Positions 1 to 64,000 of a DNA stretch of 64,000 bases are shown here, piece after piece. A program made the translations under genes and the position numbers. Within the stretch, counting starts at the first letter, position 1; the number at the start of each line of letters is the position of its first letter. The stretch comes from Actinokineospora xionganensis (lineage in GTDB: Bacteria > Actinomycetota > Actinomycetes > Mycobacteriales > Pseudonocardiaceae), in the NCBI RefSeq assembly GCF_014323725.1, contig NZ_JABVED010000001.1, positions 230,505-294,504 of the forward strand, given 5' to 3'. The notes under the pieces are model-generated. The model was not told the DNA's origin, did no database searches, and was given only the letters and a program-made list of their open reading frames with translations.

Positions 1-1563
1 CGCGACCCGGGTGACCCGGACGCGGTAGGTGGCGCCACGCAGCTTGAGGTCGAGCCCGCGGCCGCTCTCGTGCCGCACCTGCGGCCTGCCGCCGAACGCG
101 GTGGACAGCAGCCGCTGCTGTTCGACGCCTTCCTCTTCCTCATAGGCCTGGATGGCGGCCGCGGCGATGGCGACGGCGGAGTGGCGCTGGGAGACGAGCC
201 TGCCCTCCCCGCGGACCCGGTCGATCCAACCGGTGTCGGCGCTGGCGTCGATGACCTCGGGCTGGTCGAGCAGGTCGAGCACGAAGCTCTTGTTGGTCGC
301 GCCGCCGTCGATGATCACCGTGGTGGCGGCCATGGCGTGGCGCAGCCTGCCCAGCGCCTCGGTCCGGTCGCGGCCGTGGGCGATGATCTTCGCGATCATC
401 GAGTCGAAGTCGGCGGGGATGGTGTCGCCCTCGCGCACGCCGGTGTCGACCCGGATGCCGGGGCCCGAGGGCAGTTCCATCCGGACGATGCGGCCGGGGG
501 AGGGCGCGAAGTCGCGGTCCGGGTCCTCGGCGTTGAGCCGGGCCTCGACGGCGTGTCCGCGCTCGACCGGCGGCTCGCCCTCCAGCCGGTTCCCCGACGC
601 CACCCACAGCTGGGCCTTCACCAGGTCGAATCCCGTGGTGGCCTCGGTGATCGGGTGCTCCACCTGCAGCCGGGTGTTGACCTCCAGGAACGCGAACACC
701 TTGTCGCCGGGGTGATACAGGAACTCCACGGTGGCGGCGCCGCGGTAGCCGACCGCGACGGCAAGCCGCTCGGCGGACGCCTTGAGCTCGGCGGTCTGCT
801 CGGCGCTGAGCACCGGGGACGCCGACTCTTCGATGATCTTCTGGTTGCGCCGCTGGATCGAGCAGTCACGCACGCCAAGCGCCCACGCGGTGCCCTGGCC
901 GTCGCCGATCACCTGCACTTCGACGTGCCGGGCGCCGGTGATGAGGCGCTCCAGGAACACGACTCCGCTGCCGAACGCCCGCGCCGCCTCCTGGCTGGTG
1001 CGCTCGTAGGCCTCGGCCAGGTCGGCGTCGGTGGTGACGACGCGGATACCGCGCCCGCCGCCGCCCGCGGTGGCCTTGAGCATCAGTGGGTAGCCGATTC
1101 CGGCCGCGGCCGACAGCGCGGCGTCGAGCGACTCGACCGGCCCGCGGCTCCACGGCGCGACGGGCACGCCGACCTCCTCGGCGATCAGCTTCGCGCCGAT
1201 CTTGTCGCCGAGCTTGCGCATCGCGTCGGCGCTCGGTCCGACGAAGGTGACGCCGACCTCCTCGCAGAGCGAGGCGAACGCCGGGTCCTCGGCGACGAAG
1301 CCCCAGCCCACCCAGGCGGCGTCGGCCCGAGTCTCGACCAGCGCCTGCTTGAGCACCTTCAGGTCGAGGTAGGGGCGGGCCGAGGCGGGCCCCAGGTTGT
1401 AGGCGACGTCGGCCGCGCGGACGAACGTGGCGTTGCGGTCGACGTCGGTGTGCAGAGCGACCGTTTCGATCGCCGTCCCCGTCTGCGCGGCCAGCTCCCG
1501 GGCGGCATGGATGAGCCGCATCGCGGCCTCTCCGCGGTTGACGATCGCGATACGGCGGAACAT
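1..1563 (-). CDS. Acyl-CoA carboxylase, biotin carboxylase part (partial)
   Basis: Minus-strand frame open from an ATG at 1563 to the window edge (521 codons, 3' end missing). It begins MFRRIAIVNRGEAAMRLIHA, the biotin carboxylase N-terminal fold, then an ATP-grasp domain with a glycine-rich loop (AGGGGRGI, about residues 165-172) and the EVNTRLQVEHPITE signature near residue 300. Residues beyond about 460 match the linker seen in long actinobacterial acetyl/propionyl-CoA carboxylases, in which biotin carboxylase, biotin carrier and carboxyltransferase are fused; the later domains would lie outside the window. Role: ATP-dependent carboxylation of biotin for malonyl- or methylmalonyl-CoA. The start is supported by a GAGAGGGAAGG ribosome site. 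Family assignment is firm; acyl substrate and full fusion are inference. Confidence 0.93.
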   Translation of the reverse strand, partial: MFRRIAIVNRGEAAMRLIHAARELAAQTGTAIETVALHTDVDRNATFVRAADVAYNLGPASARPYLDLKVLKQALVETRADAAWVGWGFVAEDPAFASLCEEVGVTFVGPSADAMRKLGDKIGAKLIAEEVGVPVAPWSRGPVESLDAALSAAAGIGYPLMLKATAGGGGRGIRVVTTDADLAEAYERTSQEAARAFGSGVVFLERLITGARHVEVQVIGDGQGTAWALGVRDCSIQRRNQKIIEESASPVLSAEQTAELKASAERLAVAVGYRGAATVEFLYHPGDKVFAFLEVNTRLQVEHPITEATTGFDLVKAQLWVASGNRLEGEPPVERGHAVEARLNAEDPDRDFAPSPGRIVRMELPSGPGIRVDTGVREGDTIPADFDSMIAKIIAHGRDRTEALGRLRHAMAATTVIIDGGATNKSFVLDLLDQPEVIDASADTGWIDRVRGEGRLVSQRHSAVAIAAAAIQAYEEEEGVEQQRLLSTAFGGRPQVRHESGRGLDLKLRGATYRVRVTRVA

Positions 1564-1822
1564 CCGACCGACCTTCCCTCTCCTCGACGTCGCCCCTGAG
1601 CATGTGGCGCTCCGGGGCGGGTGTCTGGCGGCATCTTGTCGACGAGTGAGCAGAACTGGCGTTGCCCGCTGTCGACAGCTGACTGTATCGAGTCACACTC
1701 GGTGAGCGTCGCGATATGCCGTCACGGTGTCGCGGGTCCGCTGCGCCGCCTTCCCCTCAAAGTAATGAATCCGAGTTCACCCGAGGGAGGCGGTCGAAGC
1801 GTGCGTCGTCCCTACAAGCGGA

Positions 1823-2449
1823 GTGAATTCCTTGTCGGGAACGGCGTCGTGCGGGTCGCTCGATTTCGCCGCTTCCGGCCGGGAAAGTGGGAATGATCGG
1901 CGAGCGGCGTGCCCGAATCAGGTCGATCTGCTGTACACCAGGTCCGACCACAGCTATCCCTCGCTGGTCTCCAAGGCCGCGAAGCCCGCGAGTTTCACTG
2001 ACGTGACCTGTGGGGCCGCCACGACCGTTCACATGACCTGCAATCGGTTCGGCGTCGTGGGCCCGCAGTTCAACGCCCTGAATCCGCACACCGGCTGGTC
2101 ACGGTCGGCATCGGCGGCAACGACATCCCGTTCGCCGAGATCCCGGTGACCCGGTGATCATGCCGGAGGGCGGGAGCGACTGCCGGGCGCTGGTGCCGAT
2201 CGCCTCGGGCGACGCGCCGTGCCTGCGCGACATCACCAAGCTCCTGAACGCCGTGCTGTCCGGCGTGGCCGCGACCAACGGCGCGACTTGCGTGGACACC
2301 TACGCCGACGGCATCGGCCATGACGTCTGCCAGTTCCCTGGTGTCAAGTGGATGGAGGGCGTTTCGCCTCAGGGGCCGTTGCCCGCGCACCCCATGCGTT
2401 GGGGACACGGAACCAGGCCCGGCAGGCGCTGGCGGCAATGGGCCGCTGA
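1823..2449 (+). pseudogene. Decayed SGNH/GDSL-type secreted esterase
   Basis: Plus-strand fragments of an SGNH hydrolase scattered over frames. About 1907-2090 gives CPNQVDLLYTRSDHSYPSLV and a DVTCGAATT block. A second frame at 2093-2150 gives LVTVGIGGNDIPFAEI, the block III GND motif of the family. A third frame from 2154 gives IASGDAPCLRDITKLLNAV through a VDTYADGIGHDVCQFPGVKW block that carries the catalytic-site DxxH (GHD) region. The last motif, HALGTRNQARQALAAMGR before the TGA at 2447, needs one more frame change near 2390. The signal peptide, the GDSYSS block and the middle of the protein are missing. No single frame can encode an active enzyme. Confidence 0.7.
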
Positions 2450-2618
2450 GTGGTCGGTGACCGGACCGGGTCGTGCGACGAGGGCCGCGACTCGGACTGG
2501 TATGTCCACTTTGGACTTTCGGTGACCGCCATCCGCGACCGATCCCGTGCTCGGCGCGGGCCATTCCCGTCTGACACCGGAAACGGAGCCCGGTCATGAC
2601 CCGGGAACTGAAAACTGA

Positions 2619-2647
2619 TTGACCCATCGGGTTTTGTGCGACACGAT
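2619..2647 (+). promoter_or_regulatory. Putative sigma70-type promoter of the tRNA array
   Basis: TTGACC at 2619-2624 and CACGAT at 2642-2647 are separated by 17 bp, in a locally AT-richer stretch. It lies about 30 bp upstream of the small ORF at 2676 and about 250 bp upstream of the first tRNA. The -35 matches the consensus well and the -10 only at three positions, so this is a reasoned guess. Confidence 0.4.
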
Positions 2648-2675
2648 CGTTCCAACACCGACGAAGGAGATCGAC

Positions 2676-2819
2676 ATGACGAGCATGTGGAAGCGAGGAA
2701 CGCGTAGCTGTTATAGCTGTGCGAGCCGTGCCGCGTGCTTGTGGAATCTCCGTGTCGTCGAGTCCATGTGGATCGAACGGTCGCAGCTGAGCAGGTCAGG
2801 CTCCCCGCCGATGGCGTAG
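2676..2819 (+). CDS. 47-residue Cys/Trp/Ser/Arg-rich small ORF, candidate leader peptide
   Basis: ATG at 2676 follows GAAGGAGATCGAC, an excellent ribosome site, and the frame ends at TAG 2817-2819. The peptide resembles no family I know. Its composition is unusual: 9 Ser (5 as AGC), 6 Arg, 4 Met, 3 Trp, 3 Cys, 2 Glu and 1 Tyr, so 28 of 47 residues are amino acids carried by the eight tRNAs encoded immediately downstream. The last codons form the 5' arm of a hairpin (2799-2805 with 2833-2839) that competes with a terminator stem (2836-2843 with 2859-2866). This suggests a transcription-attenuation leader rather than a functional protein. The ORF could also be accidental. Confidence 0.4.
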   Translation: MTSMWKRGTRSCYSCASRAACLWNLRVVESMWIERSQLSRSGSPPMA

Positions 2820-2839
2820 ACACGTCATGTGAGGGAGCC
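2799..2839 (+). promoter_or_regulatory. Possible antiterminator hairpin
   Basis: GGCTCCC (2799-2805) pairs perfectly with GGGAGCC (2833-2839). Inside it, CGCC (2806-2809) pairs with GGCG (2813-2816) and can stack on the outer stem. The 3' arm shares bases 2836-2839 with the terminator stem that follows, so the two structures exclude each other. The 5' arm lies in the last sense codons of the small ORF, where a terminating ribosome would cover it. Confidence 0.4.
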
Positions 2840-2875
2840 GTCCATCGGGAAACCGAGTGGGCGGCTTCTTTGTTT
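2836..2875 (+). terminator. Intrinsic terminator-like hairpin before the tRNA array
   Basis: AGCCGTCC (2836-2843) pairs with GGGCGGCT (2859-2866) over 8 bp with one G-T pair. It is followed by a T-rich tract (TTCTTTGTTT, 2866-2875), unusual in DNA of this GC content. It stands between the small ORF and the first tRNA, so it would stop array transcription unless prevented from folding. Confidence 0.5.
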
Positions 2876-2891
2876 CCCATGCCCGGGGCAA

Positions 2892-2960
2892 GTCGGCGAG
2901 CCGTGGCGGCGAAGCGGTCTCCAAAACCGTATTCCGGGGGTTCGATTCCTTCCGTCGATG
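2892..2960 (+). tRNA. trnW: tRNA-Trp (CCA), reduced D-arm
   Basis: Acceptor GTCGGCG (2892-2898) pairs with CGTCGAT (2953-2959) including two G-T pairs; discriminator G2960 matches the bacterial Trp rule. Anticodon arm GCGGT-CTCCAAA-ACCGT has CCA at 2921-2923. The T-arm is GGGGG-TTCGATT-CCTTC. The D-arm is shrunken to CCG-TGG-CGG, giving 69 nt in all. No 3' CCA is encoded. The fold is complete but non-canonical, so it may be functional or degenerate. Confidence 0.6.
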
Positions 2961-3052
2961 CTTTGTGCGCCAGTGGCGCGTGCGTATTTCGACAACTTCA
3001 CAGCGGAGCATCCATGGTCCTGGTCCCCTCGCTTCGAGGCTGGCCAGGCCTT

Positions 3053-3135
3053 GGTGGAGGCGGGCTGCGGAGCCCGACCCGGCTGTAAACCGGGCGCCCG
3101 AGAGGGCACAGGTGGTTCGACTCCACCCTCCACCA
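3053..3135 (+). tRNA. trnY: tRNA-Tyr (GTA)
   Basis: Class II tRNA. Acceptor GGTGGAG pairs with CTCCACC (3128-3134) and the discriminator is A3135. Anticodon arm CCCGG-CTGTAAA-CCGGG has GTA at 3085-3087. A long variable arm (CGCCCGAGAGGGCA) is followed by T-arm GGTGG-TTCGACT-CCACC. The D-arm GGGC-TGCGGA-GCCC has a short loop. The 92 bases between this gene and tRNA-Trp hold no further tRNA that I recognise. Confidence 0.85.
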
Positions 3136-3140
3136 CGCAC

Positions 3141-3213
3141 ACCCCTGTAGCTCAGCGGACAGAGCAGCGGCCTCCGACGCCGTCGTGCGCCGGTTCGACT
3201 CCGGCTGGGGGTA
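3141..3213 (+). tRNA. trnR: tRNA-Arg (CCG)
   Basis: Complete 73-nt cloverleaf. Acceptor ACCCCTG pairs with TGGGGGT (3206-3212), discriminator A. The D-arm is GCTC-AGCGGACA-GAGC. Anticodon arm GCGGC-CTCCGAC-GCCGT has CCG at 3174-3176, reading codon CGG. T-arm GCCGG-TTCGACT-CCGGC. It begins five bases after tRNA-Tyr, so the two must be co-transcribed. Confidence 0.92.
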
Positions 3214-3215
3214 CG

Positions 3216-3243
3216 GCGCCGCGGACAGGGGTGTCCGCGGCGC
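3216..3243 (+). other. Strong spacer hairpin between tRNA-Arg and tRNA-Glu
   Basis: GCGCCGCGGACA (3216-3227) and TGTCCGCGGCGC (3232-3243) form a perfect 12-bp stem with a GGGG loop. No T-tract follows, so it is more likely an RNA-processing or insulating element than a terminator. Confidence 0.6.
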
Positions 3244-3250
3244 TTCGGAT

Positions 3251-3322
3251 GGCCGGCGGGGCTGTGGGTTAGGCCGCCGCACTTTCACCGCGGAGTACAG
3301 GGTTCGAGTCCCTGGCCGGCTG
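3251..3322 (+). tRNA. trnE: tRNA-Glu (TTC)
   Basis: 72-nt cloverleaf. Acceptor GGCCGGC pairs with GCCGGCT (3315-3321), discriminator G. The D-arm is GGCT-GTGGGTTA-GGCC. Anticodon loop CTTTCAC carries TTC, with an A-C mismatch closing the anticodon stem. T-arm CAGGG-TTCGAGT-CCCTG. It resembles the normal actinobacterial Glu tRNA around the anticodon but differs elsewhere. Confidence 0.85.
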
Positions 3323-3326
3323 CGCG

Positions 3327-3345
3327 GTGCCCCGAACAGGGGCAC
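3327..3345 (+). other. Spacer hairpin between tRNA-Glu and tRNA-Ser
   Basis: GTGCCCC (3327-3333), loop GAACA, GGGGCAC (3339-3345): a perfect 7-bp stem in the only spacer between two tRNA genes. No T-tract follows. Confidence 0.5.
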
Positions 3346-3355
3346 ACACGATCAA

Positions 3356-3441
3356 GGAGGGCCGGCCGAGCGGTAAGGCACCGGCTTGCTAAGCCGCGGT
3401 CCGGACATGATCCGGCGCGCGTTCGATCCGCGCGCCCTCCG
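3356..3441 (+). tRNA. trnS: tRNA-Ser (GCT)
   Basis: Class II tRNA of 86 nt. Acceptor GGAGGGC pairs with GCCCTCC (3434-3440), discriminator G as required for serine. Anticodon loop TTGCTAA gives GCT, reading AGC/AGT. A long variable arm precedes the T-arm GCGCG-TTCGATC-CGCGC. Confidence 0.9.
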
Positions 3442-3452
3442 CGCACGACGAA

Positions 3453-3506
3453 GTGGACAACAGCGGTCCACGCCCGGATCGACCAGCGACAGCAAACCGT
3501 TGTCGC
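3453..3506 (+). other. Two spacer hairpins between the serine tRNAs
   Basis: GTGGAC (3453-3458) pairs with GTCCAC (3466-3471), and GCGACA (3486-3491) pairs with TGTCGC (3501-3506). Together they fill most of the 69-base gap between the two serine tRNA genes. Confidence 0.45.
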
Positions 3507-3510
3507 ACCG

Positions 3511-3597
3511 GGAGGATTGGCCGAGTGGTAAGGCAGCCGTCTCGAAAACGGCGGTCGGCGTGAGAGCGTCGCGCAGGTTCGATCCCTGCATCCTCCG
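3511..3597 (+). tRNA. trnS: tRNA-Ser (CGA)
   Basis: Class II tRNA of 87 nt. Acceptor GGAGGAT pairs with ATCCTCC (3590-3596), discriminator G. Anticodon arm GCCGT-CTCGAAA-ACGGC gives CGA, reading TCG. A long GC-rich variable arm is followed by T-arm GCAGG-TTCGATC-CCTGC. This is the most canonical tRNA of the array. Confidence 0.93.
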
Positions 3598-3670
3598 CCG
3601 CCGTTCGCGGCACCGCGGGTCACCGGCCCAACTCAACAGAGCCTGCCGGGGGCACGTCGCCATTCCACAC

Positions 3671-3739
3671 CGCGCGCGGTTCGGCAACCGCCCGGGACTC
3701 ATAACCCCGGGTCACCTGGATCGACACCAGGGCGCGCGA
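3671..3739 (+). tRNA. tRNA-Met-like (CAT), degenerate
   Basis: Acceptor CGCGCGC pairs with GCGCGCG (3732-3738), discriminator A. Anticodon loop CTCATAA gives CAT, as in elongator Met tRNA, with an A-C mismatch at the loop end of the stem. The T-stem CCTGG/CCAGG is intact, but the loop ATCGACA departs from the usual TTCRANY. The D-arm is compressed to GGTT-CGGC-AACC with no room for positions 8-9. It could be a Met or Ile2 tRNA, or a pseudo-tRNA. Confidence 0.5.
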
Positions 3740-3764
3740 CCAACATCCGGCACCGAGCCTGCCC

Positions 3765-3835
3765 GGCCCACGTCACGACGGTCGTGAGGCGGCCTGCAAC
3801 GCCGTCGACACCGGGTTCGACTCCCGGGTGGGCCT
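3765..3835 (+). tRNA. trnC: tRNA-Cys (GCA)
   Basis: Cloverleaf of 71 nt. Acceptor GGCCCAC pairs with GTGGGCC (3828-3834), discriminator T, the known Cys identity base. The D-arm is CACG-ACGGT-CGTG with a short 5-nt loop. Anticodon arm GCGGC-CTGCAAC-GCCGT gives GCA. T-arm CCGGG-TTCGACT-CCCGG. This is the last gene of the array. Confidence 0.8.
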
Positions 3836-3879
3836 CAACCCCCGTGACCCCAACCTGAAATTCCGGGGAGGCGGACTGA

Positions 3880-4695
3880 CTAGCGGCTGGATTCGCGGTT
3901 GAACAGCTTCGTCGACCACAGGTAGCCGCCGAGGGCGATGACGACGCACCAACCGACCGCGATGGCGGCGTTGTTTCCGATCGGCGTGCCCATCAGCAGC
4001 CCCCGCAGGGTCTCGATGAGCGGGGTGAACGGCTGGTACTCGGCGAACCAGCGCAGCACCATGGGCATCGAGTCGGTCGGGACGAATCCGCTGCCGAGGA
4101 ACGGAAGCAGCACCAGCGGCATGCCGACGTTGCTCGCCGCCTCGACGCTCTTGCTGGCCAGGCCGAGCGCGACCGACAGCCAGATGAAGGCGAAGGCCAT
4201 CATCACCAGGACACCGACGACGGCGAGCCAGTCGCCGACGCCGGCTGAGGGCCGGAACCCGATGGCCAGCGCGACACCGAGGACCGCCGTGATGGCGAGC
4301 ATGGTCTGGATGAGGCTGCCGACGACGTGTCCGGTGAGGACGGACACGCGGGCGATGGCCATGGTGCGGAACCGGTCGACGATGCCCTCGGTCATGTCCA
4401 TGGCGACCGAGATGGAGGTGCCCTGGACCGCTGAGGAGATCGTCATCAGGATGATCGCCGGGGTGACGTAGTCGAGGTATTCGGCACGTCCGCCCGCCGC
4501 GCCGCCGATCCCGGCGCCGAGAGCGCCGCCGAAGACGTAGACGAACAGCAGCAGGAAGACGATCGGCATCCCGATCAGCAAGACCGTCATCGACGGGTAG
4601 CGCAGCATTCGTTTGAGGTTGCGGCGAAGCATGGTCGCGGAGTCGGTCAGGGCGTACATCATCGACTTGTCGACGGTGCTGGTCATGGTGCTCAT
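3880..4695 (-). CDS. DrrB-type ABC-2 exporter permease
   Basis: 271 residues. A hydrophilic N-terminus with a Thr/Ser-rich start leads into NLKRMLRYPSMTVLLIGMPI and about six transmembrane segments, the ABC-2 / daunorubicin-resistance DrrB layout. Its ATG overlaps the stop of the ATPase gene (4692-4695, ATGA), so translation is coupled and the two form one exporter in the cytoplasmic membrane. Substrate is unknown; relatives export anthracyclines, other natural products or lipids. It is the last gene of a four-gene minus-strand operon that starts with an RHH protein at 7110. Family assignment is strong, substrate is not. Confidence 0.92.
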   Translation of the reverse strand: MSTMTSTVDKSMMYALTDSATMLRRNLKRMLRYPSMTVLLIGMPIVFLLLFVYVFGGALGAGIGGAAGGRAEYLDYVTPAIILMTISSAVQGTSISVAMDMTEGIVDRFRTMAIARVSVLTGHVVGSLIQTMLAITAVLGVALAIGFRPSAGVGDWLAVVGVLVMMAFAFIWLSVALGLASKSVEAASNVGMPLVLLPFLGSGFVPTDSMPMVLRWFAEYQPFTPLIETLRGLLMGTPIGNNAAIAVGWCVVIALGGYLWSTKLFNRESSR

Positions 4696-5645
4696 CGGGA
4701 GGTCACCTTCTCGTTCTTGGGGTTGCCGGTGAGGGCGAGGAAGACGTCGTCGAGGTCGGGGGTGTGCACGCTCAGCGAGTCGACCTCGACCGACGCGCCG
4801 TCGAGCCGGTCGAGCAGGGCCTTGAGCGAGCGGAGGCTGCCGTCGTGCGGCACCCGCAGGTCGAGCGCCTCACTGTCGCGCGAGACCTGGCCCAACGCGC
4901 GGGCGGCGGATTCGAGGTCGCGGACCTCGGCGAACCGCAGCAGGACGTGGCCGCCGGGGATGCGCCGCTTGAGTTCGTCAGCGGTGCCCTCGGCGACGAT
5001 CCTGCCGTGCTCCAGGACCGCGATCCGGTCGGCGAGTTCGTCGGCCTCCTCCAGGTACTGCGTGGTGAGGAAGATGGTGACGCCGCCCGCCACGAGGTCG
5101 CGGACGATCTGCCACATGCCGCGGCGGCTGCGCGGGTCCAGGCCGGTGGTCGGCTCGTCGAGGAAGATCACCTGCGGCGAGCCGACCAGGGTCATCGCCA
5201 GGTCGAGCCGCCGCCGCATCCCACCGGAGTAGGTGGATGCCGTCTTTTTGCCCGCTTCGACCAGGTCGAACTGTTCGAGCAACTCGGCGGCGCGGCGCCT
5301 GCCCGCCGCCCGGCCGAGGTGGTGCAGGTCCGCCATCAGGATCAGGTTCTCCTGGCCGGTCAACAGGTTGTCGACGGCGGAGAACTGCCCGGTGACACCG
5401 ATCGCGGCACGGACCGCGTCGGGATCGGCGGCCACGTCGTGGCCCGCGACCACCGCGGCGCCCCCGGTCGCGCCGATCAGGGTGGACAGGATCTTGACCG
5501 TGGTGGTCTTGCCCGCGCCGTTGGCGCCGAGCAGGGAGAAAACGGTTCCCCGCGGTACACGCAGGTCGATACCGTCGAGCACGACGTGTTCGCCGAACGA
5601 CTTGCGCAGGCCGGTGGCCGTGATCGCGGGCTGGCTGGTGGTCAT
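4692..5645 (-). CDS. DrrA-type ABC exporter ATPase
   Basis: 317 residues from ATG 5645, preceded by AAGGGGGATCC. Walker A GANGAGKTT at about residues 40-48, signature YSGGMRRRLDLA near 139-150, Walker B IFLDEPTTGLD near 160-170, and an H-loop replaced by TTQYLEEAD, where Gln takes the usual His position as in DrrA-family proteins. The C-terminal 90 residues form the accessory domain of the DrrA/NodI group. It powers the adjacent DrrB-like permease, with which it shares an ATGA overlap, and begins 20 bp after the DUF4097 gene ends. Export role is inferred from the family. Confidence 0.94.
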   Translation of the reverse strand: MTTSQPAITATGLRKSFGEHVVLDGIDLRVPRGTVFSLLGANGAGKTTTVKILSTLIGATGGAAVVAGHDVAADPDAVRAAIGVTGQFSAVDNLLTGQENLILMADLHHLGRAAGRRRAAELLEQFDLVEAGKKTASTYSGGMRRRLDLAMTLVGSPQVIFLDEPTTGLDPRSRRGMWQIVRDLVAGGVTIFLTTQYLEEADELADRIAVLEHGRIVAEGTADELKRRIPGGHVLLRFAEVRDLESAARALGQVSRDSEALDLRVPHDGSLRSLKALLDRLDGASVEVDSLSVHTPDLDDVFLALTGNPKNEKVTSR

Positions 5646-5665
5646 GAGTGGATCCCCCTTGTGAA

Positions 5666-6514
5666 TCAGGAACGGCGGACGGTGATGTCGCCGTAAGAGG
5701 TGTGGGCACGGACTTCGACGGTCTCCTCGGACTTCTCCGGTCCGGCGCCCGCGTCGTCCAGCGACTTGTGCACCCGCCCGTGCCCGGTGTTCAGGTCGAG
5801 CCACGCGGCCGTGCCGTCGGCGACACCGACCTCGAGGTCGCCGGTCGCGGTGTTCATGACGACCGAGCCGCGCACGACCTCGCCGATGCGGATGCTTCCG
5901 TTGGCGGTCTTGGCTTCCACCCGGGCATCGGCCCGCTCGACGGTGATGTCGCCGTTGGCCGAGCGAACCTTCAGCTCGCCGGTGACGGTGCCGAGGTCGG
6001 TGTCGCCGTTGGAGTTCTTGATGACCGCCGTGCCGTCGATCTGTCCGATGTGGATCCGGCCGGTGCCGGTGGCGATCTCGGCGTCGCCCGCGACCGCGTC
6101 GACGGTGACGTGGCCGCCGGAGGTGTCCAGGCGCAGCGCGCCGGTCCGGTCGAGGCGGAAGTGGCCGACCGAGGTCTTGAACCGGCACTCGCCCAGCACA
6201 CCGGTGCCGCGGACGTCGGCGACCGACAGGTCACTGTGCACCTGGGAGCCGGTGGGAAGTTCGATCAGCACGTCGACCGACCGCGACTTCTTGGAGAAGT
6301 CGAGGGCGCGGGACTTCGGCCCGCGCACCAGCAGGGTGCCGTCGGCGTACTCGACGCGGGTCTTCTGCGCGGCCTCGACGTCGGAGACGTCGGCCTCGTC
6401 GCTCGGCCGCACCTCGACGACGGTGTCGGTCCGGTCGCCGGCGACGATCCGCACGTCCCCGACGGACAGTTCGATGGTGACGGAAATCGGTTCCGGAGTG
6501 GCGAAAACAGGCAT
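5666..6514 (-). CDS. DUF4097-family beta-strand-repeat protein
   Basis: 282 residues from ATG 6514 behind GAGGGGAC. It has no signal peptide and no membrane segment. From about residue 75 it consists of short repeating beta-strands such as SNGDTDLGTVTGELKVRSAN, NGDITVERA and TATGDLEVGVADG, the DUF4097/adhesin-like beta-helix pattern. Molecular function is unknown. It lies between an RHH protein and a DrrAB exporter, a neighbourhood I recall as common in actinobacteria, and probably belongs to the same exporter-linked module. The family call is firm; any role as sensor or scaffold is speculation. Confidence 0.85.
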   Translation of the reverse strand: MPVFATPEPISVTIELSVGDVRIVAGDRTDTVVEVRPSDEADVSDVEAAQKTRVEYADGTLLVRGPKSRALDFSKKSRSVDVLIELPTGSQVHSDLSVADVRGTGVLGECRFKTSVGHFRLDRTGALRLDTSGGHVTVDAVAGDAEIATGTGRIHIGQIDGTAVIKNSNGDTDLGTVTGELKVRSANGDITVERADARVEAKTANGSIRIGEVVRGSVVMNTATGDLEVGVADGTAAWLDLNTGHGRVHKSLDDAGAGPEKSEETVEVRAHTSYGDITVRRS

Positions 6515-6591
6515 GGCTGTCCCCTCATGATGTGTCGGAAGAACATCCCCGCGGGTCCGGGGCTTGGGTGTGTGTGAGTGCCCGCTTAGGG

Positions 6592-7110
6592 CTAGCGCGC
6601 CCAGCCGGTGTAGCGCTGTGCGCCGCGCTTGCCGCGCCGGTCGGACCCGAGGTCGCGTTCGGGGGCCTGCAGCGCGGTGGAGGCGGCCCGGACCAGCCAC
6701 GCGTTGACCGAGCGGCCTTCCCGGCCCGCCGCCTCCTCGATCGCGGCCTTGAGCTGCTCGGGAAGCCGAACATTGATCCGCGTCGCCGGCCCGTCGTCGA
6801 AACCCGCGACGGCATCCTCGACCGGCGCCGCGCCACGGTCCGAGTCGTCCTCGACCGGCTGCTCCACCTGGCCCGCTGTTACGACGAAGTTCGGGTCGCG
6901 GCCACGCAGCCGCACCTGCACCGACCCGGGCGCCAGGTCACGGGTGATCTCGTCGGCGGCGGCCGACAGCGCCTCCAGCAGCGTGAGCCGGATCGCCGAC
7001 TCCATCGACACGGTCAACCGCTCGACTAGGGCACTGGTGTCTCCACCACCGGTCTCGGCGACCGTCAACAGCTCACGACCGAGCGAATCCACATACGGCG
7101 TCAGGTCCAT
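6592..7110 (-). CDS. HicB-like ribbon-helix-helix protein
   Basis: 172 residues from ATG 7110 (MDLTPYVDSLGREL). The first half is a predicted helical region rich in acidic residues. Residues about 118-150 contain INVRLPEQLKAAIEEAAGRE followed by GRSVNAWLVRAAS, a typical ribbon-helix-helix DNA-binding fold of the HicB/Arc type. The frame stays open upstream, but the MDLT start fits relatives and leaves a clean upstream region. That region carries four ATGGCA repeats, one overlapping the start codon, which could be its own operator. No HicA-like toxin is adjacent. Likely role: repressor of the exporter operon; inferred. Confidence 0.75.
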   Translation of the reverse strand: MDLTPYVDSLGRELLTVAETGGGDTSALVERLTVSMESAIRLTLLEALSAAADEITRDLAPGSVQVRLRGRDPNFVVTAGQVEQPVEDDSDRGAAPVEDAVAGFDDGPATRINVRLPEQLKAAIEEAAGREGRSVNAWLVRAASTALQAPERDLGSDRRGKRGAQRYTGWAR

Positions 7111-7166
7111 GGCATCACTATGGCACCTCATGGCACCACGTGCAACCAGATTGGCCCAAAATGGCA
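7109..7166. promoter_or_regulatory. Phased ATGGCA iterons upstream of the RHH gene
   Basis: ATGGCA occurs at 7109, 7120, 7130 and 7161, with spacings of 11, 10 and 31 bp, close to whole helical turns. Three copies read ATGGCACC. RHH proteins often bind short tandem half-sites on one DNA face, so this is a plausible autoregulatory operator. Confidence 0.5.
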
Positions 7167-7195
7167 CCAATCTGGCTCATTTGCAGTTCAACTGC
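7146..7195. repeat. Two adjacent inverted repeats
   Basis: CCAGATTGG (7146-7154) and CCAATCTGG (7167-7175) form a perfect 9-bp inverted repeat around a 12-base spacer that includes the fourth ATGGCA copy. GCAGTT-C-AACTGC (7183-7195) is a second perfect palindrome. They lie between the RHH gene and the IS110 remnant and may be operators or IS-end debris. Confidence 0.45.
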
Positions 7196-7319
7196 GCCAT
7201 GGCTCACCGCGATCCACCTGCGGCGCCACGCCGCAAACTGCTTTCGCCAGCGCGACCACCCGGACGCGGGCTGCGGCGAGCGGCTTCTGCGGGCGACCGC
7301 CCAACGATCAGTGAGGGTG

Positions 7320-7843
7320 GTGGGTGTGGAAGAGACACCGGATGATCACGAGGTCATCGAGCGGGTCGCGGCGCTCGACATCGGCAAGGCCGAGTTGGTG
7401 TGCTGCGTGCGTGTCCCCGGGGACGGGCCGCGCGGGCGGCGGATGCAAGAGGTTCGGACTATTCCACGATGACACCGGCCCCTGCTGGGCATGGTCGACA
7501 TGCTGGCCGCTCTGGGCGTGACCCGGGTGGATGGGGGCGACCGGCGACGACTGGAAGCCACCGTTCCAACTGCTGGAGGCAGCCGGGTTCGCGGTGTGGC
7601 TGGTCAACGCCAAAGACGTCAAGCACCTGCCAGGGCACCCCAAGACCGACCGATTGGACGCGGTCTGGTTATGCAAGGTCGCCGAGCGGCAGATGCTGCG
7701 TCCCAGCTTCGTGTCGCCACCGCCGATCCGCATGCTGCGCGATCTCACCCGCTACCGGTGCGACCTGGTGGCGGCCCGCTCGGCGGAAAGCAACGGGTGG
7801 AGAAGCTGTCGCCACCGACTCACCACTCATTCTCGGACTAGTT
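7320..7843 (+). mobile_element. IS110-family transposase remnant
   Basis: A broken transposase in three frames. 7320-7472 carries the N-terminal RNase-H-like start with ALDIGKAELVCCVRVPG. 7485-7530 carries LLGMVDMLAALGVTRV. 7531-7790 carries ATGDDWKPPFQLLEAAGF, KTDRLDAVWLCKVAERQ and RDLTRYRCDLVAARSAE, then shifts to QRVEKL and stops. These are the DEDD-domain blocks of IS110 transposases. The usual second-block Glu in MEATGD is changed (MGATGD), and the whole C-terminal Transposase_20 domain is missing. It cannot be active. No intact copy or clear IS ends are present in the window. Confidence 0.85.
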
Positions 7844-7863
7844 GACCCGTGGGGGGTGAGAGT

Positions 7864-7891
7864 CACCCCGCCCGGCACGCCGGGCGGGGTG
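7864..7891 (-). terminator. Terminator of the cutinase gene
   Basis: CACCCCGCCCGG (7864-7875) and CCGGGCGGGGTG (7880-7891) form a perfect 12-bp stem with a CACG loop, 8 bases beyond the stop codon of the hydrolase gene. There is no T-tract, which is common for actinobacterial terminators. Confidence 0.7.
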
Positions 7892-7898
7892 CTTCACC

Positions 7899-8777
7899 TC
7901 AGGAGAGGTGCGGGCAGGTGGAGCGCCACTCCTCGATCGCGGTGCCACGCGCGGGTGGCGGGCAGAGGAACTGCTCGTAGCGGGTGTCGTTGTCGATGAA
8001 CCGCTTGAGCCACGAGATGACGTACTTGGCCAGCGTGGTGTCGGGCGAGTTCGGGTAGAAGTGGCTCGCGCCGTTGGCCTCCAGGTACGCCTTCTCCGGG
8101 GCGGCCGTCAGCGACTGGTAGAACGGCTCGGCGTGGCTGCTCACCGGGGCGATGGAATCGTTCTCCGCGCCCACGATGAAAGTCGGGACGCGGGAGCCGC
8201 CCCAGGTCTTGTCGGTGTTCCACGGCGTGATCGGCACCGCCGCCTGCAGGCTCGGCCGCTTGACCGAGGCGTCCAGCGATCCGCCGCCGCCCATGGAGTG
8301 GCCCATGACGCCGAGGCGGGTCGGGTCGATCCGGGTGCGCACGGAGCTGCGCTGGGTCAGGTAGTCGAGCGCGGCGAGTAACTGGTCGCCGCGGGATGCG
8401 GGCTGGTCGTAGACGCTGTTGGTGTCGATGATGAACACCACGAAGCCCTGCGACGCCACCCGCGGGCCGAGCCAGGCCAGCGAGTCCTTGCCGGCGGTGT
8501 AGCCGGGGGAGACGGCGACCGCGCCGAAGGTGCCCTGGGCGGTGCTCGTCGGGTAGTAGATGGAGCCGCCGCCGAATCCGGTCACCGAGTACCTGGAGAC
8601 GGTGGTCTCCGCCGTGGCGAAGTAGCCGCGCGTGGCCTCGATGCTGGAGGTGGTCGGCGCGGGGCCGCGCTCGTACGGGTTCTCCGCCGCCTGTGCGGTG
8701 CCGGAGACCACGCCGAAGGTGGTGGCGGCGGCGATCGCCAAGGCGAGGCCCGCGAGGGATTTCTGGTTTCGTCGCAC
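7899..8777 (-). CDS. Secreted cutinase / PET-hydrolase-like alpha/beta hydrolase
   Basis: 292 residues from GTG 8777, with AGGAGT seven bases upstream. A Sec signal peptide ends near residue 30 (GTAQA). The mature part starts ENPYERGPAPT, as in Thermobifida cutinases. Catalytic Ser161 lies in GHSMGGGGS, Asp207 in GAENDSIAP and His239 in NGASHFYPN. Tyr93 (SPGYTA) and Met162 are at oxyanion-hole positions, and Trp186 (TPWN) matches the aromatic clamp of TfCut2/LCC-type enzymes. Two C-terminal cysteines (QFLCPPP, RSTCPH) match their conserved disulfide. It should hydrolyse cutin-like polyesters; activity on PET is inference. It is divergent from a LuxR-LAL gene that may regulate it. Confidence 0.92.
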   Translation of the reverse strand: MRRNQKSLAGLALAIAAATTFGVVSGTAQAAENPYERGPAPTTSSIEATRGYFATAETTVSRYSVTGFGGGSIYYPTSTAQGTFGAVAVSPGYTAGKDSLAWLGPRVASQGFVVFIIDTNSVYDQPASRGDQLLAALDYLTQRSSVRTRIDPTRLGVMGHSMGGGGSLDASVKRPSLQAAVPITPWNTDKTWGGSRVPTFIVGAENDSIAPVSSHAEPFYQSLTAAPEKAYLEANGASHFYPNSPDTTLAKYVISWLKRFIDNDTRYEQFLCPPPARGTAIEEWRSTCPHLS

Positions 8778-8945
8778 TGCTTCGTACTCCTTTGTCGAAG
8801 AGCCTGTCGACTGGACGCGGAAGCCAGCATCGGCGCGCCCGGAGCCCGGGCGCATCGGCGAAACCACCAGGGTTGTGAAACAAACTGTCATGGTGTTTCA
8901 TCAAGGGCTGAGCAAGATCCCGGAGGACCGACGAGGAGTCGCTCC

Positions 8946-11489
8946 ATGGCGTTCCCGTACGCCCGTGACGCCGAACTGGCCCGAATCCGCCTCCTGGTGC
9001 GCGCGGTCCGCGCGGGCCGCGGCGACGCCATGGTGGTTGTCGGCGGACCGGGCAGTGGCCGCACGACCCTCCTGGACGCGGCGCAAACGATAGCCACCGG
9101 TGTGCACGTCCTTCGCGTGGCCGGTGTTCCGTCCGAAAAGGACGAACCGGCGGACCGCCTGCGCGACTTGGCCGACCTCGCCGCCGACCACCCCGTCCTC
9201 TGCCTCGTCGACGACGCCCAGTGGCTCGACGCGGCCGGCCTGGCCATGCTGGGCCGCCTGGCCAGACGCTGTGCGGGACAAGGGCTCGGGCTGCTGTTCG
9301 CGGTGCCGGGTCCCGGCTGGGCGGAACTGTCCGGAGTGGAGCAACTCGCGCTGCCCGCCGCGCCCGACGCCCTCCCGGCCGACCTGCCGACGGCCGTGCG
9401 CACCGCCCTGATCGAGGCGACCTCCGGCGCGCCGGGACACCTCGCGGCGATGGCGGTGTCGCTGACCGCCGCGCAGCGGGCCGGCCACGCGCCGGTTCCC
9501 AACCTGCTTCCGCGTGTCCACCGTGCTTCCCTTGGCGCACTGTTCACCGGACTCGGACCCGCCGCCCGTTCCGTCGCCGTCCTGTGCGCGTGCGAGCCCC
9601 TGCCGCTCGACGCCGTCGACCGCGTGGGCCTGGACCGCGCGGCGGTGGCCGAATGCGTCCGGTTCGGCCTGGTCACCGTGGACGGCGACCATGTCCGCTG
9701 CCCGAGCCCGGTCGTGGCCGCGACCCTGCTGGCCGACATCCCCGGTCCCGAACGCGCCGCCGCCCACACCACCCTTGCCGACGTCTTCGACCACGACCCA
9801 CGTGCCATCTGGCATCGGTTCGCCGAAGCTCGCCCACCAGATGCGGCTGCCGCGGGGGCCCTGGCGGAAGCAGGCAGACGTGCCCACGCGGCAGGCGAGT
9901 TCCCCGTTGCCGTCCGCGTCCTGAGCCGCGCCGCCGAGCTGTCGCCGACACCGGCGACCGCGGCCCGCCTGCACCTGGCCGCCGCTGACGCGGCCTGGTC
10001 TGGGGGCCGGGCGACTCAGGCCGAAGCGCTCCTGGCCCGTGCCCGCGCCGAGGACCCGGCTCTGGCCGGTGAGACCGCGCTCCGCCAAGGCGAGATCGCC
10101 CTGCGTGCGGGCCACCCGGCGGTGGCCGCGCACCAACTGGCCATCGCCGCGGACCACCTCGCAGGCGACGACCGCGGGCTCCAGGCGCTGATCCTGGCGG
10201 GCGAAGCCCGAAGGATGGCAGGCGACCTGGTCGGCTACGCGGCCGTCGCCGAGCGCGTCGCGGCTGATGTCGTCGCTGACCCGTTGGTGGCCAGGCACTT
10301 CGCCGCCATGGCTGCGACCTTCGCGGGCAGGCACCCGGCCGCCGGGCTCGCGCTGCGACGGGCCGCCATGGCTGTCCCGGCGCACGACACCCGGCACGCG
10401 CTGTGGTCGGGCGAGGCGGCGATGATCATCGGGCAGGTCGACCTGGCTCACGAGCACGCCTCGGCGGCCGTCGCGCGGGCACGGTCGGCGGGCGAGCGGA
10501 CACTGCTGCCCGTCGCGCTCGCCGCCCTGGCCATGACGACGCTGGTGTTGGACCGCCCGGCCGCCGCGACGGCCGTGGCCACCGAGGGTCGTGCCGCTGC
10601 GATCGCCGCCGGGCAGTCCAACAGCGAGGTCGAGCAGCTGACCCTGCTGGCCTTGGCAGCCGTGTCGGCGGGCGACTGCGCCACCGCCCTGACCTGGCTG
10701 GCGCTGGCCGCGCCGGGTATCGCCGAGCGGGGCCTGGGCCGATCGGGCACGTATGCAGCCTGGGCGCGCGGCTGTGTCGACCTGGCCGAGGACCGTCCGG
10801 AGGAGGCGTTCGGCAGGCTTCGCGCCATGGCCACCGGCGTTGGCCGCGCCCACCCGGCAATCCGGGTGCTGGCGACGCCGCAGCTGGTGGAGGCGGCCGT
10901 GCGCTGCGGCCGCGCGGACCAGGCCCGACGGGCGTTGGCTCGCTTCGACCGCTGGGCCGAGTCGACCGGCGCGCCCACGTGGCTCGCCTTCAGCCGACGT
11001 TGCCACGCCCTGCTCGAACCCGAGGCGGCGGCGGAGCACTTCGAGGCGGCCATCCGGTTGCACCTGGCCGCCGGGTCCACTTTGGAACTCGGTCGCACAC
11101 GTCTGCTCTACGCCCGCCACCTGCGGCGTGGCCGCCAAGCGCGCTCCGCCCGCGAGCAACTGCGCGACGCCCTACGCCTGTTCGACAACACACCGCACTG
11201 GGCCGAGCGGGCACGGGCGGAGCTGCGCGCCGCCGGGGACGTGGGCTCGGCCCGACTTGTCGGGAGCGGCGAAGAGCTGACGCCGCAACAGGAGGTGATC
11301 GCCCGGCTGGTCGCGCAGGGCAGGACGAATCGGGAGATCGCCGCCCGGCTGGTGATCAGCCACCGGACGGTGGATCACCACTTGCGCAACGTGTTCCTGC
11401 GGCTGGGGGTGCGTTCCCGGGTGGAGCTCGCCGCGGTGTACGCGGGGCACGACCGAAATCGGATTGCGGTCGACGGCCGGGGCGGATGA
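8946..11489 (+). CDS. LuxR-family LAL (AAA-16) transcriptional regulator
   Basis: 847 residues. An N-terminal AAA ATPase domain has a P-loop GGPGSGRTT at about residues 36-44, where Arg replaces the usual Walker A Lys, and Walker B LCLVDDAQWLD near 85-95. A long alanine-rich helical TPR-like middle follows. The C-terminal LuxR helix-turn-helix (LTPQQEVIARLVAQGRTNRE onward) covers residues about 778-840. The size is typical of large ATP-binding LuxR regulators. GAGGAG lies 10 bases before the ATG. It is transcribed away from the cutinase gene across a 168-bp region, so control of that gene is plausible. The P-loop change may reduce ATP hydrolysis. Confidence 0.9.
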   Translation: MAFPYARDAELARIRLLVRAVRAGRGDAMVVVGGPGSGRTTLLDAAQTIATGVHVLRVAGVPSEKDEPADRLRDLADLAADHPVLCLVDDAQWLDAAGLAMLGRLARRCAGQGLGLLFAVPGPGWAELSGVEQLALPAAPDALPADLPTAVRTALIEATSGAPGHLAAMAVSLTAAQRAGHAPVPNLLPRVHRASLGALFTGLGPAARSVAVLCACEPLPLDAVDRVGLDRAAVAECVRFGLVTVDGDHVRCPSPVVAATLLADIPGPERAAAHTTLADVFDHDPRAIWHRFAEARPPDAAAAGALAEAGRRAHAAGEFPVAVRVLSRAAELSPTPATAARLHLAAADAAWSGGRATQAEALLARARAEDPALAGETALRQGEIALRAGHPAVAAHQLAIAADHLAGDDRGLQALILAGEARRMAGDLVGYAAVAERVAADVVADPLVARHFAAMAATFAGRHPAAGLALRRAAMAVPAHDTRHALWSGEAAMIIGQVDLAHEHASAAVARARSAGERTLLPVALAALAMTTLVLDRPAAATAVATEGRAAAIAAGQSNSEVEQLTLLALAAVSAGDCATALTWLALAAPGIAERGLGRSGTYAAWARGCVDLAEDRPEEAFGRLRAMATGVGRAHPAIRVLATPQLVEAAVRCGRADQARRALARFDRWAESTGAPTWLAFSRRCHALLEPEAAAEHFEAAIRLHLAAGSTLELGRTRLLYARHLRRGRQARSAREQLRDALRLFDNTPHWAERARAELRAAGDVGSARLVGSGEELTPQQEVIARLVAQGRTNREIAARLVISHRTVDHHLRNVFLRLGVRSRVELAAVYAGHDRNRIAVDGRGG

Positions 11490-11505
11490 CACTGCCGCGG
11501 TGAAG

Positions 11506-12393
11506 ATGCACGCCGGCCAGTTGACCGTGTCGCCGGAGACCGTGCGGGAACTGGTGGACGAACAGTTCCCGCAGTGGCGTGGACTGCCTGTGCGGCGTTT
11601 TCCCTCGGAAGGGACCGTCAACGCCATCTTCCGCGTCGGCGGCAGGCTCGCGGCTCGTTTCCCCTTGAATCCCAGCGACGTCGAGTCCGCGCGGCGGGAA
11701 CTGGAGCGGGAGGCCGACGCCGCCCGCGAGCTGGTGGGACGCACGCGCTTGCGCACACCGGAGCCGGTGGCCATGGGCGAGCCCGGGGCGGGCTACCCGT
11801 TCCCGTGGGCGGTGCAGACCTGGGTGCCGGGAACCGTGGCCACGCGAGAGGACCCGGGCGGATCCGTCGGATTCGCCCACGACCTGGCCGAGTTCATCGG
11901 TGCTGTGCGCGCGATCGACACGCGTGGCCGAACTTTCGGCGGGCGAGGACGGGGTGGTCACCTGGCAACGCACGACGGGTGGGTCGAGACCTGCTTCGGG
12001 CACAGTGAAAAGCTTCTGGACGTGCCGAGGCTTCGCCGGACCTGGCACACCCTGCGGATCCTGCCGCGTGGCACCGACCCCGACGTGATGACGCACGGCG
12101 ATCTGATCCCCGGCAACGTGCTGGTGGCGGGCGGGCGTCTGACCGGTGTCATCGACGTCGGCGGCCTCGGGCCCGCCGACCCAGCCCTGGACCTCGTCGG
12201 CGCCTGGCACCTGCTCGAAGCGGGTCCACGGCAGGCAGTGCGCGCCGCACTCGGCTGCGACGACCTCGAGTGGGAACGCGGAAAGGCGTGGGCGTTCCAA
12301 CAGGCGACGGGGCTCGTCTGGTACTACGCCGAGACGAACCCGGCCATGAGCCGGCTGGGCCGTCGCACCCTGGAACGGATCACGGCGGCCTGA
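11506..12393 (+). CDS. Aminoglycoside phosphotransferase-fold kinase
   Basis: 295 residues from ATG 11506 (MHAGQLTVSPETV); GTG 11500 is an equal alternative, and an upstream TTG at 11464 would overlap the LAL gene. APH fold: nucleotide-binding beta-sheet with FPSEGTVNAIFRVGGRLAAR, Brenner motif HGDLIPGNVLV near residue 200, and metal-binding IDVGGLGPADPALDL where the usual DxG reads DVG. Such kinases phosphorylate small hydroxyl compounds such as aminoglycosides, macrolides or cellular metabolites. Its 17-bp distance from the LAL gene suggests co-transcription. Substrate unknown. Confidence 0.85.
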   Translation: MHAGQLTVSPETVRELVDEQFPQWRGLPVRRFPSEGTVNAIFRVGGRLAARFPLNPSDVESARRELEREADAARELVGRTRLRTPEPVAMGEPGAGYPFPWAVQTWVPGTVATREDPGGSVGFAHDLAEFIGAVRAIDTRGRTFGGRGRGGHLATHDGWVETCFGHSEKLLDVPRLRRTWHTLRILPRGTDPDVMTHGDLIPGNVLVAGGRLTGVIDVGGLGPADPALDLVGAWHLLEAGPRQAVRAALGCDDLEWERGKAWAFQQATGLVWYYAETNPAMSRLGRRTLERITAA

Positions 12394-12394
12394 G

Positions 12395-12784
12395 TCATCG
12401 GCGCAGCGGGGAGGCCACCGCGTCGCACAGCAAAGCCGTGACGGTCTGCCTCATCATCGCGTGCGCGTCCTCCGCGGACATCGCCCAGTCCTCCCGCAGC
12501 GACGCCCACGTCGGCAGGCTCACCGCGACTGTGATCACCATGAGCAGACCTGGGCCGGCCGCCGCGAGTTCCGGCGCGAACACCTGCGCCACCTCTTCCC
12601 GCACCCGGCGCAGATGTCGTGCCCGGGCCGCGCGCAGCACGGGCGAGTCCGGTTCGCGGAGGATGGCGGCGCGGGCGGCGGGGGAGACGATCTCCAGCAG
12701 CCGCACCCGCTGCGCGCAGAACCTCGCCAACCGCTTGTCCAAGGGAAGCACGGATGGGATAGGTGCGCGGGCCGCAGTGGTCAT
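12395..12784 (-). CDS. HTH-less TetR C-terminal-domain protein
   Basis: 129 residues. The sequence resembles the ligand-binding C-terminal half of TetR/AcrR regulators (FCAQRVRLLEIVSPAARAAI, then LRRVREEVAQVFAPEL), but there is no helix-turn-helix, and no upstream coding remains because the ATG at 12784 overlaps the stop of the acyl-CoA ligase gene (ATGA). It is either a remnant or a stand-alone ligand-binding or dimerisation partner expressed with the ligase. It converges with the kinase gene, whose stop is one base away. Similarity was judged by eye. Confidence 0.6.
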   Translation of the reverse strand: MTTAARAPIPSVLPLDKRLARFCAQRVRLLEIVSPAARAAILREPDSPVLRAARARHLRRVREEVAQVFAPELAAAGPGLLMVITVAVSLPTWASLREDWAMSAEDAHAMMRQTVTALLCDAVASPLRR

Positions 12785-14322
12785 GAGGCGAACCGGGTGC
12801 GCAGCTCCCGCTTGAGGACCTTGCCCGCCGCGGAGATCGGGATCTGGTCGACGAAGCGGACCTCGCGCAGCCGCTTGTACGCCACGACCTGCGCGTTGAT
12901 CGACGCCATCAGCGCGTCCTCGGTGAGGTCGGGGCCGCTGGGGACGACGAACGCCACCGGCAGCTCGCCCACCGCCTGGTCCGGTCGGCCGACGACGGCC
13001 GCGGCGGCGACGCCGGGGTGGGCGGCGAGCAGCTCCTCAAGCTCGCGGGGGTACACGTTGTACCCCTTGTACAGCAGCATGTCCTTCTTCCGGTCCACAA
13101 TCGACAGATAGCCGTCGTCGTCGAGGACGCCGATGTCGCCGGTCCGCAGCCATCCGTCGGTGAGCACTTCGGCGGTGGCCTCGGGCCGGTTGTGGTAGCC
13201 GGTCATCACCTGCGGGCCACGCAGGCAGACTTCGCCGCGCTCGCCCGCGGGCACCGGGTCCAGACCGTCGCCGTCGACGACCCTGACCTCGGTGTCGAAC
13301 AGGGGCACGCCGACCGAGCCGACCTTGCGGGTGCCGGAGCGGTGCGCCGGGCTCAGGGTGGCGCCCATGGTGACCTCGGTGAGGCCGTACCCTTCGGCGA
13401 TCACGGCGTTGGGGAACAGATCCAGGAGCCGTTCGATCATCTCGACGGGCAGTGGCGCGGCGCCCGAGGCGAGCAGCCGGACCGAGGTCAGGTCGCGGGT
13501 GTGGATGTCGGGGTGGGTCAGCAGCGCGGCGTAGAGCGCGGGCGCTCCGCCGATGGAGGTGATCCGCAGGCGTTCGGCGTCGGCGAGATACGCGCCGGGA
13601 TCGAGTCGGTCGTGCAGCCAGGTTGTCGTGCCCATGAGCAAAAGGGCATTGAGTCCGGCGATCGTCCCCATCGCGTGGAACCACGGGGTCAGGTTGATCA
13701 CGACGCTCTCGCCGAGCCGCACTGGCCACTCCTCGGGTGCGCCGACCTGGTCGAGCACGAGTCCGCCGTGGTCGTCGAGGGCGGGCAGCGACCCGGTGGA
13801 CCAGCACGTGTACTGCAGCGAGTTGGTCACGACGTTGCGGTGTGGCAGCGCCACTCCTTTGGATTCCCCGGTGGTGCCGCCGGTGTAGGCCAAGTGCGCG
13901 AGGGTGCCCGTGTCGACCTCGGGCAACTCGCCGGGCTCCGCGGCGGCCAGCGCGGCGACATCGGCCGCGGTCACCACCCGCGCGGCATCGGCGTCGGCGA
14001 GTTGCTTCTCGCGCGCGCCTTGCGGCAGCAATGGGTTGACCGGCACGAATGTGGCGCCCGCGAGCAGGGTCCCGTAGTAGGCGACCGGGTATTCAAGGCA
14101 GTTCGGCATCACGAGCGCGACCCGGTCGCCGGGTGCCACGGCCAGTCCGCCCGCGAACCGGGCGGCCTGGCGGGCGAGGTCGGCGAAGGTGAGTGTCTCC
14201 GCGCCGCGGGCGAAGGCGGGCCTGTCGCCGTAGCGGCGGGCCGCGCCCAGCAGGATGGCGGAGACCGGGACGTCCGGGTAGTCCAGCGTCCGGGGTAGTC
14301 CGGGCGGCCAGGCGCTCGTCAT
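12781..14322 (-). CDS. Long-chain/aryl acyl-CoA ligase (AMP-forming)
   Basis: 513 residues from ATG 14322 behind GAGGAGG. ANL superfamily adenylating enzyme: P-loop AYTGGTTGESKGV near residue 150, A5 motif EGYGLTEVT near 320, A7-A8 region TGDIGVLDDDGYLSIVDRKK near 400, and C-terminal A10 lysine in ISAAGKVLKREL. It activates a carboxylic acid to its CoA thioester using ATP. It is transcribed from the same direction as an adjacent TetR gene and away from a five-gene HAAT importer, suggesting that it activates what that importer brings in (aromatic or branched organic acid?). Substrate is inference. Confidence 0.93.
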   Translation of the reverse strand: MTSAWPPGLPRTLDYPDVPVSAILLGAARRYGDRPAFARGAETLTFADLARQAARFAGGLAVAPGDRVALVMPNCLEYPVAYYGTLLAGATFVPVNPLLPQGAREKQLADADAARVVTAADVAALAAAEPGELPEVDTGTLAHLAYTGGTTGESKGVALPHRNVVTNSLQYTCWSTGSLPALDDHGGLVLDQVGAPEEWPVRLGESVVINLTPWFHAMGTIAGLNALLLMGTTTWLHDRLDPGAYLADAERLRITSIGGAPALYAALLTHPDIHTRDLTSVRLLASGAAPLPVEMIERLLDLFPNAVIAEGYGLTEVTMGATLSPAHRSGTRKVGSVGVPLFDTEVRVVDGDGLDPVPAGERGEVCLRGPQVMTGYHNRPEATAEVLTDGWLRTGDIGVLDDDGYLSIVDRKKDMLLYKGYNVYPRELEELLAAHPGVAAAAVVGRPDQAVGELPVAFVVPSGPDLTEDALMASINAQVVAYKRLREVRFVDQIPISAAGKVLKRELRTRFAS

Positions 14323-14405
14323 CGAGCCTCCTCTGTGGACGGTCGCCCGGCGAGCGGGGCCGACGTTGACACGACCCCGCCGATGAAACACCCTTGCGAT
14401 GTGTT

Positions 14406-14993
14406 TCACAACCCCCGGTCTGTGTCGACCAGTGCGCCCAGCAGAGTGGTGGCCGCTTCCAGGTCGGGCGTCCGGTCGGCGAGGACGTCGGCGTACAGGA
14501 AGCCCTCGCCCAGTCTGACCACGGCGAACGCCAGCGTGTCGAGGTCGACCCTCGGGGTGAACCCGCCGTCGGCGACGTCGCGGGCGAACAGGTCCACATG
14601 TTGGGCGATGACCCGGGGCTGGACCCGGCCGTGCGGGTCGGTGAGCACGCGCAGCGCCACCGTCGGCTCCTCTTCGAGCAGCACCCGCATTCCCTTGTTG
14701 CCCGCGATCGCCGCGCGGTACTCGCGCATCACCCACAGGCAGCGCAACATCCCGGCGGGGTCGCGCACCGCCGGACCGTTCGCCTTGTCCCATCGGTGCG
14801 TCACCGAGGCGATCGTGCGGTCGGACATCAGCCAGAGCGCGTCGCCCATGAGGTCTTCGCGGTTGCCGACGCGGCGGAACAGGGTCGTGCGGGACACGCC
14901 GACCTCGGCGGCGAGGGCGCCGGTGTCGAGCCTGCTGCCGCGGTCGATCCACCGGGCCGCGGTCCGGACGATCAGGTCTTCGGATGAGCTCAC
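14406..14993 (-). CDS. TetR/AcrR family regulator (QsdR-like)
   Basis: 195 residues from GTG 14993. N-terminal helix-turn-helix with GALAAEVGVSRTTLFRRVGN at about residues 25-45, then a helical ligand-binding domain with REYRAAIAGNKGMRVLL, as in the QsdR subgroup. It lies 83 bp upstream of the acyl-CoA ligase and is divergent from the liv-type operon. A perfect palindrome at 15091-15104 in the shared upstream region is its likely operator. Predicted role: repression of ligase and importer until the acid or its CoA ester is present; inferred. Confidence 0.88.
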   Translation of the reverse strand: MSSSEDLIVRTAARWIDRGSRLDTGALAAEVGVSRTTLFRRVGNREDLMGDALWLMSDRTIASVTHRWDKANGPAVRDPAGMLRCLWVMREYRAAIAGNKGMRVLLEEEPTVALRVLTDPHGRVQPRVIAQHVDLFARDVADGGFTPRVDLDTLAFAVVRLGEGFLYADVLADRTPDLEAATTLLGALVDTDRGL

Positions 14994-15053
14994 GTCAGCA
15001 GCGTATTCGCCCGTGGGCCAAGAGGCGGTGCGGCAACGAATCTCGCCGAATCC

Positions 15054-15082
15054 TTGACACGTCTCGGCGGCGTGCCCATGAT
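15054..15082 (+). promoter_or_regulatory. Promoter of the liv-type operon
   Basis: TTGACA (15054-15059), a 17-bp spacer and CATGAT (15077-15082): a full -35 and a 4-of-6 -10. The predicted transcription start, near 15089, abuts the palindrome at 15091, an arrangement suited to repression. Confidence 0.7.
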
Positions 15083-15090
15083 TGCCCGTC

Positions 15091-15104
15091 ATACCGCTCG
15101 GTAT
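15091..15104. promoter_or_regulatory. TetR operator palindrome
   Basis: ATACCG-CT-CGGTAT is a perfect 14-bp palindrome placed right at the predicted start of transcription of the importer operon, 98 bp from the TetR start codon. I saw no second copy in the window. Confidence 0.65.
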
Positions 15105-15155
15105 CTCTGATCCCACATAGTAAGAACGGACGATGTCGTCCCGACGGGAGCACCC

Positions 15156-15929
<774 letters not shown>

Positions 15930-15939
15930 GAGCGAACCG

Positions 15940-16647
15940 TTGCTGGAGATCGAAGACCTGGTCACCACCTACGGCGCGGTCCGTGCCCTGGACGAGCTGA
16001 GCATGTGGACCCGGGACGCGAACCTCACCGCCGTGCTCGGCGCCAACGGCGCGGGCAAGACGACCCTGCTGCGCACGATCAGCGGACTGCAGACCCCGGT
16101 GTCGGGCCGTGTCCGGTTCGACGGAGTCGACATCACCGGCCTGCCCGCCGACCGGATCGTCCGGATGGGACTGGCGCACGTGCCGGAGAACGGTGGCGTG
16201 ATCACCGAGCTCACCGTCGAGGAGAACCTGCGCCTCGGCGGGCTCTGGCGCCGCGACAAGGCGGCCCGCGCGGCGAAGCTGCGTGAGGTCTACGACCTGT
16301 TCCCGCCTTTGGCGCAGCGCGAACGCGCCCAGGCCAGCACGCTCTCGGGCGGCGAGCGGCAGATGCTCGCCATCGGCAGGGCGCTCATGAGCGACCCCCA
16401 GATGCTGCTGCTCGACGAGCCCTCGCTCGGCCTCGCCCCGGCGATCACCGTGCGGATCATGCGCATCCTGCGCGACCTGCGCGACCGCGACGGGCTGACC
16501 GTGCTGCTCGTCGAGCAGAACGCCCGCAGCGCGCTGTCGGTCGCCGACCGCGGTTACGTGCTGGCACTCGGCCGCGTCGTCGCCGTCGAGGAAGCCGACG
16601 ACCTGCTCGCCGACGACCGACTGCGCCACGCCTACCTCGGCTTCTAG
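15940..16647 (+). CDS. livF: HAAT-family ABC importer ATPase (LivF-like)
   Basis: 235 residues starting at TTG 15940, with AGGAG 9 bases before it. Walker A GANGAGKTT (residues 34-42), LAHVPENGGVITELTVEENL typical of LivF, signature LSGGERQMLAIGRAL, Walker B MLLLDEPSLGLAP, and a C-terminal RHAYLGF. Second ATPase of the importer. Its gene ends 11 bp before the first permease gene, so all three are one transcript. Confidence 0.94.
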   Translation: MLEIEDLVTTYGAVRALDELSMWTRDANLTAVLGANGAGKTTLLRTISGLQTPVSGRVRFDGVDITGLPADRIVRMGLAHVPENGGVITELTVEENLRLGGLWRRDKAARAAKLREVYDLFPPLAQRERAQASTLSGGERQMLAIGRALMSDPQMLLLDEPSLGLAPAITVRIMRILRDLRDRDGLTVLLVEQNARSALSVADRGYVLALGRVVAVEEADDLLADDRLRHAYLGF

Positions 16648-16658
16648 GAGAACCCCCG

Positions 16659-17510
16659 ATGGACAAACTGCTCACCCTCACCCTGGGTGGCCTGACCAGT
16701 GGCGCGGTCTACGCCGCGCTCGGGCTCAGCCTGGTCATCATCTTCCGGGCCACCCGGGTGGTGAACTTCGCCCAGCCCGCGCTCGCTCTGATCAGCGCCT
16801 ACGTCGCGTTCTCGGTGAACAAGGCGACCGGCGGCTACTGGCTAGGCTTCGCTGCGGCCTTGCTCACCGGCGCCCTGCTCGGCGCGCTGACCGAGCGGCT
16901 GATCATGCGCAGGCTCGCCGACCGCGGCCACCTCGCGCCGGTGATCGTCACCCTAGGTCTGCTGATGGTGTTGCAGGCGGTCGCGGGGATGATCTGGTCG
17001 GCCGAGCCGCGCTCGTTCCCCTACGCGTTCGATTTCCGCGGCACTTTCTCCCCGGCGGCCGGATTCGCCGTCGCGGTCGTGCTCGTGGTCGCCGCGGGCG
17101 TGCTGGTCCTCTTCAAGGCGACGCCGCTGGGACTGAGGATGCGCGCGGCGGCGTTCCGTCCGGACGTGGCGGGTCTGCTCGGCGTGCGCGTCGGGCTCAT
17201 GCTCACCATCGGCTGGACACTGGCCGCCGCGGTCGGCGCGCTGGCCGGGCTGCTCGCGGTGCCGCCGTTCATCTATCCGACCGCCCTGGACTCGGTGTTC
17301 GTGCATGCCTTGGCGGCGGCGGTGATCGGCGGCCTGGACAACCCGGTCGGCACCATCGCGGGCGGGTTCGCCCTCGGCGTCGGGCTGTCGTTCGTCTCCG
17401 GCTACGTCGGTCCCGAACTCGTGACCATGGCCGCGCTGGCGATCCTCGTCGCCGTGCTGGTCGTGCGGCCGCACGGGCTGTTCGGCCATGCCGTGGCCAG
17501 GAGGGTCTGA
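16659..17510 (+). CDS. livH: HAAT-family permease (LivH-like)
   Basis: 283 residues, about eight hydrophobic segments, with LGGLTSGAVYAALGLSLVII at the N-terminus, which is the LivH pattern, and the GGLDNPVGTIAGGFALGVG loop near residues 220-240 that contacts the ATPases. ATG 16659 follows AGGAGAACCCCCG. Inner membrane channel half. One base separates its TGA from the start of the next permease gene. Confidence 0.94.
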   Translation: MDKLLTLTLGGLTSGAVYAALGLSLVIIFRATRVVNFAQPALALISAYVAFSVNKATGGYWLGFAAALLTGALLGALTERLIMRRLADRGHLAPVIVTLGLLMVLQAVAGMIWSAEPRSFPYAFDFRGTFSPAAGFAVAVVLVVAAGVLVLFKATPLGLRMRAAAFRPDVAGLLGVRVGLMLTIGWTLAAAVGALAGLLAVPPFIYPTALDSVFVHALAAAVIGGLDNPVGTIAGGFALGVGLSFVSGYVGPELVTMAALAILVAVLVVRPHGLFGHAVARRV

Positions 17511-17511
17511 C

Positions 17512-18600
17512 ATGGCCGCCGACACCGTCATCGCCCCCGCCCCACCCGCACCGGTGACGTCCCGCGCCGGGCTCTCCCCGCTGGCCCGACACCTGCTGCT
17601 CGCCGTGCTCGCCTTGGCGGCGATCGTGCTGCTGAGCATGGTGGTCGATCCGTTCACCAACGTCCGGCTGGCCACGGTCGGCTACTACCTGCTCGCCGTC
17701 GCGGGCCTGACCGTCCTCACCGGACTCACCGGCCAGGTGTCCCTGGGCCACGGCGCGTTCATGTTCGTCGGCGCGTACACGGTCGCGCTGCTCGTGGTCT
17801 ACGTTCCCGCGCTGCCGTTCTGGGTGGACCTGCTGCTGGCCGCCGTGGCGAGTGGACTCGCGGGGGCGCTCACCGGGGCCGCCGCGGCCCGGCTCACCGG
17901 CCCCTACCTGGCGGGTGCGACGCTCGCTCTCGCCGTCGGGCTTCCCTCGGTGACACAACGGTTTCCGGACTTCCTCGGCGGCAGCAACGGCCTAGGGTTC
18001 ACCGTCAACAGCATGCCTGCCGGGCTCGCCGGAACCGTCCCGTCGACCCGGTGGCAGGCATGGGTGGTGTGGGCGGTGGTGCTGGCCGCGCTGGTGCTGC
18101 TCGCCAACCTGACCCGCGGCCGGGTCGGCCGCCGCCTGCGCGCGGTGCGCGACGACGAGGTGTCCGCGGCGCTCGCGGGCATCCACGTCGGGCGGATGAA
18201 AGTGTTCGCGTTCCTGGTCAGCGCTGTCTGCGCCGGGCTCGCGGGCGGGCTGCAGGCGTTCCTGCTGGGCACCGCCGCGCCGGGGTCGTTCACCCCGGCG
18301 CTGTCGCTGAGCCTGTTGGCGGCGATGGTGCTCGGCGGCGTCGGCAGCCTGTGGGGAGCGTTGTGGGGAGCGCTCGCGCTGGTGTTCCTGCAGGCGGGGT
18401 CCGAAGAGCTGACCCACGCCCTCGCGCTGGGCACCGATGTGTCGAACAACCTGCCCCTGGCCATCTACGGCCTGGTTCTGATCGGCGTGGTCCTCGCGTT
18501 CCCGCAAGGCATCCACGGCATCGGCAGGACTCTGCGGACGCGGTTGCGCCCGCGGCGGACCCCGGCGCGAACCAGCGCCGACGACGAAGGAGAAGCATGA
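17512..18600 (+). CDS. livM: HAAT-family permease (LivM-like)
   Basis: 362 residues from ATG 17512, chosen over upstream in-frame starts because AGGAGG lies 7 bases before it. Multi-pass membrane protein with LTGLTGQVSLGHGAFMFVGA (residues about 75-95), the hallmark of LivM, and GGVGSLWGALWGALALVF near 280, the conserved cytoplasmic loop. The tail is Arg-rich and acidic. Its TGA overlaps the start of the binding-protein gene (ATGA at 18597). Confidence 0.94.
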   Translation: MAADTVIAPAPPAPVTSRAGLSPLARHLLLAVLALAAIVLLSMVVDPFTNVRLATVGYYLLAVAGLTVLTGLTGQVSLGHGAFMFVGAYTVALLVVYVPALPFWVDLLLAAVASGLAGALTGAAAARLTGPYLAGATLALAVGLPSVTQRFPDFLGGSNGLGFTVNSMPAGLAGTVPSTRWQAWVVWAVVLAALVLLANLTRGRVGRRLRAVRDDEVSAALAGIHVGRMKVFAFLVSAVCAGLAGGLQAFLLGTAAPGSFTPALSLSLLAAMVLGGVGSLWGALWGALALVFLQAGSEELTHALALGTDVSNNLPLAIYGLVLIGVVLAFPQGIHGIGRTLRTRLRPRRTPARTSADDEGEA

Positions 18601-19916
18601 GACTCTTACGACGACGGCTGGGCCCACTGGCAGGCACGTTGGCGGCCGTTCTCCTGGCGAGTGCCTGCGCAGGCGCGGGCAGCACACCCACCGGCGGTGC
18701 CGACAAGGCCGACAGCGCACCCGGGGTCACCGACGACAAGGTCGTGATCGGCACCCACCAGCCGCTGACCGGCCCCGCGGCCCCGGGCTACTCCACCATC
18801 TCCGCGGGCGCGCGGGCCATGTACTCCTACATCAACGACAAGGGCGGGATCCACGGCCGCAAGATCGACTATCGGGTCGAGGACGATGGCTACAACCCGA
18901 CCCGCACGGTCGAGGTCGTCAAGAAGCTCGTGCTGCAGGACGAGGTGTTCGCCATCGTGGGCGGCCTCGGCACCCCCACGCACTCCAAGGTGGTCGACTT
19001 CCTCAACAGCGAGCGGGTGCCCGACCTGCTCGTCGCCTCCGGCGCCCTGCGGTGGGACGACGTCGCCAAGAGCCCCACGACGTTCGGGTTCCAGGTGGAC
19101 TACACCCGCGAGGGCAAGATCCTCGGCAGCCACATCAGGAACAACCTGGGCGGTCAGAAAGTCGGTGTGCTGCACCAGAACGACGACGTCGGCCGGGACG
19201 GCATGAAGGGCCTCGACCAGTTCATCGCCGACGCCGTCGTCTCCCGCCAGCCCTACGACCCGGCCAACACCGACGTGCTGCCCCAGATCACCGCGCTGAA
19301 GAACGCGGGAGCCCAGGTCGTCGTGTGCGAGTGCGTCCCCGCCTTCACCGCCCTGGCGATTCTCACCTCAGCGCGCCTGGGCTACAAGCCGCAGTTCGTG
19401 GTCAGCAGCATCGGCGCGGATCCGCGCACCTTGGCGGGCCTGCTCGCCGACTTCGCCAAGCGGGGCGGCACCGAGGTCTCGGCAGGGGCTCTCCTCGGCG
19501 GTCTGATCGGGGCGGGCTACCTGCCCGACGCGGCCGCCGACGACCCGTGGATCACCTTGTTCAAGGAGGTCCACCAGAAGTACATCCCGACCGTGCCCCT
19601 GACGAACACGGTGGTCTACGGCATGGCCCAGGCCTACACCTTCGCCCAGGCCCTCAAGGAAGCCGGGCATGACGTCACCCGCCAGAAGATCATCGACACC
19701 ATGACCTCCGGCGCGCTCAAGGGCCCCGGCCTGACCCCGTTCGCCTTCGGGCCGGACAGCCACTCCGGCTACACCGGCGCGTACATCTTCAAGGTCAACC
19801 CCGATACCTCAACCACCATGATCGCCGCACCGGTCGTGACCGACCGCGAGAACGGTCCGATCAAGCCCGCCCCCACCACCCGCAAGACCCCCACCGAGAT
19901 AGCACTGGTCCGCTGA
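18597..19916 (+). CDS. livK: HAAT-family substrate-binding lipoprotein (LivK-like)
   Basis: 439 residues. Type II signal peptide with lipobox LASAC, so a lipid-anchored protein on the outer face of the membrane. The mature part begins APGVTDDKVVIGTHQPLTGP and contains GARAMYSYINDKGGIHGRKI, the periplasmic-binding-protein type 1 fold of Liv-type receptors. An insertion is stabilised by two cysteines (VVVCECVPAF). Relatives with this length bind aromatic or fatty-acid-like compounds as well as amino acids. The last gene of the operon; it decides substrate choice, which cannot be read from sequence. Confidence 0.92.
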   Translation: MRLLRRRLGPLAGTLAAVLLASACAGAGSTPTGGADKADSAPGVTDDKVVIGTHQPLTGPAAPGYSTISAGARAMYSYINDKGGIHGRKIDYRVEDDGYNPTRTVEVVKKLVLQDEVFAIVGGLGTPTHSKVVDFLNSERVPDLLVASGALRWDDVAKSPTTFGFQVDYTREGKILGSHIRNNLGGQKVGVLHQNDDVGRDGMKGLDQFIADAVVSRQPYDPANTDVLPQITALKNAGAQVVVCECVPAFTALAILTSARLGYKPQFVVSSIGADPRTLAGLLADFAKRGGTEVSAGALLGGLIGAGYLPDAAADDPWITLFKEVHQKYIPTVPLTNTVVYGMAQAYTFAQALKEAGHDVTRQKIIDTMTSGALKGPGLTPFAFGPDSHSGYTGAYIFKVNPDTSTTMIAAPVVTDRENGPIKPAPTTRKTPTEIALVR

Positions 19917-20051
19917 CCCCGACCGCCTGGTCCGCCCGTCCCCACGACCGCCCGGACTCACCTGAGTGATAGTCAGCTGCCAACCCGCTTGAAGTGGTAG
20001 CCGACGTGACATCCCACCACAAACGCAAGGGGCAGAACCGAACGGCCTGTT

Positions 20052-20166
20052 GGGTGGTTCGCCTTGATTCAGGGGAGAAGGACCTAGACTTTCGAGGCGC
20101 GGGGCAGTTTCCCTATCCTGCCCGCTTTACCCGCGCGGGTCCTTCTCCGGGGTAGGCGAACCACCC
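20052..20166. repeat. Nested 115-nt inverted repeat in a 417-bp intergenic region
   Basis: Outer arms GGGTGGTTCGCC (20052-20063) and GGCGAACCACCC (20155-20166) are perfect over 12 bp. Inner arms GGAGAAGGACC (20074-20084) and GGTCCTTCTCC (20138-20148) are perfect over 11 bp. A third hairpin GGGCAG/CTGCCC lies inside (20102-20107, 20118-20123). The whole would fold as one long RNA or cruciform. It occupies 19917-20333, between the importer operon and a TetR gene, where I see no gene. It could be a terminator, a structured RNA or a palindromic insertion element. Confidence 0.7.
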
Positions 20167-20333
20167 ATACAGGAACCCACAGCCAGAGCCGCCAACACAC
20201 GCGGCCGGGGCCGGCCAGACACTCAAAGCCAAAGAACGAACCACCCCAGCAGACACCCCAAGACCAAGAAAGAGGCGCCAACGCACAAGCGAGCTAGGGT
20301 GATGCCGGATCAACCGGCACGAAGGGCTCCACC

Positions 20334-20936
20334 ATGGCCAGGGTCACCCCCGCGGACCTCCCGGTCCGCGACCGCCTGCTGCACGCGGCCTCGACCCTCT
20401 TCGCCGAGCGCGGGTTCGCCGAGACGTCCATCCGCGAGATAGTCGAGGCCGCCGGTGTCACCAAGGGCGGCCTCTACCACTATTTCGACTCCAAGGACGC
20501 GCTGCTCTCCGCCATCCACGACCGCATGCTGACCATGCAGATCGCCCGGATGAACACCATCGCCGACGCCACCGACCTGTCCCTCACCGAGCGCCTGCAC
20601 GCCATCTTCGCCGACGTCGTGGAGACCAGCATCGCCAACCTGGACGACGCCATGGTCTTCTTCCAGTCGATGCACCTGCTCGCCCCGGAGCACCAGGCCC
20701 GCGTCCGCGCCGAACGCCGCCGCTACCACGAGCGGCTGCGCGACCTCGTCGCCGAAGGCCAACAAACAGGCGAATTCCGCGACGACATCCCGGCGGCCCT
20801 TGTCATCCACTACCACTTCGGCGCCCTGCACCGCCTGGGCACGTGGTACCGCCCCGACGGCCGGCTGACCGCCGAACAGGTGGGCGAGCACTTCGCCGAA
20901 CTGCTGGTCCGCAGTCTCGCCCCCTCCAACACCTGA
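20334..20936 (+). CDS. TetR/AcrR family transcriptional regulator
   Basis: 200 residues. N-terminal helix-turn-helix: RLLHAASTLFAERGFAETSI, then VEAAGVTKGGLYHYFDSKDA, a textbook TetR DNA-binding domain at residues about 12-58. The C-terminal domain is helical and contains RRRYHERLRDLVAEGQQTGE, as in FadR/KstR2-like regulators of fatty-acid metabolism. It stands alone: no partner gene follows, and the nearest genes downstream are convergent. The target is unknown. Confidence 0.9.
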   Translation: MARVTPADLPVRDRLLHAASTLFAERGFAETSIREIVEAAGVTKGGLYHYFDSKDALLSAIHDRMLTMQIARMNTIADATDLSLTERLHAIFADVVETSIANLDDAMVFFQSMHLLAPEHQARVRAERRRYHERLRDLVAEGQQTGEFRDDIPAALVIHYHFGALHRLGTWYRPDGRLTAEQVGEHFAELLVRSLAPSNT

Positions 20937-21039
20937 GACACCGCCGGTCCGATCGCCATGCCTGATCGGGATCGGTCGGCATCCGAGAAATTGCTCAACG
21001 AGGTCATCGAGTCGGACGTACTGACTCGGTCGCCACGGT

Positions 21040-21159
21040 CCTGGGTGCGGCCGCGGCCGGACAGTCCTCGGCGACCGGGTGGTGTCGTTGACGACCACCA
21101 TGAAGACGGTCACCCAGCGGTTCCTGTCCGCGGAACACTTCGCCGACTTCTTCCACTGT
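21040..21159 (+). pseudogene. Possible methyltransferase C-terminal remnant
   Basis: In the frame starting 21061, the bases read VLGDRVVSLTTTMKTVTQRF then LSAEHFADFFHCG. This resembles the C-terminal segment of SAM-dependent methyltransferases (a QRFLSPEHFADFF-type motif). The rest of a gene is absent. It sits in the 290-bp gap between the TetR gene and the lysyl oxidase gene, where nothing else is recognisable. Confidence 0.3.
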
Positions 21160-21226
21160 GGATCCGCGGGCGCCGAAAGGCCGGCGGACGCCCAGTGGAG
21201 ACGCGGTGGATGACCGAAACGCGCGG

Positions 21227-21982
21227 TCAGGCGACCGGGCCGTAGCCGAGGGTTCGGACGCTCATGCTGCCGCGGCGCTGGGTGAGCTGGAAGTCCACCC
21301 AGGTCTGGTTGTTGGCGTTGTTGCTCTCGGCGAACAAGCCGTTCGCGTCCGCGGTGGCGCGCAGGCGGTACCGGCCCTCGGGCACGCCGGTGATGTCGAA
21401 GAACTGGTCCGACAGCGTCCAGGCGTACTTGTCGCCCCAGCCGACTGACAGGCCCATGGACAGCGCCGTCGAGTCGTGGTCGCCGCAGCCCGCGCCGCGG
21501 TAGACGGGCTGTTGCGGGGCGCCCGGGAGGGACAGCCGGTAGGCGTTGGTGTCCATGAAGCAGAAACCGCCCTTGGCCGACGTGCCCAGCTGCGCGCCGT
21601 TGTCCAGGCGGTGCAGGGTGTACGTCTCCAGGTCCTTGACATGGTAGTGCCCGTGGTTGTCGTTGCCGAACGTCATGACCGCCGCCGTCGGTGTGTCCGT
21701 CGTCGACCCGTCGCTGTTCTCGACCCTTTGCGAAACAGCGAAAGCCGAGTTCTGGTCCGGTCGGGCCGCCACCACGCGGAACGCGCCCGCGCCGACGTTG
21801 ACGATGGTCGCCGAGAAGCGGAGCTGCTGCTGGCCCGCGGCGGTCCTGGTGACCGTGAGGTCGGTCAGTTTGGCCATGCCCAGGTCGGGCAGGTTGGCGG
21901 TGGCCGCCGCCGCCGGACTCTGGCCTGCGACGAGCATCCCCGCGGTCAGCAGGGTGACGGCGGTGGCAACCCAGCGAGACAC
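21227..21982 (-). CDS. Secreted lysyl oxidase family protein
   Basis: 251 residues from GTG 21982, with GGAGGTT upstream. Sec signal peptide to about residue 27 (SPAAAATA). Copper-site histidines in GNDNHGHYHVKDLETYTL (about 100-117), then KGGFCFMDTNAY, a GAGCGDHDSTALSMGLSVGWGD block, and FFDITGVPEGRYRLRATADA ending in SNNANNQTWVDF, matching the end of the lysyl oxidase catalytic domain. Eukaryotic relatives oxidise lysine amino groups using copper and a lysyl-tyrosylquinone cofactor. Bacterial members are little studied; activity is inferred. It shares strand and a 70-bp gap with another small secreted protein gene upstream. Confidence 0.82.
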   Translation of the reverse strand: MSRWVATAVTLLTAGMLVAGQSPAAAATANLPDLGMAKLTDLTVTRTAAGQQQLRFSATIVNVGAGAFRVVAARPDQNSAFAVSQRVENSDGSTTDTPTAAVMTFGNDNHGHYHVKDLETYTLHRLDNGAQLGTSAKGGFCFMDTNAYRLSLPGAPQQPVYRGAGCGDHDSTALSMGLSVGWGDKYAWTLSDQFFDITGVPEGRYRLRATADANGLFAESNNANNQTWVDFQLTQRRGSMSVRTLGYGPVA

Positions 21983-22014
21983 CTTGAACCTCCACTATGG
22001 ACAGAATCGAGGAA

Positions 22015-22036
22015 GCGCCCGGCACCCGCCGGGCGC
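22015..22036 (-). terminator. Terminator between two secreted-protein genes
   Basis: GCGCCCGG (22015-22022) and CCGGGCGC (22029-22036) form an 8-bp stem 17 bases after the stop of the 22053-22457 gene. On the minus strand it is followed by TTCCTCGATTCTGTCC, a moderately T-rich run. Confidence 0.55.
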
Positions 22037-22052
22037 GTTCATCGTCGGTTGG

Positions 22053-22457
22053 CTACTTCGGGTCTGGAACCTTCTTGTCGTCGCCGAAGAAGCACAGATG
22101 CGACAACCCGTAGAACCCGCCGCTCTTCAGGTTGGCGGGCGCGTGCAGGCCGGTGTCACTCGTGACGCCGGGTGCCGGGTAGGAGTAGAGGTTGTAGCCG
22201 GGGCCGCCCTTGACCACGACGGAGGTGACGAGGAAGTCGCCGACCGTGGTGAAGGAGAAGGTGGACCCGGTGACGTTGAGGGTGACGATCCCGCCCTTGG
22301 TGCCACTGGTGACGGGCTCGATCTTCAGGCCGCCCTCACAGCTCGGGTTGCCCGTGCCGGTCGCCGGCGCGACGTGCGCCGCCGAGGCGGTGACGGAGCC
22401 GAGGAGGGAGAACGTGGCGACGAAGGCCACGCCTAACAAGACTTTGGCGAATCGCAT
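22053..22457 (-). CDS. Small secreted protein of unknown function
   Basis: 134 residues. Signal peptide MRFAKVLLGVAFVATFSLLG with cleavage after ASA (about residue 26). The mature region has two cysteines (NPSCEGG and LSHLCFF) that could form a disulfide, and a conserved-looking core KIEPVTSGTKGGIVTLNVTG, VVVKGGPGYNLYSYPAPGV, TGLHAP and YGLSHLCF. I recall similar 120-140 residue exported actinobacterial proteins of unknown function. Probably a beta-sandwich surface or matrix protein; function is not known. Encoded just before a secreted lysyl oxidase homologue. Confidence 0.75.
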   Translation of the reverse strand: MRFAKVLLGVAFVATFSLLGSVTASAAHVAPATGTGNPSCEGGLKIEPVTSGTKGGIVTLNVTGSTFSFTTVGDFLVTSVVVKGGPGYNLYSYPAPGVTSDTGLHAPANLKSGGFYGLSHLCFFGDDKKVPDPK

Positions 22458-22730
22458 GGAGCCGCACCCCTTGTCGAGTCATCGCTGCAGAGCAGCAGCT
22501 TGGGTCCCCGACCGGAGAAGTATGTTCGTTCATTCGCGCGTCGGGCTTGGGCCTTTCGGCCCGACTTGGCGTCGTCCAAGTGATCACACGGACAGTGGGC
22601 AGTCGGTGACTCCCGGACGGGTGGCGGATCCTGTCGAAACGACACCGCCGGTCGCCCTTTCCGCTATCTTCGCAGCCGTCGCAGGGCACGCGAGCCCGTG
22701 CGGACCGATCTTCTGGAGGACTGACCACCC

Positions 22731-23180
22731 ATGTTCAAGAACACCGCCCTCGCCGTTCTCTTCGCAGGCGGGGCCGTGCTCGGCCTGACCGCGTGCGGCA
22801 GCGAGACCGTGCCCTTGAGTCCCACCACGCAGACCCAGGCCACGCAGGCGAAGGACAAGTCGGCGAAGGACGCGGAGACCAAGGCGAAGGACACGCCCGA
22901 ACTGAAGAAGGACGTCAAGGTCGTCGCCTGTAAAGCAGGCGCCCACGGCGGCGTGAGCGCGACCCTCGAGGTGACGAACTCGCTGGACGAGGCCATGGAG
23001 TACCTCGGCACGATCGCCTTCCTGGACGGCACGGGCGCCAAGGTCGCGGAGGGCCTGTTCAACACGGGCACGCTGCAGCCGGGCGAGAAGTCGACCGAGG
23101 AGATCCCGGGCGACATCTACACCGTGGTCAAAGGCGCGAAGTGCGAGGTGGCGGAGGTCAAGCTCGACGAGCCGGTGTAG
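22731..23180 (+). CDS. FxLYD-domain lipoprotein
   Basis: 149 residues from ATG 22731 (GGAGG upstream). Type II signal peptide with lipobox LGLTAC near residue 20. A Thr/Gln/Lys/Asp-rich low-complexity linker (about 25-60) is followed by a small beta-sandwich in which EYLGTIAFLDGTGAKVAEG corresponds to the FxLYD motif and GTLQPGEKSTEEIPG to its later strands. One disulfide is possible (VACKAG, AKCEV). Surface-anchored, function unknown. It converges with the phosphodiesterase-fold gene and is separated from it by a hairpin terminator. Confidence 0.8.
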   Translation: MFKNTALAVLFAGGAVLGLTACGSETVPLSPTTQTQATQAKDKSAKDAETKAKDTPELKKDVKVVACKAGAHGGVSATLEVTNSLDEAMEYLGTIAFLDGTGAKVAEGLFNTGTLQPGEKSTEEIPGDIYTVVKGAKCEVAEVKLDEPV

Positions 23181-23194
23181 GACTTGGCGGAGGT

Positions 23195-23221
23195 GCCCTG
23201 GGCGAGGCACTCGCCCAGGGC
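23195..23221. terminator. Bidirectional terminator
   Basis: GCCCTGGGCGA (23195-23205), loop GGCAC, TCGCCCAGGGC (23211-23221): a perfect 11-bp stem between two convergent genes. The remaining 150 bp to the next gene hold nothing recognisable. Confidence 0.7.
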
Positions 23222-23372
23222 GCGCCCGCGGCGGTGGGCAGCCGGATCATCGTGGACGCGTCCTGGCCGGAGGCGCACGCGCTGCACACGCCTTCGGCCA
23301 GTCCCGCGGCCAGCCGGATCAGGTTCTCCCGGAACGCCCCGACGCGGAAGTGGAATGTCCCCTCGGCAGCCG

Positions 23373-24524
23373 TCAGTCTTGTCGCCGCGTGATGAGGGGA
23401 ACCAGTTGCTCGTCGGCGGTCCAGGCGCCGTGGTGGCCGAGCAGTGCGGACTCGATCGGCTCGTTGTCCGGCCGCAGGAGGACGCTGTCGCCCCGCGCGA
23501 CGGCGATGACGTCGCCGATCCGGTCGGCGATCACGGTCTCCGGCGGAGTCGGACCGAACCAGCGCTCGTCCAACGCCTGCTCGCGGCTCACCACGTGCGC
23601 GTGCGTCGACAGCACCTCGGCCCAGGCGGCCAACACGGCGGACAGCGCGTCGGGGTGTTCCAGGTAGACGTGGCGCACCCGTGCCTCGCCGCCGATCAGC
23701 CGCACGTCGCGGTGCAGCCGGGGCAGCGTGTCGAGGTCGATCGCCGTCTCCGCCCTGATCATCCCGTGGTCTCCGGTGACCAGCAGCGCGCAGGTGTCCG
23801 GCAGGTCGGCCAGCAGGTCGGCCACGCACGCGTCGACGTCGCGCAGGACCTCCAGCCACTGCGCCGACTCCGGTCCATACACGTGGCCCGCCGTGTCCAG
23901 TTCGGGGAAATAGGCGTACGCGAAGCGGGACTCGGCGCCGGGATGGTTCGCGACCGTGAGGATTCCGGCCCGCACTTCGTCGAGGCTCGTGGCCGGGTGC
24001 AGGGTGCCGGCCGCGCGGAAGGCGGCCCTGGTGAGGCCGGAGTCGCGCTGGTACTCGGGGATCACGTAGTGCACCGCCACCCCGTGCGCGGCGAGGTCCT
24101 GCACGCGGCTGGGCATCGGCTGCACGGTCTCGGGCGGGTGCAGGTCGCGCGCGTCCTCGCCGGTCGCGGTGTCGAGGCGCCACCGCAGGGAGTTGAACAG
24201 CCGGGGGCCGCCCGCGCCGGGCATGGCGAAGCTGTAGCCGATGATGCCGTGCGTCGCGCAGGGAGCGCCCATGGCGAGGCTCGTCAGGCTGGTCGAGGTG
24301 GTCGCCGGGAAGCCCGCGGCCAGTGTGGTGCTGACGTGCGCGGACAGCGTTGGCGCGGCGTCGGGATGTCGGGCGAGCAACTCGGCGCCGAGCCCGTCGA
24401 TCAACAGCACCACGACGTCGCGGTTCGGGGCGATCCCCAGCGGGTTGGGGCCGCCGATCCCGAAGGACGACGCGACGGAGGGCAGGACGTCGGCGAGCGT
24501 GGGCGGGTTTGTCATCCGGTCCAT
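23373..24524 (-). CDS. Alkaline-phosphatase-fold hydrolase (nucleotide pyrophosphatase/phosphodiesterase type)
   Basis: 383 residues from ATG 24524; a second ATG nine bases on is possible. Metal and nucleophile motifs of the type I phosphodiesterase/nucleotide pyrophosphatase family: VVVLLIDGLGAELL (Asp ligand, near 37-50), FPATTSTSLTSLAMG with the nucleophile Thr (near 75-90), HGIIGY, AYFPELDTAGHVYGPES (Asp/His ligands) and LLVTGDHGMI (near 260). Cytosolic, without a signal peptide. It likely hydrolyses a phosphodiester or pyrophosphate. It lies directly downstream of glpK1 with 13 bp between them, so they may be co-transcribed. Confidence 0.88.
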   Translation of the reverse strand: MDRMTNPPTLADVLPSVASSFGIGGPNPLGIAPNRDVVVLLIDGLGAELLARHPDAAPTLSAHVSTTLAAGFPATTSTSLTSLAMGAPCATHGIIGYSFAMPGAGGPRLFNSLRWRLDTATGEDARDLHPPETVQPMPSRVQDLAAHGVAVHYVIPEYQRDSGLTRAAFRAAGTLHPATSLDEVRAGILTVANHPGAESRFAYAYFPELDTAGHVYGPESAQWLEVLRDVDACVADLLADLPDTCALLVTGDHGMIRAETAIDLDTLPRLHRDVRLIGGEARVRHVYLEHPDALSAVLAAWAEVLSTHAHVVSREQALDERWFGPTPPETVIADRIGDVIAVARGDSVLLRPDNEPIESALLGHHGAWTADEQLVPLITRRQD

Positions 24525-24537
24525 GATCCTGTCTCGG

Positions 24538-26037
24538 TCACCGGCGGGCCCAGCCGTAGCTGAGTTCCGCCGCGCGCCGCCAGTTGTCGTATTCGGCTTC
24601 CCGGTAGGCCGGGTCCATGCTTGGCAGCCACTGGGCGGCCAGGTGCCAGTTGCGCCGCAGGCCTTCGAGGTCGGGCCAGTAGCCCGCGCTCAGGCCCGCG
24701 GCATAGGCGGCGCCGAGCGAGACGGTCTCGGAGATCATCGGCCGGTTCACCGGGATGTCGAGGACGTCGGCGATGAACTGCATCAGCAGGTTGTCCGAGG
24801 TCATGCCGCCGTCGACGTTGATCGCGGCGGCGTTGACGCCGAGGTCGGCGTTCATCGCGTCCAGCACCTCGCGGGTCTGCCACGCCGTGGCCTCCAGGAC
24901 CGCGCGGGCCAGGTGCCCCTTGGTGATGTACGAGGTGAGCCCGACGATGATGCCGCGCGCGTCGCTGCGCCAGCGCGGGGCGAACAGGCCGGAGAACGCG
25001 GGCACGATGTAGCAGCCGCCGTTGTCCTCGACGGTGCCCGCCAGCGTCTCGATCTCCGGGGCGGTGGCGATCAGCCCGAGGTTGTCGCGGAACCACTGCA
25101 CGAGAGATCCGGTGACCGCGATCGAGCCCTCCAACGCGTACACCGCGGGCTCTCCGGCCAACTGGTATCCGATGGTGGTGAGCAGGCCATGGGTGGAGCG
25201 CACGGCCGAGTTCCCGGTGTTCATCAACAGGAAACTTCCCGTGCCGTAGGTGCACTTGGTCTGTCCGCGGGAGAAACAGGTCTGCCCGAACAGCGCCGCC
25301 TGCTGGTCACCGAGCGCCGCCCTGATCGGGATGCCCGCGACGACCCGGCGGGTGACCCCGTAGTCTCCTGTGGACGGACGGATCTCGGGCAGCATCAGTG
25401 CGGGAATGTCGAAGAACGCCAACAGGTCCTTGTCCCACGACAGGGTTGCCACGTTCATCAGCAGCGTGCGGCTCGCGTTGGTGACGTCGGTGACGTGGAC
25501 GCCGCCGTCGGTGCCGCCGGTGAGGTTCCAGATGATCCAGGTCTCCATCGTCCCGAACAGCACGTCGCCACGCTCGGCCCGCGCCCGCAGCCCCGGCGTC
25601 GTGTCGAGCAGCCAGCGCAGCCGGGGCGCGGCGAAGTAGGTGGCCAGCGGTAGCCCGCAGCGGTCCCGGATCTCCTCCGCGCCCGGCCGTTCGGCGAGTT
25701 CGGCGACGAGTCGCTCGGTGCGGACGTCCTGCCAGACGATCGCCCGGCCGACCGGCGCCCCGGTGCGGCGGTCCCAGACCACCGTCGTCTCGCGCTGGTT
25801 GGCGATGCCGAGGGCGACGACCTGCTCGGCGGCGATCCCCGACTCGCGCAGCGCCTGCGGCACGATCCGGTCGATGTTGCGCCAGATCTCCACGGCGTCC
25901 TGCTCGACCCAGCCGGGCTTCGGGAACCACTGGCGGTGTTCGCGTTGCGCCACGGACACCAGGCGGGCCCGCTGGTCGAACAGGATGCACCGGGTGGACG
26001 TGGTGCCCTGGTCGATCGCCATCACGTAGCGCTGCAT
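24538..26037 (-). CDS. glpK: Glycerol kinase, copy 1
   Basis: 499 residues from ATG 26037. FGGY-family kinase: [46 protein letters not shown], and [17 protein letters not shown] are all glycerol kinase motifs. It phosphorylates glycerol to glycerol 3-phosphate. Its ATG follows the IclR-gene stop after a single base (TGA-C-ATG), so the two are translationally coupled. It is clearly diverged from the second glycerol kinase at 27874, and keeps [20 protein letters not shown]. Substrate could be glycerol or a close relative. Likely under the two palindromic operators upstream of the IclR gene. Confidence 0.92.
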
Positions 26038-26038
26038 G

Positions 26039-26803
26039 TCACCGGTCCACCGCCAGATCACGCGAGACCGACCGGCTCGCCTCGAGAACGGACACCAGCA
26101 GATCCTGCCGCGGCCTCGTGTTGTTGGCACACAGGCGATCCGCCGGTCCGGAGATGCCGATCGCGCCGACGACCGAGCCGCCGGGAAGCCGCAGCGGCGC
26201 GGCCAGGCCCGCCTCCCCGGGCATGAACTCCCCGATCTCGATCGCCCAGCCCTGGGACCGCACGTCAGCCAGCGTCCTGGTCAGCGCCGTGGGTTTGACG
26301 ATCGTGCGACTGGTCAGCGCGGGCAGGGTCCCGGTCAGCGCGGCGGCCGAGAGCTCGTTGTCCCAGGCCAGCAGGATCTTCCCCCAGGCCGTCGCGTGCA
26401 GCGGCAGCGTCGTGCCGAAGTCGGAGGTCTGGGCGGTGTCGTCCGGCCGGAACACGTGGTGCACCACCAACACCATCCCTTCGGAGGGGATGCCGATGCG
26501 CACCGCCTCGCCACTGCGCGCGGCCAGGGAGTCCGACCAGTTCATCGCTCGCGCGCGCAGCAGGTTCGGGTCCATCCGCTTCGCTCGAGCCTGCGGGCCG
26601 CCTGCGGGGAGCTGGTACCGGCCGCCCGCTTGGTCCTGCTCGACGAACCCGACGTCCTGCAAGGTGCGGAGGATGCCGTGCACGGTGCCTTTGGCCAAGC
26701 CGAGGGCGGACGCGATCTCGCCCAGCGCGAGCCGTCCCGAGCCGCGTTCGAGCAGCCGCAGGATCGCCGCGGCCCGCTCGATCGACTGTATTGAGCCCGG
26801 CAT
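26039..26803 (-). CDS. IclR-family regulator, GylR-like
   Basis: 254 residues from ATG 26803 ([20 protein letters not shown]), chosen because it fits the family start. Winged helix-turn-helix [20 protein letters not shown] near residues 30-50 and the IclR effector domain with [17 protein letters not shown] and [20 protein letters not shown]. In Streptomyces, the IclR protein GylR represses the glycerol operon; here the same type of gene is divergent from glpF-glpK-glpD and is followed by another glpK. Two near-identical palindromes in the shared 242-bp region are likely binding sites. Confidence 0.9.
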
Positions 26804-26830
26804 CCGGCGAAAATACTCCAGAACCCTTGA

Positions 26831-26845
26831 TTCGACAATGTCGAA
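26831..26845. promoter_or_regulatory. IclR/GylR operator, site 1
   Basis: TTCGACA-A-TGTCGAA: perfect 15-bp palindrome, 28 bp upstream of the regulator start codon, a position suited to autoregulation. Confidence 0.7.
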
Positions 26846-26939
26846 CGGACCGGTCCCGACGGGCAACCCTCCGTAGGACTGTGAGCTGGGTCATAAGCCT
26901 TCTGTGGGACTTTCGCAGGTCAGACGGCTGCGAGCGTCG

Positions 26940-26954
26940 TTCGACAATGCCGAA
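26940..26954. promoter_or_regulatory. IclR/GylR operator, site 2
   Basis: TTCGACAATGCCGAA differs from site 1 at one base and is flanked to CGTTCG...CGAACG. It lies 92 bp before the glpF start and 109 bp centre to centre from site 1, so looping between the two is possible. Confidence 0.7.
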
Positions 26955-27045
26955 CGACGGCTCTGGAGCGCCGGGAAACCGCTTCGTAACGTCCCGGCCA
27001 TCGCGCCGGTCCCGACGCGACTCGGATCGGAGAAAGGAGGAGCCG

Positions 27046-27843
27046 ATGACACTCGGATCTGTCTTCCTCAGCGAGGTTCTCGGCACCGGCATCCTGCTGC
27101 TGCTCGGCGCCGGCGTGGTCGCCAATGTGCTGCTGACCAAGTCGAAAGGGTTCGACGGCGGCTGGTTGCTGATCAACTTAGGCTGGGGACTCGCCGTGAT
27201 GGCGGGTGTGTTCGTCGCCTACAAGTCGGGCGGACATCTCAACCCGGCCGTCACCCTCGGCGTCCTGTCCAGCGGTGCGGCGGAGTACGCGCCCGGAGTG
27301 CCGGTCGGCTTCGCCTCCACCCTGGTCTACTTCGCGGGCCAACTGCTCGGCGCCTTCCTGGGGGCGTGCACCGCGTACGTCACCTACAAGAAGCACTTCG
27401 ACGCCGAGCCCGACGAGGGCAAGCGGCTCGGCGTGTTCGCCACCGGGCCGGAAATCCGGGCCTACCAGTGGAATCTGCTCACCGAGGTGGTCGGCACCTT
27501 CGTCCTGGTGATCGTGATCCTCGCCCTCGGCAAGACCCCGCACGGTCTCGGCCCGGTCGCCGCGGCGCTGCTCGTCGTCGGCATCGGCGCCTCGCTCGGC
27601 GGGCCCACCGGGTACGCCATCAACCCCGCACGAGACCTCGGCCCGCGCATCGCCTACGCGCTGCTTCCGGCACACCGCACGGTCTCGGCCGCGGTGACCG
27701 TCGGCGCCCCGGCGGGAGACCCCGGACCCGAGCGCCCCGCGAGCGGCGCCAAGGACGCGGACTGGGCCTACGCCTGGGTTCCCGTCGTCGGGCCGCTGAT
27801 CGGCGGCGTCCTGGCGGGCCTCGCCTCCCAGTTCCTGTTCTGA
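27046..27843 (+). CDS. glpF: Glycerol uptake facilitator
   Basis: 265 residues from ATG 27046 behind AAAGGAGG. MIP family with six membrane segments and both NPA boxes: GGHLNPAVTLG (residues about 65-75) and GYAINPARDLGPR (about 188-200). The Asp after the second NPAR is the aquaglyceroporin signature, so it should pass glycerol rather than only water. A charged insert (GAPAGDPGPERPASGAKDAD) precedes the last segment. First gene of glpF-glpK2-glpD, divergent from the GylR-like regulator. Confidence 0.94.
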   Translation: MTLGSVFLSEVLGTGILLLLGAGVVANVLLTKSKGFDGGWLLINLGWGLAVMAGVFVAYKSGGHLNPAVTLGVLSSGAAEYAPGVPVGFASTLVYFAGQLLGAFLGACTAYVTYKKHFDAEPDEGKRLGVFATGPEIRAYQWNLLTEVVGTFVLVIVILALGKTPHGLGPVAAALLVVGIGASLGGPTGYAINPARDLGPRIAYALLPAHRTVSAAVTVGAPAGDPGPERPASGAKDADWAYAWVPVVGPLIGGVLAGLASQFLF

Positions 27844-27873
27844 CCACCAGTCCCCGCAGCGGAAGGAACCTCG

Positions 27874-29394
27874 ATGGCTGACTTCGTCGGAGCGATCGAC
27901 CAGGGCACGACCAGCACCCGATTCATGGTGTTCGACCACGGCGGCAACGAGATCGCCCGCCACCAACTCGAACACGAGCAGATCCTGCCGCGCCCCGGCT
28001 GGGTCGAGCACAACCCCACCGAGATCTGGGAACGCACCCGCGCGGTCATCGAGTCCACGCTGAACAAGGCGAACCTGAGCGCGAGCGACCTCGCCGCGGT
28101 CGGCGTGACCAACCAGCGCGAGACGACCGTCGTGTGGAACCGCCGCACCGGCAGGCCCTACTGCAACGCGATCGTCTGGCAGGACACCCGCACCGACCGG
28201 ATCGCCGCGGAACTCGACCGCGACGGGCGCGGCCAGGTGATCCGCCGCAAGGCCGGCCTCCCCCCGGCCACCTACTTCTCCGGCGGGAAGCTCAAGTGGA
28301 TCCTGGAGAACGTGCCGGGCGTCGCCGAGGACGCCAAGCGCGGCGACGCCGTCTTCGGCACCATCGACACCTGGCTGCTGTGGAACCTGACCGGCGGCGT
28401 GGACGGCGGTGTGCACGTCACCGACCCGACCAACGCCAGCCGCACCATGCTCATGGACCTGGAGACCTGGGACTGGGACGACGAGTTGCTGTCGTTCTTC
28501 GATGTGCCGCGGGAGATGCTGCCGTTCATCCTGCCCTCCTCCAACCCGGAGCTGTACGGGATGACCCGCGCGAACGGCCCGTTCGGCGGCGAGGTGAAGC
28601 TCTCCGGGGACTTGGGCGACCAGCAGGCGGCGACCGTCGGCCAGGTGTGCTTCCGGCCGGGCGAGGCCAAGAACACCTACGGCACCGGCAACTTCCTTCT
28701 GCTCAACACCGGCCATGAGCTCGTCCGCTCGGAGCACGGCCTGCTCACCACCGTGTGCTACCAGTTCGGCGAGGACAAGCCGGTGTACGCGCTGGAGGGC
28801 TCCATCGCGGTGACCGGCTCGGCGGTGCAGTGGCTGCGCGACCAGCTAGGCATCATCTCCGGCGCCGAGCAGAGCGAATCCCTCGCGCGCCAAGTGGAGG
28901 ACAACGGAGGGGTGTACTTCGTGCCCGCGTTCTCCGGTCTGTTCGCGCCCTACTGGCGCTCCGACGCCCGCGGCGCGATCGTCGGCCTGTCCCGGTACTC
29001 CACCAACGCGCACATCGCCCGGGCCACGCTGGAATCCATCTGTTACCAGACGCGCGACGTCGTGGAGGCCATGCAGGCCGACTCCGGGGTCACCCTCGAC
29101 GTGCTGCGGGTCGACGGCGGCGTGACGGCCAACGAGCTGTGCATGCAGGTGCAGGCCGACTTGCTCGGCGTGCCCGTCTCGCGGCCGGTGGTGGCCGAGA
29201 CGACCGCGCTGGGCGCGGCGTACGCGGCGGGCCTCGCGGTCGGATTCTGGCGCGACACAGCCGAACTTGAGCAGAACTGGCGCGAGGACGTGCGCTGGCA
29301 GCCGACCATGGACGAGGAGCAGCGCGAACGTGGTTACACGCAGTGGAAGAAAGCCGTCACCCGGACCCTCGACTGGGTCGACATCGACGACTGA
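27874..29394 (+). CDS. glpK: Glycerol kinase, copy 2
   Basis: 506 residues from ATG 27874 (AAGGAA upstream). FGGY kinase: [72 protein letters not shown], and [20 protein letters not shown]. This is the canonical actinobacterial GlpK, 30 bp behind glpF and 28 bp ahead of glpD. It traps imported glycerol as glycerol 3-phosphate. Presence of a second, diverged GlpK 1.8 kb upstream suggests separate regulation or substrate. Confidence 0.96.
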
Positions 29395-29422
29395 CCGGCC
29401 ACGGGGAAGCGAAGGAGACACA

Positions 29423-31111
29423 GTGTCCACACGATTGGACCCGGCATACCGCGCCGCGGCGCTGCGCGGCATCGACGAGACCGAGTTCGACGTGCTCGTC
29501 ATCGGCGGGGGAGTGGTGGGCGCGGGCGCGGCCCTCGACGCAGCGTCGCGCGGCCTGCGCGTCGCGCTGGTCGAGGCCAGGGACTGGGCGGCGGGCACGT
29601 CGAGCCGGTCGAGCAAGCTGATCCACGGCGGCCTGCGCTACCTGGAACAGCGGGACTTCAGTCTGGTCCGGGAGGCGCTCAAGGAACGGCGCCTGCTGCT
29701 TCACCGGCTCGCGCCGCACCTGGTCCGCCCGGTGCCGTTCCTGTTCCCGCTGACGCGCGGGGCCTGGGAACGGGCCTACGTCGGGGCGGGCGTGCTGCTC
29801 TACGACACGATGGGCGGGGCGCGGGCGCTGCCGTGGCACAAGCACCTCTCCCGCAAGCAGGCGCTTCGACTGGCGCCGTCGCTGAAACCGGAGGCGCTCA
29901 CTGGCGCCATCCGCTACTACGACGCCCAAGTCGACGACGCGCGGCACACCATGATGATCGCCCGCACGGCCGCGCGGCACGGAGCGACCGTTCTCAGCCG
30001 CACCAAGGTGATCGGTCTGCTGCGCGACGGTGCGCGGGTCCTCGGCGCCCGGGTGCGCGACGTCGAGTCCGGTCTGGAGCACGAGATCCGCGCCCGCCGG
30101 GTGATCAGCGCGATCGGCGTGTGGACCGACGAAGTGCACGCCATGACGGGCGTGCCCGCTCCCTTCCAGGTGCGCATGTCCAAGGGCGTCCACCTGCTCG
30201 TGCCCCGCGACCGCATCGACCTGGACACCGGGCTGATCGCCCCCACCGAGAAGAGCGTCCTGTTCGTCATCCCGTGGGGCAGGCACTGGATCATCGGCAC
30301 CACCGACACCGAATGGCAGCTTGACCGCGACCACCCGGCCGCCAGCCGGTCCGATGTGGACTATCTGCTCGAGCATGTGAACTCGGTGCTGCGCACGCCG
30401 CTGACGGCCGAGGACGTCGACGGGGTGTACGCCGGGCTCCGGCCGCTGCTGGCGGGGGAGTCGAAGGAAACGGCCAAGCTGTCACGTGAACACGCCGTCG
30501 CCGAACCCGTGCCGGGGTTGTTCGTGATCGCGGGCGGGAAGTACACCACCTACCGCGTGATGGCGGCCGACGTGGTGAACGCGGCCGTGCACGGCCTGGG
30601 CCGAGCCGTTCCGCCATCACTGACCGAGCGCCTGCCGGTCGTCGGCGCGATCGGATACCACGAGATGTGGGAGGACCGCGCGGGCATCGCCCGGCGCACC
30701 GGGCTCGCACTATCCACTGTGGAGCATCTGCTGGGCAGGTACGGATCGGCGATCGACGACCTGATCGAGCTGATCGGGCAAGACCCGGACCTGGCCGATC
30801 CGATCCCCGGCGCCGAGGACTACCTCCGGGCCGAAGCCGTGTACGCGGTCACCCACGAGGGAGCGCTGCACCTCGACGACATCCTCACCCGGCGCACCCG
30901 AGTCTCGATCGAGACTCCGGACCGCGGGCTCGCCGCCGCCGCGGACATCGCTCGGCTCGTCGCCGCGCACCTCGGGTGGGATTCGGCCACCGAAGGTGAG
31001 GAAGTCCGCCTGTACCACGAAAGGGTGTGCGCCGAGCGCGCCGCGCAGGACTCCGTCGACGACGCGTCCGCCAACGCGGCCCGCATCGGCGCGCCGGAGC
31101 CTGCCTGCTGA
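29423..31111 (+). CDS. glpD: FAD-dependent glycerol-3-phosphate dehydrogenase
   Basis: 562 residues from GTG 29423, with GAAGGAG eight bases upstream. Rossmann FAD-binding motif VIGGGVVGAGAALDAASRG at about residues 22-40, then the GlpD signature GTSSRSSKLIHGGLRYLEQ (about 55-73), catalytic-domain motifs SAIGVWTD and IPWGRHWIIGTTDTEW, and a helical C-terminal domain. Oxidises glycerol 3-phosphate to dihydroxyacetone phosphate at the membrane and passes electrons to quinone. Completes uptake-phosphorylation-oxidation with glpF and glpK. Followed by a strong terminator. Confidence 0.96.
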   Translation: MSTRLDPAYRAAALRGIDETEFDVLVIGGGVVGAGAALDAASRGLRVALVEARDWAAGTSSRSSKLIHGGLRYLEQRDFSLVREALKERRLLLHRLAPHLVRPVPFLFPLTRGAWERAYVGAGVLLYDTMGGARALPWHKHLSRKQALRLAPSLKPEALTGAIRYYDAQVDDARHTMMIARTAARHGATVLSRTKVIGLLRDGARVLGARVRDVESGLEHEIRARRVISAIGVWTDEVHAMTGVPAPFQVRMSKGVHLLVPRDRIDLDTGLIAPTEKSVLFVIPWGRHWIIGTTDTEWQLDRDHPAASRSDVDYLLEHVNSVLRTPLTAEDVDGVYAGLRPLLAGESKETAKLSREHAVAEPVPGLFVIAGGKYTTYRVMAADVVNAAVHGLGRAVPPSLTERLPVVGAIGYHEMWEDRAGIARRTGLALSTVEHLLGRYGSAIDDLIELIGQDPDLADPIPGAEDYLRAEAVYAVTHEGALHLDDILTRRTRVSIETPDRGLAAAADIARLVAAHLGWDSATEGEEVRLYHERVCAERAAQDSVDDASANAARIGAPEPAC

Positions 31112-31157
31112 TCAACGCGTTCCGGGGGCGCGACCCCGACGACCATTGTCTGATCAC

Positions 31158-31197
31158 GGACGAAGCCGCACCCCCCGAAGGGGATGCGGCTTCGTCC
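31158..31197. terminator. Bidirectional terminator between glpD and pntB
   Basis: GGACGAAGCCGCA (31158-31170) pairs with TGCGGCTTCGTCC (31185-31197) over 13 bp, extended inside by CCCC/GGGG with one bulged A. The 5' arm and loop share a 20-base word with a site at 52365-52384. Confidence 0.8.
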
Positions 31198-31214
31198 GAC
31201 CGCTTGGCTTGTCC

Positions 31215-32636
31215 TCAGAGGGCCACGAGGATGTCGTCGACCCGGTCCTTGGCGTCACCGAACAGCATCGCCGAGTTCTCGCGGAAGAACAGCGGGTTCT
31301 GCACCCCGGCGTATCCCGAGGCCATGGACCGCTTGAACACGATCACGTTGTCGGCCTCCCAGACCTTGAGCACCGGCATCCCGGCGATCGGGCTGGCCGG
31401 ATCGTCCGCCGCGGACGGGTTGACGGTGTCGTTGGCGCCGATCACGAGGACGACGGCGGTGTCGTCGAAGTCGTCGTTGATCTCGTCCATCTCGAGCACG
31501 ATGTCGTAGGGCACCTTGGCCTCGGCCAGCAGCACGTTCATGTGCCCGGGCAGCCGACCCGCGACGGGGTGGATGCCGAAGCGGACATCGACGCCCTTCT
31601 CCCGCAGTTTGCGGGTCAGCTCGGCCACGCCGTACTGCGCCTGCGCCACCGCCATGCCGTAGCCAGGGGTGATGATCACCGTGTCGGCCGACGAGAGCAT
31701 CTCGGCCACGCCCTGCGCGGTGACCTCCCGGTACTCGCCGTAGTCGACATCGGCACCGGCCGCGGTGTTCTCCAGCCCGAAGCCGCCCGCGATCACGGAG
31801 ATGAACGACCGGTTCATCGCGCGACACATGATGTAGGACAGGTACGCACCCGACGAGCCGACGAGTGCGCCGGTGATGATCAGCAGGTCGTTCTCGAGCA
31901 GGAAGCCCGACGCGGCCGCCGCCCAGCCGGAGTAGCTGTTCAGCATCGACACCACGACCGGCATGTCGCCGCCGCCGATGGAGGCCACCAGGTGCCAGCC
32001 GAGCAGCAGGGCGACCACGGTGACCACGACCAGCAGCCACAGCCGCGGGTCGATCACGAACCAGACGGTCAGGGCGGCGAACACGACCAGGGCGCCCAGG
32101 TTGAGGACGTTCTTGCCGGGCAGCATCAGCGGGTTGGACTTGATGCGGGCGGACAGCTTGAGGTACGCCACGATCGAGCCGGTCAGGGTCACCGCGCCGA
32201 TGAAGACGCCGATGAACACCTCGGCGTGGTGAATGCCCAGCGTGTCCGCGGCCGCCAGCGCCGCGGCCTCGGGGCCGTCGAGGTGGCGTTCGACGTGCAG
32301 GTAGCCGTTCCAGCCGACCAGCACCGCGGCCAGACCCACGAAGCTGTGCAGCAGCGCGATCAGCTCGGGCATCCCGGTCATCTCGACCTTGCGGGCCCGG
32401 TACAGCCCGATGGCCGCGCCGATCACTGTCGCGCCGATCAGCAGGCCCAGACCGATGCCCTCGATGCCGCGGTTAGTGGCGAGCGCGATCGTGGCCGCGA
32501 GCGCGACCACCATGCCCGCCATGCCGAACGCGTTGCCCGCCTTGGCGGTCTCGTGCTTGGACAGCCCGGCCAGGGCCAGGATGAAGAGCAGGGCGGCGAC
32601 GATGTACGCGGCCTGCGCGGAGATCTCGATGGTCAT
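31215..32636 (-). CDS. pntB: NAD(P) transhydrogenase beta subunit
   Basis: 473 residues. Eight or nine membrane segments in the first 270 residues (starts [20 protein letters not shown]), followed by the soluble NADP-binding domain III with [40 protein letters not shown] and [14 protein letters not shown], the last being the NADP loop. With PntA it uses the proton gradient to reduce NADP with NADH. It begins 11 bp after pntA on the same strand, so they are one operon. Confidence 0.97.
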
Positions 32637-32647
32637 CTGTCAGCCCC

Positions 32648-34174
32648 TCAGCTTCGCGAGAACATGGCGAGCATGCGTCGGGTGACCGCGAAGCCACCGA
32701 AGACGTTGATGCTGGCGAACAGGATCGCGACGGCCGACAGCACGGTGATCGCCGTGTCGCCCTGCCCGATCTGGAGCAGGGCGCCGACCACGATGATCCC
32801 GGAGATCGCGTTGGTGACCGACATCAGCGGCGTGTGCAGCGCGTGGTGCACGTGCCCGATCACGTAGTAGCCGATCACGATCGCCAGCGCGAACACCGTG
32901 AGGTGGCCCTGCAGGGCCTGCGGCGAGAGAGCCGCGAGCAGGAACAGCAGGGCGGCGGCGACGCCGACGACCACGAAGCGGCGGCTCGGGGGCGGGGGAG
33001 CCTTGACCTGTGGCGCCTTCGCCGGAGCCGTTGGCGTGGCGGCCGCGGGAGCGGCGGACACCTGCACCGGCGGGGGCGGCCAGGCCAGCTCGCCTGCCTT
33101 GACGACGGTCATCGAGCGCTGCACGACGTCGTCGCAGTCCAGGACCAGCTCGCCGTCCTTGCCGGGCGTCATCAGCTTCATCAGGTTGACCAGGTTGGTG
33201 CCATAGAGCTGTGACGCCTGCGCGGGCAGGCGCCCGGCCAGGTCGGTGTAGCCGATGATCGTCACGCCGTTGTCGGTGAGGGTGGCCTCGCCGGGCACGA
33301 CACCCTCGACGTTGCCCCCGTTGGCGGCGGCCATGTCGACGATCACGCTGCCGGACTTCATCGAGGCGACCATCTCGGCGGTGATCAGCGTCGGCGCGGG
33401 ACGCCCCGGGATCAACGCCGTGGTGATGATGATGTCGACGTCCTCGCACTGCGCCGCGTACAGCGCGGCGGCCCTGGCGTTGTAGTCGTCCGACATCTCC
33501 TTGGCGTACCCCGTCGCGGAGACCTCGACATCGGGCGCCTCGACCGCCAGGTACTCGCCGCCCAGCGACTTGACCTGGTCGGCGACCTCGGGGCGCGGGT
33601 CGGTGGCGCGCACGATCGCGCCCAGGGAGCCCGCGGCGCCGATCGCGGCCAGTCCCGCGACACCTGCGCCCGCGACCAGCACCTTCGCCGGCGGAACCTT
33701 GCCCGCCGCGGTCACTTGACCGGTGAAGAACCGGCCGAACACGTGCGCGGCCTCCACCACGGCCCGGTAGCCCGCGATGTTCGCCATCGAGGACAGCACG
33801 TCGAGCGACTGCGCCCGCGAGATCCGGGGCACCGCGTCCATCGACAGCGCCGTGATCGGTCGCTTGGCCAGGTCTTCGACCAGGACAGGGTTGAGCCCGG
33901 GGCTGAGCAGGCTGATCAGCGTCGCGCCCGGCGTCAACGCGTCCAGCTGCTCGGTCGACGGCGCGTTCACCCCGAAGACGATGTCGGCGGCGAGCGCCGT
34001 GCCGATCACCGCGCCCTGCTCGACGTACGCGTCATCGGGGAAGCTCGACGCCGCGCCCGCACCGGGCTCCACGACCACCTCGTAGCCGAGCTTGCGCAGC
34101 TGCGCCACCGTCACCGGTGTGGCCGCCACCCGCGTCTCGCCGGGCCGAGCCTCTTTGAGAACACCTATCTTCAT
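32648..34174 (-). CDS. pntA: NAD(P) transhydrogenase alpha subunit, fused form
   Basis: 508 residues. Starts [20 protein letters not shown], the alanine-dehydrogenase-like NAD domain. NAD-binding [20 protein letters not shown] lies near residues 168-187. A Pro/Ala-rich linker (about 370-400) leads to three or four C-terminal membrane segments ending [18 protein letters not shown]. Both the soluble and the membrane alpha parts are in one chain, as in E. coli, whereas many actinobacteria split them. A perfect 14-bp palindrome lies 115 bp upstream and may regulate the operon. Confidence 0.97.
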
Positions 34175-34554
34175 GCGTGAGTTCCTTCGACTTTGTCGTC
34201 AACGTCCACCGAGCGCATGGTTAGCAAGGGCAGCAGCGTACGGCGTACCGAGTCGTCAGAGGAGGATCTGGCCTGGTGATATTCGTCGCTACTGGCCAGT
34301 AGGTAGGCCGAGGGTGGTCGAACGGCGTGAAGTCGAGGCGTCCGGTTGAACTCTTGGCGAACGTGTCGCGTCGGCTCGCCGTCGACGGGACCGTCGTCGA
34401 CCGGAGAAGCCCGGTCTCGGGCTGAACATGGTTGGGACACAAGGGAATCACGAAGCCTGGACAAGTTGATCAGAACCTCGGGTGTGCCCCTATCATGGCG
34501 CGGTCTGCGCGCCCCCTCGAACTCGCCGCTCCCGGAAAAGGGGAAACCACAACC
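34175..34554. other. 380-bp divergent intergenic region with palindrome and promoter-like site
   Basis: No gene is recognisable between pntA and the Asp23-family gene. It holds a perfect 14-bp palindrome CTACTGGCCAGTAG (34289-34302), a possible operator. On the plus strand it holds TTGATC (34466-34471) and TATCAT (34491-34496) with a rather long 19-bp spacer, a weak promoter candidate for the gene at 34555. Confidence 0.45.
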
Positions 34555-35376
34555 ATGTCCGACGTCATCAACAGCATTTTCGGCCGCCCCAAGTACGACG
34601 CTCCCAGGACCGGCGACCACGCCGGCGCCTCGACCTCCGGCCGGTCCGCCATCGACCCCGGTTATGTGGCCGTCACCGACGAAACCGTTGACACCACAGC
34701 GATCGAGGGCGAGTTGACCGACTCCCCGGTCGAGACCGACTCGGCCCAGACCGACGTCGAGTCCGCGGACACCGAGGCCGCCGAAGGCGACGAGGCCGTG
34801 GCCGACACGGACGCCGACGAAGACGGGCAAGGCGTCGCTACGGACGGTGACGACGACGGTGACGACGACGGTGACGGTGACGACGACGACCGGGCCGCCG
34901 ACGACGATGGTGACGCTGACCTGGCTGAATACGACCTGGCTGACGACGACGTGGCTGAGCGGGACGAAGTCGAGCCCATCGCCGTCGAGTCCGATGACGC
35001 GCCGGTGGCGGCCGCCACCGTGGCCGAGGAGGACCACAGCGACGTAGTCGAGCCGGTCACGGCCGAGGCGCGGCCCGCGGCGGGCGCGCGCGGCAGCACC
35101 ACGGTGGGCGACGGGGTGGTCACCAAGATCGTGAACTTGGTGGCCCGCAAAGCCGAAGGTGTGCACGACCTTGGCGATGAGGGCATCTCGGTCGAGGTCG
35201 ACGGCGACGTCGCCACGATCAAGGTGACGCTGGTGGTCGAGTTCGGCCACGCGGTCAATCCGGTGGCCGAGCAGGTCCGGGTCAACGTGGTCGAGGCCGT
35301 CGAGCAGTTCCTCGGCCTTGACGTCGCGGTCGTGGATGTCCACGTCACCGACATCCACATCCCGGACGCGGGCTGA
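34555..35376 (+). CDS. Asp-rich protein with C-terminal Asp23/Gls24 domain
   Basis: 273 residues from ATG 34555. After a short head (MSDVINSIFGRPKYD) comes an extremely acidic, disordered region (about residues 45-165) with runs such as DGDDDGDDDGDGDDDDRAAD. Residues about 178-270 form an Asp23/Gls24 alkaline-shock/envelope-stress domain: GSTTVGDGVVTKIVNLVARK, EGISVEVDGDVATIKVTLVV, and a VAEQVRVNVVEAVEQFLGLD helix. Asp23 proteins associate with the inner membrane surface during cell-wall stress. The acidic arm is unusual and might bind cations or basic proteins. Followed by a strong terminator, so monocistronic. Confidence 0.85.
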   Translation: MSDVINSIFGRPKYDAPRTGDHAGASTSGRSAIDPGYVAVTDETVDTTAIEGELTDSPVETDSAQTDVESADTEAAEGDEAVADTDADEDGQGVATDGDDDGDDDGDGDDDDRAADDDGDADLAEYDLADDDVAERDEVEPIAVESDDAPVAAATVAEEDHSDVVEPVTAEARPAAGARGSTTVGDGVVTKIVNLVARKAEGVHDLGDEGISVEVDGDVATIKVTLVVEFGHAVNPVAEQVRVNVVEAVEQFLGLDVAVVDVHVTDIHIPDAG

Positions 35377-35390
35377 CCGACCTGGACGAG

Positions 35391-35425
35391 GCTCGGTCTT
35401 GGGTGTGCGGCGCCCAAGACCGAGC
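35391..35425 (+). terminator. Terminator of the Asp23-family gene
   Basis: GCTCGGTCTTGGG (35391-35403) and CCCAAGACCGAGC (35413-35425) form a perfect 13-bp stem with a 9-base loop, 14 bp after the stop codon. Confidence 0.8.
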
Positions 35426-35537
35426 ACGACCTTGATCGTCCACATGACATCGTCACTCGTGGCCGGTTCCGGCGTTGTACGCAGTGTCCCGACCTCCGTG
35501 CCGGGGCATGGCAGCCCTCGAACTGGAGGTACCACCT

Positions 35538-37076
35538 GTGTCGTTCGGAAACCGTCGGGGCCGCGCGCTGATCCGCGCCGCCTCCGTCGTCGCGCTCTCG
35601 GCCGGGCTCGCGCTCACCGCGACGACCCCGGCCCTCGCCCATGATCCCGAACACGGCGACAAGCCCGCGTCCGCGAAGGTCAAGCGGGAGCAGTACACCG
35701 CGGGTGTCTCGGTCCCGCTCGTCTCGACGCCGAATATCCGCCACGTCGCGAACTTTCCGGAAACAGCCGCGATCTCCGGGGTGTTCGCCAAGAGCGCACC
35801 CTACTTCTATGTGTCCTCTTTGGACTCGGTAAGCGTCTTCGACGTCTCCGACCCGTTGCGGCCCACGCTGACCGGCACGCTGCCGAACCTGCTGTTCGAG
35901 AACGAGGCGATGAACTACGGCGAGATCAGGCGTGGCGACCGCGTCGAGCGGTTCCTGCTGCTCGGCGTCGACCTCTACCAAGCGTCGCCAGGCGACATCT
36001 CGCACGTCAACGCCGGTGGCGGCGAAGTCGTCGTGGTGGACGTGACCGACCCGGCGAACCCGCGGATCCGCTCCCGCGTGGCCGCGCCGACCAGCACCCA
36101 CACCGTCGCGTGCGTGCGCGAGACCGACTGCCGCTACGCCTACACCGCGGGCGACACGGGGGAGGCGTCGATCATCGACCTGGCCGACCTCGACGCGCCC
36201 ACGCTCGCCGTGGACCGGTTCCCCAGTCCCGCCGCGGGCCCGAACCCGGTGTTCAGGTCCGGGTCCGGCCACAAGTGGAACTTCGACAACGCCGGGTACG
36301 GCGTCCACACCGGCAGCGGCGGCACGGCCATCTTCGACGTGCGCGACCCGGCGAAGCCCGCGCTGGTCACGACGACCGGCGCCGACGGCGTGGCGGCGGG
36401 CTGGAACGACTTCATCCACCACAACTCCGACCGCCCCAACGCCGACCGCTTCACCCCGGGAAGCGCGCCCAGCGTCGCGAACGGCAACGTCATCCTCGTG
36501 ACCGAGGAGGACTACGAGAACACCGACTGTGCCACCGCCGGGTCGTTCCAGACCTGGCACGTGGAGACGCTCGACGGCACGCCGAGCGCGATCAAGAAGC
36601 TCGACAAGATCAACCCGGTCGACCTCGGCGAGGGGGTGGCGACTCCGAACATGGCGTTCTGCTCGGCGCACTGGTTCGACTATCACTCCAGCGGCATCGT
36701 GGCGGCGGGCTTCTACGAGGCGGGCCTGCGGCTGCTCGACGTGCGGGACCCGCTTGACATCAAGGAGTACGGCTACTTCGCCTCTGGCCTGTCCGAGGTG
36801 TGGGACGCGTACTGGGTGCCGGAGCGGACCAAGAGCGGTGTGGCCACCGGCAAGAAGACCAACATCGTCTACACCGCCGACCTGGTCCGCGGCCTGGACG
36901 TGTTCACCGTCGCCCTGCCCGGCGCCGCGCCCGCGCCGGGTCCGCTGCCGGTGGTCACCGCGGCCATGTCGACGCCGGTGAACGCGACCTTCCCCGGCGG
37001 GCAGCTCGCGGCGGTGCTCGGGCTGGTCACGCTGATCGCGGGTGGCCTGCTGCACCGGCGCCGCCGGACCGCCTGA
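35538..37076 (+). CDS. Secreted, membrane-anchored LVIVD-repeat beta-propeller protein
   Basis: 512 residues from GTG 35538, with GGAGGT seven bases upstream. Sec signal peptide ending TPALAHD near residue 36. The body contains repeated blocks of the form YVSSLDSVSVFDVSDPLRPT, GGEVVVVDVTDPANPRIRSR, GGTAIFDVRDPAKPALVTTT and GLRLLDVRDPLDIKEYGYF, the LVIVD repeat of surface beta-propellers. The C-terminus has one membrane segment (LAAVLGLVTLIAGGLL) and an Arg cluster HRRRRTA but no LPXTG. Cell-surface protein; ligand unknown. Confidence 0.88.
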   Translation: MSFGNRRGRALIRAASVVALSAGLALTATTPALAHDPEHGDKPASAKVKREQYTAGVSVPLVSTPNIRHVANFPETAAISGVFAKSAPYFYVSSLDSVSVFDVSDPLRPTLTGTLPNLLFENEAMNYGEIRRGDRVERFLLLGVDLYQASPGDISHVNAGGGEVVVVDVTDPANPRIRSRVAAPTSTHTVACVRETDCRYAYTAGDTGEASIIDLADLDAPTLAVDRFPSPAAGPNPVFRSGSGHKWNFDNAGYGVHTGSGGTAIFDVRDPAKPALVTTTGADGVAAGWNDFIHHNSDRPNADRFTPGSAPSVANGNVILVTEEDYENTDCATAGSFQTWHVETLDGTPSAIKKLDKINPVDLGEGVATPNMAFCSAHWFDYHSSGIVAAGFYEAGLRLLDVRDPLDIKEYGYFASGLSEVWDAYWVPERTKSGVATGKKTNIVYTADLVRGLDVFTVALPGAAPAPGPLPVVTAAMSTPVNATFPGGQLAAVLGLVTLIAGGLLHRRRRTA

Positions 37077-37132
37077 TGTGACGGCGGCTGGGGAGCCGAA
37101 TGGCCTCCCGGCCGCCCTGGTCTGTTCTGAAC

Positions 37133-37173
37133 GAGCCGGGTGCGGCGGCGATGTCCGCCGCCGCACCCGGCTC
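37133..37173. terminator. Bidirectional terminator, 18-bp stem
   Basis: GAGCCGGGTGCGGCGGCG (37133-37150) and its exact complement at 37156-37173 form an 18-bp stem with the loop ATGTC, between convergent genes. Confidence 0.85.
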
Positions 37174-37188
37174 CAAAGATGCGCCTGG

Positions 37189-37470
37189 TCAGCGCCGGAG
37201 GCCGCGCCGCCGCCCGTACGCCTGCGAGATCAGGGCCACGCCCGCCATCGCGACGAGCACCTGCACCAGCAGTTCCATCCAGTCGACCCCCGAAGTGGTG
37301 GTCGGGATGCCGATAGCCCGGGCCAGGGCCGTGCCCAGCAGTGCCGCGATGATGCCGACGACGATCGTCAGCCAGATCGGGATGTTCTGCTTGCCCGGCA
37401 GAATCATCCGGGCGATGACGCCGATGACGAGACCGATGATGATCGCGGTGATGAATCCGGTGACGGTCAC
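37189..37470 (-). CDS. GlsB/YeaQ/YmgE-family small membrane protein
   Basis: 93 residues with three hydrophobic segments: VTGFITAIIIGLVIGVIARM, IWLTIVVGIIAALLGTALA and LLVQVLVAMAGVALISQAYG. The pattern GxxIGxxARxxxPGKQ is that of the transglycosylase-associated / GlsB stress-response family. Located in the cytoplasmic membrane; linked to general stress in relatives, mechanism unknown. GGAGG lies a few bases upstream of the ATG. Confidence 0.9.
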   Translation of the reverse strand: MTVTGFITAIIIGLVIGVIARMILPGKQNIPIWLTIVVGIIAALLGTALARAIGIPTTTSGVDWMELLVQVLVAMAGVALISQAYGRRRGLRR

Positions 37471-37638
37471 AGGTCCTCCAAGTTGGCTCTACGAGCCTTT
37501 CTGTACCCAGTTGTCGACCTTGTCAAACCGGGTCGGGGCTGGATCACCACGCTATCGTGACGGGTCGGCGGAGCCTGACCACGCGAGTCTTCGAAACGGT
37601 ATCGATGCGCACCCGGCCGCCGCTGTCCCAGGCGACGA

Positions 37639-38454
37639 TCAGGCGGTCGCGGTGACCAGCCAGCACGCCGCGGTGAACCGGACCTCCTCGCCATGCACGA
37701 ACGGGGCGAAGGCGGGACGGACGGCGCTCACCACCGCCTCGCGCGTCGACGCGTCCTCTGCGCTCAGTGCCATCCCCACCAAGCCCAGCCGGGTGAAGTA
37801 GCCGACGAGTTCGGACTCCGGGAACACGCACTCGGCGTCCACCGCCCGCAGAGCCGGGTCGCGCCAGCCCGCCTCAGCGAGGATGCGTTCGACCTTGCCG
37901 GGGTCGGCGAAGGCGAACTGCCCGGGTCCGTCCGGGTCGCGGGCGGGCAGGTCGGGAAGCAGCGGCGCCGCGGCGGTCTCGGCGACGGTCATGAAGGGGT
38001 TCTCCGTGATGTCCCGCCACACGATCAGCCGCAACGCGGCGTCGTCGGCCGCGGCCCGTCGGAGGTTGGCGAACGCCGCGGTCGGGTCGGCGAAGAACAT
38101 CACGCCGAAGCGCGACGCCACGGCGTCGAAGGTGCCCGGCTCGAACTCGTGCGACCCGGCGTCGGCGGTGAGGAACCGCGCGTCGACACCCGAGCGCTCG
38201 GCCCGTGCCCGGGCCGCGGCCACCATCGTCTCGGAGATGTCGACCCCGACGCACTCGGCCCCGCCGCGGGCGATCGCGACCGTCGTCCCACCGGTCCCGC
38301 AGCCGACGTCGAGCACACGCATGCCGGCGGCGACCTCCTTGGCCAGCAGGTCCTCCAGCGGTCGGAACAGGCCGTCCAGCAGCGCCTGCGCCTCGACCCA
38401 GGCGTTGCCCGCGGTGCCGTTCCACCGGTCGCGCTGTTCGTCTTCGAGCTTCAT
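37639..38454 (-). CDS. Class I SAM-dependent methyltransferase
   Basis: 271 residues from ATG 38454 (MKLEDEQRDRWNGTAGNAWV), with GGGGAG upstream. Rossmann methyltransferase motif I VLDVGCGTGGTTVAIA near residues 48-62, an acidic residue ending strand 2 (CVGVDIS), motif II/III FDAVASRFGVMFFAD near 115, and NPFMTVAETAAAPLLP in the substrate region. UbiE/arsenite-methyltransferase-like small-molecule type. Divergent from a MerR regulator across 75 bp with a palindrome, so it is probably controlled by that regulator. Substrate unknown. Confidence 0.88.
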   Translation of the reverse strand: MKLEDEQRDRWNGTAGNAWVEAQALLDGLFRPLEDLLAKEVAAGMRVLDVGCGTGGTTVAIARGGAECVGVDISETMVAAARARAERSGVDARFLTADAGSHEFEPGTFDAVASRFGVMFFADPTAAFANLRRAAADDAALRLIVWRDITENPFMTVAETAAAPLLPDLPARDPDGPGQFAFADPGKVERILAEAGWRDPALRAVDAECVFPESELVGYFTRLGLVGMALSAEDASTREAVVSAVRPAFAPFVHGEEVRFTAACWLVTATA

Positions 38455-38512
38455 GTGCCCATTCTCCCCTTGATCGTCATCACCGGTCGGCGCTAGCGTC
38501 CTACTTGAAGCC

Positions 38513-38523
38513 GACTTAAAGTC
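38513..38523. promoter_or_regulatory. MerR operator palindrome
   Basis: GACTT-A-AAGTC, extended by an outer CTTGA/TCAAG pairing (from about 38504 to 38526), lies seven bases before the MerR start and in the methyltransferase promoter region. MerR proteins bind such sites between -35 and -10. Confidence 0.55.
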
Positions 38524-38529
38524 AAGATC

Positions 38530-38961
38530 ATGCTCGATATCGGTGAGGTGGTGCGGCGCACCGGCGTCCCGGCCTCCACTCTGCGCTATTACGAGGAGAA
38601 GGGCCTGCTCGCCGCGAGCGGCCGACATGGTCTGCGCCGCCAGTACGACGATGGCGTGGTCGGCAGGCTCGCCCTGATCGCGATGGGCCGCGCGGCGGGC
38701 TTCTCCCTCGACGAGATCGCGGGCATGTTCGCCTCCGACGGCACACCCCGCATCGACCGCGGGCTGCTCACCACCAAGGCCGACGAACTCGACGCGACCA
38801 TCACCAGCCTCACCGCCCTACGCGACTCCCTTCGCCACGCCGCCGCCTGCCCCGCGCCCAGCCACCTGGCCTGCCCCACCTTCCGCCGCCTCCTGGCCAA
38901 GGTCACTTGGAACCAGCAGCCAACCGGGAAACCACGTCGATCGGCACCTGTCCGGATGTGA
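38530..38961 (+). CDS. MerR-family transcriptional regulator
   Basis: 143 residues. MerR winged-helix domain: LDIGEVVRRTGVPASTLRYY, EEKGLLAASGRHGLRRQYDD, MGRAAGFSLDEIAGMF, followed by a dimerisation helix (residues about 75-105). The tail is short and Cys-poor (two Cys: AACPAP, LACPTF), so a metal sensor is possible but not evident. Divergent from the methyltransferase gene and probably its regulator. The ATG follows the operator closely, leaving little 5' leader, so the transcript may be nearly leaderless. Confidence 0.9.
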   Translation: MLDIGEVVRRTGVPASTLRYYEEKGLLAASGRHGLRRQYDDGVVGRLALIAMGRAAGFSLDEIAGMFASDGTPRIDRGLLTTKADELDATITSLTALRDSLRHAAACPAPSHLACPTFRRLLAKVTWNQQPTGKPRRSAPVRM

Positions 38962-39087
38962 CAAAAGTGTCCGGGATGTGGCGGGAATTCGGCACGTAAC
39001 CCAGGTTCGACGATCCAGCACAGTGTGTCCGTGTGCTCACCGTAAGCGACCTATGATGTTGATCAAGTCGCACCTTGGGGGGTACGC

Positions 39088-41856
39088 GTGATCGATGCGC
39101 GCCGCGAAGCGGTGATCATTCGTGATGGGGCAACGTTCAAAGACAAGACCGCGGAGATCTCGCGGTACGAGGTCCAGGCCGGGAGCGGGACGGTCCAAAT
39201 CGTCTTCAAGCCGGGCTCGAAGCCCTACCCGTACGGCCCGCAGCGGGTGCGGATTCTCCGTGCGACCGCACCGGTCCGGCTCGATGCGGGCGCCAGGGTC
39301 GAGGTCGCCGGGGCGGTGTGGGAAAGCGCGACCGAGATCGTGACCTTCGTCGGTCCTCCGGGCGAGGGCGCGTGGTCGCGGATCTTCTACCGACGGGCCG
39401 GAGGCGAGGCGTACCGCACCTACCCCGCCGCCCAGGTCCGGGTGCTCGCCTCGGCGACCCAGGGGCGGGCGGCCGCGGAGGTGCTGCGCTACTTTCGGGC
39501 CATCGTGGCCAGGCTTCCCGCGGACGACCCCTTGAAGTTGGCGTACGACAAGCTCGGCTTCGTCCATCCGGACAGCGCCTTGGGCGCGTTCCTGGCGGGC
39601 GCGCCGATCGAACAGCGAGACCGGTCCGCGCCGCCGATCTTCCCGTTCCGCTGCAACCTCAGCCAACGGGCGGCGGTGGAGAACGGCCTCACCCGCTCTG
39701 TCTCGGTGATCGAGGGCCCACCGGGCACGGGCAAGACCGAGACCATCCTGAACCTGATCGCCAACATCATCGCCGGTGAAGGCAAAACCGTGGGCGTGGT
39801 GTCGTTCAGCAACACCGCCGTGGACAACGTCCGGGACAAGCTCGACGAGCTGGGGTTCGGGCACGTGATCGCCAATCTCGGCCGGAAGGAAAAGTGCGAG
39901 GAGTTCTTCGCCGGGCAGGCGGTCCGCAACGCCCGGGTCGGCGCGGTGGTGAAGTCCGCCCCGCCCATGCCTGACCTGGACCTGCTGGCACGCCTGGACC
40001 AGCGGCTGACCCAGTTGCAGCACGCCGAGCGCGCCCGCGCCGAACTGCGCCAGGAACTCGACGCCCACCGACTCGAACTGCGGCACTTCGAGCGGCACCT
40101 GCCCCAGGAGCACCTGCCCGACCTGACCGGACTTCCACTCCTGCGGCGCTCCGCCGAGCGGATTGTCGAGTACCTGGCCGAGAGCGAGGTGGAACACGGG
40201 GGCGTCCGCCCTGGCCTGCTGGGGCGGGTCCGCAAGTACTTCAAATACGGGTCGCTGCGCGGGCTCGACGCCGGTGACACCAATGTGGTGCTCCGTCTGC
40301 AACGGGCGTACTACGACAAGAAGATCGCCGAGCTGGAGGACCAGTTGCGGCGAACCGAGGACGAGTTGCGTCGGGCCGACTTCGACCGGTTGGCGGCGGA
40401 ACACCAAGGGCTGGCAGTCCAGGTGCTGAGCGCCCACCTCGGCACTCGGTATAGGGGCTCGCGAACGCTGTATCAGCAGGACACGTACCGAAGGGGCGAC
40501 ACGTTCGCGAAGTTCCTGCGGGACTACCCGGTGGTGCTGAGCACCTGTCACTCGCTGCGGAACGGGATCCCCGAAGGGCATCTGCTCGACTACCTCATCA
40601 TCGACGAGGCGTCACAGGTCAACCTGCCGGTCGCCGCGCTGGCGATGTCCATGTGCCGCAACCTCATCGTGGTCGGCGACCAAAAGCAGCTCCCGCCGAT
40701 CCCATTCGACGAGTCGGCCGACCTCGCCCCGCCCGCGCCCGCCTACGACTGCCGAAAGTACAGCATCCTCTCGTCGTTGGGGGAAGGGCACGGCGAAGGA
40801 CTCCCGCGTGCGCTGCTGCGCGAGCACTACCGGTGCGACCCCGCCATCATCGGCTTCTGCAACAAGAAGTTCTACGACGGCGACCTGATCCCGTACACCA
40901 CGCCAGGCGTACAGCGGCCGATGATCGTCGTGCGCACAGTCGAGGGCAACCACATGCGAAGGCACACCGGCGGCGGCCGGTCCAACCAGCGTGAAGTGGA
41001 CGTCATCGCCCTGGAGGTGGTCCGGGAGCACTGCCTGGGTGCCGCCGACGCGGACATCAGCGTGATCACGCCCTACCGGATCCAGGCCGACAAGGTGGGC
41101 ATCGCGATCGACGGCGTCGACGCCGACACTGTCCACAAGTACCAGGGCAGGCAGAAGAAAGTCGTGGTGCTGAGCACGGTTCTGGACGAGACCTGGCCCG
41201 GACAAACCGGTCTGCGCTTCGTCGACGACCCGCAGATGGTCAATGTGGCGGTATCCCGGGCGGTCCGGAGATTCGTCCTGGTGACCAACCACGACCTGCT
41301 GCCGCGAAGCCGCCACATCCGAGACCTGGTCGGCTATATCAGCTACCACGATCCCGACCACGAGGTTGTGACCAGCACCGTGATCTCGGTGTTCGACCTG
41401 CTCTACAGCGCCTTCTCGGCCCGGCTGCGCCCATTGGCGGCCCGCCTGAGGAACAAGCTGAAGTACCCATCGGAGGACATCATCTATACCGTCTTGCAGG
41501 ACATTCTTGCCGAGCAGCGGTACGCGCACCTGGCAGTGTGTTCGCATGTCCTGCTGAAGAACCTGCTTGCTGACACGAACAGGCTGACGCAGGCACAGGC
41601 GGCCTTCGTGGGCAACCGGGCCTCGATCGATTTCGTCGTCTACAACAGGATCACCAACCTGCCCCTGCTGGCCGTCGAGGTGGACGGGTTCGCTTTCCAC
41701 GAGAACAACCCGGCCCAACTCGCGCGAGACGCATTGAAGGACGAGATCCTCCGCACCTACCAGCTTCCGCTGCTGCGTCTGCCCACCACCGGAAGCGACG
41801 AGGAACGCCGGATCCGCCAAGCATTGGACGCCGCCGACGTTCGCCCGGCCCAGTGA
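39088..41856 (+). CDS. SF1 (UPF1/DNA2-like) helicase fused to a DUF2726 nuclease-like domain
   Basis: 922 residues from GTG 39088, behind GGGGGG. A beta-rich N-terminal domain (1-180) is followed by Q-motif CNLSQRAAVENG, Walker A EGPPGTGKT (209-217), motif II IIDEASQ (about 505), motif III VVGDQKQLPP, motif V TVHKYQGRQKKVVV and motif VI VNVAVSRAVRR. A coiled-coil insertion (about 300-340 and 410-445) splits the first RecA domain. The C-terminal 130 residues contain ASIDFVVYNRITNLPLLAVE then VDGFAFHEN, the D-ExD pattern of PD-(D/E)XK nucleases in DUF2726. Likely DNA- or RNA-directed helicase-nuclease, the architecture of phage-defence or repair effectors. Role inferred. Confidence 0.87.
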   Translation: MIDARREAVIIRDGATFKDKTAEISRYEVQAGSGTVQIVFKPGSKPYPYGPQRVRILRATAPVRLDAGARVEVAGAVWESATEIVTFVGPPGEGAWSRIFYRRAGGEAYRTYPAAQVRVLASATQGRAAAEVLRYFRAIVARLPADDPLKLAYDKLGFVHPDSALGAFLAGAPIEQRDRSAPPIFPFRCNLSQRAAVENGLTRSVSVIEGPPGTGKTETILNLIANIIAGEGKTVGVVSFSNTAVDNVRDKLDELGFGHVIANLGRKEKCEEFFAGQAVRNARVGAVVKSAPPMPDLDLLARLDQRLTQLQHAERARAELRQELDAHRLELRHFERHLPQEHLPDLTGLPLLRRSAERIVEYLAESEVEHGGVRPGLLGRVRKYFKYGSLRGLDAGDTNVVLRLQRAYYDKKIAELEDQLRRTEDELRRADFDRLAAEHQGLAVQVLSAHLGTRYRGSRTLYQQDTYRRGDTFAKFLRDYPVVLSTCHSLRNGIPEGHLLDYLIIDEASQVNLPVAALAMSMCRNLIVVGDQKQLPPIPFDESADLAPPAPAYDCRKYSILSSLGEGHGEGLPRALLREHYRCDPAIIGFCNKKFYDGDLIPYTTPGVQRPMIVVRTVEGNHMRRHTGGGRSNQREVDVIALEVVREHCLGAADADISVITPYRIQADKVGIAIDGVDADTVHKYQGRQKKVVVLSTVLDETWPGQTGLRFVDDPQMVNVAVSRAVRRFVLVTNHDLLPRSRHIRDLVGYISYHDPDHEVVTSTVISVFDLLYSAFSARLRPLAARLRNKLKYPSEDIIYTVLQDILAEQRYAHLAVCSHVLLKNLLADTNRLTQAQAAFVGNRASIDFVVYNRITNLPLLAVEVDGFAFHENNPAQLARDALKDEILRTYQLPLLRLPTTGSDEERRIRQALDAADVRPAQ

Positions 41857-42002
41857 GGATTCACGACCGCCGCTCGGTGACGCCTCCGCGCCCACGCGCC
41901 GGTCAGGCCCAGGGGAGCGTCCACCCGGGCAACCACCGTTACGTCGGGCAGGCGGCAGGCGATGATCAACGGTCGGGACAGCTACTCGGTTGGAGGACCG
42001 CG

Positions 42003-43049
42003 ATGGTGGGCGTTGTGATCGGGCACGGGTCGTTCGGTGGGCCGGAGACAGTCGTGGTGCCCGCGGGGCTGACGCTGCACTTCTTCGCCGACGAGGGGAC
42101 CTCGATGGTGATGGTCAACCTCCTTGAACTGCTCGGCCAGGACAACCCCAGAATCCCCATGCACGTCGCGAAGCCGGGCCTGGCGGTGCCCAACTACCAG
42201 TACGAACCCTTCAAGGACCACGAGCTGCGGGCGATCACCGCGCTCAACAAGTACCCCGCGCCGCAGATCGTGGTCGGAGCCAAGGAGACGCCTAACACCC
42301 TGATGCTGTGCGCGAACGTCAAGAGCTGCCCGAAGGACGGTCCGCACACCTGTGACGGCGTGCTCGGCCGCGCCGCCAAGGCGAAGTGGAACTACCTCAT
42401 GGTTCTGTCCTGCCGGTTCGACCGGCGGGCGAACCTGGACCCGACTCTGGATCTGATGGGCCCGCACGGCAGGCGGGACCGGTCGGTGCACCGGGGGCTG
42501 GTCGACTGGGTCCAGACGTTCGTCGGGTTGACCGCGGCGCGGCAGGACGCGATGTGGTCGGGGCTGGCGCCGAACGAGCGGCTCCGATTGATCGCCTCCG
42601 ACGACGAGGTGCGCGAGTGGGACGAGTGCCGGGCCGTCCGCGTCACGCTCGCCGCCGCCGGGGATCCCGCGAAAGCCGCCGCCACAGCGTCCGCCGTGGT
42701 CAAGATCCGACTGATGCGCGACTACCCGCGGCATCGCGCCGCCGTCCGCGCCGGACTTCACCCGGACCCGTCCGACGCACACGACATCGCGGCATTCCTG
42801 CCCCTGTCGTTTGACGACAAGGTCGACTGGTGGGAGAGCCTGTCGCCCGAGGAGATGGCCCGGTGGATGGTGAATCAGGACGTCACCCACTGGGCAGCCG
42901 GGTTCAACGCCTGCGACCTGTTCCGCTACGGCCTGCGCGGTGACCACCTCCTGGGAATGCTGCGCAAGCTCGAACCGGAGGCCCTGGCGGTGGCCAAGAC
43001 CGAGGTGGCGTTGACCAGCCACCTCGCCGCGAACGCCACGCAGATCTAG
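42003..43049 (+). CDS. GHG-motif protein, possible Stv-like domain
   Basis: 348 residues from ATG 42003, with GGAGG nine bases upstream. The N-terminal half begins MVGVVIGHGSFGGPETVVVP, followed by AGLTLHFFADEGTSM; this recalls proteins annotated as putative adhesin Stv domain, with the IxGHG and HFF/Y strand. Two Cys pairs (LMLCANVKSC, HTCDG) could bind metal. The C-terminal half is helical with a Trp-rich stretch (DWWESLSPEEMARWMVNQ). No signal peptide. It lies 146 bp behind the helicase gene on the same strand. Function unknown; the GHG start may mark a catalytic site. Assignment from memory only. Confidence 0.55.
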   Translation: MVGVVIGHGSFGGPETVVVPAGLTLHFFADEGTSMVMVNLLELLGQDNPRIPMHVAKPGLAVPNYQYEPFKDHELRAITALNKYPAPQIVVGAKETPNTLMLCANVKSCPKDGPHTCDGVLGRAAKAKWNYLMVLSCRFDRRANLDPTLDLMGPHGRRDRSVHRGLVDWVQTFVGLTAARQDAMWSGLAPNERLRLIASDDEVREWDECRAVRVTLAAAGDPAKAAATASAVVKIRLMRDYPRHRAAVRAGLHPDPSDAHDIAAFLPLSFDDKVDWWESLSPEEMARWMVNQDVTHWAAGFNACDLFRYGLRGDHLLGMLRKLEPEALAVAKTEVALTSHLAANATQI

Positions 43050-43100
43050 CGGCGCCTGCCCTCGACGCGGACCTGACCCGAGGCGGCCCCAGGGGACCGG

Positions 43101-43439
43101 TCAGTCCTTTTCCGACAGCAGCGGTTCGAACGCGCGGTAGGCGTCGAAGTCGGTGAAGTGCCGGGAGTAGAGGTCGCCGCCGCGGGTCAGGTCCGCGTCG
43201 AGAGCGGGCGCCACATCGAGCACCCGCTTCACCGACAAGGTGATCACCTCGCCGCGCTCGTTGGTGTGGCTGCCCGCCTCACCCTCGGCCCGTGCCCGGA
43301 CCAGCTCACGCGCCTCGTCCTCGGTGCGCGCGTGGACAAGGACGAAGTCCTCCCGGTAGAGCGTTTGGTAGTCGGGGGAGTCGCAGGTCGATTCGTAGAG
43401 AACGACGGCGACGAACGGCTTCTCGGTGGCCATGGTCAT
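43101..43439 (-). CDS. DUF4288 domain protein
   Basis: 112 residues; ATG 43439, with a second ATG two codons later equally likely. FVAVVLYESTCDSPDYQTLY, then REDFVLVHARTEDEARELVR, matches the small alpha-beta DUF4288 fold, whose function is unknown. Cytosolic. It points toward the helicase/GHG pair (convergent). An AT-containing inverted repeat lies just upstream at 43451-43485. Confidence 0.8.
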   Translation of the reverse strand: MTMATEKPFVAVVLYESTCDSPDYQTLYREDFVLVHARTEDEARELVRARAEGEAGSHTNERGEVITLSVKRVLDVAPALDADLTRGGDLYSRHFTDFDAYRAFEPLLSEKD

Positions 43440-43450
43440 GCTCTATCACG

Positions 43451-43485
43451 AATTTCGGGGTCCCACCCATCAGGGGACCCAAATT
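43451..43485. promoter_or_regulatory. AT-flanked inverted repeat upstream of the DUF4288 gene
   Basis: GGGTCCC (43458-43464) pairs with GGGACCC (43474-43480), and AATTT (43451-43455) pairs with AAATT (43481-43485). Either an operator for the DUF4288 gene, which starts 12 bp away, or a terminator-like structure left by rearrangement. Confidence 0.5.
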
Positions 43486-43542
43486 TGGCCGTTCCGGTGA
43501 TACTCGGTCGAAAGTCAGTCCTTCGGCAGCTTCCGCTGTGAC

Positions 43543-43866
43543 GTGGCAGCACGTCGCCGCGCGGGACGCTTCGGTTACGGTGTCAGCATCGGCCGCGACC
43601 ACCAGCGGCGCGGCTACGCCGCCGAGGCGATCATCTTGCTGTTGACCTACATGTTCGGCGAGCGCCGATGCCACAAGTGCGAAGTCAGCGTCGATGCCTT
43701 CAACGAAGCCTCGATCGCGTTGCACACGAAGATCGGGTTTCACACCGAAGGATGGCTGCGTGACTACGGATTCTCCGCGGGACGCCACCACGACGTCATC
43801 GTGATGGGAATGACCATCACTGAGTTCGTGGCTGGGCACGCGTTTGCCGAGCGCAGGCAGCCGTGA
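43543..43866 (+). pseudogene. GNAT acetyltransferase, N-terminally truncated
   Basis: The frame gives FGYGVSIGRDHQRRGYAAEA, motif A of a RimJ/RimL-type acetyltransferase, then YMFGERRCHKCEVSVDAFNE and HTKIGFHTEGWLRDYGFSAG, the C-terminal half of the fold. The first about 80 residues are absent, and the upstream bases in all frames do not supply them. It is probably inactive, though the acetyl-CoA loop survives. Confidence 0.75.
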
Positions 43867-43874
43867 GGCGGTGG

Positions 43875-44270
43875 TCAGCGGGTGCCGTCCTCCACGGTCT
43901 TCGACGCACGGGCCAGACGTAGGGTGACGAGCTCGAAAGGTCGCAGCCGCAGGCGCACACCGGTGCCGTCCGGGTCGCACGCCTGCCCGTCGAGCGGTCG
44001 TTCGAGCAGGTCGCACCTCTGGGCGCCCGTGAGGGCGAAGCGGGAGTCGAGGCGGACCTCCGCTCGCCCGCCAAGTGACTCGTAGCAGCGGACCACGACG
44101 TCGCCGGAGGCATCGTCGGCGAGTTTGACCGCGCTCATGACGACCGCTTCGTTGTGCACAGTCACCAGGGGTGCCACGTCGGAGCTGCCCGGCACGCCTC
44201 GTTCGGGGACATTGATTCCGTAGCCCTCGCGGACCGCGTGGCCGATGGTCGCGCCGGGGATGAGGGCATG
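43875..44270 (-). pseudogene. GH38 alpha-mannosidase C-terminal remnant
   Basis: Minus-strand frame ending at 43875 reads HALIPGATIGHAVREGYGIN, then VVMSAVKLADDASGDVVVRC and VRLRLRPFELVTLRLAR: the last about 130 residues of GH38 alpha-mannosidases. Upstream homology breaks near 44270, exactly where a plus-strand glycosidase fragment begins. The catalytic part is missing. Confidence 0.7.
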
Positions 44271-44580
44271 CTGGGGCGTGATCTGGTGGTCCTCGCACGA
44301 CATCGACCGCGGACTGCTGGACTTCCCCGAACGGGAGTACCACCTGGGCCTGTTCACCGTCGACCACCGGCCCAAACCGGCGGCGCCGGCGCTGGCCGAC
44401 CATCTTCGCGCCGGGGCCACACCGACACCTCGACCGGCGACCGACCTGCCGTGCCCGATCGACCTGCGAACCGAACCGCACCGACGGGCGGAAGTGGCGC
44501 CAGGCAGCCGGTTCCACGCCGAATGGGTGCGCCTGCGCGAGAACGGCCCCGTGCGCATCTCGCACTCCACCGGATCCTGA
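44266..44580 (+). pseudogene. GH5-like glycosidase C-terminal remnant
   Basis: Plus frame reads ACWGVIWWSSHDIDRGLLDF, then PEREYHLGLFTVDHRPKPAA, the end of the TIM barrel in GH5-type glycosidases, and runs to TGA at 44578. Everything upstream of about 44266 belongs to the oppositely oriented GH38 remnant, so this is a deletion or inversion scar. Confidence 0.6.
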
Positions 44581-44662
44581 TGGCGCCGCTGTCGAACCCC
44601 ACCAGAGGTCGAGCGGACCTAGGGCGGCTGGCAAACACCGTGCGGACGGTCCCGATACCCGA

Positions 44663-44950
44663 TCAGTCGAGGCCCATCGAGCGACGGATCTCGGCGAGCT
44701 TGGCCCGGCCCGCTTCCTCGCGCTCGGCCTGCTGCTCGTCGATGGACTTCGCCTCGGGCCCGGCGCTCGCCAGTTCGACCGAGCCGCCGGAGGTGTTCAC
44801 GCGGGCCTCGATCCGGTCGCGCACGTAGTCGAAGCTGGGGACCCCGCTCTCGGAGTAGTCCGCGGGCAGCACGACCGGGGGAGCGGCGGTCGGGTCGTCG
44901 ACGACCTCGGCGTCCACCACCTCGGAGTCATCACCCTGGGCGCCGGTCAT
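44663..44950 (-). CDS. Conserved actinobacterial protein of unknown function
   Basis: 95 residues from ATG 44950, chosen because GGAGGGAG lies upstream. Acidic N-terminus (DDSEVVDAEVVDD), then SESGVPSFDYVRDRIEARVN and a C-terminal helix EQQAEREEAGRAKLAEIRRS ending MGLD. The PSFDYVRD...EIRRSM pattern is one I recall from many actinobacterial genomes, without known function. No membrane segment. The 276 bp upstream of it (44951-45226) hold no recognisable gene. Confidence 0.75.
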   Translation of the reverse strand: MTGAQGDDSEVVDAEVVDDPTAAPPVVLPADYSESGVPSFDYVRDRIEARVNTSGGSVELASAGPEAKSIDEQQAEREEAGRAKLAEIRRSMGLD

Positions 44951-45226
44951 CGGCCGCTCCCTCCACTCGGTGTCAGCTCTCACCTTGACCATAGCCTCGG
45001 ATCCACCCGGCTGGCAGGCGCTGATCAGCGGCCCCCGCGCCCGCGCGCGTCCGCGGCACCCGGCGCCGCTCGGACGGTGGGCTGAGCATCGTGGGGCCGG
45101 ACTGGTCGGTGGACTTCGACGCCCGCTGCCGATCGACCGGACTTGGATCCTGCCCATGGGCTCGGAACGCGTCGATTCCGGTTCACTTCCGGCGGGCCTG
45201 CGTCCTGCTCCGCCGCGAAGGGGCCG

Positions 45227-45661
45227 CTACGTCGTCGGCGGGGGCGTGGATTCGGGGTCGATGAGGACGAGGTCGATGTCCCACCGGCCCTCGCAGTCGC
45301 CGCGCCGCACCAGGGCCTGGCCCGCCGCGTACGACCCGGAGGTGAAGAAGACCTCCGCCTCGAACCCCTCGTTGTCCATCCCAGCCGGTCGGTAGCCCGC
45401 GGCGGTCACCGCGTCCTGGATGAGCACGGTGACCTCGTCGATGGGCTTGGTCGTGACCGCCCGCACCGTGACGTGCCCCTGCGTGCTCACGACGTGAGTC
45501 ACCGTGCCGACCCGCTCGAAGGAGAGCCCGGCAGGCAGGAGCGCGGTCTCCGCCGGGGGAGCCGGGGTCGGGGCCGGGCAGCCCGCGTCACCTTCGGACC
45601 CAGCCGAGCACCCGGCCGCGACCAGCGCCACCGTCCACACCAGTCCCAGCGCGCGCACCAT
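45227..45661 (-). CDS. Small lipoprotein of unknown function
   Basis: 144 residues from ATG 45661 (MVRALGLVWTVALVAAGCSA). Lipobox VAAGC at about residue 18. A Pro-rich linker follows (CPAPTPAPPAETALLPAG), then an alpha-beta domain with TKPIDEVTVLIQDAVTAAGY and GDCEGRWDIDLVLIDPE. Two cysteines in the mature domain. Anchored on the outer face of the membrane. I do not recognise a family. Divergent from the BNR-repeat gene. Confidence 0.7.
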   Translation of the reverse strand: MVRALGLVWTVALVAAGCSAGSEGDAGCPAPTPAPPAETALLPAGLSFERVGTVTHVVSTQGHVTVRAVTTKPIDEVTVLIQDAVTAAGYRPAGMDNEGFEAEVFFTSGSYAAGQALVRRGDCEGRWDIDLVLIDPESTPPPTT

Positions 45662-45830
45662 GCCGACCACTCTAGGCAAAACTCGCAAATCGCGGGCCTA
45701 TCATCCCACCTTCTCGGTGTACGGTGACCTCCGCCACGCCTTCCACCTCCGCGGCCAGAAGCCGCGGGAGGGGTGGTCGGCGCGGCGGAGTGGGCGCGAG
45801 GGCGCGCCCCACTTGACCCTGGAGGCATGC

Positions 45831-48176
45831 GTGGCCTTACGCAGAAAGACCCACGTTCCGATCTTGGCCGCGACGGCCCTCACGGCGCTGTTGGGCGCCA
45901 GTGCCGTCTCGGTCCCCCGGTCCGAGAGCCCGGAGCAAACCCACACCGCCACGGCCGACCCGGTCGGCGCCGAGGAGTGGATGTACCTCCAACGCGCCAA
46001 CGCCGACGGCTCCATCCCGGACGCCGCGGTCAACGAGGCGATCGCGCAGTCCAAGAAGATGGGCGAGGCGGCCATGGGCTCGCCGAGCACCGCCCAGGTG
46101 TGGACGGGGCTGGGACCGAGCAACATCGGCGGCCGGATCCGTGACATCGCCGCCGACCCCACCACCAAGGACGTGGCCTACATCGCCACCGGCACCGGCG
46201 GCCTGTGGCGCACGGCCGACGGCGGCGCGACCTTCACCACCGCGTGGGACGACCTGCTGCCCCAGTCGATGGGCGCGGTCGCGGTCGACTCCAAGGGAAC
46301 CGTCTGGGCGGGCACCGGCGAGCCCGACCACGGCGGCGGCTCGGCGTACTACGGCAAGGGCGTCTACAAGTCGACCGACGATGGCGCGACCTGGGTCAAC
46401 ATGGGCCTGAAGGACGGCGACACGGTCGGCCAGATCGTCATCGACCCGCGCGACGACAACCGCGTCTTCGTCGCCGTCATGGGCGCGCTGCACGACACCG
46501 CGCCGACCCGCGGCCTGTTCATGACCGAGAACGGCGGGACCACCTGGACCCGCGTGATCGTCCCGAACAGCGCCTCCACCGGCGCGATCGACGTCAGCGT
46601 CAACAAGTCGAACCCCGACATCATGCTCGCCACCACTTGGGACAAGATCCGTGACGAGAAGTCGCGCATCTACGGCAAGCACTCCTACGTCTACCGCTCC
46701 ACCGACGCCGGCCGCACGTGGACGAACGTCCACCAGGCGCCGCTGCCGCAGAGCGCGGACATCGTCGGCCAGCCGACGACCGCGACCTACGTCGGCCGCA
46801 TGGGCGTCGACTTCAGCGACAGCGACCCCAACCGCGCCTACCTGATCTCCAGCGCGGCCGGTGGCAACTTCAACGGCTTCTTCACCAGCACCGACGCGGG
46901 CGCCACCTGGGTCCCGGTCGGACCCACCTCCGGCGGCACCCTGCAGAGCATCAGCGGTGGGTTCGCCTGGTGGTTCGGCCGCGTCTACGTCGACCCGACC
47001 AACCCGCTGCACGTCTTCGTCGCGGGCGTCAGCCTCGCCGAGAGCCTCGACGGCGGCCTCACCTGGACGACGTCGCAGACCCCACACGCCGACCAGCACG
47101 GCCTCGAGTGGGACCCGTTCACCCCGGGCAAGGTGTTCCTCGGCAACGACGGCGGCTTCTACCGGTCGACCCAGAACGGCGCAGCGCGCGGCCTGTGGTC
47201 CAAGACCCCGCACCTGCCGGTGACGCAGTTCTACGCGATGGACGTCTCGGTCCAGGACGGCAAGCGGCTCAACGCAGGCTCGCAGGACAACGGCTCCCTG
47301 AAGTCGTGGGCGGCGGACAACACGGTCAACGGCGACTGGTTCAACTTCGTCGGCGGCGACGGGATGATGAACCGCATCGACCCGACGAACGACCGCAAGT
47401 ACTACGGCTGTTTCCAGAACGGCGGCTGCCGAGGGTTCGTCGACGGCGCGGGCTTCGTCATGACGATCCCCGGTGCGCGCAAGAACTGGGTGGCCCCGCT
47501 TGAGTTCGGCGCCGACCCGCGCATCATGTTCGGCGCGAGCGAGTACGTCAGCCGGATCAACACCGACGCCGGTCAGCGCGTGTGGCAGCGGATCAGCCCG
47601 GACCTCACCGAGGGCACCGAGCCCCGCGCTCCCGGCTTCGGCACCGTCACCGCGCTCGGCACGACGGCCGCTGACCCGAACCTGGTCTACGCGGGCACCG
47701 ACAGCGGCCTGATGTGGGTCAGCCGCAACGCGATGGCCGCACCCGACCAGGTGACCTGGGAGAAGATCACCAGCCCGGTGTTCCCGGGCCGTTGGGTCAC
47801 CCGCGTCACCGTCGACCCGCAGGACCCGGAGGTCGCGTGGGCCAGCTTCTCCGGCTGGCGCTCCGGAAACCCGTACCCGCACCTCGTCATGACCACCGAC
47901 GGCGGCCGGACCTGGAACGACATCGTCGGCCGGGGCGTGCCGCAGGCGCCGATCAACGACGTCATCCGACACCCGTCGAAGAAGAGTTGGCTCTTCATCG
48001 CCACCGACGTCGGCGTCTTCCGCACGACCAACCTCGGCCGCACGTGGGTCAAGGTCGGGGCGAACCTCCCGCTCGTTCCGATCAACGACATCGACCTGCC
48101 CGCGGGCAGCGAGACGCTCTACGCGGCGACCTACGGTCGCAGCATCTGGACGACCTCGCTCGCCGACGCTTCGTGA
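45831..48176 (+). CDS. Secreted BNR-repeat (sortilin/Vps10-like) beta-propeller protein
   Basis: 781 residues from GTG 45831, with GGAGG five bases before. Signal peptide RRKTHVPILAATALTALLGA near residues 4-28. The body carries many Asp-box/BNR repeats (SxDxGxTW): RTADGGATF, KSTDDGATW, MTENGGTTW, RSTDAGRTW, TSTDAGATW, ESLDGGLTW, MTTDGGRTW. This is the WD40/YVTN/BNR-type propeller found in sialidases, xyloglucanases and sortilins. No catalytic sialidase triad was evident. Extracellular; possibly polysaccharide or protein binding. It lies 27 bp ahead of a sugar-type ABC importer. Confidence 0.88.
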   Translation: MALRRKTHVPILAATALTALLGASAVSVPRSESPEQTHTATADPVGAEEWMYLQRANADGSIPDAAVNEAIAQSKKMGEAAMGSPSTAQVWTGLGPSNIGGRIRDIAADPTTKDVAYIATGTGGLWRTADGGATFTTAWDDLLPQSMGAVAVDSKGTVWAGTGEPDHGGGSAYYGKGVYKSTDDGATWVNMGLKDGDTVGQIVIDPRDDNRVFVAVMGALHDTAPTRGLFMTENGGTTWTRVIVPNSASTGAIDVSVNKSNPDIMLATTWDKIRDEKSRIYGKHSYVYRSTDAGRTWTNVHQAPLPQSADIVGQPTTATYVGRMGVDFSDSDPNRAYLISSAAGGNFNGFFTSTDAGATWVPVGPTSGGTLQSISGGFAWWFGRVYVDPTNPLHVFVAGVSLAESLDGGLTWTTSQTPHADQHGLEWDPFTPGKVFLGNDGGFYRSTQNGAARGLWSKTPHLPVTQFYAMDVSVQDGKRLNAGSQDNGSLKSWAADNTVNGDWFNFVGGDGMMNRIDPTNDRKYYGCFQNGGCRGFVDGAGFVMTIPGARKNWVAPLEFGADPRIMFGASEYVSRINTDAGQRVWQRISPDLTEGTEPRAPGFGTVTALGTTAADPNLVYAGTDSGLMWVSRNAMAAPDQVTWEKITSPVFPGRWVTRVTVDPQDPEVAWASFSGWRSGNPYPHLVMTTDGGRTWNDIVGRGVPQAPINDVIRHPSKKSWLFIATDVGVFRTTNLGRTWVKVGANLPLVPINDIDLPAGSETLYAATYGRSIWTTSLADAS

Positions 48177-48203
48177 GGCCGGTCGAGTCCTGAGTAGACA
48201 GCT

Positions 48204-49040
48204 TTGAGCGGACAGCGCGAGAACCGATCACCCCGGCGGCCTACCTCTTGGTGGACCGTCGGGGTGATCGCGCTGTCCGTGGTGTTCCTCGCACCGCTGA
48301 TCGTGATGGTGCTGGGGTCTGTGCAGCGGCCGCTGCAGCCGCCTCCAGACGGACTCGACCTGTGGCCCGACCCGGCGCAGTGGTCGAACTACCTGGCCGT
48401 GTCGCGCTTCATACCGCTCGCCCGGCTGTTGCTGAATTCGCTGCTGCTCGTCGTCGTCGCGGTCCCGGTCACCGTTGTCGTCACCTCGATGGCCGGGCTC
48501 GCGATCGTCACCGCTCGCGGCGGGCTCCGGCGCGGGCTCATCGGCGTGTCGGTGTTCATGCTGCTCGTACCCGCCGCCGCGCTCTGGGTGCCGCGGGTCG
48601 TGCTGCTGCGCGGCGTGGGCCTCGCGGACACGCCGCTCACGGTGGCCCTGCTCGCGCTCGCGGGCACCACCCCGTTCTATGTGCTGCTGTTCGCGCTCGC
48701 TTACTCGCGCATCCCCGTGTCGCTGCTCGAAGCGGCCACGCTCGAAGGGCTGAGCCCTTACGCGGTGTGGCGTCGGATCGCGCTGCCGCTGGGCCGTCCG
48801 GCGGCGGTGGCGGTCGCCGCACTGTCCACTTTGTACTATTGGTCGACGTTCATGGATCCACTGACCTTGGTGTCGTCGCCGGGAAACTGGCCGGTGGCAC
48901 TGGGCCTGCGAAGTCTCAGTGAGATGGAGGCTGCTCTGTACCCGATCTACCTTGCCGGCGCGGTCATCGTGACGGCCCCCGCGCTGCTCGCGTTCGCCAT
49001 CGGCCAGCGGTCCTTCTTCTCCGCGGTGGAACGCTCATGA
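48204..49040 (+). CDS. Sugar-type ABC permease (MalG-like)
   Basis: 278 residues from TTG 48204; a weak ribosome site makes the start uncertain. Six membrane segments and the EAA loop EAATLEGLSPYAVWRRIALP near residues 178-197, diagnostic of CUT1 permeases. Its stop overlaps the ATG of the binding-protein gene (49037). With the MalF-like permease at 51350 it forms the transmembrane channel of a carbohydrate importer. Gene order here (MalG, binding protein, ATPase, MalF) is unusual. Confidence 0.88.
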   Translation: MSGQRENRSPRRPTSWWTVGVIALSVVFLAPLIVMVLGSVQRPLQPPPDGLDLWPDPAQWSNYLAVSRFIPLARLLLNSLLLVVVAVPVTVVVTSMAGLAIVTARGGLRRGLIGVSVFMLLVPAAALWVPRVVLLRGVGLADTPLTVALLALAGTTPFYVLLFALAYSRIPVSLLEAATLEGLSPYAVWRRIALPLGRPAAVAVAALSTLYYWSTFMDPLTLVSSPGNWPVALGLRSLSEMEAALYPIYLAGAVIVTAPALLAFAIGQRSFFSAVERS

Positions 49041-50278
49041 AAGCGCGGCGACTGCTCGCGGCGGTGGCACTGTTCGGCCTGGTCGGCTGCGCGACGCAAC
49101 CGGCCGAGAGCGCGGGTGCTCCGATCAGGCTCCAGGTCAGGGCCGATCCGGAGGAGGCGGCGGTCTACCGCAGCCTGATCTCCGCGTACAAGGACGCAGG
49201 CGGAGGTGACGTCGAGCTGGTGACTGTCGGTCGCGAGGACCACCTGACCCGGCTCTCGACCGCCTTCGCGTCGGGGGACGCGCCGGACGTGTTCCTCATC
49301 AACTACCGGGACTACCCCCCGTTCGTGCAGCGCGGAGCCGTGCGGCCCATCGGCCCCCTGCTCGAGCAGGAGGGTATCTCCACTTCGGACTACTACGAGC
49401 AGCCGCTGCGCGCGTTCACCTATCAGGACGCGCTGCAGTGCATGCCGCAGAACATCTCTTCCCTGGTCGTCTACTGGAACCGGGCGTTGTTCAAGCAGGC
49501 AGGCGTCGCGCCGCCCGCGGCGGGCTGGACTTGGGACGAGTTCGTGCGCACGGCCCAGGCGTTGACGACCGGCTCGGTGAAGGGTGTCGGCATCGACCCG
49601 TCGATCACCCGGATGGCGCCGTTCATCTGGAGCCGCGGCGGCGCCATCGTCGACGACGAGAATGCCCCGACCCGCACGACCCTGCACGAGCCCGGCGCCC
49701 GGGCGGCGCTGCGGGCCGTCGTCGACCTCATCGCCACCGGGGCGACACCGACCAAGGACCAACTCGCCGCGCAGCGACTCGACGAGCAGTTCATGACCGG
49801 GAAGGTGGCGATGTTCCTGAGCTCGCGGGTCGAAGTGCCCGCGCTGCGGGAACAGCGCGGCCTCGACTTCGACGTCGCCGCCCTGCCCGTGATGGGCGCA
49901 CCCGCGTCGGTGCTGCACACCGATGCCTACTGCGTGGCGAGCACGTCGAAGAACCCCAAGGCGGCGGCGATGTTCATCGCCTACGCCGTGGGGCGGCAGG
50001 GCCAGACCGTCACCGCCCTGGGCGGGCGCACGGTGCCGTCGCTGCGCTCGGTCGCGACCTCGCCCGCGTTCCTCAGCCCCGCCCGGCCACCCGCGTCGTC
50101 GCGGGTGTTCCTCGACGCCATCCCGCACCTGCGGCACACGCCGGTGACGCCGTCGTGGCCGGAGGTCGAGGACGTGATCGGCACCCAGCTGCAGCGGGCG
50201 TTCGAGGACGGGGTCCCACTCGACGAGGTCCTCGCCGAGATCCAGAAGCAGGCCGACCCACTCCTGCGGCGCCGATGA
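49037..50278 (+). CDS. Sugar-type substrate-binding lipoprotein
   Basis: 413 residues. Lipobox LVGC at about residue 18 (MKARRLLAAVALFGLVGCAT). Class 1 extracellular solute-binding protein: FASGDAPDVFLINYRDYPPF, PQNISSLVVYWNRALFKQAG, AAGWTWDEFVRTAQ, and FMTGKVAMFLSSRVEVPALR are standard blocks. Ligand probably a carbohydrate or glycerol phosphate derivative. It overlaps genes on both sides by ATGA, so stoichiometric expression with permease and ATPase is likely. Confidence 0.92.
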   Translation: MKARRLLAAVALFGLVGCATQPAESAGAPIRLQVRADPEEAAVYRSLISAYKDAGGGDVELVTVGREDHLTRLSTAFASGDAPDVFLINYRDYPPFVQRGAVRPIGPLLEQEGISTSDYYEQPLRAFTYQDALQCMPQNISSLVVYWNRALFKQAGVAPPAAGWTWDEFVRTAQALTTGSVKGVGIDPSITRMAPFIWSRGGAIVDDENAPTRTTLHEPGARAALRAVVDLIATGATPTKDQLAAQRLDEQFMTGKVAMFLSSRVEVPALREQRGLDFDVAALPVMGAPASVLHTDAYCVASTSKNPKAAAMFIAYAVGRQGQTVTALGGRTVPSLRSVATSPAFLSPARPPASSRVFLDAIPHLRHTPVTPSWPEVEDVIGTQLQRAFEDGVPLDEVLAEIQKQADPLLRRR

Positions 50279-51276
50279 GCCTGCGGATTCTCGGCGCCCA
50301 CAAGGTCTTCCACGCCCGCGGGGCGCGGGTGACCGCCCTCGGCGGGATTGACCTGGAGGCCAGGGACGGTGAGCTGCTCGTCATCGTCGGGCCGTCCGGG
50401 TCGGGCAAGTCCACCCTCCTGCGCGCCGTCGCCGGCCTGGAACCGCTCGACGCGGGGCGGATCCTGATCGGTGACCGCGACGTCACCGGTGTGCCCGCGG
50501 GCAGGCGGGACGTCGCGATGGTGTTCCAAGAGGCCGCGCTGTTCCCCCACCTCAGCGTCGCCGCGAACATCGGCATCGGCGAACGCGCCCGCGGCTCCGA
50601 CCGCCGTGCCGTCGAGGCCCGGGTCCGTTCGGTGGCCGAGACGCTCGCCGTCGACCATCTCCTGGGTCGGATGCCGGGCGAGCTGAGCGGTGGGGAGCGG
50701 CAGCGGGTGGCGCTCGCCCGGGTCATGATCCGTGTCCCGGCGGTGTGCCTGCTCGACGAGCCCCTGGCGTCAGTGGACGCGGAACTGCGGCTGCGCATGC
50801 GCGGCGAGATCCGCACGGTGCAGCGGTCGCTGGGCGTGCCGATGGTGCACGTCACCCACGACCAGGTGGAAGCCATGGCGATGGGTGACCGGGTAGCCGT
50901 CATGGACGCGGGTCGAGTCCTGCAGTGCGACACCCCCGCCGAGGTCTACGCCCGCCCCGCGACGATGGCGGTGGCCCGGATCTTCGGCCCGCTCCCGATG
51001 AACCTCCTGCCAGTCGATGAGGGAACGGTCGTGGGCCTGCGCCCCGAACGCGTGCGGGTGTGCCTGCCCGAGGCGGGCGGCCGAGCCGGTTCGGTGGTCG
51101 AGGTGGAACCCGCGGGGGAGGAGTGCCTCGTGCGAGTCAAACCCGACGACGCGAACACCGACCTGCTCGCCCGCCTGCCGTGGTCCGACGCCCCGACGGT
51201 CGGGGACCGAGTCACGGTGAGTTGGCGCCCGCAGGACGAACACCACTTCAACGCCACAACAGGCGAACGCCGATGA
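50275..51276 (+). CDS. Sugar-type ABC ATPase (MalK/UgpC-like)
   Basis: 333 residues. Walker A GPSGSGKST (39-47), signature LSGGERQRVALARV near 137-150, Walker B VCLLDEPLASVD, switch His in VHVTHDQVEAM, and a C-terminal regulatory TOBE domain ending in PQDEHHFNATTGERR. ATG 50275 overlaps the preceding stop. It powers the importer and, in relatives, is shared between several sugar transporters. Confidence 0.94.
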   Translation: MSLRILGAHKVFHARGARVTALGGIDLEARDGELLVIVGPSGSGKSTLLRAVAGLEPLDAGRILIGDRDVTGVPAGRRDVAMVFQEAALFPHLSVAANIGIGERARGSDRRAVEARVRSVAETLAVDHLLGRMPGELSGGERQRVALARVMIRVPAVCLLDEPLASVDAELRLRMRGEIRTVQRSLGVPMVHVTHDQVEAMAMGDRVAVMDAGRVLQCDTPAEVYARPATMAVARIFGPLPMNLLPVDEGTVVGLRPERVRVCLPEAGGRAGSVVEVEPAGEECLVRVKPDDANTDLLARLPWSDAPTVGDRVTVSWRPQDEHHFNATTGERR

Positions 51277-51353
51277 CCGAGAGACTCCGAACCGAAAGCG
51301 CCGACGACGGCACACCCACCGGTCACCCACGCCGACCCGGGGCGTGGCGGTGA
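51273..51353 (+). CDS. 26-residue coupling ORF between ATPase and permease genes
   Basis: ATG 51273 overlaps the ATPase stop (ATGA), and its own TGA (51351-51353) overlaps GTG 51350, the likely start of the next permease (GTGA). The permease has no ribosome site, so a ribosome finishing this short frame could re-initiate there. The peptide (MTERLRTESADDGTPTGHPR...) looks unstructured and matches no family. Confidence 0.4.
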   Translation: MTERLRTESADDGTPTGHPRRPGAWR

Positions 51354-52300
51354 AGCGGCACGTGGCGGCGGTCGGGCCGCACAAGGGCACCGCCCCGACC
51401 GCCGCCTCCCGCGGCCGCGGCGTGGGCGCGGCGATCCGGCGATGGCCCCTCGCCGTCCCCTACCTCCTCGGGTCCCTCCTCCTCGTCATCGTTCCCCTCG
51501 CCCTGGCCGCCGCCCTCGCCTTCACCGACTACTTCGGCTTTCGGCCCCCGGAGTTCACCGGCGCCGACAACCTCGTCCGCCTGGCGGGCGACCGCGCGTT
51601 CTGGGACGCGGTCGGCGTCAGCGCGGTCATCGCCGTGATCGTGGTGCCGCTGCGGCTGTTCCTCGCGGTCGGCGCGGCGTTGCTGTTGGCCCGGCCGCGT
51701 GGCGCGCGGACGGCTGTCGGCCGGGCCGCCGCCTACCTGCCGTCCGCGATCCCGGACGCGGCGTGGGCGTTGCTGTGGCTGTGGATCCTCAACCCGCTCT
51801 ACGGCCCGCTGCCCGCTGTCCTCGGCGCGCTCGGCGTCGCGGACCCTGGGTTTCTCACGACGCCTTGGGGCGCGCGCGCCGGGCTGGTGCTGGTCATGGC
51901 CTTGCAGGTGGGGGAGGCCTTCATCGTCGCTCTGGCCGCGCGGGCGGCGATCCCCAACCGGCTCTACGAGGCCATCGAACTCGAAGGCGGCTCCGCCTGG
52001 TTCGCGATGACCCGGGTGACGCTGCCGCTCATGGCACCCATCGTTCTCGTCCTCGCGGTCCGCGACATCGTCGTGGTCGTGCAGAACGCGTTTGTGCCCG
52101 CGATGCTCGTGACCGACGGCGGCCCGGCGAACGCGACCCTCACCGCGCCGCTGCTGATCTACCGCCGGGCCTTCGAGTACGGCGAACTCGGCTACGCGAG
52201 CACCCTGTCGGTCACCCTGCTCGTGCTCACCGGCGTCGCGGCGGCCCTCCCGCTGTGGCTCGCCGCGCGCCTCGCCGCCCGTCAGCGAACCCGCGCCTGA
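51350..52300 (+). CDS. Sugar-type ABC permease (MalF-like)
   Basis: 316 residues from GTG 51350; GTG 51344 is an alternative. Six membrane segments, LPSAIPDAAWALLWLWILNP typical of the MalF subfamily, and the EAA loop EAIELEGGSAWFAMTRVTLP near residues 205-225. A Lys/Arg-rich N-terminus is cytosolic. Last gene of the importer operon. Downstream at 52365 lies a sequence sharing a 20-base word with the glpD/pntB terminator. Confidence 0.92.
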   Translation: MKRHVAAVGPHKGTAPTAASRGRGVGAAIRRWPLAVPYLLGSLLLVIVPLALAAALAFTDYFGFRPPEFTGADNLVRLAGDRAFWDAVGVSAVIAVIVVPLRLFLAVGAALLLARPRGARTAVGRAAAYLPSAIPDAAWALLWLWILNPLYGPLPAVLGALGVADPGFLTTPWGARAGLVLVMALQVGEAFIVALAARAAIPNRLYEAIELEGGSAWFAMTRVTLPLMAPIVLVLAVRDIVVVVQNAFVPAMLVTDGGPANATLTAPLLIYRRAFEYGELGYASTLSVTLLVLTGVAAALPLWLAARLAARQRTRA

Positions 52301-52411
52301 TCATCCGACACGACTACGGATACATCGAAACCGCCGAGTTGTCTGGCGACCGTCACCATCTCCGGGACGAAGCCGCACCCCCCGGGACCCCGAAGGGCCC
52401 GGGTCGAGGCG

Positions 52412-52754
52412 TCATGGCGCGTCGTAGCCGATCGTGTGGTCGCCCGACCCCGAGCAGGCGTGCACTCGGTATCGGTAGTACCCGGCGGAACCGGTGTAGG
52501 TGAGCGTTTCGTCTGCTCCCGACGTCGTTCCCTGGGCCACGTTCGTCCAGGCGGTGCCGTTCCACCGCTGCAGGTGCAGGTCGAAGTCGACGCCGGGGCC
52601 GTCGAGGCAGGCGCGGTGGACTCCCGCCTGGCTCTGGAAAGTAGCCGCCGTCCGGCTGGTGTTCACTGGCGGCCGCCGCGAGCGACCCGGAGCGGTGCGT
52701 CTGGTAACCCGCGCACCCTCCGGTCTCCCCGCGCACGGCCAGCTGGAACGTCGC
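52412..52754 (-). pseudogene. Secreted serine-protease C-terminal domain remnant, frameshifted
   Basis: Minus strand. One frame (about 52754-52640) gives ATFQLAVRGETGGCAGYQTH then RSGSLAAAASEHQPDGGYF. Another (about 52640-52412) gives GVHRACLDGPGVDFDLHLQR, WNGTAWTNVAQGTTSGADET and YYRYRVHACSGSGDHTIGY. Together they make the beta-sandwich appended to actinobacterial alpha-lytic-type proteases. A frameshift splits it, and the protease domain is absent. Confidence 0.65.
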
Positions 52755-52952
52755 GGTGGCTTCCCTTGCCGGTGAGCGGTCGAGCGCACCGGCGGAGATC
52801 TGGGTCGGTGCCCGCATCTGGCGTGAGAGCCACCCCGGACGGTCGGCAGGGGCGAATCAGGGGGATGCCCGGGGAAACCCTGATGGTGCGCCGTCGCGGA
52901 ACGGGCAGCATGGGGTTGTCAGGGGATCTTTTCCGCAGTACGAGGAGAGTTC

Positions 52953-53234
52953 ATGAACGAGAGTAAGCCCGAGGCGACCCGCGCCGCCGTCGATTCCGTG
53001 GTCGACGCTGTTCGGGGGCTGTTCCACGAGGGCATCAACCGCCGGGTGGTCGTCCGTGACAGTGACGACGACGTAGTGCTGGACGTGCCGTTGGCCGTCG
53101 GCGTGGTGGCCGCGTTGGCCGCGCCGGTGGCGACGACGATCGGAGCCGGGGTGGCGCTGGTCGGCAAGTGCGGAATCAAGGTCGAGAACCGCGAAGCGCA
53201 GGCCTCACCGCCCGCGGTGGTCGACGCCGAGTGA
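52953..53234 (+). CDS. DUF4342 domain protein
   Basis: 93 residues from ATG 52953, with GGAG upstream. VVDAVRGLFHEGINRRVVVR, then DSDDDVVLDVPLAVGVVAAL, then a hydrophobic APVATTIGAGVALVGKCGIK: the DUF4342 pattern of a short amphipathic start, a beta hairpin and a membrane-associated helix. Function unknown; often near stress genes. Stands alone between two pseudogenes, just before the dormancy-like island. Confidence 0.8.
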   Translation: MNESKPEATRAAVDSVVDAVRGLFHEGINRRVVVRDSDDDVVLDVPLAVGVVAALAAPVATTIGAGVALVGKCGIKVENREAQASPPAVVDAE

Positions 53235-53454
53235 TCAGCCGCGGGTGAGGAGACCGGGTCTTCGGGGTCTGGAGCGCTGCAGGAGCCCCAGCCGTTCGGC
53301 GTGCGTCGCGGTGTTCGAGACAGGCGGGTGCCTGCGCACCCGGCCCCGAGACACGGTCGAGTCTCCCACCCGCACTGGGCCATCCGCGGCGCGGCTGGGG
53401 CTTTCCCCTCACCCTTCACCACCGACGCTGAGGGCGGCCAATACGATCAAGGTA

Positions 53455-53700
53455 TGACTCTGCGGGCGGTTGTCGCCGACGACAACGCATTCGTCCGGTT
53501 CGCCGTGACGCGACCGACGGCGGTGTCGACGTGGTCGCCGAGGCCGAGAACGCCGCCGACCTGCTGCGCGCGGTAGGGGAGCACCGGCCGGACATCGCCG
53601 TGTTGGACATCCGGATGCCGCCGACGGACGAGACGGCGGGCATCGAGGCGGCCGTCCGCATCCGCGCGGAGTACCCGGGTGTGTGTGATCCACACCGGAG
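53455..53700 (+). pseudogene. NarL/FixJ response-regulator receiver remnant
   Basis: MTLRAVVADDNAFVRFAV from 53455 gives the acidic pocket (ADD). A one-base frame change near 53515 leads to VDVVAEAENAADLLRAVGEH, RPDIAVLDIRMPPTDETAGI and EAAVRIRAEYPGV, with the phospho-acceptor Asp in LDIRMPP. The rest of the receiver and the LuxR DNA-binding domain are missing. Its neighbourhood suggests it was once the regulator of the stress island, as DosR is; speculative. Confidence 0.7.
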
Positions 53701-53854
53701 TATTGCCCGTGCCGCAACGTGTCCACGTCGAGACGGCCCGCGTGATGTCCATAGAGGACAACATGATCGGGCAAGACGCTGATCTCGACCAAGGACTGCG
53801 AATGCGAGTGGGCAACTCACGCCGTTGCTGGGTCGGCCGAGATCAAACTGCTGC

Positions 53855-54166
53855 CTAGCCGAACAGGCCCAGACCGTGCAGGCGGCTGTCGTCGACATCG
53901 TCGTAGTGGAAGCCGATGCGGTTGCGCAGCCGTGCGATGCCCGTGACCTGTTGGACATGGGCGAGGACTCGCTCGGCTTCGCTGCTCCACTGGACTCGGC
54001 CCACGAGCAGGACGTCGCCGCCGCCGTCGACGGCGGCGCGGACGAGGCTTGTGTCGACGCCGGGGACGTCGTTCAGTGCCGCCCGCACGCGCGCGCTCAA
54101 GTCTGGTAGTCCGGGTGGTGTCCGGGGCGCTGGGACGTATGTGTCGATCCTGTCCTGGATGGTCAT
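53855..54166 (-). CDS. BON-domain protein
   Basis: 103 residues from ATG 54166, with GAGGTGAGAGAG directly upstream. Residues about 30-95 form a BON domain: LSARVRAALNDVPGVDTSLV, then GGGDVLLVGRVQWSSEAERV and ARLRNRIGFH. BON domains bind membranes or phospholipid-like surfaces, and BON proteins are often stress-induced. No signal peptide. Divergent from phosphoketolase with DosR-box-like sites between, so it probably belongs to the same regulon. Confidence 0.8.
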   Translation of the reverse strand: MTIQDRIDTYVPAPRTPPGLPDLSARVRAALNDVPGVDTSLVRAAVDGGGDVLLVGRVQWSSEAERVLAHVQQVTGIARLRNRIGFHYDDVDDSRLHGLGLFG

Positions 54167-54202
54167 CTCTCTCACCTCGATCCCAGGCTGCGTCATCCCA
54201 CC

Positions 54203-54219
54203 GGGCCTTTGAAGAGCCC
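54203..54219. promoter_or_regulatory. Weak DosR-box-like site before the BON gene
   Basis: GGGCCTTTGAAGAGCCC lies 37-53 bp upstream of the BON gene start. It shares GGGCC and TTTG with the stronger sites at 54258 and 61303 but is an imperfect match with an uneven spacer. Confidence 0.3.
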
Positions 54220-54257
54220 AACCGGCTCGATCGGGACGGGTCGAAGGTCCCGCCGAA

Positions 54258-54272
54258 GACCACTTTGGTCCC
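54258..54272. promoter_or_regulatory. DosR-box-like site before phosphoketolase
   Basis: GACCACTTTGGTCCC matches GGGCCCTTTGGTCCC at 61303-61317 at 12 of 15 positions. Both lie at similar distances (84 and 75 bp) upstream of the first gene of a stress transcription unit. On the other strand it reads GGGACCAAAGTGGTC, close in shape to the GGGAC...GTCCC palindrome of mycobacterial DosR boxes. Confidence 0.55.
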
Positions 54273-54356
54273 TGTCGAATGAGGTCTCCGGGCTGCGGCC
54301 TTGGACGGGTGGTCTCGGTCATCGTTGGACGTACCCGAGACGAGGAGACGTCCACC

Positions 54357-56744
54357 ATGACCGTGTTTCCGATGACCGCGCCGAGCGACGCCGACGAGTT
54401 GGCGCTCGGGCGGGTCGACGCGTGGTGGCGGGCGGCGAACTACCTGTCGGTCGGGCAGATCTACCTGATGGACAACCCACTGCTCCGCGAGCCGCTGCGG
54501 CCCGAGCACGTCAAGTCGCGGCTGGTCGGACACTGGGGGACGGTCCCCGGGATCACCCTCACCTACGCCCACCTCAACCGGGTGATCATGCGCAACGGTC
54601 TCGAGGTCATGCTGGTGACCGGGCCGGGGCACGGCGCCGCGGCGCTGAACGCGGCGGCCTGGCTGGAGGGGACGTACTCCGAGCTCTACCCCGAGGTCGG
54701 GCAGGACGAGGCCGGAATGGCCGCGCTGTTCCGCCAGTTCTCCTTCCCCGGCGGTGTGCCCAGCCACGCGTCGCCGCAGGTGCCCGGGTCGATCCATGAG
54801 GGCGGTGAGCTGGGGTACTCACTGGCGCACGCCACCGGTGCCGCGTTCGACAACCCCGGGCTGATCGTCGCCTGTCTCATCGGGGACGGGGAGGCCGAGA
54901 CCGGGCCGCTCGCCGCGAGCTGGCAGGCGCCGAGGTTCCTGCACCCGTGGCGCGACGGCGCGGTACTGCCGATCCTGCACCTCAACGGCTACAAGATCGC
55001 GAACCCGACCGTGTTGTCGCGGATCCCCCGTGAGCAACTGGCCGGGTACCTCCGGAGCCAGGGCTGGGACCCGATCGAGGTCGCCGGGACCGACACCGCG
55101 CAGGTGCACCGCGCCTACGCGGCCGCGCTCGACGAGTGCGTGGCGCGGATCGAGCGCATCCGCCGGGGGACCGCCCATGGTGCGGGGAGGCCGATGATCG
55201 TCCTGCGCACCCCCAAAGGCTGGACTGGGCCCGCGCAGGTGGATGGGCACGTGGTGGAGGGCTCCTGGCGCTCACACCAGGTTCCGCTCACGAACGTCCG
55301 GCAAGACCCCGCGCGGCTGGACCTGCTGCGGCAGTGGCTTGCCAGTTACCGGCCCGACGAGCTGTTCGGCGCGGACGGCGGCCCGGCGCCGAGCCTGGCC
55401 GCGTGGCGGCCCGGGGGAGAGCGGCGGATGTCGGCCAACCCGCGGGCGCACGGCCAGGTGCAGCGCGATCTGCGGCTGCCAGACCCGGCGGCGCACTCCG
55501 TGGCCGTCACCGTCCCCGGTGAGGTGACCGCGCAGGCGACCAGCGTGCTCGGTGACTACCTGCGGGAAGCGCTGCTGCGCAACGAGTCCAACGCGAACCT
55601 GCTCCTGTTCGCCCCCGACGAGCACGCCTCCAACCGGCTCGACGCCGCGTTCGACGTCACCAGCAGACGGTGGCAGCTGCCCACCCAGGACAACGACCAG
55701 TACCTCTCGCCGACCGGCCGGGTCGTCGAGGTGCTCTCCGAGCACCTGTGCCAGGGATGGCTCGAGGGCTACCTGCTCACGGGCAGGCACGGCCTGTTCT
55801 CCACCTATGAGGCGTTCGCGCACATCGTGGACTCGATGGTCGCCCAGCACGCGAAGTGGCTGCTCACCGCCGACTCCGTGCCGTGGCGGCGGCCGGTGCC
55901 GAGCCTGAACTACCTGCTGACCTCCCACGTGTGGCGCCAGGACCACAACGGCGCCTCCCACCAGGACCCCGGCTTCATCGACCACATCCTGTCCAAGCGG
56001 CCCGAGGTGACCAGGGTCTACCTGCCGCCGGACGCGAACACCCTCGTGTGGGTCGCCGACCACTGCCTGCGCACCCACGGCCAGGTCAACGTGATCGTGG
56101 CGGGCAAGCAGCCCGCACCTCAGTACCTGTCCGCCGAGAAGGCTGCCGCGCACTGCGCGCAGGGCCTGGGCGTGTGGGAGTGGGCGAGCACCGACGGCGA
56201 CGGCGAGGCCGATGTGGTGCTGGCCTGTGCGGGCGACGTGCCGACCTTGGAGACCCTTGCCGCCGTGCACGTGCTGGCCGAGTTGGCCCCCGACGTGCGG
56301 GTCCGCGTGGTCAACGTGGTCGACCTGACCCGGCTGTTCACGCCCGGCAGGCACCCGCACGGGCTGCCCGACCAGGACTTCACCGAGATCTTCACCGCCG
56401 ATCGTCCGGTTATCTTTGCCTTCCACGGGTATCCCTGGCTCATCCACCAGCTCACTTACGACCGGCCGAACCATGACAACCTGCACGTCCACGGCTTCCA
56501 CGACCGTGGTTCGACGACCACCCCGTTCGACATGTGCGTGCTCAACGACCTCGACCGGTTCCACCTCGCCCTCGCCGCCCTGGAGCGGGTCCCGAGACTC
56601 GCGGGTCGGCTCGGGCACCTGCGACAGCGGATTCTCGACCGGCTTGCTGAACAGGCCGAGTGCGTCCGGCGGACCGGCGACGACCTCCCAGCGGTCCGCG
56701 ACTGGACCTGGCGCAGCCCACTGCGGGACGGAGCGAACTCATGA
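54357..56744 (+). CDS. xfp: Xylulose-5-phosphate/fructose-6-phosphate phosphoketolase
   Basis: 795 residues from ATG 54357 with GAGGAG upstream. ThDP enzyme: GHWGTVPGITLTYAHLNRVI (residues about 62-81), GPGHGAAALNAAAWLEGTYS, IGDGEAETGPLAASWQ (ThDP/Mg motif, about 180-196), LHLNGYKIANPTVLSRI, and DQDFTEIFTADRPVIFAFHG near 685. Uses phosphate to cleave xylulose 5-phosphate or fructose 6-phosphate into acetyl phosphate plus an aldose phosphate, giving a low-oxygen route to ATP or acetyl-CoA. First gene of a four-gene overlapping operon with Acg, USP and the acyl-CoA synthetase fusion. Confidence 0.96.
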   Translation: MTVFPMTAPSDADELALGRVDAWWRAANYLSVGQIYLMDNPLLREPLRPEHVKSRLVGHWGTVPGITLTYAHLNRVIMRNGLEVMLVTGPGHGAAALNAAAWLEGTYSELYPEVGQDEAGMAALFRQFSFPGGVPSHASPQVPGSIHEGGELGYSLAHATGAAFDNPGLIVACLIGDGEAETGPLAASWQAPRFLHPWRDGAVLPILHLNGYKIANPTVLSRIPREQLAGYLRSQGWDPIEVAGTDTAQVHRAYAAALDECVARIERIRRGTAHGAGRPMIVLRTPKGWTGPAQVDGHVVEGSWRSHQVPLTNVRQDPARLDLLRQWLASYRPDELFGADGGPAPSLAAWRPGGERRMSANPRAHGQVQRDLRLPDPAAHSVAVTVPGEVTAQATSVLGDYLREALLRNESNANLLLFAPDEHASNRLDAAFDVTSRRWQLPTQDNDQYLSPTGRVVEVLSEHLCQGWLEGYLLTGRHGLFSTYEAFAHIVDSMVAQHAKWLLTADSVPWRRPVPSLNYLLTSHVWRQDHNGASHQDPGFIDHILSKRPEVTRVYLPPDANTLVWVADHCLRTHGQVNVIVAGKQPAPQYLSAEKAAAHCAQGLGVWEWASTDGDGEADVVLACAGDVPTLETLAAVHVLAELAPDVRVRVVNVVDLTRLFTPGRHPHGLPDQDFTEIFTADRPVIFAFHGYPWLIHQLTYDRPNHDNLHVHGFHDRGSTTTPFDMCVLNDLDRFHLALAALERVPRLAGRLGHLRQRILDRLAEQAECVRRTGDDLPAVRDWTWRSPLRDGANS

Positions 56745-57757
56745 CCAACCCCGACACCGAGGGCCCGCTGCGGACCGCGCTGTCGGCCGCGATCCGGGCG
56801 CCCTCGCCGCACAACACCCAGCCCTGGCGCTTCGAGGTGCACGGTGACCGCGTCGAAGTGTTCCTCGACCGCGATCGCGTGCTGCCCGTTGCCGACCCGG
56901 ATGGGCGTGAGGCGAGGCTCGCCTGCGGTGCCGCGGTCTTCAACATCCGGCTGGCGCTCAACGGGATCGGCCGTGCCGCCGTGACGCACCTGCTGCCCGA
57001 TCCGCACCGGCCCGACCTGCTCGCCTCGGTGCGCGTCGCGGGCAACCGCGTGGTGATCCCCAGCGAGCGGATGCTCGCCGAGATGATCCCGCGCAGGCAC
57101 ACCAACCGCAGGCCGTTCCTCGAACGGGCCGTGCCCGACGCGGTGAAAGCCACGCTCATGCGTGCCGCCGAGCGGGAAGGGGCCTGGCTGCGACTCGTCG
57201 AGCGACCCCCGGAGGTCGACGCCGTGGCCGCGCTGATCCGCCGCGCGGACACGGTACAGAGCGAGGACCCCGCCTACCGGGCCGAGTTGCGCGACTGGGT
57301 CCACGGCGACGTGAACCGTCTCGACGGTGTGCCCACACGGGCGCTGGGCCCGCGGGCGCGGACACCCGGACTGATCACGCTGCGCCGCTTCACCGACGAC
57401 GAGGACCCGTCGCGTGAGCGCCCGTTCGAGCAGCAGCCGTTGCTGGCGGTGCTGACCACCCCAGGCGACGCGCCGATCGACCAGGTGCAGGCGGGCAAGG
57501 CGATGCAGCGGGTGCTGCTCACCGCCGCCGACCTCGGCCTGTGCTCTTCGTTCCTGTCGCAGCCGATCGAGGTGCCCGCCGTCCGAGCGGCGCTGCGAGC
57601 ACTGCTGCGGGCGGGCAGCCCACACGTGGTCCTGCGCCTCGGCTACGGGTACGGCGGATCACCGGTGCCCCGCAGGCCGATCAGCGAGGTCACTCGACTC
57701 GTGTCCGACACATCCACCGGCATGACACTTCAGGGAGAACGCAGTGACCATTCATGA
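56741..57757 (+). CDS. Acg-family FMN-binding nitroreductase-like protein, copy 1
   Basis: 338 residues from ATG 56741, overlapping the phosphoketolase stop. AIRAPSPHNTQPWRFEVHGD at the N-terminus, GREARLACGAAVFNIRLALN and RRHTNRRPFLERAVPD are hallmarks of the Acg family (M. tuberculosis Rv2032), whose members bind and store FMN and are dormancy-induced. The fold is a fused nitroreductase dimer with a lid, and enzymatic activity is generally lacking. C-terminal GYGYGGSPVPRRPISEV is conserved. A second copy is encoded at 61393. Confidence 0.9.
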   Translation: MTNPDTEGPLRTALSAAIRAPSPHNTQPWRFEVHGDRVEVFLDRDRVLPVADPDGREARLACGAAVFNIRLALNGIGRAAVTHLLPDPHRPDLLASVRVAGNRVVIPSERMLAEMIPRRHTNRRPFLERAVPDAVKATLMRAAEREGAWLRLVERPPEVDAVAALIRRADTVQSEDPAYRAELRDWVHGDVNRLDGVPTRALGPRARTPGLITLRRFTDDEDPSRERPFEQQPLLAVLTTPGDAPIDQVQAGKAMQRVLLTAADLGLCSSFLSQPIEVPAVRAALRALLRAGSPHVVLRLGYGYGGSPVPRRPISEVTRLVSDTSTGMTLQGERSDHS

Positions 57758-58631
57758 CCGCACCAGTCCAGTCCTGGTCGGCGTCGACGGCTCGGCGTCG
57801 GCGATCGCCGCGACCCGCTGGGCCGCCGCCGAGGCCGCGCGCCGCAAGGTGCCGCTGCACATCGTCAACGTCTACACCTGGCCGATCTCCGGATACCCGG
57901 AGGCGCTGATCGCCGGACACGACCTCCTCGCCTCGATGAAGAAGGTCTCCGCGGGGGTCCTCGACGAGGCCCGCGCCGCCGCGGAGTCCGCGGCGCCGGA
58001 GGTGGCGGTCACGGTCACCTCGCATGGCGGCGACACGGTGTCGCACCTGCGATCACTGAGCAAGAAGGCGTCACTGCTGGTCGTCGGATCACGTGGACTC
58101 GGCGGGTTCAGCGGGCTGCTGCTTGGCTCGGTCGCAGTCGGGCTCACCGCGCACGCCCAGTGCCCGGTCATCGTGGTGCGCGGCGAGCCGGAGGAGGGCC
58201 CGGTCGTCGTCGGGGTGGACGGGTCGCCGGTGAGTGAGGCCGCGATCGCGTTCGCCTTCGAGGAAGCCTCCGCTCTCGGCGCGGACCTGGTCGCCGTGCA
58301 CGCCTGGCATGACTCGCCGCTGGTCGACGTGTTCGAGAAGGGCTACGCCTCGCTGTACCTCGACACCGCGGCCGTCAACGCCGAGGAACTGCTCGCGCAG
58401 CGACTGGCCGGCTGGCAGGAGAAGTATCCCGACGTGTCGGTGACCCGGGTGGCGCCGCGCGGCCGCGCGGCGAAGGTGCTCATGGAGCACGCCAAGGGTG
58501 CCCGCCTCCTGGTGATCGGCAGCCGCGGCCGCGGCGGCCTCACCGGCCTCACCCTGGGATCGACCAGCCAGGCCCTCATCCACCACGCGCCATGCCCGCT
58601 CGCCCTGCTCCGGTCGCCGGAGGACCACTGA
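57744..58631 (+). CDS. Tandem universal stress protein, copy 1
   Basis: 295 residues from GTG 57744 (GGGAGA upstream), overlapping the Acg gene by 14 bases. Two USP domains: domain 1 with VLVGVDGSASAIAATRWAAA and ATP motif VVGSRGLGGFSGLLLGSVAV, domain 2 with VVVGVDGSPVSEAAIAFAFE and VIGSRGRGGLTGLTLGSTSQ. Both G-2x-G-9x-G(S/T) loops are intact, so ATP binding is expected, as in Rv2623. Relatives are induced by hypoxia and NO and restrain growth. Confidence 0.95.
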   Translation: MTIHDRTSPVLVGVDGSASAIAATRWAAAEAARRKVPLHIVNVYTWPISGYPEALIAGHDLLASMKKVSAGVLDEARAAAESAAPEVAVTVTSHGGDTVSHLRSLSKKASLLVVGSRGLGGFSGLLLGSVAVGLTAHAQCPVIVVRGEPEEGPVVVGVDGSPVSEAAIAFAFEEASALGADLVAVHAWHDSPLVDVFEKGYASLYLDTAAVNAEELLAQRLAGWQEKYPDVSVTRVAPRGRAAKVLMEHAKGARLLVIGSRGRGGLTGLTLGSTSQALIHHAPCPLALLRSPEDH

Positions 58632-61282
58632 TGTCCACAGTGGATGAGTTGGATGCCCGCTCGCTGCTGGTGGACGGCTCGATCGTCACCCTCCGCGAGA
58701 TCGGGCGCGGCGACGCCGAGGCGATGCGAGGGCTGCACCGCCTGCTGCCGCCGGAGGACCGCTACCGGCGCTTCTTCACCCTGTGTCCGGTCAACGCCGA
58801 CCAGTACGTCGACAGCATCACCGACGGCCGACCGGGCAACGCCGGGATCGGCGCGTTCGCGGGCGCGGACCTGCTCGGCGTCGCCAGCTACGCCACGCTC
58901 TCCGACGCGTCGACGGCGGAGTTCGCGCTGGTCGTCGCCCACGAACGGCACGTGCACGGCATCGGCACGCTGCTGATCGAGGAGCTGATCTCGCTGGCGC
59001 GCGGCCGCGGGCTGACCCGGCTCAAAGCCGAGATCCTGACCGAGAACGCGCCGATGCTGCGGCTCATCGACGAGCTCGGGCTGCCCCGCACGCACCGGCG
59101 GACCGACGACGAGATCGAGGTGGTGATCCCGCTCGCCCCGACGCGCGAGTACGACCTGGCCGTCCATCAGCGCGAACAGATCGCCGACCGGGCAAGCCTG
59201 AGCGCGGTGCTGCGGCCGGAGTGCGTCGCGGTGATCGGGGCGGGCCGCGCGCCCGACTCCATCGGTCACGCCCTGCTCGCCAACATCGTCGAAGGGGGAT
59301 ACACGGGATCGCTGTACGCGGTGAACCCGCACGCCCGTGAGGTGGCGGGCGTCACCAGCTACGCGCGGGTCTCGGACGTGCCGGTGGTCCCGGACCTGGC
59401 CGTGCTGTGCGTTCCCGCGCGGGCCATCGCCGACACCGCGCGCGAGTGCGGCGAACTGGGTGTCCGGGCGCTGCTCGTCGTCACCGCAGGCCTCAGCGCC
59501 GACGATTCGGCGAGCCTGCGCGCGACGGCCCGGCAGTTCGGGATGCGGCTGGTGGGACCGAACTGCATCGGTGTCTACAACGGCGATCCGGCCGTGCGGC
59601 TCAACGCCACCTTCGCCCGCAATGAGGTCCAGGCGGGTTCGGTCGGGGTGGTGACGCAGTCCGGGGGAGTGGCGATCGCGCTGTTCTCGGCGCTCGACCA
59701 GGTCGGCCTTGGTGTGTCCACTTTGGTCTCGACGGGGGACAAGTACGACGTCAGCGGAAACGACCTGCTGCTGTGGTGGTCCGGGGAGCCCGAGACGAAG
59801 GCCGCGGTGCTGTACCTGGAGTCCTTCGGCAACCCGCGCAAGTTCTCGTCGCTGTGCAGGCGGCTGTCGAGGACCAAGCCGATCCTGGCCGTGCGTCCGC
59901 CCGCGACACCGGCGGCGCAGCGCGCGGCCAGTTCGCACACCGCCGCGCTGGCCACGCCCGCCGTGACGGCCGACGCGCTGTACCGGCAGGCGGGCGTCAT
60001 CGCGGTGGACCGGCTCTCGGAGCTGCCCGAGACCCTCGCGGCACTTGTCGATCAGCCGCTGCCCGCGGGCCGCCGCGTCGCGGTGATCAGCAACGCGGGC
60101 GGGGCGGGCGTGATCGCCGCCGATGCCCTGGGACGTCAGGGATTGGTGCTGCCGACGCTGCCCGCGCGGGTGGCTGAGGCCCTCCGCGCGCACGTGCCCG
60201 CGCAGGCCTCGCTCGCCAACCCGCTCGACACCAGCGCGGTCGTCTCCGCCGAGGTGTTCCAGCGGTGTGTGGAGGCGCTGCTGGCCGAACCGTCGATCGA
60301 CGCCGTGGTCGCCATCGCGGCGCCCACCGCGCTCGGTGACCCGATCGACGCGATCGCCGCGTGCGGACCGGCCGCCGCCCGCACCGGCACCCCGCTGTTG
60401 GCTGTCCACCTTGGACAGTCGGCGGCGGTCACCCGGCTGGGCGCCGTGCCCTGCTACGGCGACGCCGTCGCCGCGGCAGGCGCGCTGAACCGGTGCGTCC
60501 AACGACGCGAGTGGCTAGACCGGCCCGAGGCCGACACCCGCGAGCCGGAGGGCTTCGACACCGCCGCGGCCACCGGGATCGTCCGCGAGTTCCTGGCGGC
60601 GAGCCCCGATGGCGGCTGGCTGGACCCGGAGCGCTGCCTGCGCGTCCTCGACGCTGTCGGTGTCCCGACCGCGCCGGGCGTCCTGACCGACTCCCCGGAT
60701 GCCGCGGTAGCGGCGGCGGCCGCAGTGGGTAGGCCGGTGGCGCTCAAGGCGGTCGCCGATGGCCTGCTGCACAAGAGCTCCGGTGGCGGCATCGTGCTGG
60801 GCGCGGTAGGGGAGCACGCGGTCCGCGCGGCCTACGAGACGTTCGCCGAGCGCTTCGGCGGCGCCCTGCGTGGGGTGTTCGTGCAGCCGATGATCGACAC
60901 CGACGGCGTCGAACTCCTGGTGGGCGTCAAGGGCGACCCGATGTTCGGACCGCTGGTGGTCTTCGGCCTCGGCGGCACGAGCACCGACACCATCGCCGAC
61001 CGCACGGCGCGACTGGCCCCGGTGTCGGAAGCCGACCTCGACGAGATGCTGCACGGCCTGCGCGGCTCGCAGGCGGTCTTCGGCCACGCACGGGCCGACG
61101 AGTCCGAAGTCCGCGACGTACTCGCGCGCGTCGGCAGGCTGGCCCAAGCCATCCCGGAGATCGCCGAACTCGACGTCAACCCGTTGATCGCCACCGAAAA
61201 CGGATGCGTGGCGGTCGATGCCCGGATTCGGCTCGCGCCGGTGGCGGTCCACGACCCGCTGCTGCGCCACTTGCGCATGTGA
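58631..61282 (+). CDS. GNAT acetyltransferase / ADP-forming acyl-CoA synthetase fusion
   Basis: 883 residues; ATG 58631 shares one base with the USP stop. Order: GNAT domain (about 15-175) with FALVVAHERHVHGIGTLLIE; CoA-binding domain (about 195-320) with AVIGAGRAPDSIGHALLANI; two succinyl-CoA-ligase-like domains (about 325-640) with VGVVTQSGGVAIALFSALDQ and catalytic-loop His in AASSHTAALAT; C-terminal ATP-grasp (about 655-880) with ALKAVADGLLHKSSGGGIVL. Such fusions either make acetyl-CoA from acetate or acetylate and regulate AMP-forming acetyl-CoA synthetase (Pat). Next to phosphoketolase, conversion of acetyl groups with ATP gain is plausible; inferred. Confidence 0.92.
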   Translation: MSTVDELDARSLLVDGSIVTLREIGRGDAEAMRGLHRLLPPEDRYRRFFTLCPVNADQYVDSITDGRPGNAGIGAFAGADLLGVASYATLSDASTAEFALVVAHERHVHGIGTLLIEELISLARGRGLTRLKAEILTENAPMLRLIDELGLPRTHRRTDDEIEVVIPLAPTREYDLAVHQREQIADRASLSAVLRPECVAVIGAGRAPDSIGHALLANIVEGGYTGSLYAVNPHAREVAGVTSYARVSDVPVVPDLAVLCVPARAIADTARECGELGVRALLVVTAGLSADDSASLRATARQFGMRLVGPNCIGVYNGDPAVRLNATFARNEVQAGSVGVVTQSGGVAIALFSALDQVGLGVSTLVSTGDKYDVSGNDLLLWWSGEPETKAAVLYLESFGNPRKFSSLCRRLSRTKPILAVRPPATPAAQRAASSHTAALATPAVTADALYRQAGVIAVDRLSELPETLAALVDQPLPAGRRVAVISNAGGAGVIAADALGRQGLVLPTLPARVAEALRAHVPAQASLANPLDTSAVVSAEVFQRCVEALLAEPSIDAVVAIAAPTALGDPIDAIAACGPAAARTGTPLLAVHLGQSAAVTRLGAVPCYGDAVAAAGALNRCVQRREWLDRPEADTREPEGFDTAAATGIVREFLAASPDGGWLDPERCLRVLDAVGVPTAPGVLTDSPDAAVAAAAAVGRPVALKAVADGLLHKSSGGGIVLGAVGEHAVRAAYETFAERFGGALRGVFVQPMIDTDGVELLVGVKGDPMFGPLVVFGLGGTSTDTIADRTARLAPVSEADLDEMLHGLRGSQAVFGHARADESEVRDVLARVGRLAQAIPEIAELDVNPLIATENGCVAVDARIRLAPVAVHDPLLRHLRM

Positions 61283-61302
61283 GGACCTCAGGTCCACCCG
61301 CC

Positions 61303-61317
61303 GGGCCCTTTGGTCCC
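61303..61317. promoter_or_regulatory. DosR-box-like site before the second Acg gene
   Basis: GGGCCCTTTGGTCCC, 75 bp upstream of the start at 61393, in the 110-bp gap between the two plus-strand units. It matches the site at 54258 at 12 of 15 positions and is nearly palindromic (GGGxCC...GGxCCC). Confidence 0.6.
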
Positions 61318-61392
61318 TCGTGGCCGGACACCACGCGGTGGTGTTGTTGACATGTCCGCCCAACCAGAGCTGATCAGAGGAGTTGACCGACC

Positions 61393-62391
61393 GTGGCCAG
61401 CACAGTCCCATCCGTCGACTGGAGCGTCGGCGAAGTCGCTCTGATGGCGGCGGCGGTCAGCCGGGCGCCGTCGGTGCACAACACCCAGCCGTGGTTCCTG
61501 GAGACGCACGGCCGGACGGCGTCGCTGTTCGAGCGGTTCGACCTCAAGCTCCCACACCATGACCGAGCCGGGCGGGACCGGATGATCTCCTGTGGAGCTG
61601 CGGTGACCAACCTGCGGCTCGCGGTGCGCAGGCTCGGCTGGGCGGCCACCGTGGCGGAGTTCGCCGACCCGGACCGGCCGGACGAGGTGGCCCGAGTGCG
61701 CGCCGGTGCCCGGGTGACGCCCACCGGTCGGGAGCTGGAACTGTTCCAGGCCATCGCACGCCGACACAGCTGCCGTGGGCGCTTCTCGGGCACGCCGAGC
61801 AAAGAAGAGATTTTCGCGCTTGTCCACGCGAGCAGCACGCCGGGGCTCAACGCCCATGTCGTGCGTGACGCAGGCGAGGTCCGGGCGCTGGCCCACCGGC
61901 TCGTCTACGCGGGCACGACCCTGCAGCACGACCGCGCCTATCTCCGCGAACTCGCGGCGTGGACCATCGACGGGTCACATCCCACCTCGGACGGGATCCC
62001 CGAGGCGAACCTGCCGCACGGCAGCCTGCCGTGGACCGGGCTGGTCGGGCCGTCGACCCGCATCCCCGACGAGGACGTCCTCGCCGAGCGCATCGCCGCG
62101 GAGACCCAGCTGATCGTGCTCACCGTCGGGGACGGGCGTAGCGACCACCTGCACGCGGGCATGGCGCTGCAGGAGATCTGGCTCGCCGCCACCGCCGCGG
62201 GCCTCGCGGCGTCGGTGCTCACCCAACCGCTGCACCTGCACGAAGTCCGCGCGGGACTCATCGAGGCCATGGACCTGCCCGGCTACCCCCAAGCCATCCT
62301 GCGCGTCGGCCTGCCCTCCGGCGAGGTGCTGCCGACCCCGCGCCGCCCACTGACCGAGGTCATCCGACACCGCACGAAAGGCACGACATGA
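61393..62391 (+). CDS. Acg-family FMN-binding nitroreductase-like protein, copy 2
   Basis: 332 residues from GTG 61393, with GAGGAG 10 bases upstream; TTG 61384 is possible. SRAPSVHNTQPWFLETHGRT, RDRMISCGAAVTNLRLAVRR and RRHSCRGRFSGTPSKEEIFA define the Acg family, and GYPQAILRVGLPSGEVLPTP closes it. It is clearly diverged from copy 1. First gene of the second unit, followed with ATGA overlaps by USP and CBS genes. Likely flavin storage or redox role in non-growing cells. Confidence 0.88.
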   Translation: MASTVPSVDWSVGEVALMAAAVSRAPSVHNTQPWFLETHGRTASLFERFDLKLPHHDRAGRDRMISCGAAVTNLRLAVRRLGWAATVAEFADPDRPDEVARVRAGARVTPTGRELELFQAIARRHSCRGRFSGTPSKEEIFALVHASSTPGLNAHVVRDAGEVRALAHRLVYAGTTLQHDRAYLRELAAWTIDGSHPTSDGIPEANLPHGSLPWTGLVGPSTRIPDEDVLAERIAAETQLIVLTVGDGRSDHLHAGMALQEIWLAATAAGLAASVLTQPLHLHEVRAGLIEAMDLPGYPQAILRVGLPSGEVLPTPRRPLTEVIRHRTKGTT

Positions 62392-63302
62392 CCACCCAGC
62401 CCCTCCGCCAGCCCATCGTCGTCGGCGTCGACGGCTCGGACTCCGCGCTGCGCGCCACGCAATGGGCCGCCGCCGAGGCGCTGCGGCGGAAGCTGCCGCT
62501 GCGGATCGTGCACGTTTGTGTCCTGCCGCCGATCCGCCACCCGGCCACCATCGCCGACCAGGGACTGTGGATCGACGCGCTCGCCGACAACGGGCAGCAC
62601 ATCCTCGCCGAGGCCGCGGCCACCGCGCGGGCCGTGGCCCCCACCGTGGAGCTTGTGACCGACCAGCGCATGGGTTTCGCGGCCGAGGCGCTCATCGAGG
62701 AGTCCGCGCGCGCCCACGCGTTGGTCCTGGGCAGCCGCGGCCTCGGTGGGTTCCAACGCCTGCTTGTCGGCTCCGTCGCGATCGCCCTGTCCGCCCACGG
62801 GCACTGCCCGGTGATCGTCGTGCGCGGGGCGTTCCCAGGGCAGGCCACGCCGGGCACGGGCCCGGTGGTCGTCGGCGTCGACGGGTCACCTGCCTCCGAG
62901 GCCGCGATCCGGTTCGCCTTCGATGAGGCCTCCGTCCGCCGCACCAGCCTGGTCGCGGTGCACACCTGGCTCGACATCGCCTTCACCGGCGCGTGGACCG
63001 CGCTGCCCACCACGATCGACTGGGACGCGGTCGAGGTCGACGAGACCATGCTGCTCGACGAGCGCCTGGCCGGCTGGCAGGAGAAGTACCCCGACGTCGC
63101 CGTGGAGCGGGTCGTGCTGCGCGACCGACCCGTGCGCGCCCTGCTCGACAAGGCCGAGGGCGCGCAGCTCATCGTCGTCGGCACCCGCGGCCACGGTGCG
63201 CTGCTGGGCATGGGCCTCGGCTCGACCAGTCAGGCGCTGCTGCACCACGCCGAATGCCCGGTCGCTGTCGTGCGGCCCGACCCGGAAGGAACCAAGCCAT
63301 GA
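62388..63302 (+). CDS. Tandem universal stress protein, copy 2
   Basis: 304 residues; ATG 62388 overlaps the Acg stop. Domain 1 IVVGVDGSDSALRATQWAAA with VLGSRGLGGFQRLLVGSVAI, domain 2 VVVGVDGSPASEAAIRFAFD with VVGTRGHGALLGMGLGSTSQ, both with complete ATP loops. It closely resembles copy 1 at 57744, including the shared LAGWQEKYPDV, so the two probably arose by duplication. Predicted cytosolic ATP-binding stress protein. Confidence 0.95.
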   Translation: MTTQPLRQPIVVGVDGSDSALRATQWAAAEALRRKLPLRIVHVCVLPPIRHPATIADQGLWIDALADNGQHILAEAAATARAVAPTVELVTDQRMGFAAEALIEESARAHALVLGSRGLGGFQRLLVGSVAIALSAHGHCPVIVVRGAFPGQATPGTGPVVVGVDGSPASEAAIRFAFDEASVRRTSLVAVHTWLDIAFTGAWTALPTTIDWDAVEVDETMLLDERLAGWQEKYPDVAVERVVLRDRPVRALLDKAEGAQLIVVGTRGHGALLGMGLGSTSQALLHHAECPVAVVRPDPEGTKP

Positions 63303-63871
63303 AGGTGCGAGACGTGATGACCCGACCCGTGCTGTCGGTGCGGGCGGACACCCCGCTGCGGGAGGTGATCACCCAGCTCACCGAGCACCGGTTCTCAGCT
63401 CTGCCGGTGGTCGACGACGAGTCCCAGGTCGTCGGCATCGTCGGGGAATCCGACGCCCTGCGGGGCTCCGCACTCGGCGCCACGACCGCGGGCGCGGTGA
63501 TGAGCAGTCCTGTCGAGGTGGTGGATCCCGACGCCCAGGTGGCCGACCTGGCCGAGCGGATGCTCGCCGGACGGCTGCGTTGCGTGCCCGTGGTCGACAA
63601 CAACATCCTCATCGGTGTCGTCGCCCGCCGGGACCTGCTGCGCATCCTGGTCCGCACCGACGACGTCATCGCCGCCCAGCTGCGCGCGCTGCTCGCCGAC
63701 TACAGCGGCAACCAACTCCGGTGGACCGCCGAGGTCACCGACGGACTCGTCACGATCAGCGGCCCGTTCGACGACAACGCGGAACGCCGGGTCGTGCAGG
63801 CACTGGCCCGCACGGTGGCGGGCGTGCGCGGTGTGACGCTGCGCCCGCGCGTCCCGGCGGAGCAGGTCTGA
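63299..63871 (+). CDS. CBS-pair protein with C-terminal BON domain
   Basis: 190 residues; ATG 63299 overlaps the USP stop. Two CBS motifs: MKVRDVMTRPVLSVRADTPL with FSALPVVDDESQVVGIVGES, and AGAVMSSPVEVVDPDAQVAD with CVPVVDNNILIGVVARRDLL. Residues about 120-185 form a BON domain (LRALLADYSGNQLRWTAEVT, DGLVTISGPFDDNAERRVVQ). Same architecture as many actinobacterial CBS-BON proteins and partly as Rv2626c (Hrp1), a dormancy protein. CBS pairs usually bind adenosyl nucleotides. Three bases separate its stop from the next USP start. Confidence 0.93.
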   Translation: MKVRDVMTRPVLSVRADTPLREVITQLTEHRFSALPVVDDESQVVGIVGESDALRGSALGATTAGAVMSSPVEVVDPDAQVADLAERMLAGRLRCVPVVDNNILIGVVARRDLLRILVRTDDVIAAQLRALLADYSGNQLRWTAEVTDGLVTISGPFDDNAERRVVQALARTVAGVRGVTLRPRVPAEQV

Positions 63872-63874
63872 CCG

Positions 63875-64000
63875 ATGACTCCCATTGTCGTCGGCGTCGA
63901 CGGATCCGACGCGGGTCAGGCGGCGCTGAGCTGGACGCTCGCGGAGGCGCGGGCTCGTGGTTGCGCGGTCCACGCGGTCAACGTGTGGTCATTGGGCACG
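63875..64000 (+). CDS. Universal stress protein, copy 3 (partial)
   Basis: Only 42 codons lie in the window. ATG 63875 begins MTPIVVGVDGSDAGQAALSW, then TLAEARARGCAVHAVNVWS, the first strand and helix of a USP domain. No strong ribosome site, but it starts three bases after the CBS-BON stop, so it continues the operon. Whether it has one or two domains cannot be seen. Confidence 0.88.
   Translation, partial: MTPIVVGVDGSDAGQAALSWTLAEARARGCAVHAVNVWSLGT

Follow-up and report, generated by a model that had tools for sequence, protein, structure and literature searches.

Tests of a predicted leader-peptide attenuator whose codons match the tRNA array that follows it in Pseudonocardiaceae

What controls a cluster of eight tRNA genes in a genome whose housekeeping tRNA set already looks full, and in which every anticodon of the cluster has a second copy elsewhere (counted in this genome only)? 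The cluster lies in the window, a 64,000-nt stretch of the Actinokineospora xionganensis genome (contig NZ_JABVED010000001.1, positions 230,505 to 294,504). The original prediction had placed a promoter, a ribosome site, a 47-codon ORF and two competing hairpins in front of it, and had proposed an attenuator that senses the tRNAs it controls. Sequence reading and folding recover each of these parts at the predicted position:

2619..2647, + strand: promoter TTGACC-17-CACGAT (sequence reading)
2664..2669, + strand: ribosome-binding site AAGGAG (sequence reading)
2676..2819, + strand: leader ORF of 47 codons that would sense tRNAs for Trp, Tyr, Arg, Glu, Ser, Met and Cys (sequence and frame-specific leader-array match)
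2799..2839, + strand: hairpin 1 (antiterminator), 2799-2805 with 2833-2839, inner stem 2811-2817 with 2822-2828 (folding, sequence, covariation)
2836..2875, + strand: intrinsic terminator, 2836-2843 with 2859-2866 (folding, sequence, covariation)
2892..2961, + strand: tRNA-Trp (CCA) (ARAGORN)
3053..3136, + strand: tRNA-Tyr (GUA) (ARAGORN)
3141..3214, + strand: tRNA-Arg (CCG) (ARAGORN)
3251..3323, + strand: tRNA-Glu (UUC) (ARAGORN)
3356..3442, + strand: tRNA-Ser (GCU) (ARAGORN)
3511..3599, + strand: tRNA-Ser (CGA) (ARAGORN)
3672..3742, + strand: Met-like tRNA (CAU), short D arm, CCA encoded (by eye and folding; missed by ARAGORN)
3765..3836, + strand: tRNA-Cys (GCA) (ARAGORN)

In the promoter, a 17-nt spacer separates the -35 hexamer TTGACC (2619-2624) from the -10 hexamer CACGAT (2642-2647), which lies 28 nt ahead of the leader ATG. 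A recount of the ORF (MTSMWKRGTRSCYSCASRAACLWNLRVVESMWIERSQLSRSGSPPMA) returned the composition originally reported: 28 of its 47 codons specify Ser, Arg, Met, Trp, Cys, Glu or Tyr, including three Trp, three Cys and five AGC serine codons. Hairpin 1 (-24.6 kcal/mol, z = -4.0 against 60 dinucleotide shuffles) has the outer arms GGCTCCC (2799-2805) and GGGAGCC (2833-2839). The terminator (-22.4 kcal/mol, z = -5.1 on the same scale) pairs AGCCGTCC (2836-2843) with GGGCGGCT (2859-2866), followed by TCTTTGTTT; it encloses an inner stem (2844-2848 with 2853-2858, bulged at 2857) and a GAAA loop (2849-2852) and runs into a T-rich stretch (2866-2875). Because both hairpins use AGCC at 2836-2839, they are mutually exclusive, as predicted; that they overlap by only 4 nt counts against the mechanism. 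The tally of eight tRNAs behind the terminator also held, with seven called by ARAGORN and the Met-like gene as the eighth; 3' ends resembling the latter occur in three further loci (L013, L136 and L209).

Standard promoter and terminator scans of window positions 1-6000 gave no match, probably because the -10 hexamer has three of six consensus bases and the terminator stem is bulged at 2857. At E up to 5, the leader (2560-2880) matched no Rfam family, T-box included, and otherwise returned tRNAs and sub-threshold matches only. Just upstream of the leader promoter, window positions 1800-2450 hold a frame-broken remnant that reads, by eye, like a secreted hydrolase.

The composition of the window leader is unconvincing by itself: ranked by the fraction of residues served by the window array, it comes only third among 134 leaders. 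Conservation of the element and the match at many loci are what carry the case beyond chance. A DNA search of 100 relatives found the stretch 2783-2877 recurring upstream of different tRNA arrays, and a covariance model (R1) was built from 17 aligned copies. R1 matched 135 of 297 sampled Pseudonocardiaceae genomes at E 1e-3, with at most eight matches per genome, and 108 of 297 at E 1e-8 by our own count of the table; the second figure is the safer one, since E 1e-3 takes in background. An order-wide search at E 1e-3 gave matches in 83 of 397 genomes, 46 of these outside the family by our own count, the best of which reached 39.4 bits (E 3.1e-8). Class-wide, three of 394 genomes matched at E 1e-6, two from the genus of the window and one from outside the family (35.5 bits). 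We rejected out-of-family matches as copies of the element: the two that were read (L275 and L276) are ordinary terminators behind an unrelated gene, and tRNAs were absent behind all three loci checked (L275-L277).

Pattern searches retrieved records named Lentzea, Amycolatopsis, Saccharothrix, Kutzneria, Allokutzneria, Actinophytocola and Pseudonocardia, together with one 'Rhodococcus rhodnii' and one 'Nocardia sp.'. The last two names (L060, 'Rhodococcus rhodnii NRRL B-16535', and L047, 'Nocardia sp. NRRL S-836') look wrong, and the match scores equal those of G146:C7 and G311:C124, both in Pseudonocardiaceae genomes. In a second family of the order, three of five genomes carry arrays behind leaders that have diverged and are broad in composition, as in MSGTRMNAEQQMWLLSEGVPCVRYPSCSTNGLQEPHRERWRS, with a terminator-like hairpin after the leader; five such loci were recognized by reading (L308, L309, L310, L313 and L314). 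At a locus from another family (L033), a clear leader was not found by eye.

For statistics, we entered 158 R1 matches from the high-scoring end of the range rather than a random sample, leaving out a duplicate (L024, of L193), a truncated element (L063) and all matches below 45 bits. Dropping 18 exact duplicates gave 140 distinct elements, and dropping six more that had no ARAGORN tRNA in range (L070, L129, L149, L189, L193 and L209) gave 134 loci. The original prediction had named related arrays as the place to look for the ORF and the competing hairpins; leader ORF and downstream tRNAs occur together in 134 of the 140 distinct high-scoring elements, and the hairpins covary over 100 of them. 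Twenty-three of the 134 arrays consist of a single tRNA. The elements were gathered by RNA structure, and arrays without the element lie outside the sample. Leader ORFs were chosen from ribosome site and start codon without regard to the array, and doubtful choices were kept (for example, L181, L185, L057 and L077). Undetected Met-like tRNAs contribute noise. A further 12 loci (L240-L251) and the automatic loci L082-L111 and L253-L274 stand outside the statistics. A strict promoter (TTGAC-N16..19-YANNNT) lies within 90 nt upstream of 42 of the 134 leader ORFs, compared to 0.6 expected from mononucleotide shuffles, with spacers of 17 or 18 only. An ATG starts 126 of the 134 leaders, a figure partly built in by the start-codon-based ORF picker.

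Three strong copies occur in the A. xionganensis genome itself, and each leader fits its own array by eye. The window copy, rich in Trp, Cys, Tyr, Ser, Arg, Glu and Met codons, precedes Trp, Tyr, Arg, Glu, Ser, Ser, Met and Cys tRNAs; on C70, the leader MTAANVQRGVGRRFGTAHIVRRRLGIGFPQ precedes tRNA-Arg (ACG); and on C34, a leader ending ...PLVLPVLGLPLLEQRLGSSGSPP belongs to Glu, Leu, Leu, Gln and Gln tRNAs now ~6 kb downstream, beyond an insert with integrase/recombinase-like ORFs (by eye) that separates a HAD_SAK_2 gene from the array. A fourth match in this genome is weak (37.7 bits).

Covariation was assessed in an alignment (A2) of 100 chosen elements, fitted to a model that leans towards both structures. 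For hairpin 1, 91.3% of cells were paired, nine of 13 pairs had changed on both sides and none of 500 shuffles paired as well, with slid versions at 36-53%. The terminator reached 98.9% (0 of 500 shuffles; slid versions 19-49%); for both comparisons, kin sequences can beat shuffles without structure. The outer four pairs of hairpin 1 lie outside the model and vary little because AGCC has a second role in the terminator; one of these pairs is open in 18 of the 100 elements and another in 20. Median energies were -23.3 kcal/mol for hairpin 1 and -23.5 kcal/mol for the terminator in 91 of 98 representatives, the other seven having failed the motif finder. At the level of sequence comparison, the element and both of its structures can be regarded as established.

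Leader codons match the array at their own locus. Across 134 loci, the downstream array served on average 0.379 of the residues in its own leader, compared to 0.235 (sd 0.008) when arrays were shuffled (z = 18.7; 0 of 20,000), and one locus per cluster (98 loci) gave 0.372 versus 0.230 (z = 17.3; 0 of 20,000). The codon bias that the original prediction had proposed to seek upstream of related arrays is present: in the 98 loci, 340 of 351 array amino acids were represented by one or more cognate codons in the leader of the same locus, compared to 249.4 (sd 7.3) in shuffles. Taken singly in the same set, 17 amino acids reach p 0.05, Asn and Thr are not significant and His is marginal, above p 0.05. 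Among five leaders chosen for clarity, many others being less plain, MAATWDRADRDWFPDF... precedes Trp, Asp and Phe tRNAs; MKSKLECQSAKLELSLELDRLLV precedes Glu, Leu, Leu, Gln, Ser, Lys and Cys; MTQSRTQELLLLLLLLSCADSPP precedes Leu and Leu; MTNTRRCCSRSPGSPP precedes Arg and Cys; and MMNMRHAVHPVHRMLL... precedes Val and Met.

The original prediction had allowed that ORF and terminator might be coincidence, and the loci are indeed related: leaders have a common start, in many cases M.SM.KRG, and a common end, in many cases GSPP, and kin leaders travelling with kin arrays could mimic a match. Yet the signal is confined to one frame (z = 17.2 in frame; -0.2 and 0.3 in frames +1 and +2), which places it in translation; the reverse-complement frames gave z of 1.8, 2.2 and -0.9, a faint off-frame signal. 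Shuffling only among similar leaders left z at 17.1, 9.2 and 6.4 at 60, 65 and 70% identity (125, 91 and 77 loci; 0 of 5,000 each); shared ancestry therefore does not explain the match. Across 587 homologous leader pairs, which are not independent, the side bearing a given tRNA had more cognate codons 1,959 times, equally many 501 times and fewer 321 times. In the nearest homologue of the window (L021), whose leader is 82% identical, all three Trp codons are replaced, and tRNA-Trp is absent both between the terminator and the first tRNA (Tyr) and among the called array tRNAs. Together with the sharp positional boundary described below, these results leave coincidence or shared ancestry a negligible chance, and we rejected it. 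The comparison fixes the reading frame and the codon-to-array match as properties of the sequences compared, and the frame-specific match suggests that the leader ORF is translated.

Within four amino acids, the match reaches isoacceptors: the synonymous codons used agree with the anticodon encoded in the array for Arg (z = 5.0), for Leu (3.0), for Gln (2.9) and for Val (2.1), and the agreement is not significant for Ser, Glu, Gly, Pro, Lys or Thr. CGG, for instance, makes up 25 of 136 Arg codons where only the ACG tRNA is encoded versus 15 of 30 where only CCG is (p = 0.0007). This makes it more likely, short of proof, that the leaders sense tRNA species and not amino acids.

The match also bears on a broader switch, in which any slowing of translation would induce and codon identity would be unimportant. 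The actinobacterial uORFs of whiB7/wblC work in this manner and share the geometry of uORF, terminator and overlapping antiterminator (PMC11550727); in the passages covered, complete translation favours the terminator and disturbed translation the antiterminator (PMC11550727, PMC12121999), the same translation-dependent hairpin choice as proposed here. The Anabaena trn tRNA operon, a silent backup array like those proposed here, comes on under translational stress and is induced by translation antibiotics (PMC10272220), and our element should respond to stalling drugs as well. However, a general sensor would not need codons that track the array. The whiB7/wblC output, in the same passages, is a transcription factor with a broad trigger, whereas the codons here fit the tRNA genes that follow; the trn operon is under a repressor protein, TrcR, and 'attenuat' and 'leader' have no occurrences in the text of PMC10272220. 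A switch that answers to general stress only is unlikely, and we rejected it given the codon match by locus, frame, leader pair, similar-leader shuffle and position.

The position of the matching codons is equally specific. In the 98 loci, cognate excess is flat in the antiterminator arm (z = 0.4) and in the two codons before it (-0.5), and rises upstream of the arm to z = 9.7, 10.3 and 10.5 at codons 2-4, 5-7 and 8-11; on this sequence evidence, the cognate-codon zone coincides with where a stalled ribosome would leave the arm free. In 93 of 134 leaders the stop codon falls at the same distance from the start of the model, a place where a terminating ribosome would cover the arm. Stalling, antitermination and induction are thus read from the anatomy of the element. 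In the window, transcription would start just after 2647 and a ribosome would load at 2676. While the sensed tRNAs are plentiful, it would reach the ORF end and cover GGCTCCC (2799-2805); hairpin 1 would be blocked, RNA polymerase would stop at the terminator (2836-2875) and the array would stay off. If a tRNA read by the ORF is missing, or the ribosome otherwise stalls, it would wait upstream and let hairpin 1 form, which would take AGCC (2836-2839) from the terminator base and allow transcription of the array. The array, as a second and diverged tRNA set, would then restore the lost decoding capacity. On reading the window we noticed no classical 1:2 (anti-antiterminator) hairpin, and untranslated RNA should accordingly read through, unlike in the trp leader.

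Taken together, the 134 matching loci and the covariation of both hairpins support the original proposal: the element is very probably a leader-peptide transcription attenuator with the same tRNAs as input and output, and the sensor role of the leader is strongly supported. Classical leader-peptide attenuators precede trp, his and ilv operons, and the element resembles them in its short ORF rich in regulatory codons, its terminator and overlapping antiterminator and its control by ribosome position. It differs in controlling tRNA genes instead of enzymes or synthetases, in sensing many tRNAs at once, in the rewriting of its codons at each locus to fit the array and in having no 1:2 hairpin that we noticed. 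T-box riboswitches, which bind uncharged tRNA directly, likewise read tRNA status by transcription, whereas the element would work through a translated ORF. A literature search that covered few subscription papers and preprints, and sources partly in excerpt, found no paper placing a leader peptide before tRNA genes; a leader peptide that controls tRNA genes while sensing them would possibly be the first described case. If so, bacterial tRNA arrays would gain a testable function, the on-demand replacement of specific tRNAs; more than 100 naturally re-coded attenuators would form a data set on the codons at which a ribosome must stall; and the modular design could serve as a sensor for single tRNAs.

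The array tRNAs look like a separate, diverged lineage. Their median identity to the native isoacceptor of genome G000 is 64%, and that isoacceptor is the best native match for only 136 of 529 array tRNAs. Of 487 distinct array tRNAs, 361 depart from this isoacceptor at anticodon-loop position 32, 33, 37 or 38. Among the array tRNAs for Arg (ACG), 65 of 69 carry A37 where the native tRNA has G37, as do 24 of 26 for Leu (CAG) and 23 of 26 for Arg (CCG); G37 replaces native A37 in 12 of 14 Phe and also in Asp; and C33 occurs in all ten Val (GAC) and in 11 of 21 Leu (GAG), although U33 is nearly universal in tRNAs. Native loops of a second genus (G049) agree with G000 for 27 of 29 isoacceptors, among them Phe, Val (GAC) and both Arg (ACG) and Arg (CCG); an additional variant occurs there for Asp, and Val (UAC) differs, while Leu, Gln and Tyr are outside the 29. 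Several tRNA-Leu calls (L193, L222, L225 and L239) are 75-77 nt long without a long variable arm, which is unusual for tRNA-Leu; such calls occur in an array and among native Leu (UAA), Leu (CAA) and Leu (UAG).

Such divergence would be expected if the array were a phage or plasmid relic and the leader a functionless leftover promoter region, and tRNA arrays do occur on phages and plasmids (PMC5966550, as far as covered). Nevertheless, the structure and codon match are maintained across the family, window positions 2600-2900 had no match among 50,697 phage records at blastn sensitivity, and one terminator pattern had none in viral contigs. Ten plasmid records matched, each in tRNA positions of the query only; for one mycolicibacterial plasmid array, the 240 nt viewed begin inside the array. 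We rejected the relic reading, which is very improbable. The Mycobacterium array units of PMC5966550 are likewise actinobacterial tRNA gene clusters; 'promoter', 'leader' and 'attenuat' have no occurrences in its text.

What signal would the attenuator answer to in nature? One candidate is amino-acid starvation, with uncharged tRNA as the signal and the extra tRNA capturing scarce amino acids. Stalling at cognate codons would look alike in either case, and classical attenuators sense charging. Yet a larger tRNA supply does not increase charging, a single leader covers many unrelated amino acids and the match reaches isoacceptors for four amino acids. ORFs of at least 90 aa occur in tRNA-free gaps longer than 330 nt inside arrays at only three loci (L022, TPR; L027, HAD; and L046), none of them identified as a synthetase or pathway enzyme. 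In the passages of PMC1262725 covered, leader-peptide attenuators stand at trp operons, trpS and leuS of Actinobacteria, those at trpS and leuS being in Streptomyces, a point in favour of starvation; on balance we consider this trigger doubtful here.

Destruction of housekeeping tRNAs, by tRNA-cleaving toxins or in phage defence, is the natural trigger we infer instead, with less support than the sensor itself: the genes behind the element are nearly always tRNAs, they are redundant (in one genome), their loops are altered and the match reaches isoacceptors. The neighbourhood suggests the same. The gene nearest downstream of the attenuator in L027 and in L193 (C34:55000-63600 of the A. xionganensis genome) encodes HAD_SAK_2 ('HAD domain in Swiss Army Knife RNA repair proteins'), and on C34 and in genome G014 the order is attenuator, HAD_SAK_2, tRNAs; with the redundancy and the anticodon-loop changes, this points to tRNA damage. 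Phage tRNAs offer a parallel: their anticodon-loop changes are predicted to evade VapC, PrrC and colicins, and these redundant sets are proposed to replace nuclease-destroyed tRNAs, though they are not chromosomal, and the passages covered describe no inducible sensor (PMC10264068). The arrays could then form a 'tRNA immune reserve', that is, silent, nuclease-resistant chromosomal backups, several of them per genome and independently coded, each with a programmable sensor of the destroyed tRNA, which would switch on matching replacements after attack by tRNA-cleaving toxins, bacteriocins or phage-triggered defence; we give this fuller picture an even chance.

Some strong elements have other neighbours. 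In the first 300 nt behind the terminators of L149 and L209 lie tRNA-like genes that ARAGORN missed, with insertions of ~60-70 nt in the anticodon region by eye; similar proteins follow at both loci, the one at L149 having no Pfam match. No tRNA was seen behind three further strong elements: L129 precedes an amidohydrolase gene, and in L070 and L189 the element lies directly upstream of an HNH endonuclease gene, where the attenuator may have been reused.
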